Below are positions 1-64,000 of a stretch of 64,000 bases of DNA, piece by piece (the stretch's first letter is position 1; each line of letters starts with the position of its first letter). This stretch comes from Perkinsus chesapeaki (lineage: Eukaryota; Perkinsozoa; Perkinsida; Perkinsidae). The stretch lies in the NCBI GenBank assembly GCA_013115145.1, contig JAAPAO010000040.1, positions 45,983-109,982 of the forward strand, written 5' to 3'. The notes under the pieces are model-generated. The model was not told the origin of the DNA. It saw nothing but the letters and a program-made list of their open reading frames with translations, and made no database searches. Both the position numbers and the translations under genes were made by a program.

Positions 1-128
1 CAGAGGTACTGTTCACTACATCCATAAAGGGCACTTGGTGTAGGAAATTCAAAATGATGAAAAATAGATCACCCCAACCATTGATGTAGACGACGTTTAC
101 CGATGCGATGCCACAGTTGACTAAGCTA

Positions 129-2498
129 CTACCTCGACCCTAGCACCCTGCTTACCATAATAGTCCTTAATGTATCTTTACCTCTCTCTATTAGTTCCTC
201 CTTTGTCTTTACAGTCTCTTTACCAATACCATTCAGCCGCCCCGTTACACCACTACTCATCCCCTTTAATGATCCCTTCTCCCTATACACACTGTCCTTC
301 AATTCCCTTATTACTGTGTCCTCCGAATCATGAAGCACCTTACCAGCCCCATACACCTGTGGGCTTAGATTCACTTCAAGCTCTCGAATGAAGTGCTGTA
401 GTTTTGTGGTGTCCCCAACCATAGCATCCTCCAGCGCCCGAGCTCCATCCTTGCTCTTCAGAATGACCGATGCCAAGTCCCCCTCAATCGTATTGGCCTC
501 TGCGTGCGTTTCCCCCTCCAACGTCTGAGCCAGCATTACCAACACTTTCTCGGCGCTGCTCGAGTCCTGGCCCAGGGCCTGCCGTATCTTGGCCAAGGCG
601 TCGGTATCACCAGCACTCATCCGTTTGGTTAGCTCCTGTTGGTATGCTATATCCTTTTCGAGCTCAACCGTGATCTGGTTCTGAGCCAGTACAGCTCGGG
701 CGTCCTCTCTAGATAGATGGCCAACTCCACGGTCCATTTTATCGAATAGATCGCTCAGAGCCCTGTCGGTGAGTTTTCCTAGGCCCTGCACACCTATACC
801 AACCGCTGCTAGCTCCCCAGTCAAGTTGGTTTGGGCATCTCTTGTAAGCGATACAAAGAACTAACAAGATCGGAGCACTACTTTCGTATGGAGCATTAAT
901 CCTTACCTTGCTAGACTGTGACAGCATTCCCCTCATTTGCCTTGCCACCTGTTCCACTCTCATGTTAGCTTCCCGCTGGGCCACCTTTATCTTCTGGTCC
1001 AACAGTGCTCGATGCCTCTCGGTCAGCTGCCCCAGACTCTCGACCATTTCCCTACACACCTCCACAGTCATCAATCCTCATCCCACACACACTCCTTACA
1101 GGTTGAATGCCCTAAGCCTGGCCCCTCCCTTGGCCAGCAGCTTCTTAACATCATCACCAGCATCATCCAGCCCCCTCACCAGACCAGCTGTTTCCTTCCC
1201 CGCCTAAGCCCGCTCTTGTCCACTTCCCTATATGGCCCTCTATTACCATTGCATCAGCCTTTGCTATCTTCCTATCAACTCCACCTACTTCACTCATCGA
1301 ACTCCTCTGTCCGGCAGCCACCGCGCCAGTAGCAGCCTAAGTAACAGGATCGCCAAGGCGAATCACCTGGTTAAGGAGCCCACCTTAACCCTTGTGTCCA
1401 TATCATCATTAAGAGAGTAACTATTAACAAGCATCTGGTTGCCAAGTCCCTTCAACATTGCATTAACCGAGCCATGCAGCTGAAAGAGCGCACTATGCTC
1501 CTCCTCAGCAGCAGCAGCCCCAATGAGACTAGCTATTACAGATCCGATGCTCTCATTATATTTGCTTTTCGACATCCGCACTTCCTTTGCACCATTCTTC
1601 TGCAAATCTGCTAGAGTAATGAACAGCTTCGACATGGTAGTGTCCTGAACCACCACCGAAGGTAGAAGTATTAATAGCAGCTGCTGCTGCTGCTCACCAG
1701 TAGTTTGCCGATAGTCACCCCTGCAGGTTTAATCTCGTTGACTCTACCAATAAGGCCAATGTCCGCTCCTCCTCTTCCCTCAATAACATCCTCAACATCA
1801 TACCTAATTAACCCTACTATCAACTCCCCAGCCCACAGCCCTTTCCTTCCCCTACAGTAGCTGCTGTAGGACTCTGAGCTTATCCCTGGTGTCCTGTATT
1901 CTAATAAAACCTCTATCCGCCACCTGAAGCACGCTTAACCAGAACACCACCACTAAAACACGTTCCTACTGGCCGCAGGAATTCGTCCAATCTCTTTGAA
2001 AATCTTTGAATGAGCTCAAACTTGGCATGCATGCAATCATCGTTGCATCCGTCACCTGCCATCAAACCGCCACCTAACCCAATAACCCCATCTACGCCCA
2101 GTATTACCAGGCTCAAGATTCCTGATCGACACAGGATCCGTCATATTTTCCTGTATAATAGTCTGCACCCCCTGCTCGTCTACTTGGGCGCCAAATGGGT
2201 CCAGTGCTGAAAATGCCTTGGGCACAATAACCTCCTCCCCTTCCTGCCCCCCTTCGATAATACCACCGCCAGCAACAGCAGGAGCAGCAGCAGGAGCCTC
2301 GGTGGGGGTCGCGGAGGCAGGGGCAGCCTGAACCGCGGCACCGCCGTCGTCATTGTCATCATCGCCACCGCCAGGCGTAATAGTTGATTTGACTTTTCCG
2401 AGGCCAGTAGAGTCTGATTCATCCTGAGCCTCAACACTTATTAGTATTAGTAGCACCAAAAGATGGACAAGCCACCGCCTTATCTTTAATGATGTCAA
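129..2498 (-). CDS. Secreted coiled-coil protein of unknown function (multi-exon)
   Basis: Not recognised. The first clear exon (2108-2498) opens with a basic then strongly hydrophobic stretch (RRWLVHLLVLLILISVEA), a good signal peptide, followed by an acidic and Ala/Pro-rich linker. A 52-nt intron (2056-2107) and a 46-nt intron (1924-1969) rejoin the frame cleanly. Later exons (about 1374-1656, 900-1074, 129-824) encode helical, charged sequence with many Q, E, K and R and no Cys-rich module. The stop is TAG at 129-131. No in-frame ATG precedes the signal peptide within this exon, so the true start is probably in a short upstream exon or the peptide begins slightly differently. I infer an exported or organelle-lumen coiled-coil protein. 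There is no catalytic motif I can name. Confidence 0.6.
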
Positions 2499-3702
2499 TT
2501 TGAAATCAGTAATGGCTGTCCATCGACAAACATTATCATCGCCGTCCCGTCGGATAACAGCACGACATGAAGCCTAGGTTTTGGAAACATCTAATGATAG
2601 CTCCGCCGAACACGGCGAAGCAACATTGAACAACCCAGCAGTGGCGTCATGGCGCTGAGCCTCCTATTGGTGAATTCATCGTGTATAATGCGTGCTACTG
2701 GGAGTGCTAAAAGAGCGGGCTCTAGAGGAGCCTCGGCTAACTAATAAACGAGGAGGAGGGCAGCGATCTACATCAGTGGATGCTACTGTCGCCGCTGCTC
2801 CAAGCATTATGATACCGACAGTATCTTCGACAGGCATCATCCCGGCCTAATTCATGGCCTAATCAAGCCACAACTTAGATGGCTACTCACTTTAACCTCG
2901 GGGGATCTTCGCACAGGTAACCTCCTAATCGAAGATATGGTGCGAATAGATTCCAAGGCGATCTATAAATAAAGCCATATATATAAGGCCATCATCCTCC
3001 TTCTTCACCTCTGGTGTTGCAGCAGCTAGTCTAAGTCTCATGCTGCTATCAGCTGAATGATATGCAGTAGGTGTACTACCACTTGGCGTGGTTGAGGACG
3101 ATGATGATGGCGGTGCCCACGGTGAGGAGGATAACTTGGAATTAGCCTGCCATCAACACCATTAGTTATCTACATGCAAGGTCCTGTAAGAAGCTTCAAC
3201 CTATATAAGCCGTATACTATTATCGTATACTTCCCCTCTCCGACCGAGCCAGCTATTACCGGTGAATCCTCCAACGTCGCCAAACGTCGCTTGAACTCCC
3301 TCCTTTCAGGTCTAATAACAACAATGCCTTCCCTAACACCATACAGCCATGTCTACTCCAATACAGCCAATGCCCGTTTCAAAAGGGATCTCTCTCCACC
3401 AGCTGGTCTAGATGACCCCAGTGACGGCCGTGGCAAGCCCATGACCTACTGCCTACCGTGGCTCCTCCCTACCATTAGAGCCCTACTACCTCCTTCTTAG
3501 TAAGGCCCTTGCTGGTCTCACCGCTGTACATAATGAATAAACCCCCTAACCTACCCTGTAGAAATTGACAAGGCAACTCTAATAAAACTAATCGGAAACT
3601 TGTTCATTTTGTAACGGGGAGGGCTTGCTGCTCGCCTGCGCCGGTTCACCCCACCTATCTCGACATTTAACCTCAGAAACTATCTCACGCTAACACGACT
3701 AA
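2499..3702. other. Intergenic stretch with one weak ORF
   Basis: About 1.2 kb between two minus-strand genes. It is likely to hold the promoter of the secreted-protein gene and the 3' flank of the next one. A short AT repeat lies near 2987. Nothing else stands out except a plus-strand reading frame listed separately. Confidence 0.4.
3174..3500 (+). CDS. Possible small hypothetical protein, or chance ORF
   Basis: A 108-codon open frame starting at an ATG and ending TAG. The translation has no recognisable motif. It begins with aromatic and hydrophobic residues and continues with a basic stretch (AKRRLNSLL). It is on the opposite strand to its neighbours, and a CAG|GT-like site near 3309 hints it could be part of a spliced gene. 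I cannot tell it from chance. Confidence 0.2.
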   Translation: MQGPVRSFNLYKPYTIIVYFPSPTEPAITGESSNVAKRRLNSLLSGLITTMPSLTPYSHVYSNTANARFKRDLSPPAGLDDPSDGRGKPMTYCLPWLLPTIRALLPPS

Positions 3703-4235
3703 TCAATGCATATTGCTATCGACCAATACTACCTGTACTGCATTAACCAGCTCATCTTGAGCATCTACTAGGTTAAAAGATACCACTACTTGCAGCGGAG
3801 CGAAGCGCTTGGACAGCAACCTAATGCATCTCGTCTCCAAGACAGGACCGCTACCCCCTTCACCTTGCAATGGTAAGGCCAACATTCTGCTGGTCCATAT
3901 CAAGTGCATCGCTCGCTGTTCCACCTAGCCCTAAACAATACCGCTCCTTCCTCGAATCACCACCACAATACCCTAGTACCAACAGCAAGACTCTCTACAT
4001 TTGACGGTGCCGCTCCATCCATAACTAAAATCGTTAAGGTCCTGTCCAGCAGTGTATACCTACACACACTCAGTTCTTTAGTCAGTAGGAGGTCCTCTGT
4101 ACTACACAAACGATACCACCGCTCCGCCCAAGAACTTGACAACTTTCGTTCGAACAACGGCTCTAAGTTGCTCCATTGAGGTGAAGTAGTAGCTGAAGGG
4201 AATGAAGCCTTATTGACCGGAACACAAAGAGACAC
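3703..4235 (-). CDS. Proteasome assembly chaperone 4-like protein
   Basis: Two exons join in phase: the upstream exon ends TRTR-type coding at an AGG|GTATTG donor near 3970, and the next exon starts after GCTAG with VEQRAMHLIW. The joined product carries a short beta strand (LTILVMDGA), a central variable loop, then CIRLLSKRF followed by QVVVSFNL and a final amphipathic helix. That order matches the PSMG4/PAC4 family (strand with a WVG-like turn, LAxRLxRK, QVFVSYNL, C-terminal helix), which helps build the 20S proteasome alpha ring. Size (about 150 aa or less) fits the family. The start is uncertain: an ATG at 4176 is in another frame and would need an extra intron, while an open frame runs up to 4235. 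The family call is inference from motif order. Confidence 0.5.
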
Positions 4236-4809
4236 ATTGGGAGAGAAACGTATAAATACATTCAGAAATTGGTCTCACGAGTGTGGCTCGATAGACCACA
4301 GTGATGATGATGCTGGCTGTAACCACGACGTCAGGAGAGGCCACTCGTCGATAGAAACTGCTGCTACTGCTGCAACCTTAATAATAATGCGCTTGTTGTT
4401 CAAGCTGCTTCCCTCTATGCACCCCACGGAGCTGAGGCGGCACCATTAGCAGTGTAATGGACACCATTCTGTAACGAGTAAGATACTCCATTTAATGACA
4501 ATGGCTTCAAACCAGCTACGAGCTCAGATGGGGAATGCGATAATACCTACACAGAACTCGTGAACCAAGCAAAGTCAGTCAGTAAGAATGGCGGCCAATG
4601 CTAATTAACTAAGCCCCACGCACTGCCTACTCAGATGTGATATCCTAGTCACATGCGAGGAGTAACCTTAAGAAGAAGAAGAAGAGACCTCACTGCTATT
4701 CACTCCAAAGCTCAAGAGGCTCCATGGCCTACACCGGGGTAGGCCAATGAACCGTATAACTACTACTACCGCCCGGCTGCCTTGTAGTTATCAAGCTAAT
4801 AGCCAACCG
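4236..4809. other. Intergenic spacer
   Basis: Lies between the 3' end of the isoleucyl-tRNA synthetase gene and the PAC4-like gene. It contains a GAAGAA microsatellite near 4674. I see no convincing coding potential. Confidence 0.5.
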
Positions 4810-9678
<4,869 letters not shown>

Positions 9679-9822
9679 CGCAGGTGCAAGAAAACCCCTC
9701 CATGGTCGTATCACGAATAACCACTCGCTACGCCAAATTGATCGATCACCTTCTCAAAAACCGCGCGCCCCGAAATCACTGACCGGCGCAGAGAGAATAA
9801 ATGATTCGTCTGTAGACTAATA

Positions 9823-10303
9823 CAGTCCTCCAACTTAGAATATCACGATTTTCATCATGATAGAGAGGTCCCAGAGTGAAGCCTGTCACTGAGTTTCACG
9901 ATGCACACGGTGCAACATCATGCACCGATTGTAGCTATTTTTCCATTTCCCCGTGATCTCTCCTCAACTGCTTCACACTGCTCAATGAAACTTCGAGGGA
10001 TAAATACTGTATGTGCTAGGTTTCATATGCAATTAGAGTTATAATCAGCCTCTCCCATTTCGAGGGACTTCCTTGAGGAAAATCGTCATTTTAGGGCTGA
10101 AATTAAGGCATGTATTCAAAATTAACTTGGCATCCTTTCTGTGCCGACATATCAGCTCCCAATAACCAGACGCTGGAATACCTGGGTGGTATATTCGAGG
10201 CCCTATGTGAACGAGGCTCTCTGAGTTTGGGGCACAGAGTGGCCAATCTGGCAGAGAATGGTCATCACAAAAACGCGATATTCTAAGTTAATTTGGAGGA
10301 CTG
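9823..10303. mobile_element. MITE-like element with terminal inverted repeats and TA flanks
   Basis: The left end reads CAGTCCTCCAA then CTTAGAATATC; the right end carries the inverse (GATATTCTAAG, then TTGGAGGACTG at 10293-10303), with a 5-base insertion between the two blocks. Each end is flanked by TA (9821-9822 and 10304-10305), the target-site duplication expected of Tc1/mariner-type elements. The 481-bp interior has no ORF, so it would be a non-autonomous miniature element. It sits between two divergent genes, so parts of their promoters may lie in or next to it. An internal stem (CGGTGCA / TGCACCG) is seen near 9910-9935. Only one copy was noticed in the window. Confidence 0.65.
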
Positions 10304-10423
10304 TATTAGTAGTCCAGTAGATTAGCCTATGTGCTGCCTCGACTCTAGATCTAAGAGGCTTTACCACATTAAAGTATCAACTTACACTATTAGAGAGACT
10401 CTTTACCTTCACTCTTCAGTTGC

Positions 10424-11996
10424 ATGCCTACTCTCTCACCACCATTATGGCGTCGGACATTCAAACGAGTAACCTTTGTTTCCTCGTTATCCCTAACATC
10501 AGCACTACTCGGCTACTACTCCTACGATCCCGGTTTCCGCCGCGAAGTTGAGTTCTGGCGGCAAGTCTCCCCGATTGCTTTTCGCTACCTAATATACACA
10601 GTTCGCGGTCTCGACCTGTCCCCGCTTCATGGCAGATATTCTCCCCGTGCCCGGGATATCTGTGAGCAGCTTGGCGGCCTCTACATCAAGATGGGTCAGG
10701 TCCTCTCGGTTAGGCCAGAGATCCTTCCCGAGGCCTACAGACTTGAGTTTGCCAAACTACAGGATACAGCACCACCAGCCTCCTTCGACGAGGTCATCAA
10801 ACCAGTCCTGGAGGAATCTTTAGGTCACAGCGTGTCTGACCTATTTTCTTACGTGGACCCGGTGCCCCTAGGATCAGCCAGTATTGGCCAGGCCCACGCT
10901 GCCACTCTCCTTGATGGGCGAGAGGTCGTCCTCAAAGTTCAGTATCCGGATGCCAAGGCCCGGTTCAAAGTGGATCTACATTGCCTGTCAACACTAGCGA
11001 ATTGGATGACGCCTGCATTCTCGCAAATCATGGAGGAATTCGAAATTCAGTTCCTCACTGAATTTGACTATCATAACGAAGCCAGGAACATCACAGAGAT
11101 CCGCCGTGAAGTACTCGATGCAACTGATCAATGGAGAGGTCTCGTAAACCTGCCAGAGGTCATTCCCGAATACACCACAGATAGAGTGTTGTGTATGACG
11201 CTGGTGCCCGGTGAGAAGCTGGAGACTGTTATAAGGAAGGACTGGCAGAGGAGGGGGGTTGACATCGGGCCCGACTTCAAGGAATGGTTGAGAACGCAGC
11301 AGCGGCATAGACAAGAGATCGACACTAGGCTTCGTTCGGCTGCATCCTGCTGGCTGCTGCTGCTGCCTGCTTGGGCCATTCGAGCTGGACTGTGGGTCTG
11401 GAGAGCATGGTCTCCGTCTCACTCTGATATGAGCAGTTTCATAAGCACTGCTGTCCGAGTCCATGGCTATGAACTATTTGCATGCACACTCTTTAATGGC
11501 GACCCTCATCCGGGCAACTTACTAGTCGACCTCAACACTGGCAAAGTTGGCCTTATCGATTACGGCCAATGTAAACGCATGGATGACAAGACCCGTCTGA
11601 AGCTGGCCAGGTTGGTTGTAGCAGTAGCCGATGGAGTTCCCCAGGAAGAGGCCAAAGCTATGGTCGAGGCGGGCATCAGGACCGCTCGTAAGGACGAGCG
11701 TTACCTCTCTATCATTGCCAGACTTCTTTTTGGTCGTATCGAGCCCTACATGCTAGATCCACAGTTTCACCTGGACCTGCATAAGTCTGACCAGATAGAG
11801 TCCCTCCCTGGAGACACTCTAATGGGGTAAGTATACTGCCACTATCTTCCTTAGTATTTTGTCTAGGTACCGAGTAGCGATGCTCCTTCGAGGCCTGGCC
11901 CTAGCCACAAGGCACAGCATATCAGTGGCAGAGTTGTGGAAAGATGAAGCACAGAAGTGTATCGAACGTGGTGGGAGAACAGTTTTTAACACATAA
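10424..11996 (+). CDS. ABC1/ADCK (UbiB/COQ8-family) atypical kinase-like protein
   Basis: Two exons (10424-11826, 11867-11996) split by a 40-nt intron with a GTAAGT donor; the product is about 510 aa. Family landmarks in order: the KxGQ helix (LYIKMGQVLSVRPEILP, about residue 87), the loop GSASIGQAH in place of the usual Ala-rich loop, the ATP-site lysine in VVLKVQYP, the glutamate in EFDYHNEAR, NGDPHPGNLLVDL and IDYGQ as the DFG equivalent. Members in mitochondria and plastids support coenzyme Q or other isoprenoid-lipid metabolism. The N-terminus is basic with a hydrophobic segment (VSSLSLTSALLGYYSY), compatible with organelle targeting. Oddity: between the N-lobe and the DPHPGN motif lies an inserted, very hydrophobic segment (CWLLLLPAWAIRAGLWVWRAW). 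The last exon ends at TAA 11994-11996. Which ADCK subgroup it belongs to I cannot say. Confidence 0.9.
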
Positions 11997-12637
11997 CAGT
12001 TTCTGAATCCACCATGCATTTGGTTTCAAGTTCAAACCTATCTGAACCGATGGAGCGTGGGACGGTAAAGCGATTACAACGGGTTGATAGTAGGAGGTAA
12101 TGACAAAGGAACAAGGACCAGTGCGGCAACGACCGTGAAGGAGGGCGCCGCAGCAGAATTCCTCACCAACTTCGACCCACTGGAACAACTTACACCTCAC
12201 TGGAACAGCTCTTTAGTGTATCTGTGCACTACCCGGTTAGCGGTAACAACTAAAACACTGTTTGGCAAGTATGCTATGAAAACGGAGGAAAATAGACGTA
12301 CCATGTCCGGGGACCCGGTACACAGATAGGTAAACGTAGCGAGGCAGCAGCACCAGCATCAACAACAATCATCAACATATACAGCAACATACTCATTCTT
12401 ACTGTTATTAATGTATTAGTGATAGGCAGCAGTAATGTTACTACTACTTGGTAAAGACGTTTAGTACATTCTACTACCATTTTATCTACAACACTAATAG
12501 AGCAAGAACAACAAGCGCAGTAATGGCGGTGGTGACGGTGATGATGATGGCAAGTACCTCTGTTGGTGGTACAAGTAGTATCAGACTATCAACACATCTT
12601 GACTTATTATCAACTATACGTGGAAGAACGGACTACT
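11997..12637. other. Convergent intergenic spacer
   Basis: Lies between the 3' ends of the ADCK gene (+) and the nucleolin-like gene (-). Short open frames on both strands lack any protein signature. It is rich in CAA/ATC triplets on the plus strand from about 12350 to 12560. Confidence 0.5.
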
Positions 12638-14825
12638 TCAATCCGAGTCGGAGTCGTCATCATCGCCAAAGGTAGTCCTATGACCGGCGAACTCCTGGAT
12701 TGTTCCCTTTGCGGCCGCGGCTACGCCAGAGCCCTTTCCTTTACCCTTGCCCTTGCCCTTGCCTTTGCCACCCTTGCCCTTGCCGCCCTTGCCCTTTCCT
12801 TTGCCACCCTTGCCACTGGACTCGCGAGGCTGGTTGTAGTTGACTCTGATCTGTCGTCCCTCAAGATCGGTACCGCTGAGCTTAGTGGCCTTCTCGGCGG
12901 AGTCCTCATCACCGAAGTCAATGTAGGCGAAACCACGAGGGGCACCGGTCTCTCTATCAGTAGGCATGAAGCAGCGAGTAATGCTACCGCAGTCACCGAA
13001 GACCTCATAGAGCCAGTCCTGGGTCATAGAGAAGGGAAGGTTGCCAACGAAAACAGATGCAGACTTCTCGCCGAGCTCGTGATGGCCCTTACCCTTGCCC
13101 TTGCCGCCCTTGCCACCCTTACCGCCGGCGTGGTCGTTCTTAGGGAAGCTGTAGTTGATACGGAGATCACGGCCCTCGCAGTCCTCACCGTTCTTGGCGA
13201 CGGCCTTCTCAGCAGCGTCCTCGTCGGCAAAGTCAATGAAGGCAAAACCCTTGATCTTGCCGCTCTCCCAATCAGTGGGGAGACTGACACGCTCCATATC
13301 ACCGCACCAACTGAAGATCTGCTCGAGCCACTCCTTGGTCATAGAGAAGGGCAAGTTGCCAATGAAGACCGACTTAGACCTCTCAACAGAGTCCTGAGCG
13401 GAACCGTCATTCAACTTGGTCTTCTTGGCGGCAGGGGCCTCATCCTCCTCAGTGGTGGCCTCCGAGGCGGCGCGCTTCTTAGCAGGAGCTTCTTCCATTT
13501 CATCATCTGAAAGAACGAGAATAGACAACAACCGTGAGCAAATTCAATTTCTTACCAGAATCCTCGCTCTCCTCATCCTCCTCGGCGACGGCGGCAGCCT
13601 TGACCTTCTTGGGGGCCTCCTCTTCCTCATCAGAGTCAGAGTCGCTAGAGTCGGATTCCTCAGCGGCGGCCTTCTTAGTGGCGGCCTTCTTGGGGGCGGG
13701 CTTGGCCTCCTCCATTTCCTCATCAGAGTCAGAGTCGCTGGAGCTGGACTCTTCAACAGCGGCCTTCTTGGCAGCGGCCTTGGCCTTAGGGGCAGCCTTC
13801 TTGGCCGGGGCCTCGTCCTCGCTAGAGNNNNNNNNNNNNNNNNNNNNNNNNNNNNNNNNNNNNNNNNNNNNNNNNNNNNNNNNNNNNNNNNNNNNNNNNN
13901 NNNNNNNNNNNNNNNNNNNNNNNNACAGCGGCCTTCTTGGCAGCGGCCTTGGCCTTAGGGGCAGCCTTCTTGGCCGGGGCCTCGTCCTCGCTAGAGTCAG
14001 AGTCGCTGGAACTAGATTCCTCAACAGCGGCCTTCTTGGCAGCCTTCTTAGGAGATGCCTTGGCCTTAGGGGCAGCCTTCTTGGCCACGGGCTTCTTGAC
14101 CTCCTCTTCATCATCGCTAGAATCACTGCTGGAGTCGGACTCCTCGACAGCAGCCTTCTTGGCGGCGGCGGCCTTCTTAGTGGCCTGAACAGCAGGCTTT
14201 GTAACCTCTTCCTCATCATCACTATCGGAATCAGAACTCTCGTCCTCCTCCTTCTTAGAGGAAGCAGCTATCCGTGCCTTAGCATTGGCAACGGCCTTAG
14301 CGGAAGGAAGATCACTCGCATCAGAATCACTATCAGAGGAGGAATCGTCATCGCTTTCAACTACCTTCTTAGCAGGGGCAACCTTCGCCTTCTTGGCGGC
14401 GGGCTTCTCGTCCTCGCTGGACGAAGAATCGTCATCGCTCGAGCTCTCCGCGACGGCAGCCTTCTTAGCGACCGGAGCAGCCTTCTTGGCCTTCTTAGCG
14501 GCGGCGGGAGCAGCCTTCTTCTTGGGGGCTTCCTCCTCCTCATCGCTGCTTTCATCAGAGCTGGATGATTCAGCGGCGGCGGCCTTCTTGGTGGCAGCCT
14601 TCTTAGGGGCAGGTGTCTTCTTGGCTACTGCCTTCTTGGGTGCCGGTGCCTCGTCGACAGAAGAGTCGGAGTCGCTGCTGCTGCTGTCGTCCTCCTCGAC
14701 AGGCTTAACGGGCTTCTTCTTAGTAGCGACCTTCTTATGTACAACAGGTTTGGTAACAACCTCCTCATCTGATGAGGAATCATCACTGGAGGACTCGACG
14801 ACCTTCTTAGGCGCAGGCTTGGCCA
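12638..14825 (-). CDS. Nucleolin-like protein: acidic Ser/Lys-Ala repeats, two RRMs, Gly-Lys tail
   Basis: Starts MAKPAPKKVVESSSDD at 14825; one 49-nt intron (13507-13555) restores frame to DDEMEEAPAKKRAASE. The N-terminal half is a run of units alternating acidic Ser/Asp/Glu clusters (casein-kinase-2-like targets) with Lys-Ala-Pro blocks, as in nucleolin and Nopp140/SRP40. Two RRMs follow, with RNP2 VFIGNLPF / VFVGNLPF and RNP1 KGFAFIDF / RGFAYIDF, separated by a short Gly/Lys linker. The C-terminal tail is GKGKGKG-type rather than the usual RGG/GAR, and the protein ends in an acidic DDDDSDSD. Role by family: rRNA transcription and early pre-rRNA processing in the nucleolus. The N-terminal repeat is interrupted by the assembly gap, so its true length is unknown. 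Confidence 0.88.
13828..13924. other. Assembly gap (97 Ns) inside a coding tandem repeat
   Basis: The roughly 70 bases before the gap (about 13757-13827) and after it (13925-13996) are nearly identical and encode the same Ser/Asp plus Lys-Ala unit. The gap therefore sits where one or more repeat copies could not be resolved; its real size and copy number are unknown. Confidence 0.95.
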
Positions 14826-17535
14826 TAATTAGTACGTACGAAAGGAACTGCAAAGAATACATACACAGTATGAAAGGTCATCATCAATAACCCCATCCCC
14901 GAGCTCAAGGGGGCAGTAGGGCACATAGGTATAGAGATATCATCGCCATAGCTTATTCTCACTAACAGATGCGGGGGCAATAATAACGTGGCGCAGTGAA
15001 ATGTCGTGACGCACGGCGGAGCGATGCACTGAGTGACACTTTTCAAAATCGCCGGCTCAAGGTTGCCTTGCGCGTTGTAATCGCAAGCACTGCTTGCTAT
15101 AGCTATATGAAGCACTAAAATACTATCAAAGGCGATAGGATATCATACCATTGTGCCACGATGAAAATATACAAGGACTGATCAGCAAATTACTTTTAGT
15201 AACCACCGATGATAACCGAGGCCAAATCAACGCATAGACAGCAATTACGTAACGCTAATCATGGATAATACTGAGCGTACTTGAATACACTATCGAATAG
15301 GCCACGGGAAGGTTAGCATGGTAGTGTTTATACTGCCTTCGACAAAGTCACACTAGCGCTGTTGGGCCGCCCAGCTTAGGTCTCGTAAGAGGGCTTAACG
15401 CGGACAAGGCTTCCGACTCGCAAATTTGAGGTAAAACAGAGAGGTGCCAAGAAAACGACGAAAAACGATTGCGATAACACTCGAGTGCAGTGTGGTGCTT
15501 GACAGATGAAAAGACGCAAATTGTTATAGCTATTTTCGGATCTTGGGTTCGGACGAAGCCCGAATGGCAGAAATAGCCCTTGCACGGACTCCATTGCGCG
15601 AATCACAGTTTTGCTAAAATGGAAGCCTGCCCTGCCGCATTGGAACAGTTTTGGGACGGAACCATAAGGATAGCGAATTCTCGCTATGTCTCGAATCCCA
15701 GGTGCTTCCTTACAAAACTTGCTAAGGAATGCAGGCCCGAAATACAGTGCGATGCTTGCGATGCCCGAAGGTTGGTTGAGAAATACGTAAGTCTGACCTG
15801 GCTCGTCTGGAAGAGCAGATCACCGCAGTGGTGCTTTGTTCGTGGCGGCCACGGGCCCTAATAGACACTTCCGATTGCACTTTGATATGTCGTTCATTAT
15901 TTCGCACATGTAGTTCTGCTTGGATAAGATATTACGTCCCCCCAATCTTACCCCTTGGCCGTAATGCTGCCACCAAAGGAAGACTCGTAGCTGTTATAGT
16001 ATCAGGCATTGTACAGTGATACGTTATGGAGATCATTAAGATATCCACCACTGTGGTGACATGTATCTCAACGGCAACCACTGCTATTTCAGGTGATTAG
16101 GTGTGAGAAATGTCTTTCTAACTTCGTTGACGCCGAAGAACGTGACCACCAGCTTGAAACTTTTCTTTCTGATCTGGTGCACGATCACAACAGAAACTGG
16201 TAGCAAACTCCGTATAGAGGTGATCACGCAAACGTCACTGTTAGTCTGGAAGCTGCCACGGCAAGATCAAGCGTAGTTCCATCTGAAAACACCAGTTTTG
16301 AAGGTGAATCCCAAATCTTTCGCCCCTACGAATCGTAGGCTAGGATTCTAGCTGAACGCAGCGCTAACGTCACGTGCATCCCGCGTCAGTTTTCCCTTCT
16401 CAGATGAGTCTTCTTCAAGCCCCACCGCTTCAGGAACGCACGATTCTTCCAACGTACGGTCTCAACACATTTTTGCTCTTGCCATCATCTTTACAGATTT
16501 CCTCCTTTGCTCATGGAATCGATGATGATGTTGATGCCATCCAACCTCTGGGATGGACTCCACGTATGACACACATCATACCATAAGGAATTGACTTCGT
16601 GTTGTACCCTACAGACACTCAGTGCCTAGACCGACAATGGATCGATGACGCGGGGTTCAAAAGGGTCCGTGGCACGTAGGTCAACAGCACTTTGGGAAGA
16701 TTAACATTTCCATCCATCAGCTACGAGAAGAGCGAGATCTCTATGACGCCCACAAGAGCTATTCGGGACAATGGAGCAAAATGATGCGAGACGAAAATTA
16801 CGCGTAGGTTCGGAGGTTCTAGTGTTATAAATTAACCGGCTCGAATGGAAGTGTTGGAAAGCCCTTTTGGATAAGCACTTTGAATAAAAGTGGCGTCATG
16901 TGTTAGGAGAGACTCTCCCGTTTCAAAGGGGGCAGCATCGTCCTTCTGTTATTATCAGCTGCTCTCTTCTGTGTCCTACGTGGGGTACAAACTCCTTGAC
17001 AAAAGGCTTGATTGCGAGTGTGATGCAATACACAAAAACAATAACTGTCCTTTCCAGGACGGTGTACTCATTTGCAGGAAGACCGTACCATACTATCGCT
17101 GCGAAATGCTATCGCTTAACGGCTAATGGCCGAACAAAGGAACGGGAGATAAGGAGACCAATGAGGGAAAGGTACGCGCTGTTGATAGAATGATGTCACT
17201 CGAACAGCTTAGTCCTTTTTGACAACGGCTGCTATGGCTATTATTTGTTCTATACCATTCGAGCTAGTAAAATAGTTGCGCTTCGATCATAGAGATAATG
17301 ACTGTTCGTAATCCCAACACTGCTTTGAGTTGCCAAGTATAAATATTAACGACCAACGCAAACCTCGCCGGTACGAGACCACAGAGGGCCACCAGGCCGA
17401 CATAAAGGCAAATTATGAATCGCTCAATCCTCTCCTCCTCCTTCTCATCATCGATACCCCAAACAATGGGGATGATGGAAGAAGGAAGGTGATGATCGCA
17501 ATAAATGACAACAACACTAATAATCGACGGTTTTA
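14826..17535. other. 2.7-kb gene desert with several hairpin-forming palindromes
   Basis: Only short open frames, none with a recognisable motif or plausible splice continuity. The part near 14830 should contain the nucleolin-like promoter. Perfect inverted repeats occur at 15083-15097 (GCAAGCA C TGCTTGC), 16046-16058 (CACCAC T GTGGTG) and 16325-16339 (CCTACGA A TCGTAGG), plus an ATAGCGA/TCGCTAT stem with a 4-base loop near 15672. Confidence 0.55.
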
Positions 17536-19493
17536 TCACAGCAGCACGCCGTCGTCCGCTGGAAACGAGTCTCTAGTCGGTGGACCGGCGGCCCTCGCGG
17601 CCTTTGCCTTCGCCTCGGCTCGCGCGTAACGGAACCTATGCGAAAAGATATGCCCTTTGAGGAGCAGGCACTTACCCCGGAGGCAGAAGCCGGCCGTTGG
17701 GTGCAAAAAGGGGGCGCTCGGGCAACGATCTTGGTTGCTGCCAAGGCTGACTGTTCTGCCATACGGACGAGGAGGAGACCGACGTAGACGTACTCGTGTA
17801 AGCAGTCCATGGCAGCGCCGCCGGTGTCTGGGGCAACTATTGGTAATAATCTAAACGTCTACGGCCTACTGCTGTCGATGCCGCTGATGAGGATGAACCG
17901 CCAATCGGTGGAGCCGAGATTTGACTATACCAAGCCGCCGCCTGTCCCGACTGCTCCCATTCAGCCCTCTGACAGCGACTTCTGTGTCTGAGCGAGGCCA
18001 CTGCTCAACTGCACTGGAAAAGGGTTACTCACTTCTGACCGGCAATGTGGCCCTCAACTGATGCCCAGGCCTGTGGTCGAGCATCGCAAAGTGTACAATA
18101 GAAACAGTCCGGCCGTAGTTCAATGAATTTCGGCAGGTCTTCCTGTTTAATTACGGGAACGCCGCCGCCACCACTCTGCCCCGCCGAGGAGCTCACAGCT
18201 GCCGCTATCTCCTCCTTGGACGGCGACTGAGGACGGCCGTACTTAAGGACACTTCACAAGCCTTACATTGGTCAGCTGCATATCCTGGATGGCCTTCATT
18301 CGTGTCTCTTCCGACTGCAGCTGCATCCAACGCAGATACCGTTGATGTTTGTCCGACTGTAGATGGACGCTCATAATGTCGAAGGAGATGCAAGTCTTCT
18401 TATGACAGAGCTCGCAATAAAGCCAGCCCTCCTCCAGACCTACCACACCCATCCTCCATGCCCTCAACCACCGAACCTTACCATCGTATTTCTTGCCGTC
18501 GGACAAGCCAATAAAATTATGCTCTAAAATGGCCTTCTGATCTTTGGGAAGGCTGTCATAGTCCTTCTGTGGATCCCATCCAGGAGGCATGTCCCATGAC
18601 GACTTGGAGTAACCTACAAAATGACATCCTACCCCACATAATACGCCATCGCCTGAATGTATATCAACACTACTATCACACCCATTACACTTCACGGAGA
18701 CTGGAGACATTTCCGAGGAAATAACACTAGGGCCCTCCAGAGTAAAGACGAGACTACCGAGGGCTTTACCGGGATGAAGAAGTGTGGAAGGATTGATATC
18801 AACAACAACAGGAGCATCAACAACCCTCAGTGCTGCTTGCCATCCTAGCAGTACTTTTTCTATCATTCCCTCCGCGATCTTGATCGCGTCGTCTGTTCGG
18901 ATCCCAAGAGCTCTTCCACAGGCTGCCACCCAGTGCCCTGGAATTCGAAGGGGAATTGCTTCCTAAAGAGATATCTTATAGCCCCCACTCGCCTCCAGCC
19001 CCCTCATCCGGTATTCACCAACCGCCTAACCCTTACCCCATTTATCCGATTTCTTCCACGACGACGCACTTGGCTTCTGTTCCTCCTCTTCCTCCTCATC
19101 CTTCCTTTTACCACTAGACGGTGGTGGCGGTTTCTTCGTTTGTGCAGCAGCCTCTGACAACACCCAAGCGTTACACAACCTAAATGTCGGCCACTCAGTG
19201 TACCTTGCTCTGTCGGAGGCTCATTCTCCGGGCCATCGGCAGGGTAGGAGTTGGCGCCCCCTTTAAAAGGCTCCTTCCTAACAAAATCAGTGCAAGAACC
19301 CAGCCTCCTCCCTGTATTACCTAGCATCGCTGCCCACATCGGCAGCAACCGCTTGAGTCGTAGCCCCACTGAGTAACACTGGACGATCATCGCCGCGCTG
19401 CTCCACGGACCTGGGACGAAGTGAAGGATGAGCATAAGAGCTGGAGAGCCATCACCTGCCTTGACGCCCAATGTCGTCCCCCATAGAAGGCAT
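17536..19493 (-). CDS. U1-type double zinc-finger protein, paralogue A
   Basis: Start ATG at 19493; a 44-nt intron early in the gene rejoins the frame as MPSMGDDIGRQGRSVEQ. After a Lys/Glu-rich low-complexity segment comes a folded region (GRALGIRTDDAIKIAEGM), then a WDP...PKDQKAILEHNF...LSDGK block, finger 1 (YCELC ... HLQSDKH) and finger 2 (YCTLCDARP ... HIAGQKH), each C-x2-C-x(n)-H-x5-H like U1/matrin-type RNA-binding fingers. An intron falls exactly inside the GQ-K codon of finger 2. The C-terminal part is Ser/Thr/Pro-rich with PNGRLLPPG, a 40-nt intron (17636-17675), then a basic Ala-rich tail ending TGA at 17536-17538. I infer an RNA-binding or splicing-related protein; the family is not one I can name. 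Confidence 0.75.
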
Positions 19494-19881
19494 GACAATC
19501 AAACGGGGGAAAATCAACTACTATGTTATTGCATCACACGGTGTTAACTCGACACCGTATACCACAACCACTACTACATATGATGGTGATGTTGAGGAGG
19601 CTGAAGGAATAATGATTGCCATTTCATGTCCAGCCACCATTTACAATATACTCAACTCAAAGGCCTTTGAAAAGCCCATAGGTAGTAGTAGTAATTCGAA
19701 TCCTTCCCCACGTTCTATCCTATTTCAGTCGATATCAACTCAACAAGGTATATTGGCATTGACACCATATGCATCGACTACACAGGCGTGATGATGCTGA
19801 AACATATTGCAAAGAGAATAATAACACTATCCCTCACGATCTAGGAGGATCAATACACCTCACCGTTCCAAGTAGCGGTTT

Positions 19882-21749
19882 TCAAAGTACATATGTTTTA
19901 CCATGAAGTAGTTGCGATGTCCTCCATCTGATGTCAGCAGCCATGCGATCCTCAGAATACCAACTGCCTTACCCTGGTGGAAGCATCACTCCATTACGAG
20001 CATACAACGGGGGCTCCTCCAATCGCTGCTTCAGGCGTTGTCCAGGCGGCGGTAAAGTGGGCTTGGGTGGCAGCAGTAATGCTGGCTCTGTAGGGCTGCC
20101 CGGCAGCGGCCCCACCTGCACAGCCGGCAATGTCGCTTAAATCCAGGCCAAGTCTCACGTGTGAGCAAGAGACCATGGTGACGGTTGGGCTATCAGCAGT
20201 AGTAGACACCGAGCCTATTGATGGTGGTGGCGATGATGCTCTTCTTGTTGATTGTTGGTTTAGTTTATCAAGCTTCTCCTGGTGCCTGAGGAACAACAAT
20301 TTCACAACAATATCTTCTCGCGACTTCCCCTCAGCACGAGCGTCAAGTAGCTCACCTCCTTCCCCTAACATGTGCCCACATATCGTTTATATTGTATGGT
20401 TTGGCGTCACAGAGGCCACAATGATAGTACCCCTCGGATCTCAGACACATAAACTCTGGCAACGGCACTTCGTCATCACCGATGACCACTCGTGGCCCCT
20501 CCGTGCTTATCTTCACACGACTCCCTCCTATCGTTATGCAATCCAGCAGCCCATCAAGGGATCCCTGAGGCCGAAGCGCCCTAAAAGCTTTCCAGGCAAA
20601 ATACTATTAGATTGCTGGCAAATCATAGCAATGGTAGTTCATTGTTGTTCGAATACCACCCCCTAATTCACGTCCCCTTTCTCGAACAGGTTACCATTCC
20701 ATAAAATATCATCATACCGTTTTAGCCATGACATAGATTTGCGAAAGCCACACCATCGAAATATTCTTCAGTTTATACGAATCCGTTAGGTCACGACTAC
20801 GATTGTTGTTGTCAGGGAACTTACCGATGCCAGAGTCCTCTCCGCCTCAGAACCTGCCGTGCCCCCCGGTAGAGTTATATTAACTATGACAGTAGTGCTA
20901 GTAGGCTTCACATCTTTCTTAACAGTCTTATTCACTTTATTATACCATACCTTAACACACAACAACATGCCTGAGTAGCAAAGCCTCTACTATTAGGAGG
21001 TACGCATGCACTCTAGAAACTGGCAATACCGATCCATTAGAAGTATTGATGCTGGTCGCGACAGACCTCCCCATGGTTCTAAGGACGCCCAATGTGTCCT
21101 CCAGCTGCTGACGATCACACACCTTCTTGTGCCTGGCAAGAAGCGCCCTCCCTCCCACTGGCTACTCGCTAAGGATGATACTTGAGGCTAGTTAGATGGT
21201 CTCCTAGGCTCCAAGCTGTCATGTATCCAGTGCCGCACAGTGTACAGATGAAACCCTTATGCGATCGAATGATGAACCATGGCAGGCCACCATCAGACTT
21301 GCTACCTTCAGATTCGACCGGGGCCATCACCTATGACATGTTCCGCGCGCCCTACATCCAGCCCCTACCTTATTCGAAAAAGCTGCCAACTTCGCACGGT
21401 GGCCGTGCGAGGCCACATGGCCAAGCATTATCTCATACCTGTTACACTTCTTATCACAGAGCTCACAGTACAGCCAACCAGCTGCTACATCTAAACACCT
21501 GATACTGTGTAAAAGGGGGACATGCCCACCAACCTCGATGCCGCTTTCCATCCGTTGTTAATATACAGTTGGCTGCCAAGAAAACTCGCTGGTCCTTGGA
21601 GAGGCCTAGTCCAAACCGTCCAATGACTAATAGAAGCTCCTCTGCTTACCTGCCTCTGCCGAAGGCATGGCCACCGACCCGCCACAGGAGATACCCCCAG
21701 AGCCTGAGAGTGCTTCCCAGCTTGCTATTGGCTGTAGCGGTTGCCCCAT
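19882..21749 (-). CDS. U1-type zinc-finger protein, paralogue B (possibly two genes)
   Basis: Start ATG at 21749 (MGQPLQPIASWEAL). An exon with LSKDQRVFLAANCILTTDGK aligns with the PKDQKAIL...LSDGK block of paralogue A. Finger 1 is YCELCDKKC ... HVASHGH; finger 2 is ICTLCGTGY ... HLTSLKH, again split by an intron within the Lys codon just before the last His. A stop follows near 20952 unless spliced around. Further exons downstream carry a third finger (YHCGLCDAKP ... HVRGRRH, about 20330-20440, same intron position), a helical KLDKLNQQ segment and YARNGVMLPPG, matching the C-terminus of A. These may be the rest of one three-finger protein or a separate, fourth paralogue lacking finger 1. Confidence 0.6.
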
Positions 21750-21940
21750 CTACTTGATTGATGATGCCAAGCTCCATCTGTGGTATCCGCCTCCGACACC
21801 GTCCCTCCTACTAAAGGCATGGGACCAATGGCACCACCTCATAATATTGTAGACTACTTCAACACCACCGGGAGAGGTAGGATGAATAAAAAACGACAAA
21901 GCACGGGGGGATACACGATTGAGGGAGCGACCGGATAGAC

Positions 21941-23632
21941 TTAAGATTCGCCAAGTTGAGAACGCTGTCGAATCCACCACCGGTACCTGCATAAAGAAGT
22001 AACCGCCTGGGATGCCATAACCTACCCCGGAGGTAGAGGCCAACCGTTGGACCCGTACATGGGCCGCATATCCATTTCAAATAAGGACTGGGTTTTCTGA
22101 GACGGCCGATTCAATGGAGATGGCGGAGGAGGCAAAGGGGGCATTGATGCGGTACTCATGGCCGACTCGAAGCTGCTAAGCGCGTCCTGAAGGGGAGTGG
22201 CAGCACATCCGACATATCCTAACACTGAGAGATATCATATATCATAGACTTACACAAGCAAACGAGTAAATTTTGGTAAGGCTAAGGTGGGGAAAGGAGT
22301 CCTATTAAGAATTCACTAATTATACTAGCGAGAAGTTGGACAAGATGATGGAAAATCACAACAACTACGCCGAACCTCTCTCACTAGTGCCAATTACGAC
22401 CACCAAGCCGCCCAAGGCACATTAGCGATTGGTGGCGCAGGGATAGACCCGAATACACTGTCCCAAATCGACAGCTGGCCGCCTTACATCATCTGGCTCC
22501 TTAGCCACCACCCCGGGGCGCAGAAGGCCATGACCATCAGGGTTGCTCACGACCTCTCTCCGCCATGCCTCCCTCTCGACTGCTGATTTATGCCTAATAG
22601 AGAGCTACAAACTACGATGAATAAAGTATCACTTCTGGCCCTTTAAGTGACACTCAAGGCTCCACTCTGTGTTTGGGTGTTTATCGCACAGCGTGCAGTG
22701 GTACGTGCCGTCCGCCTCCTCCACTATAAACTCGGACAGTGACTCTGATGCCCCCGAAGCCTGTGACAATCCCTACCCAACAAGTAGGCCCTACGCTAGG
22801 AAGTGAGGCTGCTCACCGCTTTGGTCGAAACCGGCAGCTCTCCCTTGTCCTCGTAGTAGAGTAGGTTATGCTTATGCTTTTTAGACTGCAGGTGAGGTAG
22901 CATGACGCTAAATATGATATGGGTCTTCTTCTCACATACAGTACACACCAGCCATCCCTCCTCATCTACACGAAGGCACTCCCTCTCTATATCCCAGCAG
23001 TCACCGTACTACCTCCAATGGACACTCCGTCACTTAGGAATACTTTATTGTGCCTCAGTATCGCCTGCTCCTCCAATGTCATACGGTTAAACTCTGCCAC
23101 TGGATCATAGCCCTTCCAAGCTGACAAGTGGCAAGCTGAAGACTACCAAAACGAGCAAGGCCTCACCACTGCTGCAGCTAGTCGGTGGCCGTAGACCATC
23201 AGGAACCAGCAACCCAGACCATGTGGAGGTGTCAGCTACACTGGATGGCGCCCAGACACCTACAAGTCCACTATAGCAGGTACAGTATGAGTGTTGGTAC
23301 TACTGGTAGAGGGGTGCACAGTCGATATCTCTGAGGGACTGAGACCGACACTAGTATTCAGGGCGCCTGTGCCTAATAAATGCTCCTGTAAGAGTTGGTG
23401 ACTGTTGAGTATGACACGATGCATTACATATCCCTTATCCTTTCCAAGCAACATATTTACTATCAACCTCCCCATCTCCACAATAGGAAGCACAATATGA
23501 GACCGGTGGTTTAGTCAATCAAATCCCTCCCTGGTTCCCCCACCCATTATTACCCCAAGTGTCCTTCTTCCCCCATTCCTCTTCATCCTTATAAAAAGTA
23601 CCCCGCCATCCTCCTGTAGACTGAGTAGCCAT
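21941..23632 (-). CDS. U1-type double zinc-finger protein, paralogue C
   Basis: Start ATG at 23632 (MATQSTGGWRGTFYKDE), followed by a Trp/Gly-rich stretch, then a helical region (RLIVNMLLGKDKGYVMHRV) resembling the folded region of A. AWKGYDPVAEF...LEEQAILRHNKVFLSDG matches the shared block; finger 1 is VCTVCEKKT ... HLQSKKH and finger 2 HCTLCDKHP ... HLKGQKH, with the conserved intron in the Lys codon (acceptor TTAG|GCATAAA). The C-terminal exon holds YGSNGWPLPPG and, after a short intron, a basic end (GYRWWIRQRSQ) stopping at 21941-21943. Only about 190 bp separate it from paralogue B. Same domain order and intron placement as A, so they are tandem duplicates. Confidence 0.7.
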
Positions 23633-23833
23633 CGACTTTGTTGAGTCGTCAGATGTTGGCCAGCCCTGGGACCTGAGCTCACAAGCCTGACTACTGTACA
23701 TACATCCTTCTTGGGAGGAAAGTCTGCACTATAATATAGATAACGCTGTAGTGGTGCATTGGTGGTATATTATCTGCCTCTGGTATAACCCCTACTTAAT
23801 AGACCCCCAGACTATCACGCTCGTCCCCTCCCA

Positions 23834-24190
23834 GTTAGAATAGCTCACCACGAGTACATGCAAGCGATTGATCTGCGAATGCACATCGCCTCCCCTTTGG
23901 ATACTTACCTGATATTAGCCTGGTATCTCCTATCGTCACCACTGCCACTATTCGACATCGCTCCCCTACTGGATAGCAATGTTGCACAGAGTACCGCACC
24001 GCAGCCCTACCCATGCTCCATGTAAATACGTGTGCTATGATTAGATATACTTGAATCCTCTGGTATAGACCTGATACTGACACCTCTAGCCACGCAAAAC
24101 ACCAGTAGCTACCAAAGTGCCCCCGACGATCCTCCAGTACAATCTTCCATCCACAGAAATCGAGGACAATAAAAACAATCTAATGAGGTT
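23834..24190 (-). CDS. Orphan Trp/Cys-rich protein (3' exons)
   Basis: Not recognised. An exon after a CATTAG acceptor reads VFIVLDFCGWKIVLEDRRG and continues through aromatic and Cys-containing sequence to a GTAAGT donor; a 36-nt intron then rejoins to DQSLACTRGELF and a stop near 23834. The clean splice in frame argues it is real. The 5' end is unresolved, and it might be the downstream part of the gene just upstream. Confidence 0.4.
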
Positions 24191-24312
24191 AGCATGCTCC
24201 TACGAAGTTTAGCAGATGAGATCCACCGTTCGCCGGTACAGACCTTTCCTCCCTTTATAGTATTACAATACTCAACACAACAACAGACAGGATGTCTCAT
24301 GACACCAACATG

Positions 24313-25130
24313 TATATCATACCTGAGTAATGCGTTGCTGGTTCTTCAGGGCTAAATGCTGGCCTAAGCCACGCTGGATGCCTATGAGGAAAGATTCATA
24401 AAAGGTTGGAATACAGGCCTACTGTTGCGAAGTCCAAAGACGTTCTCGCCATATGTCCCTCGGGCAAAGCCTGTGTAACTACACATCCGAATAGTCCGAT
24501 AATAACAACAGTACTTCTGCTGCCTACCGAGGGACATGCATTCCTATTGCAGGTTGCTCCAGACCGTAGCCCTCCTGGCCTGGTGACCGCCCAGCATAAT
24601 CGACATGAATTCCTATGAATCCGTTAACAGCAGCTAATAGATGTCCGTCTTACCTGTGAAGGGGCAAGTACTGGTTCCTCGTCGCATATGCATGTAGCTG
24701 CTACTATGGACCGGTATCTCCCTATGGCCGTCCGACTCTACTCTGGGGACCTGATGCTGAGGCCTCCCCTCAGGCCCTAGAGGGAAGTAGTTCACCATGG
24801 TATTATCATTGGTAAATATATAACCACTCCGAAGCTTGCCATCTCCCTCGTACGTTCCCATCTCGAAGGGCCTAACATGAAATTGCTAGGAACGTTGACC
24901 ACGGTCATCATACCGATTAATCCGACCAAACTCGGAGATATCATGGGCACTGAGGCTCCTGTTGAGGGTATTGGTCCACGAGGTGCCTATGGAGGAGCTC
25001 ATCACCGTGGAGCAGCTACAGGCAAGGGCTTCGCTACCAAAGACGTTCTCGGCTACTTTGCCGGGGACAAATCCCATGTATCCTGGAATGCCATCCTGGA
25101 TGCTAAGAACCTACTGAGAGCTTAGCGTGT
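24313..25130 (-). CDS. Putative axonemal inner-microtubule protein (CIMIP2/FAM166-like)
   Basis: The first visible exon contains IPGYMGFVPGKVAENVFGS; after an intron whose donor is CG|GTATGA the frame continues PFEMGTYEGDGKLRSGYIF. A second copy of the motif (YTGFARGTYGENVFGLR) follows a further short intron. The PGYxGFVPGK...N-x-x-G pattern is the hallmark I associate with FAM166/CIMIP2 proteins, which line the lumen of ciliary doublet microtubules; a flagellated zoospore stage would fit. Later exons (about 24313-24420) are poorly resolved and the last frame may end at a Gln-Val-stop near 24318. Family assignment is inference from one repeated motif. Confidence 0.4.
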
Positions 25131-25878
25131 AAGATACACAAGAGGTTGATTCACCGTCCTTGGCTGGAGTGGGGGAAGCTGGCTACTCGTAGCTATTCTG
25201 GATTCTCGGTAGTCCCCCGCAATGGGAGTAGATATCCCTGAAAGGAGCCTTCGGGGAAGCTGGAGCGTGGAGGTATTGCTCACCTCGGGCATCCATAAGT
25301 GAATGAACACTCCTCCGAGTGGATAAGAAGGTAGATGACGAGCGGCTAGTGTCAACCTTAAAAGATATGCCGTGGAGTATCTTTGAAGTCGTTTCAACCT
25401 ATTTTGTGAATTTAGGTGATGACAGAAGATATATGTAATAACATTTTATAACGAAGCACCGGAATTCTACTGGAAGTTGGTCTCAAAAGATACAAAGTAG
25501 GTTACTTAGGCCACCTTCGGCAAAGTTCACTTCCCCAGTGATTCTGATTTAGGCTGTATGTCCTGCGCAGTATATTCTTATTCTATAGCCATAGTATCCC
25601 TTGCCATCCAGTCACGCGCCATTAAATTACTACCGTGGATCCACTTCTCCGTGATGTTCCTCTTGACCGAGCTGTCCTTTTGCTTTCCATAACTACTGCT
25701 GTTCAGCGAACAGGGCCGATGATGACGCCAGGTAATTTTGTGGCGCGTGACTGAGTATCGACATCGCGCACGCCCCAGGCCTGCTAAATTTTTGTGTGTA
25801 GTGTGGATCTCTCTTGACACTCTTACGTTTGTTGACCTATAGATACGCTCCTGATCAGGTGACTGTGTTTAGTCATCT
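25131..25878. other. Divergent intergenic region upstream of the first Sec24 gene
   Basis: Separates a minus-strand gene from plus-strand Sec24, so it probably holds both promoters. No repeats or coding exons recognised. Confidence 0.45.
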
Positions 25879-28800
25879 ATGTCATATTATCATCAATCTC
25901 CTTTCGGCGGTCAAAGCTCAGGATCCGTCCCTGTACAGTCCTCCCCATTCCCAGGGGCACCACAGATGGGAGGAGGAGCCCCACCACTACCAGGCCAACA
26001 ACAACAACAGCAGATGGGCCCTAGTGGTACGCGGGAGGGAAACGTTGGGCATCGCACTATAAAGAATTTTCCGCGTGATATCTATTAGCTTGAATATCTA
26101 TAGGAATCTCAGGTCCATACGGTGTACCACCACCGATGCCTGGTGGACCACCACCAGTAGCGCCCCCAACTGGTCAGCCCATCATTGGCCCTCCTCCCCT
26201 GCCAGGCCAACAGATACCTGGGCCACCACCTTCCTATGGTATTATCTATTGTGCTTACTTTGTATATTTTATTATTAGCGTCAACACCCACGAACGCTGC
26301 ACCAGGCCAGGCATTCGAGTTTATGTCCGCACCAGCGCCTTCAAACAATCAGCCACCAGTCCATCATGGGGGAGTTCACCATGGGGGTGGTATGGCTCAT
26401 GGGGGTATGGCACCTGCAGGTGGACAGGTCCTAGAGGTAAAAAGGTTATTAAGGGAACGCAGAGGGAATGGGTCTGCTTCAGACCGCCGAATGCGATCCT
26501 GCTCTTAACGCTCGACCAGAGTTCATGAGGGGTACCTTCAGTGTCATGCCGGGCAGCGAATCTACGCAGCTTAAGGCGAAGCTACCTATAGGTAATGTTT
26601 GGGGATCGAAAGGTATCTGGTTCAATCCACACATCTGTCCTTTTAGGTTTTTTCTGTCAACCACTGGCCCCTACTGAAAGTCAGGTTCCTGTAGCTGATG
26701 TTATCCACAGATGCGCCCGATGTCGAACGTAGGCCTCTCTCTTGCAGCCAGCCTGCCTCATGAAGATCCCTTCAGGTACTTGAACCCGTTCGCGTCGTTG
26801 AACCTCCAGCTTCGACGGTGGATATGCAACCTTTGCGGCCACTCCAACGGCATTGATGTCTACGAGCCTCCGCCGGAGATGACTTGTGGCACGGTGGATT
26901 TCATCGCCACTCAGGACTATATGGTGGGGAATGCATTAGCCCTCAAATGTTAGGTGGTGTGTCGCGCAGGTTCGACCCCCGGTACCGCCTGTTTATGTGT
27001 TCTGTTTCGAGAAGAGCTACACTGCTGTTTCCACCGGTCTTGTCCGTGTGGCCGCCAATGCCATTAAGGAAGCCCTCCCCAACTTACCTGAGCGATCACA
27101 GATAGCGTTGATGACATTCGACGATAGAAGTGTTAGCGTATTTGACTTGAAGGTAGGAAAGCTGGTCAGATAGTAGAACGCGAACAAGGGGAAAGCCAGT
27201 AGGCAGACTCTAGGCATCGACTGCGGTGCCCTCCTATGTGTGATTGGAAGACTGTTGGGGAATTTAGGGCGGCTGGTTTATTGCTGAGGAGAGATAGGTG
27301 TATCGGTAACATAGGCATTTAGCATAAAAAGTGATGGATGATGAGAACCCACTGATATTGTTGTAATATCACTATAGATATTTAGTAATGCTAGACAAGC
27401 AATGGTGACAGCGTCTCGATGCAAGTGATCGTAGCATTACCACCGAATACCTGCATGTTATTTCAGAGTGCCAATGGTACAGAGTATGTCATCACCGATG
27501 TGGACGATCCCTTCCTACCACAACCGATGGATAGCCTTCTTGTGGATGTCTTTGATGATGCTGTGAGTGGCACAATTACTACCGTCTTGGATAGTCTGGC
27601 GGATATGAACCCACCCTCGGTAGCTAGCGATTGCTGCTGTGTTACGGCAGCGGTAAAGATGGCCAATCTTATGATGAGACATTTGGGCGGAAAGCTGAGC
27701 ATCTTCTCCTGCACCAAGCCGATCGAGCTCACACCGGCGAAACTGAAGAAGGAGGAGAGGGCCCCAGGTAGGAGGAGGAGGTCCTTGTCACAGTGGCGGT
27801 GTAGCTTATGTTTTAGATGCTACCAGCATGGTCTCGCCAGCAACTTCTGTCTTCAAGGATATGACATCGGATCTGATTGCAGTCCAAATCACAGTGGAGC
27901 TATTCGTTGCCACGGACAACTTGCATATGGTAATTGCGGGGTGTGGGATTCGAACCTGCGCCGTTCAATTGATGGGTTAGGATCTCGCCTCGCTGGCTCC
28001 ACTAGCCAAGTACACTGGAGGTGATATGCGGTACTATCCACTATTCCGAGAAGCGTTCCAGGGAGAGCAGCTCCGTCAGGATGTCATCCACATGCTCACC
28101 CGTAAGATTCTTCATCTCTTTTAAGTCCGTCATTCCCCCTCGTTCAGGTGAGACTGGCTTCGAGGCTGTTATGAAGTTCCGAGTATCACCAGGCTACCAG
28201 CTGAAGAGTTACCATGGTCATCTCTTCCAACGGTAGGTCTCTCTTCTGTGGCCATTGGCTCATTTCTGTTATACAGGACACGAGATCTATTGGTGGCCCC
28301 GAACTGCACTGAGGATGAGACCTTCGGCTGTATTGTTGGAGTCAATAAAGACGTACTAGCCTTCATCATACCGCCTCGAACTTGTCCTCTCATCAGTTCT
28401 CGGGCCCACAAGCGCGGTCAGTGTGCATACAGGCGGCCCTGCTGTACACATCATCAGCAGGCGAGCGCCGCATCCGAGTGAACACGGCTCAGTTCCCGAA
28501 GTCACTGGATGTAGGCTTGATGTCAAAGTTGAGTGGGGGAATGAGTATCTTAGGTTGAAGCTGTGATGGCATCCTGTGATGCCCAGGCAACTGCTATCAT
28601 TATGGGCAAGTACGCCATCAACGAGTCGAGGAATGTCAGTGATGCTCGAAAGTAATGGACGGCCTTTGGGAATAAGGGGGCAACGAGTGACGGTCTGCTT
28701 AGGTATCTTCTGGACACAACACAGGCGGTTATGTCCGGCCCTAACGGTCGGTTGGAAAACCTAGACCAGCTTCCAGGGTAGGTGGTTGCCATAGAGAACA

Positions 28801-30203
28801 CTGAAGCAGCTGAGAGCATATTGTTTAGGCTTGTTCTTGGTCTGTTAAAGAGCGATGTCTTCAGTACAGCTGGTGATATTACTAGGGACATGAGAGCCTA
28901 CGAAGCTCACAGGTGGGAGGAGGAGGCTACGACTATCTGCCGGCAATAGCATGCTTGATAGGTTCGAGTCCCTGCCTATTACGCTCGGTGATGCCCTGGC
29001 GAGCCCTAGGATGTTTGCTGTAGGTCACTTTGCGATTGTCGAGGTGTCAAGGATACATCAGGTCCATAACCTAGCTGGCACTCGTGCAGGATACCCCATC
29101 GAGGGTGATGAAGGGGAGCGGATAGAAATGCCAGAGGAGGTGATGAAGTCACCATTTAGGGCGGCGGCGCGTCAGGGGCAACTGTTGTTGTGTTAGATTC
29201 ATCCTCTTTCGGCATCATCTATGAGCGCTGATGGAGCCTTCATGATTGAGGATGGCGAGAACATCTTCCTATGGTATGTGCATGCGTGCAGCAGCAGCAG
29301 CAGCTTGACTGTGATGCCGGCCTTTTGATATTAGGTTGGGCCAAGGTATATCAAGTCAATTTTTGAACGGAGTGTTCGGTGTGGGTTCCCTAGTAGAGAT
29401 CGCCACTGAGCTGGGCTCAGGAGCTATCGTCAGCACGGGGGATGACAACTGTAAGAGTTGAGGAAATGTCGGTATGGGGAGAATGTTCACTGTTTTTAGC
29501 ACTTCGAATTGTTAATATAATAGAGCAGATTAGACGGGATCGTCATCATTACATGCCTCTGATCATCCTGCCTCAAGGACACCCACAGGAGAACAAGTAA
29601 GCAGCTTCGGAGGCCTCGGGTTCGATTCCTTGTTACGACATTATTCCAGGTTTTTCGAGAGGCTTGTTGCAGACCGTACAGCGGGTACACAGATATCCTA
29701 CGAAGAGTTTATGCAAAGACTAGGGGTAAGGAAATACCACATAGAAGGTCTCGCTGGGCAACTCTCTGTCAGCTTCGCGGACAAGGCGTACCGGGAGCCA
29801 CAGCCGCCCCTATGGGCAACTTCCCACAGCAGCAAATGAATGGTCCGCCGTCGGCAATGCCTCAGCAACCGCCACATATGGCCTCTCCACCTCAAGGAGC
29901 TACTGGAAGAAATACACCGATGGCTGCTATGGGTAAGGCTAGGGTAATCTAGTGATGATTTGACGAAAGTGTGGTATGATGTTAGCACCGCCCGCTCTGG
30001 CCGGTAAAACTGGTATGGCCCAAGGCCCTCCACCGCCTCCGCCGATGATGTCAGGAACTCCTGGTGGTAACTATGGCCGTCAGGTAGCTGAAGTGATTGG
30101 CATGTAAAAAGGAAGCTGGGTATGTTCTTAGGCACCTCCTCCTCCACCGCCACCTATGGGAAATAACTACTCCCATCCCCCTCACCAGGGTTACAGACAA
30201 TAG
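25879..30203 (+). CDS. SEC24: COPII coat cargo-adaptor Sec24, first tandem copy
   Basis: Sec24 binds cargo and pairs with Sec23 in the inner COPII coat at ER exit sites. Start ATG at 25879 with a Pro/Gly/Gln-rich N-terminus (SYYHQSPFGG). Then come ALNARPEFMRGTFSVMP, the zinc finger (HRCARCRT | YLNPF ... WICNLCG, spliced through a short intron), the trunk (PPVYVFCFEKSY, ALMTFDDRSV, VITDVDDPFLPQP), the helical region (VLGLL-type KSDVFSTAGD) and the gelsolin-like part (GAFMIEDGENIFLWLGQG). The canonical end YEEFMQRL is followed here by an extra Pro/Met/Gly/Gln-rich tail (PMGNFPQQQMNGPPSAMP ... GYRQ) ending TAG 30201-30203. It is interrupted by many introns of roughly 45-60 nt. Family identity is secure; full exon map is not. 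Confidence 0.9.
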
Positions 30204-30637
30204 GGCCTTCAAGTTATACCAGACTACCGATGATTGTCACCTCGCCTCCCATGGAAGGATTATACAGGCGTATCGTTGTTGCTGCTGCTGTAAGCTTATA
30301 AAATGAAGAGTATACTTGTTCCTCTCCTACTCCTGTCTCCATTGTCTCTGATGATTCTGTCCTTCTCCTACCGTCCTCTCATCACAGCCGCCCCACATAA
30401 GGGTGATATTGTTTATTTGGTTTCATCAGAAACGGAAACCCTACTGGAAAGTGGTGGCTGCTGCTGCTTGAGGGGATGTCACTGGTTTCGGCGTGTTCGG
30501 TTTGGAGTTTAGTTGAGTAATTCTAGAGTAATTAGATTGGCGGCTGTTACTCAAGTATCTGGATGGCCTCCAGGATCGGCTGGATGGCGACCTCCTCTTT
30601 GTTATTGTTGCAGTCGCTTTTTTGGGTTGATTTTATC
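30204..30637. other. Spacer between tandem Sec24 genes
   Basis: About 430 bp, expected to carry the terminator of the first copy and promoter of the second. CTG/TGC triplets near 30282. No other signal. Confidence 0.45.
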
Positions 30638-33600
30638 ATGCAACCCCAACCACCTGGTTACAGCAGCAATCCATTCGGGATGGCTGGGGGAGGAGGAGGA
30701 GGGCCGCCACAGACCAGTCCGTTCGGACCTGGTGGTAACAATGGGAGTGTCATAAAATGGAATGATCACCAATTTGGGATGCGTCGCTCCGCTAAGGGAT
30801 TTAGTAGGTCCAACAATGGCAAATGGGCATTCCCATGGTAGCGGCGGAATGGCGGCTCCTCCACCACCGATGGGGGGAGGTATGCAGTATCAACAACAAC
30901 AACAACAGCAGCAGGGATCGGTATCACCTCCGATGGCCCCACCGCCAGGGGTAGGAGGGGGCCAATTCGGTATGCCACCACAAGGAGGGGTAATACTAGG
31001 GGGCGTCATACAGGGGGAGTATTCACGGCTTTAGATGGGTCATCACCCACCGCCACCAGCCATGGGGGGAATGTCACCGGGTGGATACGGTCAGCCGGGC
31101 GGCGGCGGCGGAGGCGGGCAGTCCTTCCAAGGGGTGGGGTTACTTTGACGTATAGTGGTGCTTAGTGTTGCTGGTGTTCTTAGCCGGGATCGTTTATGAA
31201 CCAAGGGCCACCGGTACCTGCTGCATTTGGTGGTCAGTCGGATTTTACTAACCAACAGGGAGGCAGCATGCAGCCTCAGCCAAGTACTGGCAGTTCGGGG
31301 AGCTCTTGGGGCCATCACAGCTCGCATATCAGATCAACTTCTCAGCGGCGGCTTCGGAGGGGCTCAAACGGAGGCCAGGGATGAGCAACGGGTAACTAGC
31401 ATAATATCGTGGCGGATGATGATCATAGTATGGCAGATGGCGGACAGTGCTGAGTTTTCGTCTCCTCCCCACTTTGTTCGAAGCAGTGTATCAAAGTTCC
31501 CTAACTCTTCAAGCGTACGGTCTAAGACTAAGATGCCTATAGGTAGTACATGGGGATCTCCTCATGGAACTTGGGGGCTCGTACAATCACTAAGCTGTTA
31601 CTTCGGGAACGATTTTTATATTCCTCTTTTGCCTCATAAACTGCGTTACTCTTCTCCTTTTTCCCCTTATAAAGTGAGTTATTCTTCTCCCTTTCCCCCT
31701 TATAAAGCCTCTTCCGTTTCGTGTCTTCCTGCTGCATTATAAAGTGCGTTAGTCTGTTCACCTCACGGTATCTATTATTTCTAAGGTATCTACTTCCAGC
31801 CTTTGGCTCCTGTCCCAGTTGGCTGTCCAGAAGTCCCAACAGTTAACTTTAATGCTGTTGGTGTCAGCACTGTGGTGCGATGCAAGAGATGCCGCTCGTA
31901 GGAGGAGGCGTTACTGCTGAATCTGGCATAGTAAGTGTGTTCAGGTATATCAATCCATTTGTGATTTGGGACCAGAATGGGCGTAAATGGCAGTGTAATA
32001 TGTGCGGTTATGTGGGGGACACACCACAGACGTAGGAGGATGAGGGGAAAGTGTGGTATGGGAGGGAGGGGAGGGCTGTCATCATCCAAAGGTACTATTG
32101 CCATTTGGATGATACTATGCGACGTGCGGATCGCTATGAGAGACCGGAGCTTGTAAATGGCAGTGTTGATTTCATCGCACCGGCTGAGTACATGGTAGGA
32201 ATATGCATGGAGTAGGGAGGTGAGATCGTGCTGTGACAGGTTCGACCCCCACAGCCACCAGTTTTCATGTTTCTTTTGGAATCCACGTAAGTTGCGTATG
32301 CATGCAGAGTTAGGGTCTCATACCATACTTTGATCAGATATCAAGCGGTAGCCTCGGGGGCATTGGCGACAGCCGCTGCAGCCATTAAAGAGCTCATCGA
32401 TAACCGAAGCTTTCCAGGAGGGGAGAGAGCTCTAGTGGGGATAATGACGTATGACTCCTCGGTAAGATGCAGGGTGCCGGGATCGAACCTGCGTGCTTGG
32501 ATTGACATTCTAGATTCATTTTTACAATCTCAACTCGAGACTATCGCAACCCCAGATGTTGGTAGTGTCCGATCTAGAGGACCCCTTCCTGCCTCTGCCC
32601 GATGATATCCTGGTGTCGGTAAGCCACTCGGGAATGACAATGCAGTATCGGGGAGACTGTACTCTTCTTAGGCGCAGGAATGTGAAGCCCAGCTCTCACA
32701 GTTGCTCACTAATCTGCCGGAGATGTTCCAACAGTCTAGGTATGGACTACGGTGAAGTCGGTAGTGAGGGGATGTGGGCCGTGGTCAGATCAAACGAGTC
32801 CTGCCTGGCGGCTGCTGTGAGAGCGGCGTGGATGGCTATGAAGCATGTTGGAGGGAAACTCATCATTTGCGCAAGTGAAAGACGGAGAAAAGGATGGTGG
32901 CAGCAGCTTATGCGTGGGAATCAGGTACGATACCGTCGGTGGGGCCGAGTGCGTTGAAGTCGACAAAGGAGAATCTGAGGCTGCTGAATACTGATAAGGA
33001 GATTGATATGCTCAAGCCAACCATGGAAGGGTAGGAACGAGCCGATCGCGGAGTAAAAGAGAAGACTGGTGTGATTAGATTCAAGGAGCTTGCTGGAGAA
33101 TTGGCCCGGGTTCAAATCACGGCGGAGCTATTTATTGCTACCAGCATGTATATGGTAATACCCCTCCCATGGAACAGCAGCATATATCGGATCCTTAGGA
33201 CCTTGCGTCAATAGCACCCTTGGCGCGGTATACAGGCGGGGATATAAGATACTATCCAGGTTTCAGGGCGGACGTTACTGGTAAGCATTTGCCTGGCCCG
33301 GCGGTGGCCCTCCTACAGGGCGGTGTGATTAGGGGAGAAGCTGCGGGCTGAACTGCAGCACGTCTGTACGAGAGATATGGGCTGGGAAGCGGTGATGCGT
33401 GTGCGAGTCAGCAAAGGATGGAAGATCACCAACTTTTATGGCCACATGTTCGTCAGGTAGTGGCCACTTGGATGAAATCGATTTTTGTTGAGTTATTTTT
33501 TAGGAGTCGTGACCTCCTGGTGGTCCCCAACTGTCACGAAGACCAAACTTTTTCTATAACTCTTGAGCCGGACGCTGATGTAGGATGCCTGGAGGTGCGG

Positions 33601-35607
33601 GAGGTTGGATAGCTGTGTTGTCAGGGCAACTCGGGGGCAGGCGGCGGAGGGCCAGTGGACCCCTTCGTATGTGTCCAGTGCGCCTTACTGTTCACCAGCT
33701 CAAACGGTGAACGGAGGATACGGGTTCATACTATCCAGCTGCCGACTACTGGCAACATCGATGAGGTGCGCTCGTTTCGCCAGACTTAAAGCGAGTTCCT
33801 TTCGGTGCAGGTTTTGGATACGACCGACCCCGAAGTGGCGACAGGTCTGATGGCATCTCTAGCCTGCGATAAGGCTATGGAGGCCAACAGCAAGCTGTCT
33901 GATGCTAGGAATCTGGTGAGCTAGTATCGGTAGGCATAAAAGAGAGGACGTCGTCTCAGATACAGAGTACGATATCGCAGATAGTCTCGTCAACTCCATC
34001 CCACATTGAGGCGGTGCGGCCGCTCCCACTACACGTAATCGGTTTACTCTACCTGTGTCTGGGGTGGAGTAGGTATGTATTGTAGGTGTTGGGATTGTTG
34101 AAATCGCCTATGTTCCGGGCTACCAGTGATATACCGTCTGACCAGAGAATCTATTACTGGACGAGGTGTGACCATTCGCAGTCAGCAGTACTCTACGGAC
34201 AGCTGGCCATCTCAGGCATGAGTCGATATCGGTACCGCTTCAAGCCGCGTTGTTCTATCCACGAATGTTCGCAGTGCATCAGCTTACTGGTGATGAAGGT
34301 ATAAGCCGGCTCACCTCCCTGGCGGATAGCAGTCTTCTTGGTAGGTACTGAGGACCCGAATACCCACAGGATTGTTTTGCCGCACACTATAGCATTGAGT
34401 GCAGAGAACATGACAGGGGTGAGGCATCATCTAGGAGTTGGTTGGCTATTATCATTGTTCCGTTGCTCAGGATGGCATTTACCTTCAAGAAGATGGAGAA
34501 TCAATTATGATGTGGATTGGCAAGGCTGCATCGCCGCAGCTTTTACATTCACTTTTCAACATAGCCTCGTTAGACCAGCTCAGAGTCGAATTCGGGGTAA
34601 GTTACCGAGAAGCAGAAGTAAAGTGTTATAGACTCGGTTGTTGGCGCGGCTTGCTTTATGATGTTCGTGGTGGCACCGGCGGTTCTATGCTCGTTGGTAG
34701 TGTTGCCGCCTTAGCTCTCTTGGCATATTACCAGCTCGGTGCCGGTTATGGCTTAGTAGCAGATCTCATCTCTTTTTGCTTCAGGAGGGGTGCCTTGTCC
34801 ACGAGTCGGCGGATGATACATGTAAGCCGGGCAGATGTCATTGACCGCATCTCCTATGAATAGTCATCCCCTCAGGCCAGCGAGTGCTCTCCATTATAGA
34901 CCAACTCAGATTGGACAGGTCGCCTCCGATGATGCAGCTCATACTGGTTCCCCAAGGGAACCAATACGAGGTTCGGTTCTTCTCCAATTTGATAGAGGAC
35001 AAGACGATCGGTGGGGAGAATTCTCAGCCTTCATTGGGCCTTACGTTGTACTGCCTCAGGTATGCAGATGAGTTATCAGGAGTTCCTTCATCGGATTGGC
35101 GGTGCGAATCAACCGAGAGGTGAGCTTTCACTCCTTCTCAAGGACAACGGTTGCGAGGAAATTAGACTTGTTAGTAAAAGAATCAACCTATTGATATTTT
35201 GATACATGTCGACGTTACCTGATCCGCTTTTCTGGGCAGGCCCCCTCTTTCAAGGAGTGTCCGCTCGCCCTGCTGTAGGCACCCCTCACAACCCTAGCCA
35301 AGCTCCACAGGCTATGATGCCCGGCCCTGGGCCTGCACAGATGATTGGATCGCACGGAGGTGCGCCCATGCCTCCTCCTCCCGGCGGAATGTATGGAGCT
35401 GATCAACAAGCAGGCAAATATATGCCGTCAATGCCACCGATGGGCCAAGCACCGATGGCTCCGCCTCCAATGGGAGCTCAAGGCCGTACCGCACCTCCTC
35501 CGGGAGGGCCAATGGGCCCGCCTCCAATGGGTCCGCCGCCGATGGGGAATACGTGAGTTTGAAATGCAAATAAGTCATCTATCTCACTTTTGTCTAGGTA
35601 CCGGTGA
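30638..35607 (+). CDS. SEC24: COPII coat cargo-adaptor Sec24, second tandem copy
   Basis: Start ATG at 30638 ([14 protein letters not shown]) with Gly/Pro/Gln-rich N-terminal exons. Zinc finger VVRCKRCRS plus RYINPFVIW ... [11 protein letters not shown]; trunk with [19 protein letters not shown] and [15 protein letters not shown]; helical region [15 protein letters not shown]; gelsolin-like domain [17 protein letters not shown]; then [15 protein letters not shown] and YQEFLHRI. As in the first copy, an additional Pro/Met/Gly-rich C-terminal tail follows ([14 protein letters not shown] ... PPPMGNT) and ends TYR-stop after a 52-nt intron. Domain order, zinc-finger split and tail are shared with the upstream copy but the sequences have diverged a great deal, so the duplication is not recent. 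Confidence 0.9.
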
Positions 35608-36127
35608 TAGAGTATCTACTGCTTGTTCAACATTGTTTTCTTGCCACTTCATAACTGTGTGCAGTTGGCGCGGTTTTTTTGCTGAGGTTATGTTGAGGGG
35701 GTGACATATTATGACCTTTGCAGTAGAGAATAGAGAGGGTGTTGCGTTCGTCGGCGTGTTCATTGCGCTGGGGTCCCTATGCAGCCTAGCTCATTACCCA
35801 GTTCTACTGCAGCTTGAACTCTCGGAGGTTTTTCCGCAGGTTCTTTTTCTTTAGCAAGGGCTCCTCACTGATCGGCTCGCCGATTACCTTGTGTGACCGA
35901 CTCAGTCATGGATGCAGCCCGACTACTGGTCAGCCCTAGTCGGCGACTAGAGCAGCCCGAGATTGAGCGTCTGACACATTGTGTCTCAGTTGTATCAACC
36001 TTGCTCACGTATTCTGCGTAGCGAATCGTGACAAGGCGTGTTGGCAGTGCCACTGCTCTGAATCAGAGGATGTTATACCGTGGCCTTATCCCATACGCCT
36101 ACTAAGCTAATAAACTATAGTACAGGA

Positions 36128-36148
36128 CCTGTACTGAGTCAGTACAGG
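36128..36148. repeat. Odd palindrome, 10-bp arms
   Basis: CCTGTACTGA, centre G, TCAGTACAGG: perfect arms. Embedded in a GTAC-rich tract. Confidence 0.95.
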
Positions 36149-36202
36149 TACCAGTACCAGTACTACAGGTACTGTACATTGGCATACATACAAAGAGCGT
36201 GT

Positions 36203-36217
36203 TGCCTGGACCAGGCA
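36203..36217. repeat. Odd palindrome, 7-bp arms
   Basis: TGCCTGG, centre A, CCAGGCA. A second, smaller stem (AGCTGA A TCAGCT) lies at 36242-36254. Confidence 0.95.
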
Positions 36218-36458
36218 CCCTGGTCACTATTTTCCACCGGTAGCTGAATCAGCTCTGAGTTTTCCGAGTTTTCTTGTCAGGGCTGTCAGGTAGAGCGTCC
36301 CAACCCGACTTGGGACTAGGTTGCCGGTCTAAACTAGGTTGACCGGGTCTTCAACAACGTTCCTTTTTGAACTGTGTGGGTCTGACTTTTATGGTCCATT
36401 AGTCATGGAACTCCAATGACGGAGTCGCCTGGCCGTTGATTTGCAAGAACCTCCACCT

Positions 36459-36505
36459 CTCAGTTAAACTGAGTCAGTTTGGTTGGAACTTGAGTACTGT
36501 ACTCA
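36459..36505. repeat. Chain of three odd palindromes, two overlapping
   Basis: CTCAGTT A AACTGAG (36459-36473) shares its right arm with AAACTGA G TCAGTTT (36466-36480), and TGAGTAC T GTACTCA (36491-36505) follows after ten bases. All arms are 7 bp and perfect. Confidence 0.95.
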
Positions 36506-36641
36506 GCAGACCTGTCTGGCAGTACCTGGCAGATAATGCCTGCTGGAAAATGGCTTTCGCTTTGCCCATCGTGCGTTATCGGCCGAGGTGGGGCCAAGCT
36601 GTCAGCGAAAACCGACGACCACCATGGGATTCCGGTCTCGA

Positions 36642-36656
36642 CTCGATACTATCGAG
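36642..36656. repeat. Odd palindrome, 7-bp arms
   Basis: CTCGATA, centre C, TATCGAG. Confidence 0.95.
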
Positions 36657-36854
36657 GGCTATGTCTTAAGTGGGATGAGTTTTACCAAGCAATGAAGCGC
36701 GACTCTATCTAGCTTTCTGTTGTTCAAGGCATTATAAAGAGAACTCTCGATATCGCGGTCCCGCTCCTCACTGCGAGGCAAGTCTCAAAGTTTGAATTAA
36801 ACTGACTTCGAAAACTATTAAGATCTCGGCAAAACTTCTCCAAATTTCTCCTAG

Positions 36855-36876
36855 ATTTCTCCATCGATGGAGAAAT
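36855..36876. repeat. Perfect 22-bp even palindrome
   Basis: Arms ATTTCTCCATC / GATGGAGAAAT with no spacer; it lies seven bases before the longest palindrome of the region. Confidence 0.95.
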
Positions 36877-36882
36877 TCCGAT

Positions 36883-36911
36883 GTTATCGATCGATAGTAT
36901 CGATCGATAAC
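36883..36911. repeat. 29-bp odd palindrome, 14-bp arms
   Basis: GTTATCGATCGATA, centre G, TATCGATCGATAAC. Longest perfect palindrome I found in the window; the arms also contain ATCGATCGAT sub-palindromes. Confidence 0.95.
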
Positions 36912-36969
36912 TCAGCTTTGCGGAGACAACGTCACGCCCTCCAAGTAAGCAGCGCGGCTCATTTTAATC

Positions 36970-36988
36970 TCGCCCAATTATTGGGCGA
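36970..36988. repeat. Odd palindrome, 9-bp arms
   Basis: TCGCCCAAT, centre T, ATTGGGCGA. Confidence 0.95.
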
Positions 36989-37579
36989 TGATGTATTTGG
37001 CCCCAATACATTGACCGAACAAGTATGTGATTAACTAAGAGTGGTCCTCGACCGCTAGTGTTGTTTCCAAAGAGATAGCGCATGGAGAGGTGGTAAGATT
37101 TGTGGCGTGCGCACTTTTCAGCACACAACTAAGGGACAGAGCTAGGCTAGCGGGATCATCCTATGCACATTCCCAGGACTTCCGCTTGACGCCAGTTTAA
37201 CAATATCAGAATCCCGTCCCAACCCGCTCCGGAGGAGGCCTGCGGCACGTTCAGCCGTGCGATCGGACCCTGTTGTTCACAGGTCAGTCTCTTCGCACTG
37301 CATAATATGCTGCAGGCTGCCACGGTCGCTGATGTGTACTGGTGTAGCTTGGCACGGTTTCGTGCCAGCCAACTACTCCCGGTGCACTATCAGTGTCCGG
37401 CCTACGGCTCCACTCCACACCCTCTAGAGCAGGCACCAATGAGAACAACTTTATTGTGAAGTCCTGTACTACACAGTTTGCTGCAAACAGTTTGCCGTGG
37501 AATGTTTGGTAACTGCGACCTTTTCGGGCACCCTTGAAGACTAACTTATGAATGATGCTGCGAGAGATAAGGCTAATGA

Positions 37580-37594
37580 CTCATTAGTAATGAG
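37580..37594. repeat. Odd palindrome, 7-bp arms
   Basis: CTCATTA, centre G, TAATGAG, followed at once by a partial copy (CATTA G TAATG). Confidence 0.95.
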
Positions 37595-38013
37595 CCATTA
37601 GTAATGACTATCAGTATCGGTGTCAGCCACTCGTTAACTACCTTCTCCGACGTCATGCAAGAAGCCTTCTCGAAGAAGGCGCACGAGAGGATTCGAAGGA
37701 GAGTATCGGCGACGACTCGAAGACCTTTACGGTTAGACCAATACGGTTAACGATTACGAGAACTTTATCAGTGAAGTCGGAGGTTCTAAATGTATACTCC
37801 TCATCATCTCTATGACGTAGTGAGCATCGGTTAAATAATGCCTACTGTCACTATACACTTTCCACTTGTTACGAGAAATCGAACGGTTCCGACAGTAAGT
37901 TTACTGTCAATCCGGCAGACCAACACCCCCGTCATGGTGATGAGGTGATATGGTGTTGTATATAATCTAAAGCGTGATTCCTGATCAGATCAGTCTGATT
38001 ATCAAGCGGATAT

Positions 38014-38032
38014 CATTGCTATGATAGCAATG
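38014..38032. repeat. Odd palindrome, 9-bp arms
   Basis: CATTGCTAT, centre G, ATAGCAATG. A 6-bp-arm palindrome (CTGATC A GATCAG) lies at 37981-37993. Confidence 0.95.
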
Positions 38033-38079
38033 CTATCCCACTGCTCCGAGGATCTCAATAAACTGTAGGGTCTACAGTT

Positions 38080-38126
38080 ACTGTAGTACAGTCTGTAGCC
38101 TACGGAATGTACTACAGTGACTGTAG
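38080..38126. repeat. Pair of odd palindromes with related CTGTAG arms
   Basis: ACTGTA G TACAGT (38080-38092) and CTACAGT G ACTGTAG (38112-38126); a further CTGTAG/CTACAG stem with a 3-base loop sits just upstream at about 38063-38077. Confidence 0.9.
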
Positions 38127-38787
38127 GCATCCTCGGGGCCCTAGTGGCTCGGAGCCTATCCGGACTCCGACGCTCAGTGATTCCGAGTCGGGGATCGAAG
38201 TTCCAGTTTCGAAGTTCCATTTGTTAGTGTTAGAGAAAGACTCATAAAATTTTTATGTTGGGGGTACCCAAAATGCACATTCACTGCCTATATCAGATTC
38301 ACATTTGATATAGGCTACCGCGCTGAATAATGCAACTTAATAAGCTGAGCCTATATTTGTATTATACAGAAATATAATATAGCAAGGTAATTGCGTTAGC
38401 GATTCCGGGAATAGGGCTGACTCCGTCCGGGTCTCGGGTTTAACTGTTGGTAGTTTACCCCTTGAACCAATAGACATACCTCGCGGCTCGATCGTTATGC
38501 ACTGTTTTACTAGCGATTTCGTAACATGTATATCACAAACAGGTCATCTTTCCGAGAAGTTTTCATCCTTTTCGATATGCTCGTATTTACTCGGCTTTCG
38601 CGTGTGTAAGGAAATCACATCGAATAGAATAACTTACATGTTCAGCTCGGAGTTATGTGCTGTCCGAGTTGTGCATATTTCGCACTTCACGTACTAGATG
38701 GAACACACAGCACCGGCTACCAGCACGTCATGTCTCATACTCTAACACGTGCATAGACGTATACTACAGCTCCTGGGAGTTGATCAG

Positions 38788-38802
38788 CTTGATCAGATCA
38801 AG
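38788..38802. repeat. Odd palindrome, 7-bp arms
   Basis: CTTGATC, centre A, GATCAAG; adjacent to a TGATCA site. Confidence 0.95.
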
Positions 38803-39356
38803 TTAATTACATTTACCACCGTTTCGTGGGATGATTATACGAGCATTGCGGTCTTGCCCTTCAGACACTGCCGTACCACAGTTTCTCTACGACAGGTACT
38901 ACTATCGCAAACCAGCTTGTCCGAATGGTAGGTGATCAGGAGCGCATCGGCACTCCCAATGCTTGGTAGCAAGTTGGTAGGCGCTCCGAACGGGGGTAGG
39001 AAGCCCCCATTCCTTCAAGTGGAGCGTAATGGGCATTACTAATAGCGGAGTATTCACATGCAGTGCGTAACATCATACCGACGTTTAGCCTGCCATACCC
39101 GTAGAAGTGGTCGCACTTGAGGATGCCCCATACAGTCATGATCTGTCTGATGTCTTTTGATAGTAGCAGTGCATTACCTGATCGATGAGGCTTGAGTGTT
39201 GAGTTGGTTCGAGTATTTGCGGGTCTACCTGTGGTTGCTGACTTAATCTGGGTTATTTTTCGTATCTGTAAGATCCTAATCGATCACCGAAACGGTTGTG
39301 CGAGCGGTTTAGTGTCGCTACTGAGAATCGATCCCGGGTCGTCGCAGTTGTGCAAT

Positions 39357-45000
<5,644 letters not shown>

Positions 45001-45155
45001 CCCGTGCCTGCCCGAACCTCCGCCCCCCCCCCCCACTGTATCACTGTCACATTTGCAGGCGTAAAATTGTTCAAGGAGCGTTTCCTCGCTACGTCCTCTC
45101 AGGACTGTGGAGTTTGGTTTGCCAAAGTGTCATAGTCGCGCAGACAGCGTTACAC

Positions 45156-47109
45156 ATGCGGATCGTGCTAAGTGTGGTAGCACTGGTGGGTGCTGCGGCT
45201 GCTGCTTTCGACCCATGTGATGAGCTCGGGCTCCCTTTGGCACGGGAAGGACAGTACGTCCGCCCGTCCGAGTACGCGAAGAGAATCAACAAGTTTTTCG
45301 AGACTAATAACTACACCCGGTCTGTAGGGAGGAGGGGTCGCTTTACCTTCCACAACGATTCTGATATGCGTTATATTCTAATCGGCGGCATAGGTGACGC
45401 TTTGGAGTGCATTCCAGACTGGAGCCAATGTGACGAGCACGCTGATGAATGCCTCGGAGCTTAGGTTCCGCGGTACCTCGACCATATTCCAGGCCTAGTC
45501 TTTGCCAATGCCGAGGAGTTCAGACATAATTGCCCTCAATTGGTGGGAAACCAGCCACGGGCTCCCAGTCATTTCACACATCTCTCAGCTGTTACTGTGT
45601 TTGCTGTTGGATGTTGAACGGTCTCTCGAAGCGACCTACGCCTCAGTCTTCACCGACGGTGCTACCCATCTACTCGCTACAGCCCAACGGCGCTGGGACG
45701 AGCTAATACACTGGACGCTAATTCGTTGACCGAGCAATGGAGCATGATAGATACTCTCGATTGCGGTCGAGCGATCCGGTAGTCATCGGCCACGCGGAGC
45801 GATTCCCCCTGAGCTGGCTCGGCTGGCCGATAGACGAGGCTGAAAGGCGCGCACGTGTGGGACCGAAAGGTCGCGACTGTCTTCGACAGGGTTTGGTGGA
45901 TCAGGCATACTATCGGCGAATAACAAGTACACTTGACGATCCTAAGAAGCGTGAGGAGTTCTTCACACTTTTATACAAGATGGGCGACGTGCCCTTGTCG
46001 GACGAGGTGGAATACACCGCACGGTGGAGAATTAGCTCACTTGTCAGCAGCTTTGGGAAGAGGGCTTTGCTGAGGTATTAGATGCACTTGATTCCGTAAC
46101 AGGAATCGAGTATTTCCCATATGGCGGGACGCTCCTGGCATTGGTGAGGTGAGGCTGCAGCTAGTTCGCCCAGGGCTTCATACTCCCGCCTCAGGTACGG
46201 AGCTCGGACGGGAATCCTTTCCGAGGGGAAACAGGATGTGGTGAGTCCCACAATCGCTAGTCGATGCAAGCAGCGGAAGTTGTATGCTGGCAGGTTGAGC
46301 GCGATGTGGATATACTCATCGGCGTGACATCCGCAGCTGACTGGTCCAACAGAGTAGCCTTCGACCTCGCTACAGCGCTCACCGATCACCGAGGGTGGAA
46401 GGGCTGCTATCAGAAGGCTTCGATACCTTTGGACGCCATGGTTGCCGGTATACCATACAGAAAGGACCTCCTACAGTGTTTGAAGGTAATCCTGCTAACG
46501 GATCCAACATCATGAAAATAGTTTCTCATTTCCAGACTAGCCCTGACGGGCAACTTCTCTTGGCCGATTTCTCGACGTACATAATTGTGAACGACTCAAC
46601 TTCCGACACTCACAGCTACCTCCAAAAAGGCTGTTCACAGGATGGGCGGTGCGCCACGGTAGAGTTTCTGAGCCGCCTGGCGAACATCTCGAACAATGAG
46701 GGGTTGGTGTATCCCTTCGAGAAGTGCAAGGCGTACAACAGGACAGTTAACTGCCCGAAGAGGCCTCTGGATGTAATCGAAGAATCGCTACCAGGAATGG
46801 CAGTATCTTCAGTTCACTCGAGCCTTCCACAACTTGGGTCAGCATGACTGCCTCGCCATCCCCAGTCTGTTCAGCCGTGATGACCGCGATCCTCGCAATG
46901 TCGACTTCACTAGTCGTGGCCTCAATGCTCGCGATCTCGACCTCATCGAGGCTTCGTCTGAGCTGTTGCAAAAGGGCGGCTTTCTCTCTATGTATGACGA
47001 GCTGCAGTCTGAGAGATGCGCACAGGTTCGGCGTTCTTTAGATAGCAACATAACATGTGTAGGATGTGGTGTTAGTTTGCAGAAATATGTTACAGCTGCA
47101 ACAAAGTGA
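45156..47109 (+). CDS. Secreted LicD/fukutin-family-like protein
   Basis: Start ATG at 45156 with a clear signal peptide (MRIVLSVVALVGAAAAAFD). Several exons follow with putative N-glycosylation sites (NYT, NDS) and Cys pairs. The diagnostic part is an exon reading VLDALDSVTGIEYFPYGGTLLALV and, after a spliced region, ERDVDILIGVTSAADW. This matches the GGTLLGAVR ... DDDIDIG core of the LicD/FKTN family, which in other organisms transfers phosphorylcholine or ribitol phosphate to glycans in the secretory pathway. It ends with a Cys-containing tail and TGA at 47107-47109. Early exon joins around 45460-45730 are unresolved, and two genes are possible. The product's substrate is unknown. Confidence 0.55.
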
Positions 47110-47342
47110 ATGCGGTCTCTTATGGCGATATGTCGCGTTCAGAGTTCTTGCTAATATCCTTCCCGTCCATATGGCGATGAGGGGTGATCGTCCGGACGGC
47201 CTTCGCAGTTAGGCTGGTCGTGCCCAAAGACTAATGCAACGCAACAACTGCTTCAAGTACACTGAAAGTGTTCTTTCCTCAACTCTGGTTTGGTCCATAA
47301 GACCTTAGTTTTATACGGGAAAACTCGATCCACGAATACACT

Positions 47343-48296
47343 CTATTGATTAGCGAAGTCAACACCTCTTTGAATATCCCCCTTCAGCTTCTCACACACT
47401 TCCTTGATTCTCTTGCTCTCGTGTTCGTTGAGGTCCTTAATCTCGTGAACCTTTTGGAGCCCTTCAGGGCCGAAGTCGCACTTGTAGGCGAAGAAAGGCA
47501 CATCGTTGTATGGGACGTTCACGAAGGCGCAAGCTGAAGTCGTGGTGCCCCTCTGTCCTCGGATGACAACATCAGCGAACTTGGCAGCAGCCAAAGCCAT
47601 GGCGAGAGTGGCAGATCCAGCACCAGCCTTGGCGTTCACAACATCGGTACCGGCGTTCTGGACATGGTCATCCAAAGCAAGGACGGTGTCGTGGTCGATA
47701 TCGACCTTGGGGGTGGCATGAGAGAAAACGGGCATGATAGTCACACCGGCATGACCGCCAATAACAGGGACATCAACCTTACTGACATCGAGCCCGAACT
47801 TTTCAGCAACGAATGTGTTAGCGCGGGTAACATCCAACAAGGAAACTCCAATGACCTTACGATGATCGTAGACACCGGCCTTCTTATACACTTCGGCCAC
47901 CACAGGCACTGTAGAATTGACAGGGTTGGTGACGATCAATAAGGTAGCATGAGGAGCGTACTTAGCACTAGCCTTGGCGAGATCACGAACGATACCAGCG
48001 TTGATATTGAAGAGGTCATCTCTTGTCATACCGGGCTTCCTTGGAACACCAGCAGTGATAATAACAACATTCGAGCCAGTGAGCGCAGCCTCGATCTCCC
48101 CCTCGCCAGCATATCCCTTAACCTGTGCTGGAGTGTTGATATGGCTAACGTCCTCAGCAACACCAGCGGCGGGGGTGCGGGCTTGAGGGATATCATAGAG
48201 GGCCAACTCAGTAATCATAGGGTTCATCTTCAGGAGCAATGCTAGCGGTTGACCGATACCGCCAGACGCGCCGAGTAGAGCCACTTTGGTCGACAT
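47343..48296 (-). CDS. NAD-dependent malate dehydrogenase, mitochondrial/bacterial type without targeting peptide
   Basis: A single uninterrupted 317-codon exon from ATG 48296. Oxidises malate to oxaloacetate. NAD-binding [19 protein letters not shown] at the N-terminus; substrate loop [18 protein letters not shown] with both arginines; [10 protein letters not shown]; the catalytic Asp/Arg in [14 protein letters not shown]; catalytic His in [14 protein letters not shown]. Length matches the family. No N-terminal extension, and the C-terminus (VDFANQ) is not a PTS1, so cytosolic location is likeliest. Being intronless is unusual among these neighbours. Its gene converges with the LicD-like gene. 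Confidence 0.96.
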
Positions 48297-48794
48297 GATT
48301 TACAAAGTAATCTAATCCTGAACGAGCCTCATAGGAGTTAATTATAAATCAAAGGCGCTAGAATGGTGCAATGAGCGACGAGGCTACAGCGGATGCATTT
48401 GCGTGCAGCTGTTTATGCGTGCGGCACTGGCCACACACACTAGGAAAGAACTCGACTACTACTTGCAAAAGGTTGAAGACATTAATTTATTGTTGCCCGA
48501 CTATATTCCTCCTGTCGTGCTCGTTCGTCGGCCACACTCGCGTTACGTAGGGAATAGTTAGAGACGATCCGATGGAGCGAGTCGTGTGTATGCGTGCTGC
48601 GTTGGGATCAGTGCTGGCCTCGTCCTCCCCTTAGAGGGAGTGCCACTAAGATATGAGAGGCATACGAGCCCAGCAACTGATCCGTCGCGATTATGGGCTC
48701 AATTGCACAAGAGCTGTCTCCTGCTGGTCCCTACCAACTCAAAATAACTCGACAACTATTTGTCCGTTTAGAAACTATATTAACGTTTCCCACT
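48297..48794. other. Promoter-side spacer of malate dehydrogenase
   Basis: Between the MDH start and the 3' end of the CPSF30 gene, same strand. No repeats or ORFs of note. Confidence 0.4.
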
Positions 48795-50660
48795 CTAATC
48801 ATCTCTGCGCTGTCGTTTTCTCTCTCGGCTGCGCTCTCTATGGTCTCGATCCGAAGACCTGCGATCTCTGTCTCCTCTTCGATCTCTATCCCGATGCTCG
48901 CGCCCGTGGCCTCTACCACGATCGCCGTCGTGTTCTGAGGAAGGCAGCATTCCTGCAGAATTTCCCACGTGCGCCGGCAGCGATGACTCACCTCTACCAG
49001 ACCGAGATGAGCGTCTGTCAAAGTCTCGATCCTCCTCCTTGACAGGAGCTCCCCAACCTCTACTGAGGTTGCCGCCTAAGGATGCCATAACGACGTTATA
49101 CGCAGGACTGAGATTGTGTACGTGAGGAAGGCTCTCTCCAACTTCTGGCATCTCCCCAGCTGCTTCGTCCCTGCTCAGAACGAGAACTGCGAGAGGATTC
49201 TCTGTCATCTGATGAAGGCCAAGCGTTTGAATTGAAAGCTGAGGGCTGCGGTTACGAGAGAAGGATCTTCGTCCGTGGCCGCGATCTGCACGATTCCAAC
49301 TCCAATCGCTCCTGCCCCTGAAAGAACGAGTTTGCGAGAAATCGTTCTACAGTGGCGCACCTCTCTTCCCCTCCTCCGTGACTCTGGGGAGCAGCCCAGC
49401 CAGTACCGCTGGATCTAACATTAAAATTTATTATTCGTCCGGACCGGAGGATCTAAGTTACCTGTTCGGTTGCTGCCTAAGAGCTGCCCAACCACCGGGG
49501 CTCTTCTCGTCGCCCTATAAGGATGAATGTAGAGGGGCGGTAACAATGGGCCACTCACATGGCGTCCTCCTCTCGAAGGAGCCCCCCAGCTCGACCCGCC
49601 CTCGGCATTTTCCCCCCTCGCTGGTCTGGAACCCCAAGCGCTGGTCGATCCTTGGCCAGTCCATCCTGAAACACCATTCCTCAACCATCATTGTACCACA
49701 ACTTACCTGAGTCTTGCTTGGGAGGAGCGCCCCACGCTCCTTTATCTCCAGCCGGAGCTCGCCATCCCTGCTGCTGCCCTGGTGGTGGGGGAGGTGGCGG
49801 TGACGTACCCCGCATTGATGTTGGCGGTGGAGGAGGAGGAAGCCTGAAGGGCGGCATCCCCATGGCTTTGGTATCATCTCTATACCCTCCATCAACGCGC
49901 CTGCTCGGTGGCGGTGGAGGCGGCGGCGGGGGAGGGGCCGACGGCTGCTGATGTTGATGGCGGCTCGGCTTCAATTCTTGGATGGACGATCGAAGGAGAT
50001 CCTCGGGCATCCTCGGGACATATTCGAAGACGTTGGGCACACATTCGCGGAGATACCAATCTGGCACCAGATCGGGGAGCATCTGCCTTCCATGCCTGAG
50101 GCAGCATCCAATGGCCATTGCCACTGAGCAGCAGCGATGACCCTACTTTTCATGACGCAGCCGGCACATGTTACCCAACCGACAGAAGCCATACTTGTAC
50201 CTGTTAAATCAACTGCGGCATTCCACAAAAACATGACCTTACTTCTGGCACTCCACGGTTTCGATATCATGCCGGAGCTCACAGTCCTTCTCAGTACATC
50301 GGCCATGCTTCACCCAAGCCACACACTCAGGCATGCGATTGACGTCATACCTCAGTGAGACTAGCATTAAGTCCAAGCATACTCCATCACCCTTACTGGT
50401 GGAGGAAGTCGCATTTGTCCCCCTTCATACAGAGGGTCTTAAGCCAATGCTTGCATACACTGAAGTACCTGCCTCGAGTTCCCGGCCGAGATTCCAGCGA
50501 ACCTGCAGCAGGCACAGTCCAGCGGGCAGTAGAGTGGGTAAATGGTACCTAAGCTGCCGACTTCCTTCAGCATAGCCTCGCTCTTGACCTCATCAATGGC
50601 TTTAAGATCCTCCTCGAAATCGAACTCGACCGCATCTGACAACAAAACCTGCTGCACAGA
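48795..50660 (-). CDS. CPSF30/YTH1-like mRNA 3'-end processing factor
   Basis: An N-terminal acidic exon (VEFDFEEDLKAIDEVKSEAM) is joined after CTTAG to VPFTHSTARWTVPAAG and TRGRYFSVCKHWLKTLCMKG. CCCH fingers follow: C-KHWLKTL-CMKGDK-CDFL-H, then MPECVAWVKHGRCTEKDCEL, and YKYGFCRLGNMCRLRH; next a PDLVPDWYLRECVPNVFEY stretch of the type found in protist CPSF30. The rest is extremely Pro-rich (runs of 6-10 Pro), then an Arg/Asp-Ser/Glu tail (RDRDRRGDRDRRSSDRDHRE) to the stop. In other eukaryotes CPSF30 reads the AAUAAA signal within CPSF. The 5' end is uncertain: no in-frame ATG heads the first exon, so an upstream exon is expected. Confidence 0.85.
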
Positions 50661-50736
50661 GAGTCGTAGAAGAAGTACAAATCCTTCAAGAAGGAATGTA
50701 TTCCCATCGAAGCCCCAACCGCTTCAATCTTCAACA

Positions 50737-51101
50737 CTTCGTGGCAGCCCGCCTCCCGTGTCGTGCAAGACTCCTTCCGTAAGGGTCCCTTCCTTACCTT
50801 CATCGGTCGTGTCGATATCAGCATCCTCGAAGGAGCTCTCCTCTGCTATAGGAGACGGCACTGGAACATAAGATCTATTAGCTGTCGGAGGCGGCGTGAC
50901 CGGAGGAGGCGGTTGAAAGTGCGACCGAGCCTGCTAAACAGGATCACGAAGCCGCTTTCTGCGCGTCCTCCCACCTGCATCATTTTCCCCGGTGGCAGTG
51001 GAGGCGGTGGTGGCTGGTTGGGATTGGCTGGCAGTGCCGATGGTGGGAGGAACGACGCCATAAGGATGCTGCCAACCTCTACTAAGACCGGTGGTTGCCA
51101 T
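50737..51101 (-). CDS. Proline-rich orphan, or 5' exons of the CPSF30 gene
   Basis: ATG at 51101 (MATTGLSRGWQHPYGVVPP); an intron of about 50 nt joins GENDA to ARSHFQPPPPVTPPPTANRS, followed by an acidic Ser/Asp/Glu tail and TGA at about 50737. Low-complexity and unrecognised. It ends less than 80 bp before the first CPSF30 exon, and a good donor (GAAG|GTAAGG) lies before its stop, so it could instead be the N-terminus of CPSF30; I could not find a frame-preserving join. Confidence 0.4.
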
Positions 51102-51175
51102 TAAACACGGACCGACACAGCCTTCCAATAGGAAACTTAATGCTACAGGGTTTGTACTATACGTTTAATCATAGC

Positions 51176-52359
51176 CTATCGAGGAGGAGGAGGCTGTTGC
51201 TGCATAGGGGCTGGCCGCCAGTCCCAGTAGTCTCGCTCGCTCAATGCCACACTGTCGGGATCGTACCTGTGATAGTCCTCCAGCACCACCCATCTCCTTG
51301 TTCCTTTAAAGCACCTTTGATGAGGCAGTGTAGTGGTCCGCTGTATCTCCTCGGTGATACCAAACTTGTCGAACATCTAATGAAGCAGATACGGACTTCC
51401 ACCACTTCCCCCAGGTGTCACCTCGTCCGTCCACTTGGGGTTATGGAACTTCCTATTGGCCATTAAAAACGCATGAACATATCTCCCAGCCTGAGCCTGC
51501 CTCTTCAGGTTGGCTACGTTCTTCTTGGCTGCCACAACAACATTATAAATTGCCGCCTCCTGAATCCCACCTTCGCTCGAACACCTTCCCGCAGCGCTTG
51601 CCTTGGCTTCCTCAAAATACCTGTAAAACCATCTCCATACCCGAGATGTTGACACTTACGCATGGGCGGTGGGGGCCTCTTTAATCCGGGAGACCTCCTC
51701 GGGCGTCGACGGCTCGCTGGACGGGGAAGCGGCCATCGAGACGGATATGGACTGAAAAGCAGTAAGAGTTGGCCATAGCATCTTGAAATCGTCCTCTACC
51801 TCGACGGCTACGGACTCCCTGACCCCATCGTCACTCTCGGTTTGGGAGCCGCCAGGGAGAGTCGATGGCTGGCTGCTAGGGAGCACCTCCGAAGAGCCAT
51901 CCACCTGCCACTACTGGTTACAGTGAGCCCATTAAGTACCCCACTAACCTCCATCGGACCAGCTCCTATAAATTCCTCTCCAGCTTGGCTATCATCTTGT
52001 GAGCTCGCTGTAGATACTCGAGAATGGTCCTGCTGCGGTGGTGCCCTTGATGGGCTCTGACTGGGCTCCGGGGTGCCCCTAAGACACTCAAATCTACCAC
52101 TGTGAAGGTAGACAACTGCAGCCTGGTATTTCCGCAACAACCAGTAGTGCCACTATGAGCCCTACGGCCGCTACTGACTGTCACTATGCCACGGAGGCGC
52201 GGCCCACGCCTCCCAGGAAGTTTCCCCCGGCCACTACTACTGTTGCTCCATAGACGCCCCTCTTTGCTGACGTTCAGCAGGCTGTGTCTCATTATCACTG
52301 CCATCCTCAGAGTCACTCGAGGACAGGGAGCTGCTGCTTGAATAGCCACCGAGCATCAT
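51176..52359 (-). CDS. SAP30BP/HCNGP-like transcription or splicing regulator
   Basis: Start ATG at 52359 or 52356; the N-terminus MLGGYSSSSSLSSSDSEDGS is the Ser/Asp-rich opening seen in this family. After low-complexity exons comes a helical exon (AKKNVANLKRQAQAGRYVHA) running into ANRKFHNPKWTDE, which splices in frame to MFDKFGITEE. Further on, HRYDPDSVALSERDYWDW resembles the YDPxGxSExDYY end of HCNGP proteins. The stop is at 51176-51178 after a short Pro run. HCNGP/SAP30BP proteins act with SAP30 co-repressors and in splicing. The spacing between the two motif blocks is longer than I would expect, so this remains a family-level inference. Confidence 0.55.
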
Positions 52360-52542
52360 CCTATCAACAAAGCGAAGTGCTTAGTAATAGACATTCAAAC
52401 CACCAACCATGTTAGATAACTCAACCCCGAAGAGAGACGGCATTAAAAAATATTCAACAAGTAACCTACTGAAACTATTACCGTCACTTTCCCAACTGTG
52501 AGGGCCTACCAGCCGCATATCTGCTCCACAGACCTTCTCAAT

Positions 52543-53319
52543 CTACGTACAATCGTCGGCTTTGGCTACTTTTTTCAAATACACCTTTGGTGGCGCAGAA
52601 AAGGACCCTTCTGCCTCTAGTTTCCCACCATCCGTCGACTGCCCAGCACTCTTCCCTTCATCAGCCTCCCCGCTCAGGAACGCCTTCACTACCTTCATTA
52701 TCCTACTGGCCCACACCGCTGAGATCCCTAGAATAATGAGGCAGCTAGTCTTAACCTCTATGGGAGTCGTAGGGCTCCCACAGAGGTAAACGGCCATGTA
52801 GGGGGCCACCACCATGCGACCGATAAGGAATAGGATGGCAAAGACAGCTTGGGCCACCAAAGCTAGCAGAGAGCCTTCTGGAGCCAGGCCCGTCTGGAAG
52901 AGATAGAGCCACGGCGTGGAGAGCTCCGCTACGAAGAGGAACCATGCGAGCTGATAGCCAGCATAGCCTGTGTACAGGGCCACTAGCTGGCCCCACACTA
53001 CCGTCAAGTGATGGAAGGATCCCTCAAAGTCCCGGAGGACCAGCAGACATAGCAGAGCGTCCAGTATAAAGTAGGCAAGGGAGAAAGCTAGCATGTCCGC
53101 TTGGAACTGGCTTGAAGGGCTGATAAAGTCCCACTCGTCCTTGAGAATTATACAGCCACACCAGAGGGATATTATTATTGAGTGGGCCACGGACATGCAA
53201 ACTGATGCCTGGAAAGCGGTGAAGTTGGCCGCCTTCTCAGCGAAGAAATATATGGAGGAGAAGAACGCCAGGGAGCCAAGCGTGGTGCCGATGTGCCATG
53301 TAAGGGATGGATCGAACAT
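52543..53319 (-). CDS. TLC-domain multispanning membrane protein, copy 1
   Basis: A single exon of about 258 codons if started at ATG 53319 (MFDPSLTWHIGTTLGS); an upstream GTG-led extension exists but lacks an ATG. Six to seven hydrophobic spans. The TRAM/LAG1/CLN8 signature region shows LAYFILDALLCLLVLRDFEG, SFHHLTVVWGQLVALYTGYA with the conserved His pair, and FLFVAELSTPWLYL. The C-terminal tail is charged and ends with KKVAKADDCT. Families with this fold include ceramide synthases and TLCD/TMEM56-type proteins; the LAG1 motif of ceramide synthases is not present, so I favour a TLCD4/TMEM56-type role in membrane lipid handling. Adjacent to a paralogue on the same strand. Confidence 0.85.
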   Translation of the reverse strand: MFDPSLTWHIGTTLGSLAFFSSIYFFAEKAANFTAFQASVCMSVAHSIIISLWCGCIILKDEWDFISPSSQFQADMLAFSLAYFILDALLCLLVLRDFEGSFHHLTVVWGQLVALYTGYAGYQLAWFLFVAELSTPWLYLFQTGLAPEGSLLALVAQAVFAILFLIGRMVVAPYMAVYLCGSPTTPIEVKTSCLIILGISAVWASRIMKVVKAFLSGEADEGKSAGQSTDGGKLEAEGSFSAPPKVYLKKVAKADDCT

Positions 53320-53989
53320 TATCAAACCGGCTGTCACGATATAGCGGCAGTGCACGATAACTCGGAAAATTTAACGTGGGATTGGAAAGCGACCCCGAAT
53401 CGGAGATATGCGACAAACCTCAGTAGACTGGAACTAGTATAACAGCGTCGGAAGGATATTTCCCAGGAAATTACGATTGTTGCGTTTGTAGCATTCAAAA
53501 ATGCACTTCTTATAGCCACTTGGTGAGGGCCTTTTAGGGAAGGCCAGTAACAGCAATTCCCACATAAGCGTTCGCCTAAATACAGGGCAGCTTCTGCACC
53601 ATCTATATGAGCTTATTACTGTCGCTATCAATGATATACTGCCGCTTACGTCTACGGCTCAAGCAAATATAGGCTAAGACCCAGTCCTCAGCCCAATATA
53701 CTAACGCAGAGCAATTGCCGTCACCCTATCCAACCGTTACTACCTCTTCCCACCACGGACCGTCATCCAGAGGTCATCTCCACTGTAAATAACTGCCGTA
53801 AGGTGCTTCTGGTGTTCCCCACTATCCGGTGCCCTCCACTGTACCCATCAAACTCGACACTTTCCAAATGCTAATGGTAGCTAACTGATTGTGGCGTGTC
53901 CAGCGCGCACTGTGTGTATAAAGGAAAGTGCCCCTAACGAGCTCAACAAGTGTGATGACAACAATCTGGGATATCAAACAGCAATACTA
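53320..53989. other. Spacer between tandem TLC genes
   Basis: About 670 bp; no exons or repeats recognised. It holds the promoter of copy 1 and the 3' flank of copy 2. Confidence 0.4.
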
Positions 53990-54820
53990 TCAGCATCCGG
54001 CGGTTCCGGCCACGACAGAGGCGGTCGCGGCGGCCTCGGACAGCTTCTCCTTCTGCGGTGAGAAGATACTGGCGAGGGTCTGCCCAGCAATCCTGAGGAT
54101 CCTGATGGCCCAGAGCACCGAGATGGACATGAGACCCACGCATGATAACTTAGCCAGGAAAGGGACATCTTCATTGCGGAGGAGGTAGTAGGACATCACA
54201 GTGCCAGCTCCAAGGCGGCCACCGATAAACAGCACCGCGAAGAGGCCCTGGCAGACCAGAGCTGCCAGACTACCTTCGGGAGCAAAGCCGGTCTCGAAGG
54301 CGTAGAGGAAAGGGGATGACAGCTCCGCAATGAAAAGGAAGGCTATGATGATGTAGCCCGATAAACCAGTGTAAAGGACGCCTATCTCCCCGACCACGCA
54401 GAAGGTATGGTGAGCTACGGACTCCCAATCCTTGAGGATGAAGGTACAGAGGAAAATATCAACGATGAAGTAGCCAAGGGAGGCTGACAGGAGGGTCGCT
54501 TCCTCCGGGGTAGAGGCTCCGCTCACGGTGGGCTCGTCACGAAGTAGGATGGAGCCGCCCCAGATGATGCAACCCAAGGCGTGTGTGAGCGACATTGCAA
54601 CTGTAGCTCGCCAAAGGGTGGATGTATGCCTTCGAGCAAAGGCGCAGAGAGAAGCGAAGAATATAGTAGAACATACGGTGAGGCCTATAGACCATGTCTC
54701 CGCTGGATGGAGGGGGAGGCCTGAACTTACTATATTGTCAATGATGGCGGAGGAAAAGGGAGCTGACATAGTGACAAGAAACTGGCAGACGGCGGACTTC
54801 CTCTTCTGCAGCATTCTCAT
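53990..54820 (-). CDS. TLC-domain multispanning membrane protein, copy 2
   Basis: A single exon, 276 codons from ATG 54820 (MRMLQKRKSAVCQ); a downstream in-frame ATG (MSAPFSSAIIDN) is an alternative. Same architecture as copy 1: LGYFIVDIFLCTFILKDWES, VAHHTFCVVGEIGVLYTGLS with the His pair, FLFIAELSSPFLYAFETGFA and a shared APEGSL-A-LV-Q segment. The C-terminus is short and charged then Ala-rich. The paralogues are well diverged outside the core, so an old tandem duplication. Both are intronless, unlike most genes here, suggesting the ancestor already lacked introns, or arose by retroposition. Confidence 0.87.
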   Translation of the reverse strand: MRMLQKRKSAVCQFLVTMSAPFSSAIIDNIVSSGLPLHPAETWSIGLTVCSTIFFASLCAFARRHTSTLWRATVAMSLTHALGCIIWGGSILLRDEPTVSGASTPEEATLLSASLGYFIVDIFLCTFILKDWESVAHHTFCVVGEIGVLYTGLSGYIIIAFLFIAELSSPFLYAFETGFAPEGSLAALVCQGLFAVLFIGGRLGAGTVMSYYLLRNEDVPFLAKLSCVGLMSISVLWAIRILRIAGQTLASIFSPQKEKLSEAAATASVVAGTAGC

Positions 54821-55070
54821 TCTTTTACTTTTCGGCGACCGAATCTCTTACAGGCTGGCAAGAAGCATATTTCCGAGGTCTGAGTCCAAGCATTGATCAC
54901 TGAGTCGAACTCAAGCCGCATTATCAGGTAGCACCGGTAGCCAGTATGGCAGTAGCGGCGCAATATAGAGTATAATCAGTAGCAGCAAAAAGGCTATCAT
55001 CCACCTGCGATTTAGGACCCACTACGCTTGGGCTGTGAAAAAACATCGAAATTCATGTTACATTGTTCCA

Positions 55071-57130
55071 TCAGCATGTGCTGCTGCTGTCGTCGTCGTC
55101 CTCTGATAGCTCCTCCTCACAAAATCGCATCCTACTAGTACAGTAGACACTGAGGAGAGAGCGCAGAATCTCAGGAGACCAGCAGCAGCAGTAGAAGAAG
55201 CAGTAACAATATAAAACATGACAGAGGAGGGGGGCACCCCCGAAATGATCGAGGATACCCAGAACGTTGAGGATAGTACTAGTAGTAGACAACATATAGC
55301 TAATTAGTAGGCAGCAAGCAGCACTGTCAATCAGTGCACTGCTGCTACTGCCGTGGTCTTCAGGCCTCATCGCCATGTGTTGAAGACAGAGCTGCTGCTG
55401 TTGTTGTTCGACATAAGGCCGTCTTTGGACAGCGCTGTGACCTTGGTGATGAAATCCTTAGTGGAACGATGAACCGAGAGATCCTCACTCCGGAGAAGCC
55501 TGAGGGACCCATGCCAGCAGACTGCTGCTGCCGCCGCTGCCAGACAGGGAGAACTCACCATCGCCTCTCGAAGGTCCCATCATCGAGAGTCGAGTCTCGT
55601 ATAAAGCCAGGACTGGTAATGACCTTCATGCTCAATGGGGCAAGCCTCTCCGTGTCCAATCGACGAGATAGCACAAGCTTAGCCGTACAACCCGGGACGC
55701 CATCTGATGATGATGATGATGATGATGACAAGGACTACTAACCATGATTACTAATGCTGACTGTAGATAATGAAGCTTGCCAAAAGGAACGCCCCGTATT
55801 GTATTACCAAGGTTGTCGAATAGCTCAAGACTGCCCCCAAAATATGTCGCATACAACCGCGACAAAGGCAGACCAACTCCGTATCCAAACAGGGAGCACC
55901 TACCGACTCATAGGCTGCCGACACCACCGCTGGGGTAGTATTACCTCTCATCATCGAGACCACTCCTCGGGGTCATACCGGCATTGAAGAACTTCCACAT
56001 ACCAGCGGTATCAGCTGGGCTAGTGGGCAGTCCAACACCTGAGGAGGCCCATCCTACCATCAGAACGCTCTGTCTGAGCAAGCCCCTTGAGGAGCTTAAG
56101 GGATGCTAGGAGTTTGGTATTGCTCTTGTAGCACACAGTAATAATGATAATAATGTACATAGTGTTGTGTCTTGGATACCCCCGAGGCAAGAGATAGAGT
56201 CACACTAGCCCAGTTCTGCTGCCGTTGCCTCGAGATGCTGAGTGGATGTGAAGTAGTAGTACCTTCATCTCTAATATGCATAACTACATCATCATCCTCT
56301 ATTCTAATATGGATACCAAGAGGAGGCATCTCTTGCATGAAGTCAGACGACAGTGCCGCATCAAAATCATAATCTAAACAGGACACTTTACCACAACACA
56401 CATGTGATGATGCTCACTGATCTTTGCCAGATGAGCATCAAGCGTTGACTTCGCTGCGTTCTTCAACAGCTCCAATAGAATATACCGCAGGTGAGATGTC
56501 ACGTACCTTGCCGGCCAATCAAAAACACCGACCTTCTTTCTTGATACTACATAAATCTATGTGGTGAGTTCTTCTCGGCTCCACGTCCGTCCAGCACCCG
56601 AATCCTGGCTTCGGGTCCCAAAAACCCATACTGCTGCAGACACAACCGTTCTGAGGGTGACAGCGGTAGTAAAGAGACCGATAAATAGTGCAACTTACGA
56701 ACGTCAGATGCCGCAGCCTCGGCGATACTGCCGGGGGAGCACTGCGGGTCCACTATGCTTTCTGGCCGGCTTAGCACGCTCAGTGTCAAGAATTGACTTG
56801 CCAGACAGCGCATCTAAAGCAGCACGATGATGATCGGGTGATACTAGCCAATGGAGAATTGGTGATTGAAGACACATCCTCCTTCATCCCGTACTACCCC
56901 TATCAGAGATAAAAAGACTCGTGAAACGACCAAATCCATATTCCTAAAATTTGTATCACTGCCAGCGTTCTCAAGTGCACTGAAAGAGAAAGCCACCATT
57001 TGAATAATACCGGCGGCCTGCTTGCTATTGCCCACCTTGCCGCGCACTCACTGAGCGACCTGGGCGTTGCCTTCAAAGTCTCTGTACGAAACTTCCTTAC
57101 GACATCCGTAAATAGGTCGACATCCTAAGC
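55071..57130 (-). CDS. Mitochondrial pyruvate/branched-chain dehydrogenase kinase family (PDK/BCKDK)
   Basis: A GHKL-fold protein kinase family that inactivates 2-oxo-acid dehydrogenase complexes. N-terminal exon with VRKFRTETLKATPRSLS; then SPGSIAEAAASDVRKL and YGFLGPEARIRVLDG; the N-box reads YVTSHLRYILLELLKNAAKS; the G1 box is HIRDEG | VGLP, split by an intron of about 220 nt; the G2 box and C-terminal signature is FGYGVGLPLSRLYATYFGGS. The end continues AKLVLSRRLDTERLAPLS and probably runs to a Ser/Asp-rich exon (EEELSEDDDDSSSTC) and TGA at 55071, but joins after about 55600 are uncertain. A 46-nt intron precedes the CSLFGYG exon. PDK and BCKDK cannot be told apart by eye. Confidence 0.82.
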
Positions 57131-58108
57131 TCATGACCAGATCCTGTCCAAGCCGATCGATACCAGGCCTACCGAGGGCTTCTCCAATGGACAATGATAC
57201 ACCTCACTAATACAGTCTACATATCTGATGATGAGGAGGAAGAGTCAAGTGATGATGAAAAGGATAGGTGTTACTTCTCTAAAAGGTGCTTTAATTTACT
57301 ACTACTAGACAGTGCGAATTTAGGATCAGCGATTTCAACGGTACGCTGCGATAATCGTATGGGCAGTTCTAGCCGAAGGAATCTGAAAGGTCGCCATTAC
57401 TGGATACCGATAACCGTTAGTGCCCTCGCCCACCTAGCCAGACCAATTAAGCTGGGCTTATCGGCAGATTCGTGAGCGGGCAACCCTTGCTTTAGGCAGG
57501 GTTCTACTGCTGCTGATGACGGTGATGCCAGAGGGGATACAAACTCCCGTGTACGGTGTAGGTCTCGTAAAGGGACTGCTGTGGCTGGTAATACCGATAA
57601 TCTTTGAACCTAACCAAAATAGACCATTTCGGACGAAACCCACAACAAATGAGATAAGCCAAGTCTGGGCGTATTGGAGCACTTCAAAGGGGATTCTTAA
57701 TCAACGCCCACAACGGCGATAATATACGCGATAAGACCATACCCGGAAAAGCGGGTAGCTCAAAGCAGAAGCTGCGCAGTAGATTTTATCTCCTATGTGG
57801 GTGACCCAAAGCCACCTCTATAATTTCACCACCCTCCTGTACTACTACCAATTCCCAGCTAGTCCGCAAACTCATGCTTGATGACGAGGAGGTCCAAAGA
57901 TAAAAACAACTGTCAGGGTAAATGCTGACTGCTCACAGACCCCAGCCTACTAACAGTTATTACTGCTCACACGGAGGTTCATGGGACAAACACAAGGCTA
58001 TTACAGAGATAAAAAATGGCTGATAATGAAAATTCACATGAAATTCGACAACAACTACACTACAACAAATCCGTGATAGTAATAACAACTTCCCTTCAAC
58101 TATTCTTT
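57131..58108. other. Intergenic or unresolved 5' exon region
   Basis: Between the PDK-like gene and the 3' end of malate synthase, same strand. It may hold a targeting-peptide exon of the kinase: a hydrophobic, basic minus-strand stretch (TWLISFVVGFVRNGLFWLG) ends at a GTTAG site near 57612, but I could not connect it. An acidic plus-strand run (SDDEEEESSDDEK) near 57220 is probably chance. Confidence 0.35.
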
Positions 58109-61100
58109 CTAAAGTCTCGACTGCTTCGGCTGCTTGCTCTTCACGGTCCTCCTAGCCTTGGTAAGGATGTCCTCGGTGTACCCATTAGGGGACTTGGTTC
58201 CATCAAACACTAAATCTAAAGCGGCCTGGAACGCTGTACCAGTGCCCTTCATCGCAGTATACCTGACGACGATTGCTGCAACTCAAAAAAGGGACAGCGA
58301 CACAATGGACTCAAAGTGAGAGAAGACAGCCGTGGACACAAACGCCCCTTCCGGTACTACTGAGCATCGCCCTTGTTCTGCTGATCTACCACTGCGCTCA
58401 TTCTGGTAAGAGTCTCCTTAACCTGAGCTTCGCTGACGATACCATGTAGCAGCCAATTGGCTATGTGCTGGGATGATATCCTGAACCAGACCCTTTCAGA
58501 AAGCCTACCCGAATTATACTCACCGAAGTGTAGCGCGGTCTTCCATAAGCCCCACGTTGTTGATATCAGGCACTTTGCTACACCCAACACCAAGATCCAC
58601 CCAACGGACCTGACACCAATCTCCGAATGCATCGAGAGTGCCCAACTACTCACCACGTATCCGAGGATGCCCTGGGCATTGTTGTCAAGCTCGCGCTGGA
58701 TGTCAGCCTTCGGTAACCTAAACCACCAGTGCAGCAGAGTGCAGGGGCAATCGGCAGCAACTTACTTGGCGGCGGAAGCATCAAAGGGAGGCTGGAGGAG
58801 CTCATGACGGAGCTTTTCCGCGGCGGTGGGATCGGTGGAGATGGTCTTTTGGACCTGTCAGCCTACTTGTATGAACTGAAGACGGCAACCTGCTCTTACC
58901 GCTGAGACATCAACCATGTGATAGTGGAGCGCGTGCAGAGTAGCGGCTGTCGGAGAGGGTACCCATGCCGTGGAGGCACCTGCCAACACTCCTTCGATCG
59001 TCGGGGACCGCTCAAGCCAATCTTGCCTGCTAAAGGATGCCCTATCTTCTGCTCCAGCATAGCCTTCATAGAGTCAGGCTCAGCCCACATTCCCTTGCCT
59101 GATCAATGGAAAAATATCATCATAACTAGTTAACAAATCTCTTTTGATAAAACTAAGCCACAGATACCAATAATCTACCGGCTCCCGAGGAGAACACAGG
59201 CTGATAGGCTCACCAATCTGCGCCCGCATTCCCATGCCAGCCGATAGTCCCTCAATAACATTGAGCTTCTCATATGCATGTATCCATCCAGCCTTCTTAA
59301 TAGCCCCCTTCGGGGCCACCGGTGACTTGGAATGCATACAAGTGTGGATCTCATCACCAGTACCTGACAGTCCAGAGTTAGCCCAATCGCCCAATTGAGG
59401 ATTGCATTACGATCTAGGAACCCTGTGTTGATGAAGACAACTCTCTCACGAGCGACATGGATACATTCCTTCAAGTTTGCACTGGTTCGACGTTCCTCAT
59501 CCATAACCTGAATGACAGAGGGACCAGTAAGGTGATGACACAGCTTTAAGGATCCTGTATAGGAGGAATACTGCATTTACTAGGAAGGCTTATATCGATA
59601 GACAATAGACTGCTGCCATCTTACCAATTAACGATTACCAATTTTCCACCAAAACACGCTCACCAGAGTACAAAAGCTTCCTGTTCGCACAGTTGTGCGT
59701 GACGACGCAGAATCTATCGCGAAGCCCTCCTTGGCAACTGAGCTATGTATACTAACTACTACACAGCGGTGCTCAGATTCACACTCCCTATTGGAAGGAT
59801 CTATAACCATCTTACCCCGATCTTAATGGTCTTAGGTCCAAGCCCTAGCATCTCCTCTACACGGTCAAATACACGGCAGGCGTATCCTACTTCTACTGGG
59901 CCATGCAACTTAGGCTTCACAATGTATATCGACCCTGTGCCTGATAACACTTCATTCCCCTCTCCCTTAGAGAGGCGCCAGATTCCTACGACTGTTGCCA
60001 CCGATCTCCCTTAAATCTAACAATCCTGCTGCAGCAGTGACAAGCGCGTCTACTAGCCCCTCATAGGCCTCCTCTCCACGGTATCTATAGTCATCATCAT
60101 CAATCAACCCGACAGCATGGTACATCCTACAGGACAGCATCTGTCTTCATGTGAATGCCAACGTTCCTAACCAAAGCCACCACTCGCCCTAAACAACAAT
60201 CAGCCATCTCTCAACAGCAGCAGTAGCCCCACCTGTGAGAGTTAAGACTCCTTCACCTCCTGCCCTCCTGAAGGTAAGGTCAGAGTTTAGCTGACGAGTA
60301 ACAGTCTTGCCGCCCTTCTTGAAGCTGGCTTCGAGGTTGCCTGTCATCGTTCACTCGTGCGCCTCCCATGGGCATGGTTCATTACCCCTCATGAGCCCAG
60401 CCCAGTTGGAATAGACCCTGGACTTGTCCTCGGCATCAACCGCTGCTACAGAGTCCTCACAGTCCATTATGGCAGTTAGGGCCGCCTCGAGGACAACATC
60501 CGCCAGTCCCATGCTGTTCTGCTTTCCAACCTGGCAAGATACCAATTTGAGGGACAAGGCAACCATCACCACCCTGCTGCAATAAAGGGTACGCCAATCA
60601 ACTACGTACTAGGGGCCTCCCGATTGAGAAGGTAGATGGAAGGAGTGTTATACGACTCGGCAATAACAATGTGTGGGAGGGAAATACCGCCACAAGGGGA
60701 GAAATGGTCGATCTTGTCCTACCTGTGAGCTCTTATGGATCTTCGTTATGATATGTGTCCCGTTATGGACAAAGAGGAGCTCGCCCATAGCAGCATGGCC
60801 TCGGTAACCCACGAACGCAGAGGGCGACTTCAGACCTTACAACACACCATCAGCAACGAACCACAAGCTTCCTACCAGTCGATTTCCCACCAACCGTAGT
60901 CGCTACCAACTGGCCTCGATCATCAACCCAGATATACCCCAGGTCGGACCACTTAGCGTCAACAAGAGGGAGGATACTGTCAAGCTGCTTGAATGCAAAC
61001 CTTATGATAACAACTATTCGATTGCCCCGGCCAGACACTTACTCCAGCACCGCCAGGCCTCGGGAAGGATCGTATCCCCCTGGACGAGGGCGACCCGGTA

Positions 61101-61749
61101 CCACATCAAAGCCGTAGACGGCATCGAAGAGGGAACCCCACCTACGAGAAGGTAAGAGTCTCAGCACTTGCCGACAAGGTGGCTACCTGGCATTGGCGGC
61201 ATTAAGGGCATATCGAGCGTTGTCCACCGGAACCACCAACTGGGGGCCTGCTAACTGGGACATCTCAGGGTCTACATTCCTCGTCGACACAACAGTCTTC
61301 GTGGCAGAGGGCTCAACTAGGTATCTATCATCGCCAAACATTCGCCATAGGATTGAGCCGCTAAAGAAGTCAAGCACGAAGTGCGAATGTGACGATGGAG
61401 TTCCTGCTCCTGCTCGTCGCCCCGAGACCCTATCCACTGACCCTATCCTCTTCAAGAACTTCTCCTGGTCCTCTTTGCATCCTTCTCGATACCACTCATC
61501 AATGGCCGACTGGAGCTCATCACGGTGGGCTAGCAGAGCGGTATTCTCATCAGAGAACTCCTTCAACAACTTCTCCAAGTTGGTCCAGAATTCCGACGCC
61601 GTAACTCCTGTGCCTGAAGGATCTCTGGGCCGACCACCACAATACTAAAAGGTCTTACCGGGCAGCACCTTCTTCTCCACAGCGTCCTTAAGGATCTCAT
61701 GGACCTGGATATCGCCAAAATCGATGTATTTGCCGGTCTCGGTGAGCAT
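58109..61749 (-). CDS. Malate synthase G with C-terminal peroxisomal signal (SRL)
   Basis: Condenses glyoxylate and acetyl-CoA to malate (glyoxylate cycle). Start ATG 61749 ([18 protein letters not shown]); an intron in [16 protein letters not shown]; then [20 protein letters not shown] and [27 protein letters not shown] with [43 protein letters not shown] and [70 protein letters not shown] 107-nt intron joins GDAQ to [19 protein letters not shown]. The last residues are KQPKQSRL, a PTS1-type tripeptide. The G isoform is mainly bacterial, so an ancient transfer is plausible. Many short introns show it is long settled in this nucleus. Confidence 0.93.
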
Positions 61750-61913
61750 AAAGGGAAGGGGACGACACGCGTAAAGACTACACAAAAAAGTAGACAACAA
61801 GGATACCACCAATAACCAGCAACAGCAGTCCTGTTGAAACCAAAACATGCTACTCATGCAACAACAACAACAATAACCATAACCATACGACCATGATGCT
61901 GAGATGCTCGTGG

Positions 61914-63940
61914 TCAAAATGCTACTTGCACTGAGTTGGTCTTCGGTCCACATAGGTGGATGACCCCCTCACTGATGTTGATGACCCACATAAGATGGTG
62001 TGTATAATCCATAAGGACCTTTGATCTCCTCACCACGTCCGCTTCATCAACGATACCTCCTTCAGATCCACCAAGCATCGAATGATGATGTAACTACCGA
62101 ACTAGCTTTAACGTCATCACCGATACCCTACTTGACGCAGATTTCGCCCCCAACTCCAAGCGGTCGCGGTTAAACCAGCAGCAGCACTGACGCTGATTAG
62201 AGGACCGTTATCGAACGGACCAAAACCAACATAATCCACAGCGTCTCTCGCTGGAGCCATCGATACAGTTCTGTGAGCATCTATGGCAGTACACACCGGA
62301 GATCGCCTACTTGATTTCATCGCCATCGATATTCATATGAATAACGGCACCCTTCACCGCCTCTCCTTCAAAGATTCTCAACAGCCCAGATGCTTCACCC
62401 GCGGCAAACAAAGGGCCATTCGAGATGGATGAGGAAGACTACTGCAGCACCCACGGAATACCAGCAGGCTAGTCTCAAAGCCTCACTTCAAACCGGTCAT
62501 TGGATATACGCCATCGACAACGAGGCCGGCACAATGACGTGACGCGGGTGATGCCCAGGAGCTCCTCGTGGGGCGCTATCCGAGCCAACACATCCAACTG
62601 CCTGATGCCCAGCACCTGTGGAGCACATGCAAGCAGCCTTCTACGACTATTTATCAAACTACTAATATCGATGATGTTCGATGTTCAGCATCATCAATCT
62701 TGCTATAAGCAATGTCATCAAATGCCAGATAGACCAACTCAGCCTCGGCTGTCAACGCTGATATACCAGCTGGGGCTGAAGGGCCATTTACCCAGTTACA
62801 CCGTGATCATCACGTACCAGAGAAGGATCCAATCGGTGTGTGGTGGGCAGACTTCTCCCAGACCTTTAAGTCAAAGCCGAGTGAAGCTACGATATGGTCA
62901 TCAGTGACCGCCTGTACCCGATAACGTGGCACCAACGTGTACATGAAGCATCCTCACCATTAGCCCCTTCACTGCATCACTTAGGCAAGACTCCCCCAAT
63001 ACCAGGTCCTGGCAGAGGGGCTCAGTGCCCTACAGTGAGAGATGCAGCGGGCCGTAGGGGAGGGAGGGACTTACCAATAAAGCAGTGTCGAGGACTCGGA
63101 TCATAGTCTCAGTTTTGTTACCATGGTCAACATCAATGTAACAGCAGACATAGCTAGGATGAGGCTCACCGAAGTACATGACATTGTGCAGGTAACTTGG
63201 ACGCGGAAGCCCGGTCCTGGGGAAGGGGTACTTCGACTACTAAGGCAGCAAGCCCACCCGGAGTTGACCAGCTCGACGCTTAAATTGGTCCCATCAGACG
63301 GCGACCACGATACATGATATCTGTTGCCTAATTCGCGCCTTTGTTGAAGAAGTTCGCTTACATATAGAGCATAGTAGGACCGTCGCAGTTGCCACATACA
63401 AGCTCCCAGGATACCTAAACCACCCAGGCACCAGTGCAAGCGGCTAATACAGCCATATCTCACCCGGCGAGCTGGATCGGTACCTTTGGGCTGATACAAT
63501 TGCCGAATATCTACAGCGACTCTGACAGTGGACATGGTGGGCTATGTGATGATATACCCTACATTGGGTGCTTCAACTTGTGAGTGACTAACAGACCAAG
63601 TGGCCAGCCTGCCGCCGCTGCCGCGGGTGAAGACTGTGGGCCATCTTTAGACCGTCTAACGCAGCATGTGAGCTGTGAAGGTGCAGAGGGTCCTGAAGCA
63701 TGAGTAGTTCGGATACTGTTATAGAGACCTACGGGGTGATTGGGCGGAGAAGGACGACCCCATGGTCGATAGAAAGTAGGTACTGCAATGTGAAGGCTGC
63801 GGCACAAACCAACTTGATCCAAAACCTCAGCTATATCTGCGGTCCAATAAGCATCACTAGTATTTCAGGTAACGGGGGTCCCCTTATGGGGCCATTCCGT
63901 CAGAAACTTTGGCGCGGCACTCGTGATAGTGTTAGCTAAG
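61914..63940 (-). CDS. WD-repeat beta-propeller protein (5' end unresolved)
   Basis: Exons with propeller-type strands: RYHVSWSPSDGTNLS (about 63270-63320), HNVMYFGEPHPSYVCCYIDV then ETMIRVLDTALL before a GTAAGT donor (about 63070), DDHIVASLGFDLKVWEKSA (62840-62900), APAGISALTAEAELVYLAFD, GPLFAAGEASGLLRIFEGEA (about 62400) and DAVDYVGFGPFDNGPLISV. A last exon may run to TGA near 61914 (VVRRSKVLMDYTHHLMW). The strands and the SP/DG and VW pairs indicate a WD40-like scaffold. A GATOR2 Mios-type protein came to mind, but I have no firm match. The start may lie near or beyond the window end. Confidence 0.5.
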
Positions 63941-64000
63941 TGGCTAAGTATCTTGATATCTTGATATCTTGCTTTCTCACTTTTCTTTATTATAGCTTAG

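Follow-up and report, generated by a model that had tools for sequence, protein, structure and literature searches.

Fixed 22-bp palindromic units in the Perkinsus chesapeaki genome as probable excision footprints of a hAT-type DNA transposon

Clustered odd-length palindromes in a gene desert of Perkinsus chesapeaki, a protist parasite of clams, are for the most part halves of a fixed 22-bp unit in which a variable 8-bp word W is arranged as W[1-7], the reverse complement of W, and W[2-8]. We conclude with good, though not complete, confidence that each of these units is the footprint left when a hAT-type DNA transposon was excised once from the site. The geometry of the unit, the gain of about 14 bp and the target motif within W are observed directly, and from them we infer the hAT transposase, the hairpin intermediates and the annealing step.

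Results

A cluster of one-base-centre palindromes in a gene desert

The window analysed here, a stretch of 64,000 nucleotides, contains 22 perfect palindromes with a one-base centre and arms of at least 7 bp, 18 of which fall in 35936-38802 while the remaining 4 lie outside this cluster. Over the interval 35700-38900, 500 dinucleotide-preserving shuffles gave on average 0.196 such palindromes and never more than 2, so the 18 observed bear out the excess over chance described in the original prediction. Palindromes with even spacers and arms of at least 7 bp show a small excess in the same interval (1, 2, 3 and 3 at spacers of 0, 2, 4 and 6, with an expectation of 0.05-0.26 from the rest of the window). 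All 12 palindromes of the original prediction were recovered, one of them beginning at 36127 and not 36128, the arms of different palindromes are unrelated, as had been claimed, and the 22-bp even palindrome is present at 36855-36876. The surrounding region is a gene desert by an ORF measure (35704-39192 contains no ORF of at least 80 aa, using the bacterial code with ATG, GTG and TTG starts). The dense cluster is real, but it is not unique in its density, which is equalled in some other parts of the genome. The window also encodes a TLC-domain protein with 78% and 74% identity to proteins of Perkinsus olseni and P. marinus.

The palindromes are halves of a 22-bp unit with a single geometry

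Candidate units were scored by the number of constraints satisfied out of 14. At a score of at least 11, 12 of the 18 one-base palindromes in the desert are halves of a 22-bp unit, and among 179 one-base palindromes with arms of at least 7 bp, 131 lie in such units, a share that chance alone would put at about 14%; the other 48 stay below a score of 11, against a chance expectation of about 19 (from 4^-7). We scanned for units of the form W[:k-1]+rc(W)+W[1:], with k from 5 to 13, in 315 kb of the P. chesapeaki genome, a set that includes loci picked because they looked rich (L025-L029) or carry hAT domains (L021-L024), and strong enrichment was seen at k=8 only. At this length 40 units satisfy all 14 constraints, 33 satisfy 13 and 32 satisfy 12, as against 0, 0 and 0 in one mononucleotide shuffle and means of 0, 0 and 1.6 in 20 dinucleotide shuffles, with a further 69 units at score 11 versus 13 in a dinucleotide shuffle. 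Every other k from 6 to 13 yields zero perfect units in the 315 kb, and neighbouring lengths show a mild excess at one broken constraint (30 versus 10 for k=6, 8 versus 0 for k=7 and 1 versus 0 for k=9). The spread over decreasing scores (40, 33, 32 and 69 at scores 14 to 11) suggests a long period of activity that continued up to recent times.

The spacing between the arms is similarly restricted. A scan of 254 kb for exact 6-bp words in the arrangement X-n-X'-n-X, over spacer pairs of 0-8, found 27 cases at (1,1) and at most 2 at every other pair. When the number of bases lost at each junction was varied (0-3 by 0-3), the peak again fell at (1,1), with 73 units having at most one broken constraint, and the other 15 combinations gave 0-10 units with the exception of 26 at (3,3), which has 10 constraints only. 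Palindromes frequently overlap in pairs, with centres exactly 7 bp apart in 29 of 39 successive pairs lying within 40 bp (arms of at least 6 bp, 254 kb).

Distribution of units in the window

Eleven non-overlapping units, hereafter scars, score at least 12 of 14 in the desert (35704..39192), and three of these are perfect. The first perfect scar (36459..36480, W = CTCAGTTT, 14/14) makes the palindromes at 36459 and 36466, and another (38016..38037, W = TTGCTATC, 14/14) makes those at 38014 and 38023. The third (37573-37594, W = CTAATGAG, 14/14) is extended by two in-register arms to a run of five alternating arms (37573..37608), an arrangement found at some sites, and inside this run overlapping units begin at 37580 (score 12) and 37587 (score 11), a pattern that would be explained by two events at one site. 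Four scars have a score of 13/14: 36203..36224 (W about TGCCTGGT), 36635..36656 (W about GTATCGAG, making the palindrome at 36642), 38072..38093 (W about CTACAGTA) and 38781..38802 (W about TGATCAAG, making the palindrome at 38788). At 12/14 are the scars 37475..37496, 37658..37679 and 38105..38126 (W about CACTGTAG, making the palindrome at 38112), together with a scar candidate at 38333..38354. The nested, decayed cluster at 36113..36177 contains scar-like units at 36113 and 36156, both of score 11, and palindromes with arms of 8 and 11 bp at 36119 and 36127, and probably reflects repeated events at one site. The sole scar in the window that scores at least 12 outside the desert lies at 16325..16346 (13/14). 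A few features of the cluster fall outside the scar model, namely the odd palindrome with 14-bp arms at 36883..36911 (best score 9) and the even palindrome at 36855..36876; the odd palindrome with 9-bp arms at 36970..36988 (best score 9) is likewise unexplained by it, and that with 7-bp arms at 36491..36505 reaches a best score of 10, under the cut-off of 11.

Paralogs lack about 14 bp at the position of the unit

In six of seven testable units an 8-bp word W has become 22 bp through the net addition of about 14 bp, so that the mutational process put forward in the original prediction was right in kind, the units being insertions built from local 8-bp sequence. Paralogs came from searches of the organism's own genome with scar-rich stretches, in which seven units of score at least 12 could be aligned to a paralog; these units were chosen by eye from hit ranges and unit positions, and the paralog pieces near them were compared. 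Exactly 14 bp are missing from the paralog for four of the seven (L012:1573, L012:4406, L025:3077 and L020:8187), and for L020:8187 the MAFFT alignment places the 14-bp absence in all three tandem paralogs. In the L042 copy the gap measures 12 bp by the pairwise program versus 14 bp by MAFFT. For L020:9001, 13 bp are missing in three of three paralogs (both of the two covered in pairwise alignments), and for L012:3286, 15 bp are missing and the empty copy gives no clean match to W. The seventh unit, L013:8364, is common to its paralog, contrary to the insertion reading.

Across nine pairwise alignments all five 14-bp gaps coincide with units, and for five of the six absent units the empty copy differs from W by one or two substitutions, reading for instance GTGCAAAA in place of the implied GTGCAAAG. 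The lower-scoring unit L026:5320 (score 11) showed no 14-bp gap in its paralog alignment, and two further units, L020:7993 and L013:8295, which sit at the edge of their alignments with nothing aligned upstream, are outside the seven. These empty sites come from other loci, the paralogous stretches of the window covering none of its own scars. Our confidence in the 14-bp insertion rule is higher than in the hAT assignment, because the rule is independent of which transposase was responsible.

The copied word carries a target motif

The words W tend to the pattern nTnnnnAn. Among 98 non-overlapping units, a count that includes one two-letter low-complexity unit (L025:1934), T occupies position 2 in 47 and A occupies position 7 in 47 (p = 1e-10 versus a background of 26.5%), and when overlapping units are included the counts are 51 and 54 of 105. 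The preference extends to the bases just outside W, with A before it in 37 of 105 and T after it in 41 of 105 (p = 5e-4). Hermes has been assigned this pattern together with an 8-bp duplication (PMC10368747), as has hobo in earlier work tabulated in PMC3276498. These are transposons, whereas in P. chesapeaki the pattern is seen in scars alone. That table also lists the P-element target as GTCCGGAC with an 8-bp duplication, again with T at position 2 and A at position 7 (PMC3276498), so the motif alone is not diagnostic of hAT, and this overlap slightly lowers our confidence in a hAT enzyme and slightly raises that in another transposase.

Search for a donor element and for shorter footprints

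Matches to the hAT dimerisation domain occur at four places in the genome, all above the curated cut-off and all fragmentary; the DUF4371-type part of the one match tested is single-copy. We looked for elements as a duplication plus a 12-bp terminal repeat with at most two mismatches, the two ends lying 60-8000 bp apart, and the 315 kb yielded no convincing element that combines an 8-bp duplication with terminal inverted repeats. This sample is about 1% of the genome, and by our estimate it could miss some tens of active copies. Duplication lengths of 5 to 10 bp gave 79, 26, 9, 1, 8 and 0 hits, the single hit at 8 bp being about what an estimate of chance predicts and the hits with longer duplications partly overlapping repeats in L003. 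Around the four hAT matches there was likewise no convincing element, L023 and L024 each yielding a single weak candidate and L049 and L050 none. The L024 candidate (723 bp, with one mismatch each in the duplication and the terminal repeat) exceeds what we estimate for chance, but its duplication lacks the T2/A7 motif. Repeats of 415 bp in the desert, 155 bp in L013, 85 bp in L025 and 172 bp in L029 were considered as donors and set aside.

At gaps of 1, 2 and 3, shorter footprints of the P-nucleotide type fitted in 45 of 101, 12 of 82 and 12 of 208 cases, near chance as estimated without a shuffle, and plain 8-bp tandem duplications showed no excess by an estimate of the same kind. An absence of end-joining as the cause of the uniform product is weakened by a Ku-domain match, which has stops in the six-frame reading; with this match present, uniformity is not simply attributable to missing end-joining.

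Abundance of scars

The assembly comprises 35.4 Mb in 884 contigs, and the 22-bp unit is spread over many of them. Density was estimated from L004-L020 only, the first contig samples (160.7 kb), where 44 non-overlapping units of score at least 12 occur in 11 of 17 loci, equivalent to about 9,700 per genome, although 16 of these 17 stretches are contig starts and possibly richer than average. With overlaps counted there are 46 units, and the bootstrap range is 4,500-16,700 per genome. The window together with L002 and L003 (84 kb of one contig) holds 12, 0 and 1 units, equivalent to about 5,500. By extrapolation the genome would contain roughly 5,000-10,000 scars. Their accumulation in gene deserts may reflect the harmlessness of a 14-bp insertion there.

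Discussion

A hairpin model for the origin of the unit

In the mechanism that we propose, an element would insert at an 8-bp word W = b0-X-b1 (X being 6 bp and W tending to nTnnnnAn) and duplicate it. At excision the transposase would nick one base inside each flank and join the strands, capping each flank with a hairpin that has one unpaired base at its tip, b1' on the left and b0' on the right when read on the top strand. Loss of one base at each junction implies that each centre base is complementary to the base that adjoins the element. Opening of the hairpins 8 nt or more away from the tip would then leave 3' overhangs that are both inverted W, and, W being identical on the two flanks, these overhangs of 8 nt would be complementary. 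The unit would derive from their annealing and sealing into b0-X-b1'-X'-b0'-X-b1, with 22 bp replacing 8 bp, a net gain of 14 bp and both centre bases correct.

hAT elements make 8-bp duplications, and the domesticated hAT protein Kat1 of Kluyveromyces lactis generates hairpin-capped flanks by cutting mostly 1 nt from the terminal repeat, as in the scar model, although its role is in mating-type switching whereas the scars are dispersed over many contigs (PMC4763223). Ac/Ds footprints assayed in Candida albicans contain palindromic inserts centred on the complement of the element-adjacent base, as the scars do, and are explained by hairpin opening and microhomology joining, as we propose here (PMC5873905); the same hairpin and microhomology model is applied to Ds excision in Arabidopsis (PMC1978519). 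An 8-bp word, the nTnnnnAn motif, a one-base offset and insertion at an otherwise unoccupied site are all found in P. chesapeaki. Varied and mostly short products, which are typical of hAT footprints though not strictly defining, show no excess by our estimate, and the full 8-nt inverted insert alone stands out.

This uniformity is a point of difference from the known systems. The C. albicans assay gave 28 kinds of footprint in 128 excisions with palindromic inserts of up to 3 nt, whereas the scars form one 22-bp class, and in yeast Ac/Ds (cited in the same paper) arms reach up to 20 nt; these are assay data, while the scars are an accumulated genomic record (PMC5873905). In Arabidopsis one Ds footprint made up 11 of 17, a precedent for a dominant product, but that product is short, with junction bases replaced, and differs from a 14-bp inverted insert (PMC1978519). 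In the related alveolate lineage Amoebophrya, introner elements combine inverted and direct repeats; these elements, however, are introns whose inverted repeats measure 8-20 nt and whose direct repeats measure 3-5 nt, and not 22-bp scars (PMC7789003). Among the titles and abstract openings listed for the open-licence literature there was no report of scars of the 22-bp type in Perkinsus. Palindromic hAT-like footprints of Ascot-1 in Ascobolus have been likened to V(D)J recombination, and they are diverse. hAT footprints as such are already known; what is unusual is the single full-length product and the number of copies, and by this product and its density the scars would be a distinct variant of the hAT footprint.

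Other sources of the unit

A different enzyme that makes 8-bp steps, whether a transposase or staggered nuclease of P type, Mutator-like, Merlin, or an undescribed domesticated enzyme, is an improbable source of the units. Duplications of about 8 bp are also made by other superfamilies, the P-element target shares T2 and A7 with W, and the donor element was found neither in the 315-kb sample nor around the four hAT matches; the one-base offset, however, fits hAT hairpins, and P elements produce long 3' overhangs and are not known to form hairpins. The Mutator-like element Muta1 inserts without target preference, makes duplications of 8 or 9 bp and gives about 90% precise excisions when the duplication is present (PMC5225508). 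A Mutator-like footprint of this kind (8-10 bp duplication, no preference, precise excision with duplications present; PMC5225508) does not fit, as the units here have a clear motif and a gain of about 14 bp.

Template switching in replication or break repair, including snap-back synthesis by polymerase theta, was one of the two causes offered in the original prediction, and we regard it as very unlikely. It would give an X, X', X arrangement, and inverted arms of local sequence accompanied by a net insertion are what is seen. Quasi-palindromes produced by template switching have variable arm and spacer lengths, however, and such variation would be expected here, whereas a single geometry, k=8 with one base lost per side, dominates; nor does template switching explain the nTnnnnAn motif in the copied word. 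The other proposed cause, selection maintaining hairpins in the desert as cruciforms, regulatory RNAs or protein-binding palindromes, agrees with the perfect arms and high density but is so improbable as to merit little weight, given that the arms are unrelated, that the units decay through all mismatch classes and recur on many contigs, that six of the seven testable ones are missing from paralogs, and that scans of the window matched no described RNA family (0 Rfam families at the gathering score) and found no tRNA.

Implications

Returning to hAT excision, a stronger form of this reading is that one near-deterministic route of hairpin-break repair, in which hairpins open beyond the target duplication and cohesive 8-nt overhangs then anneal, has been used thousands of times by a very active or domesticated hAT enzyme in P. 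chesapeaki, making much of its non-coding DNA a datable log of single excisions, some of them repeated at one site; we put this forward tentatively, as a possibility more doubtful than not. With the scar rule, annotators can easily check short odd palindromes that could otherwise be mistaken for regulatory hairpins. The uniform product turns into a testable question of repair, namely how hairpin ends are opened and rejoined without the diversity seen in Ac/Ds assays. If the excision reading is true, each scar would record a separate event, with the starting word recoverable from its arms and the age judged by how far it has decayed, and past cut-and-paste transposition would be countable after the elements themselves are gone.

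hAT-domain neighbourhoods and interspersed repeats

At another sampled locus of the same genome, L023, units of the scar type (22-bp sequences read as hAT-type transposon excision footprints) overlap in register at 1713-1769, with starts at 1713, 1720, 1727, 1741 and 1748. This cluster adjoins a hAT-domain match and is possibly a site that has been used repeatedly. A second such locus, L024, contains a weak candidate element of 723 bp (669-1391) that overlaps Tc3-type and hAT-domain pieces; its terminal repeats are 11 bp long with one mismatch, and the 8-bp flanks likewise match at all but one position.

Within the scar-rich desert of the window (35704-39192), a 22-bp even palindrome adjoins a palindrome with 14-bp arms (window 36855-36911), and neither is fitted by the scar rule. 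The desert also carries an interspersed repeat of ~415 bp (window 37034-37449), AAC-rich at one end, for which the own-genome search returned whole or partial copies on contigs C857, C611, C424, C855 and C671. These copies begin sharply at AACTAAGAG, and no scar scoring 12 or more, out of a maximum of 14, lies within the repeat. A short repeat of ~74 bp (window 38437-38510) has further copies, found in the same search, on C800, C849, C410, C180, C187 and C445.

Repeats were also seen at other loci. A tandem repeat with a unit of ~48 bp occupies 7646-7781 of L013 and has related copies on C237, C676, C261, C834 and C83. A repeat of ~170 bp in L029 (6644-6816), whose copies are 74-98% identical and whose apparent ends are TG (start) and CA (end), may be a retrotransposon end repeat.

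Gene content of the window

The assembly has 97 consecutive N at window 13828-13924. Two adjoining TLC-domain ORFs, both on the minus strand (window 52543-54820), are apparently a tandem pair. The malate dehydrogenase ORF at window 47343-48296 shares 92% identity with a protein of P. olseni but only 75% with the named P. chesapeaki protein, which lies on a contig equal in length to this one; the contig probably carries two copies of the gene.
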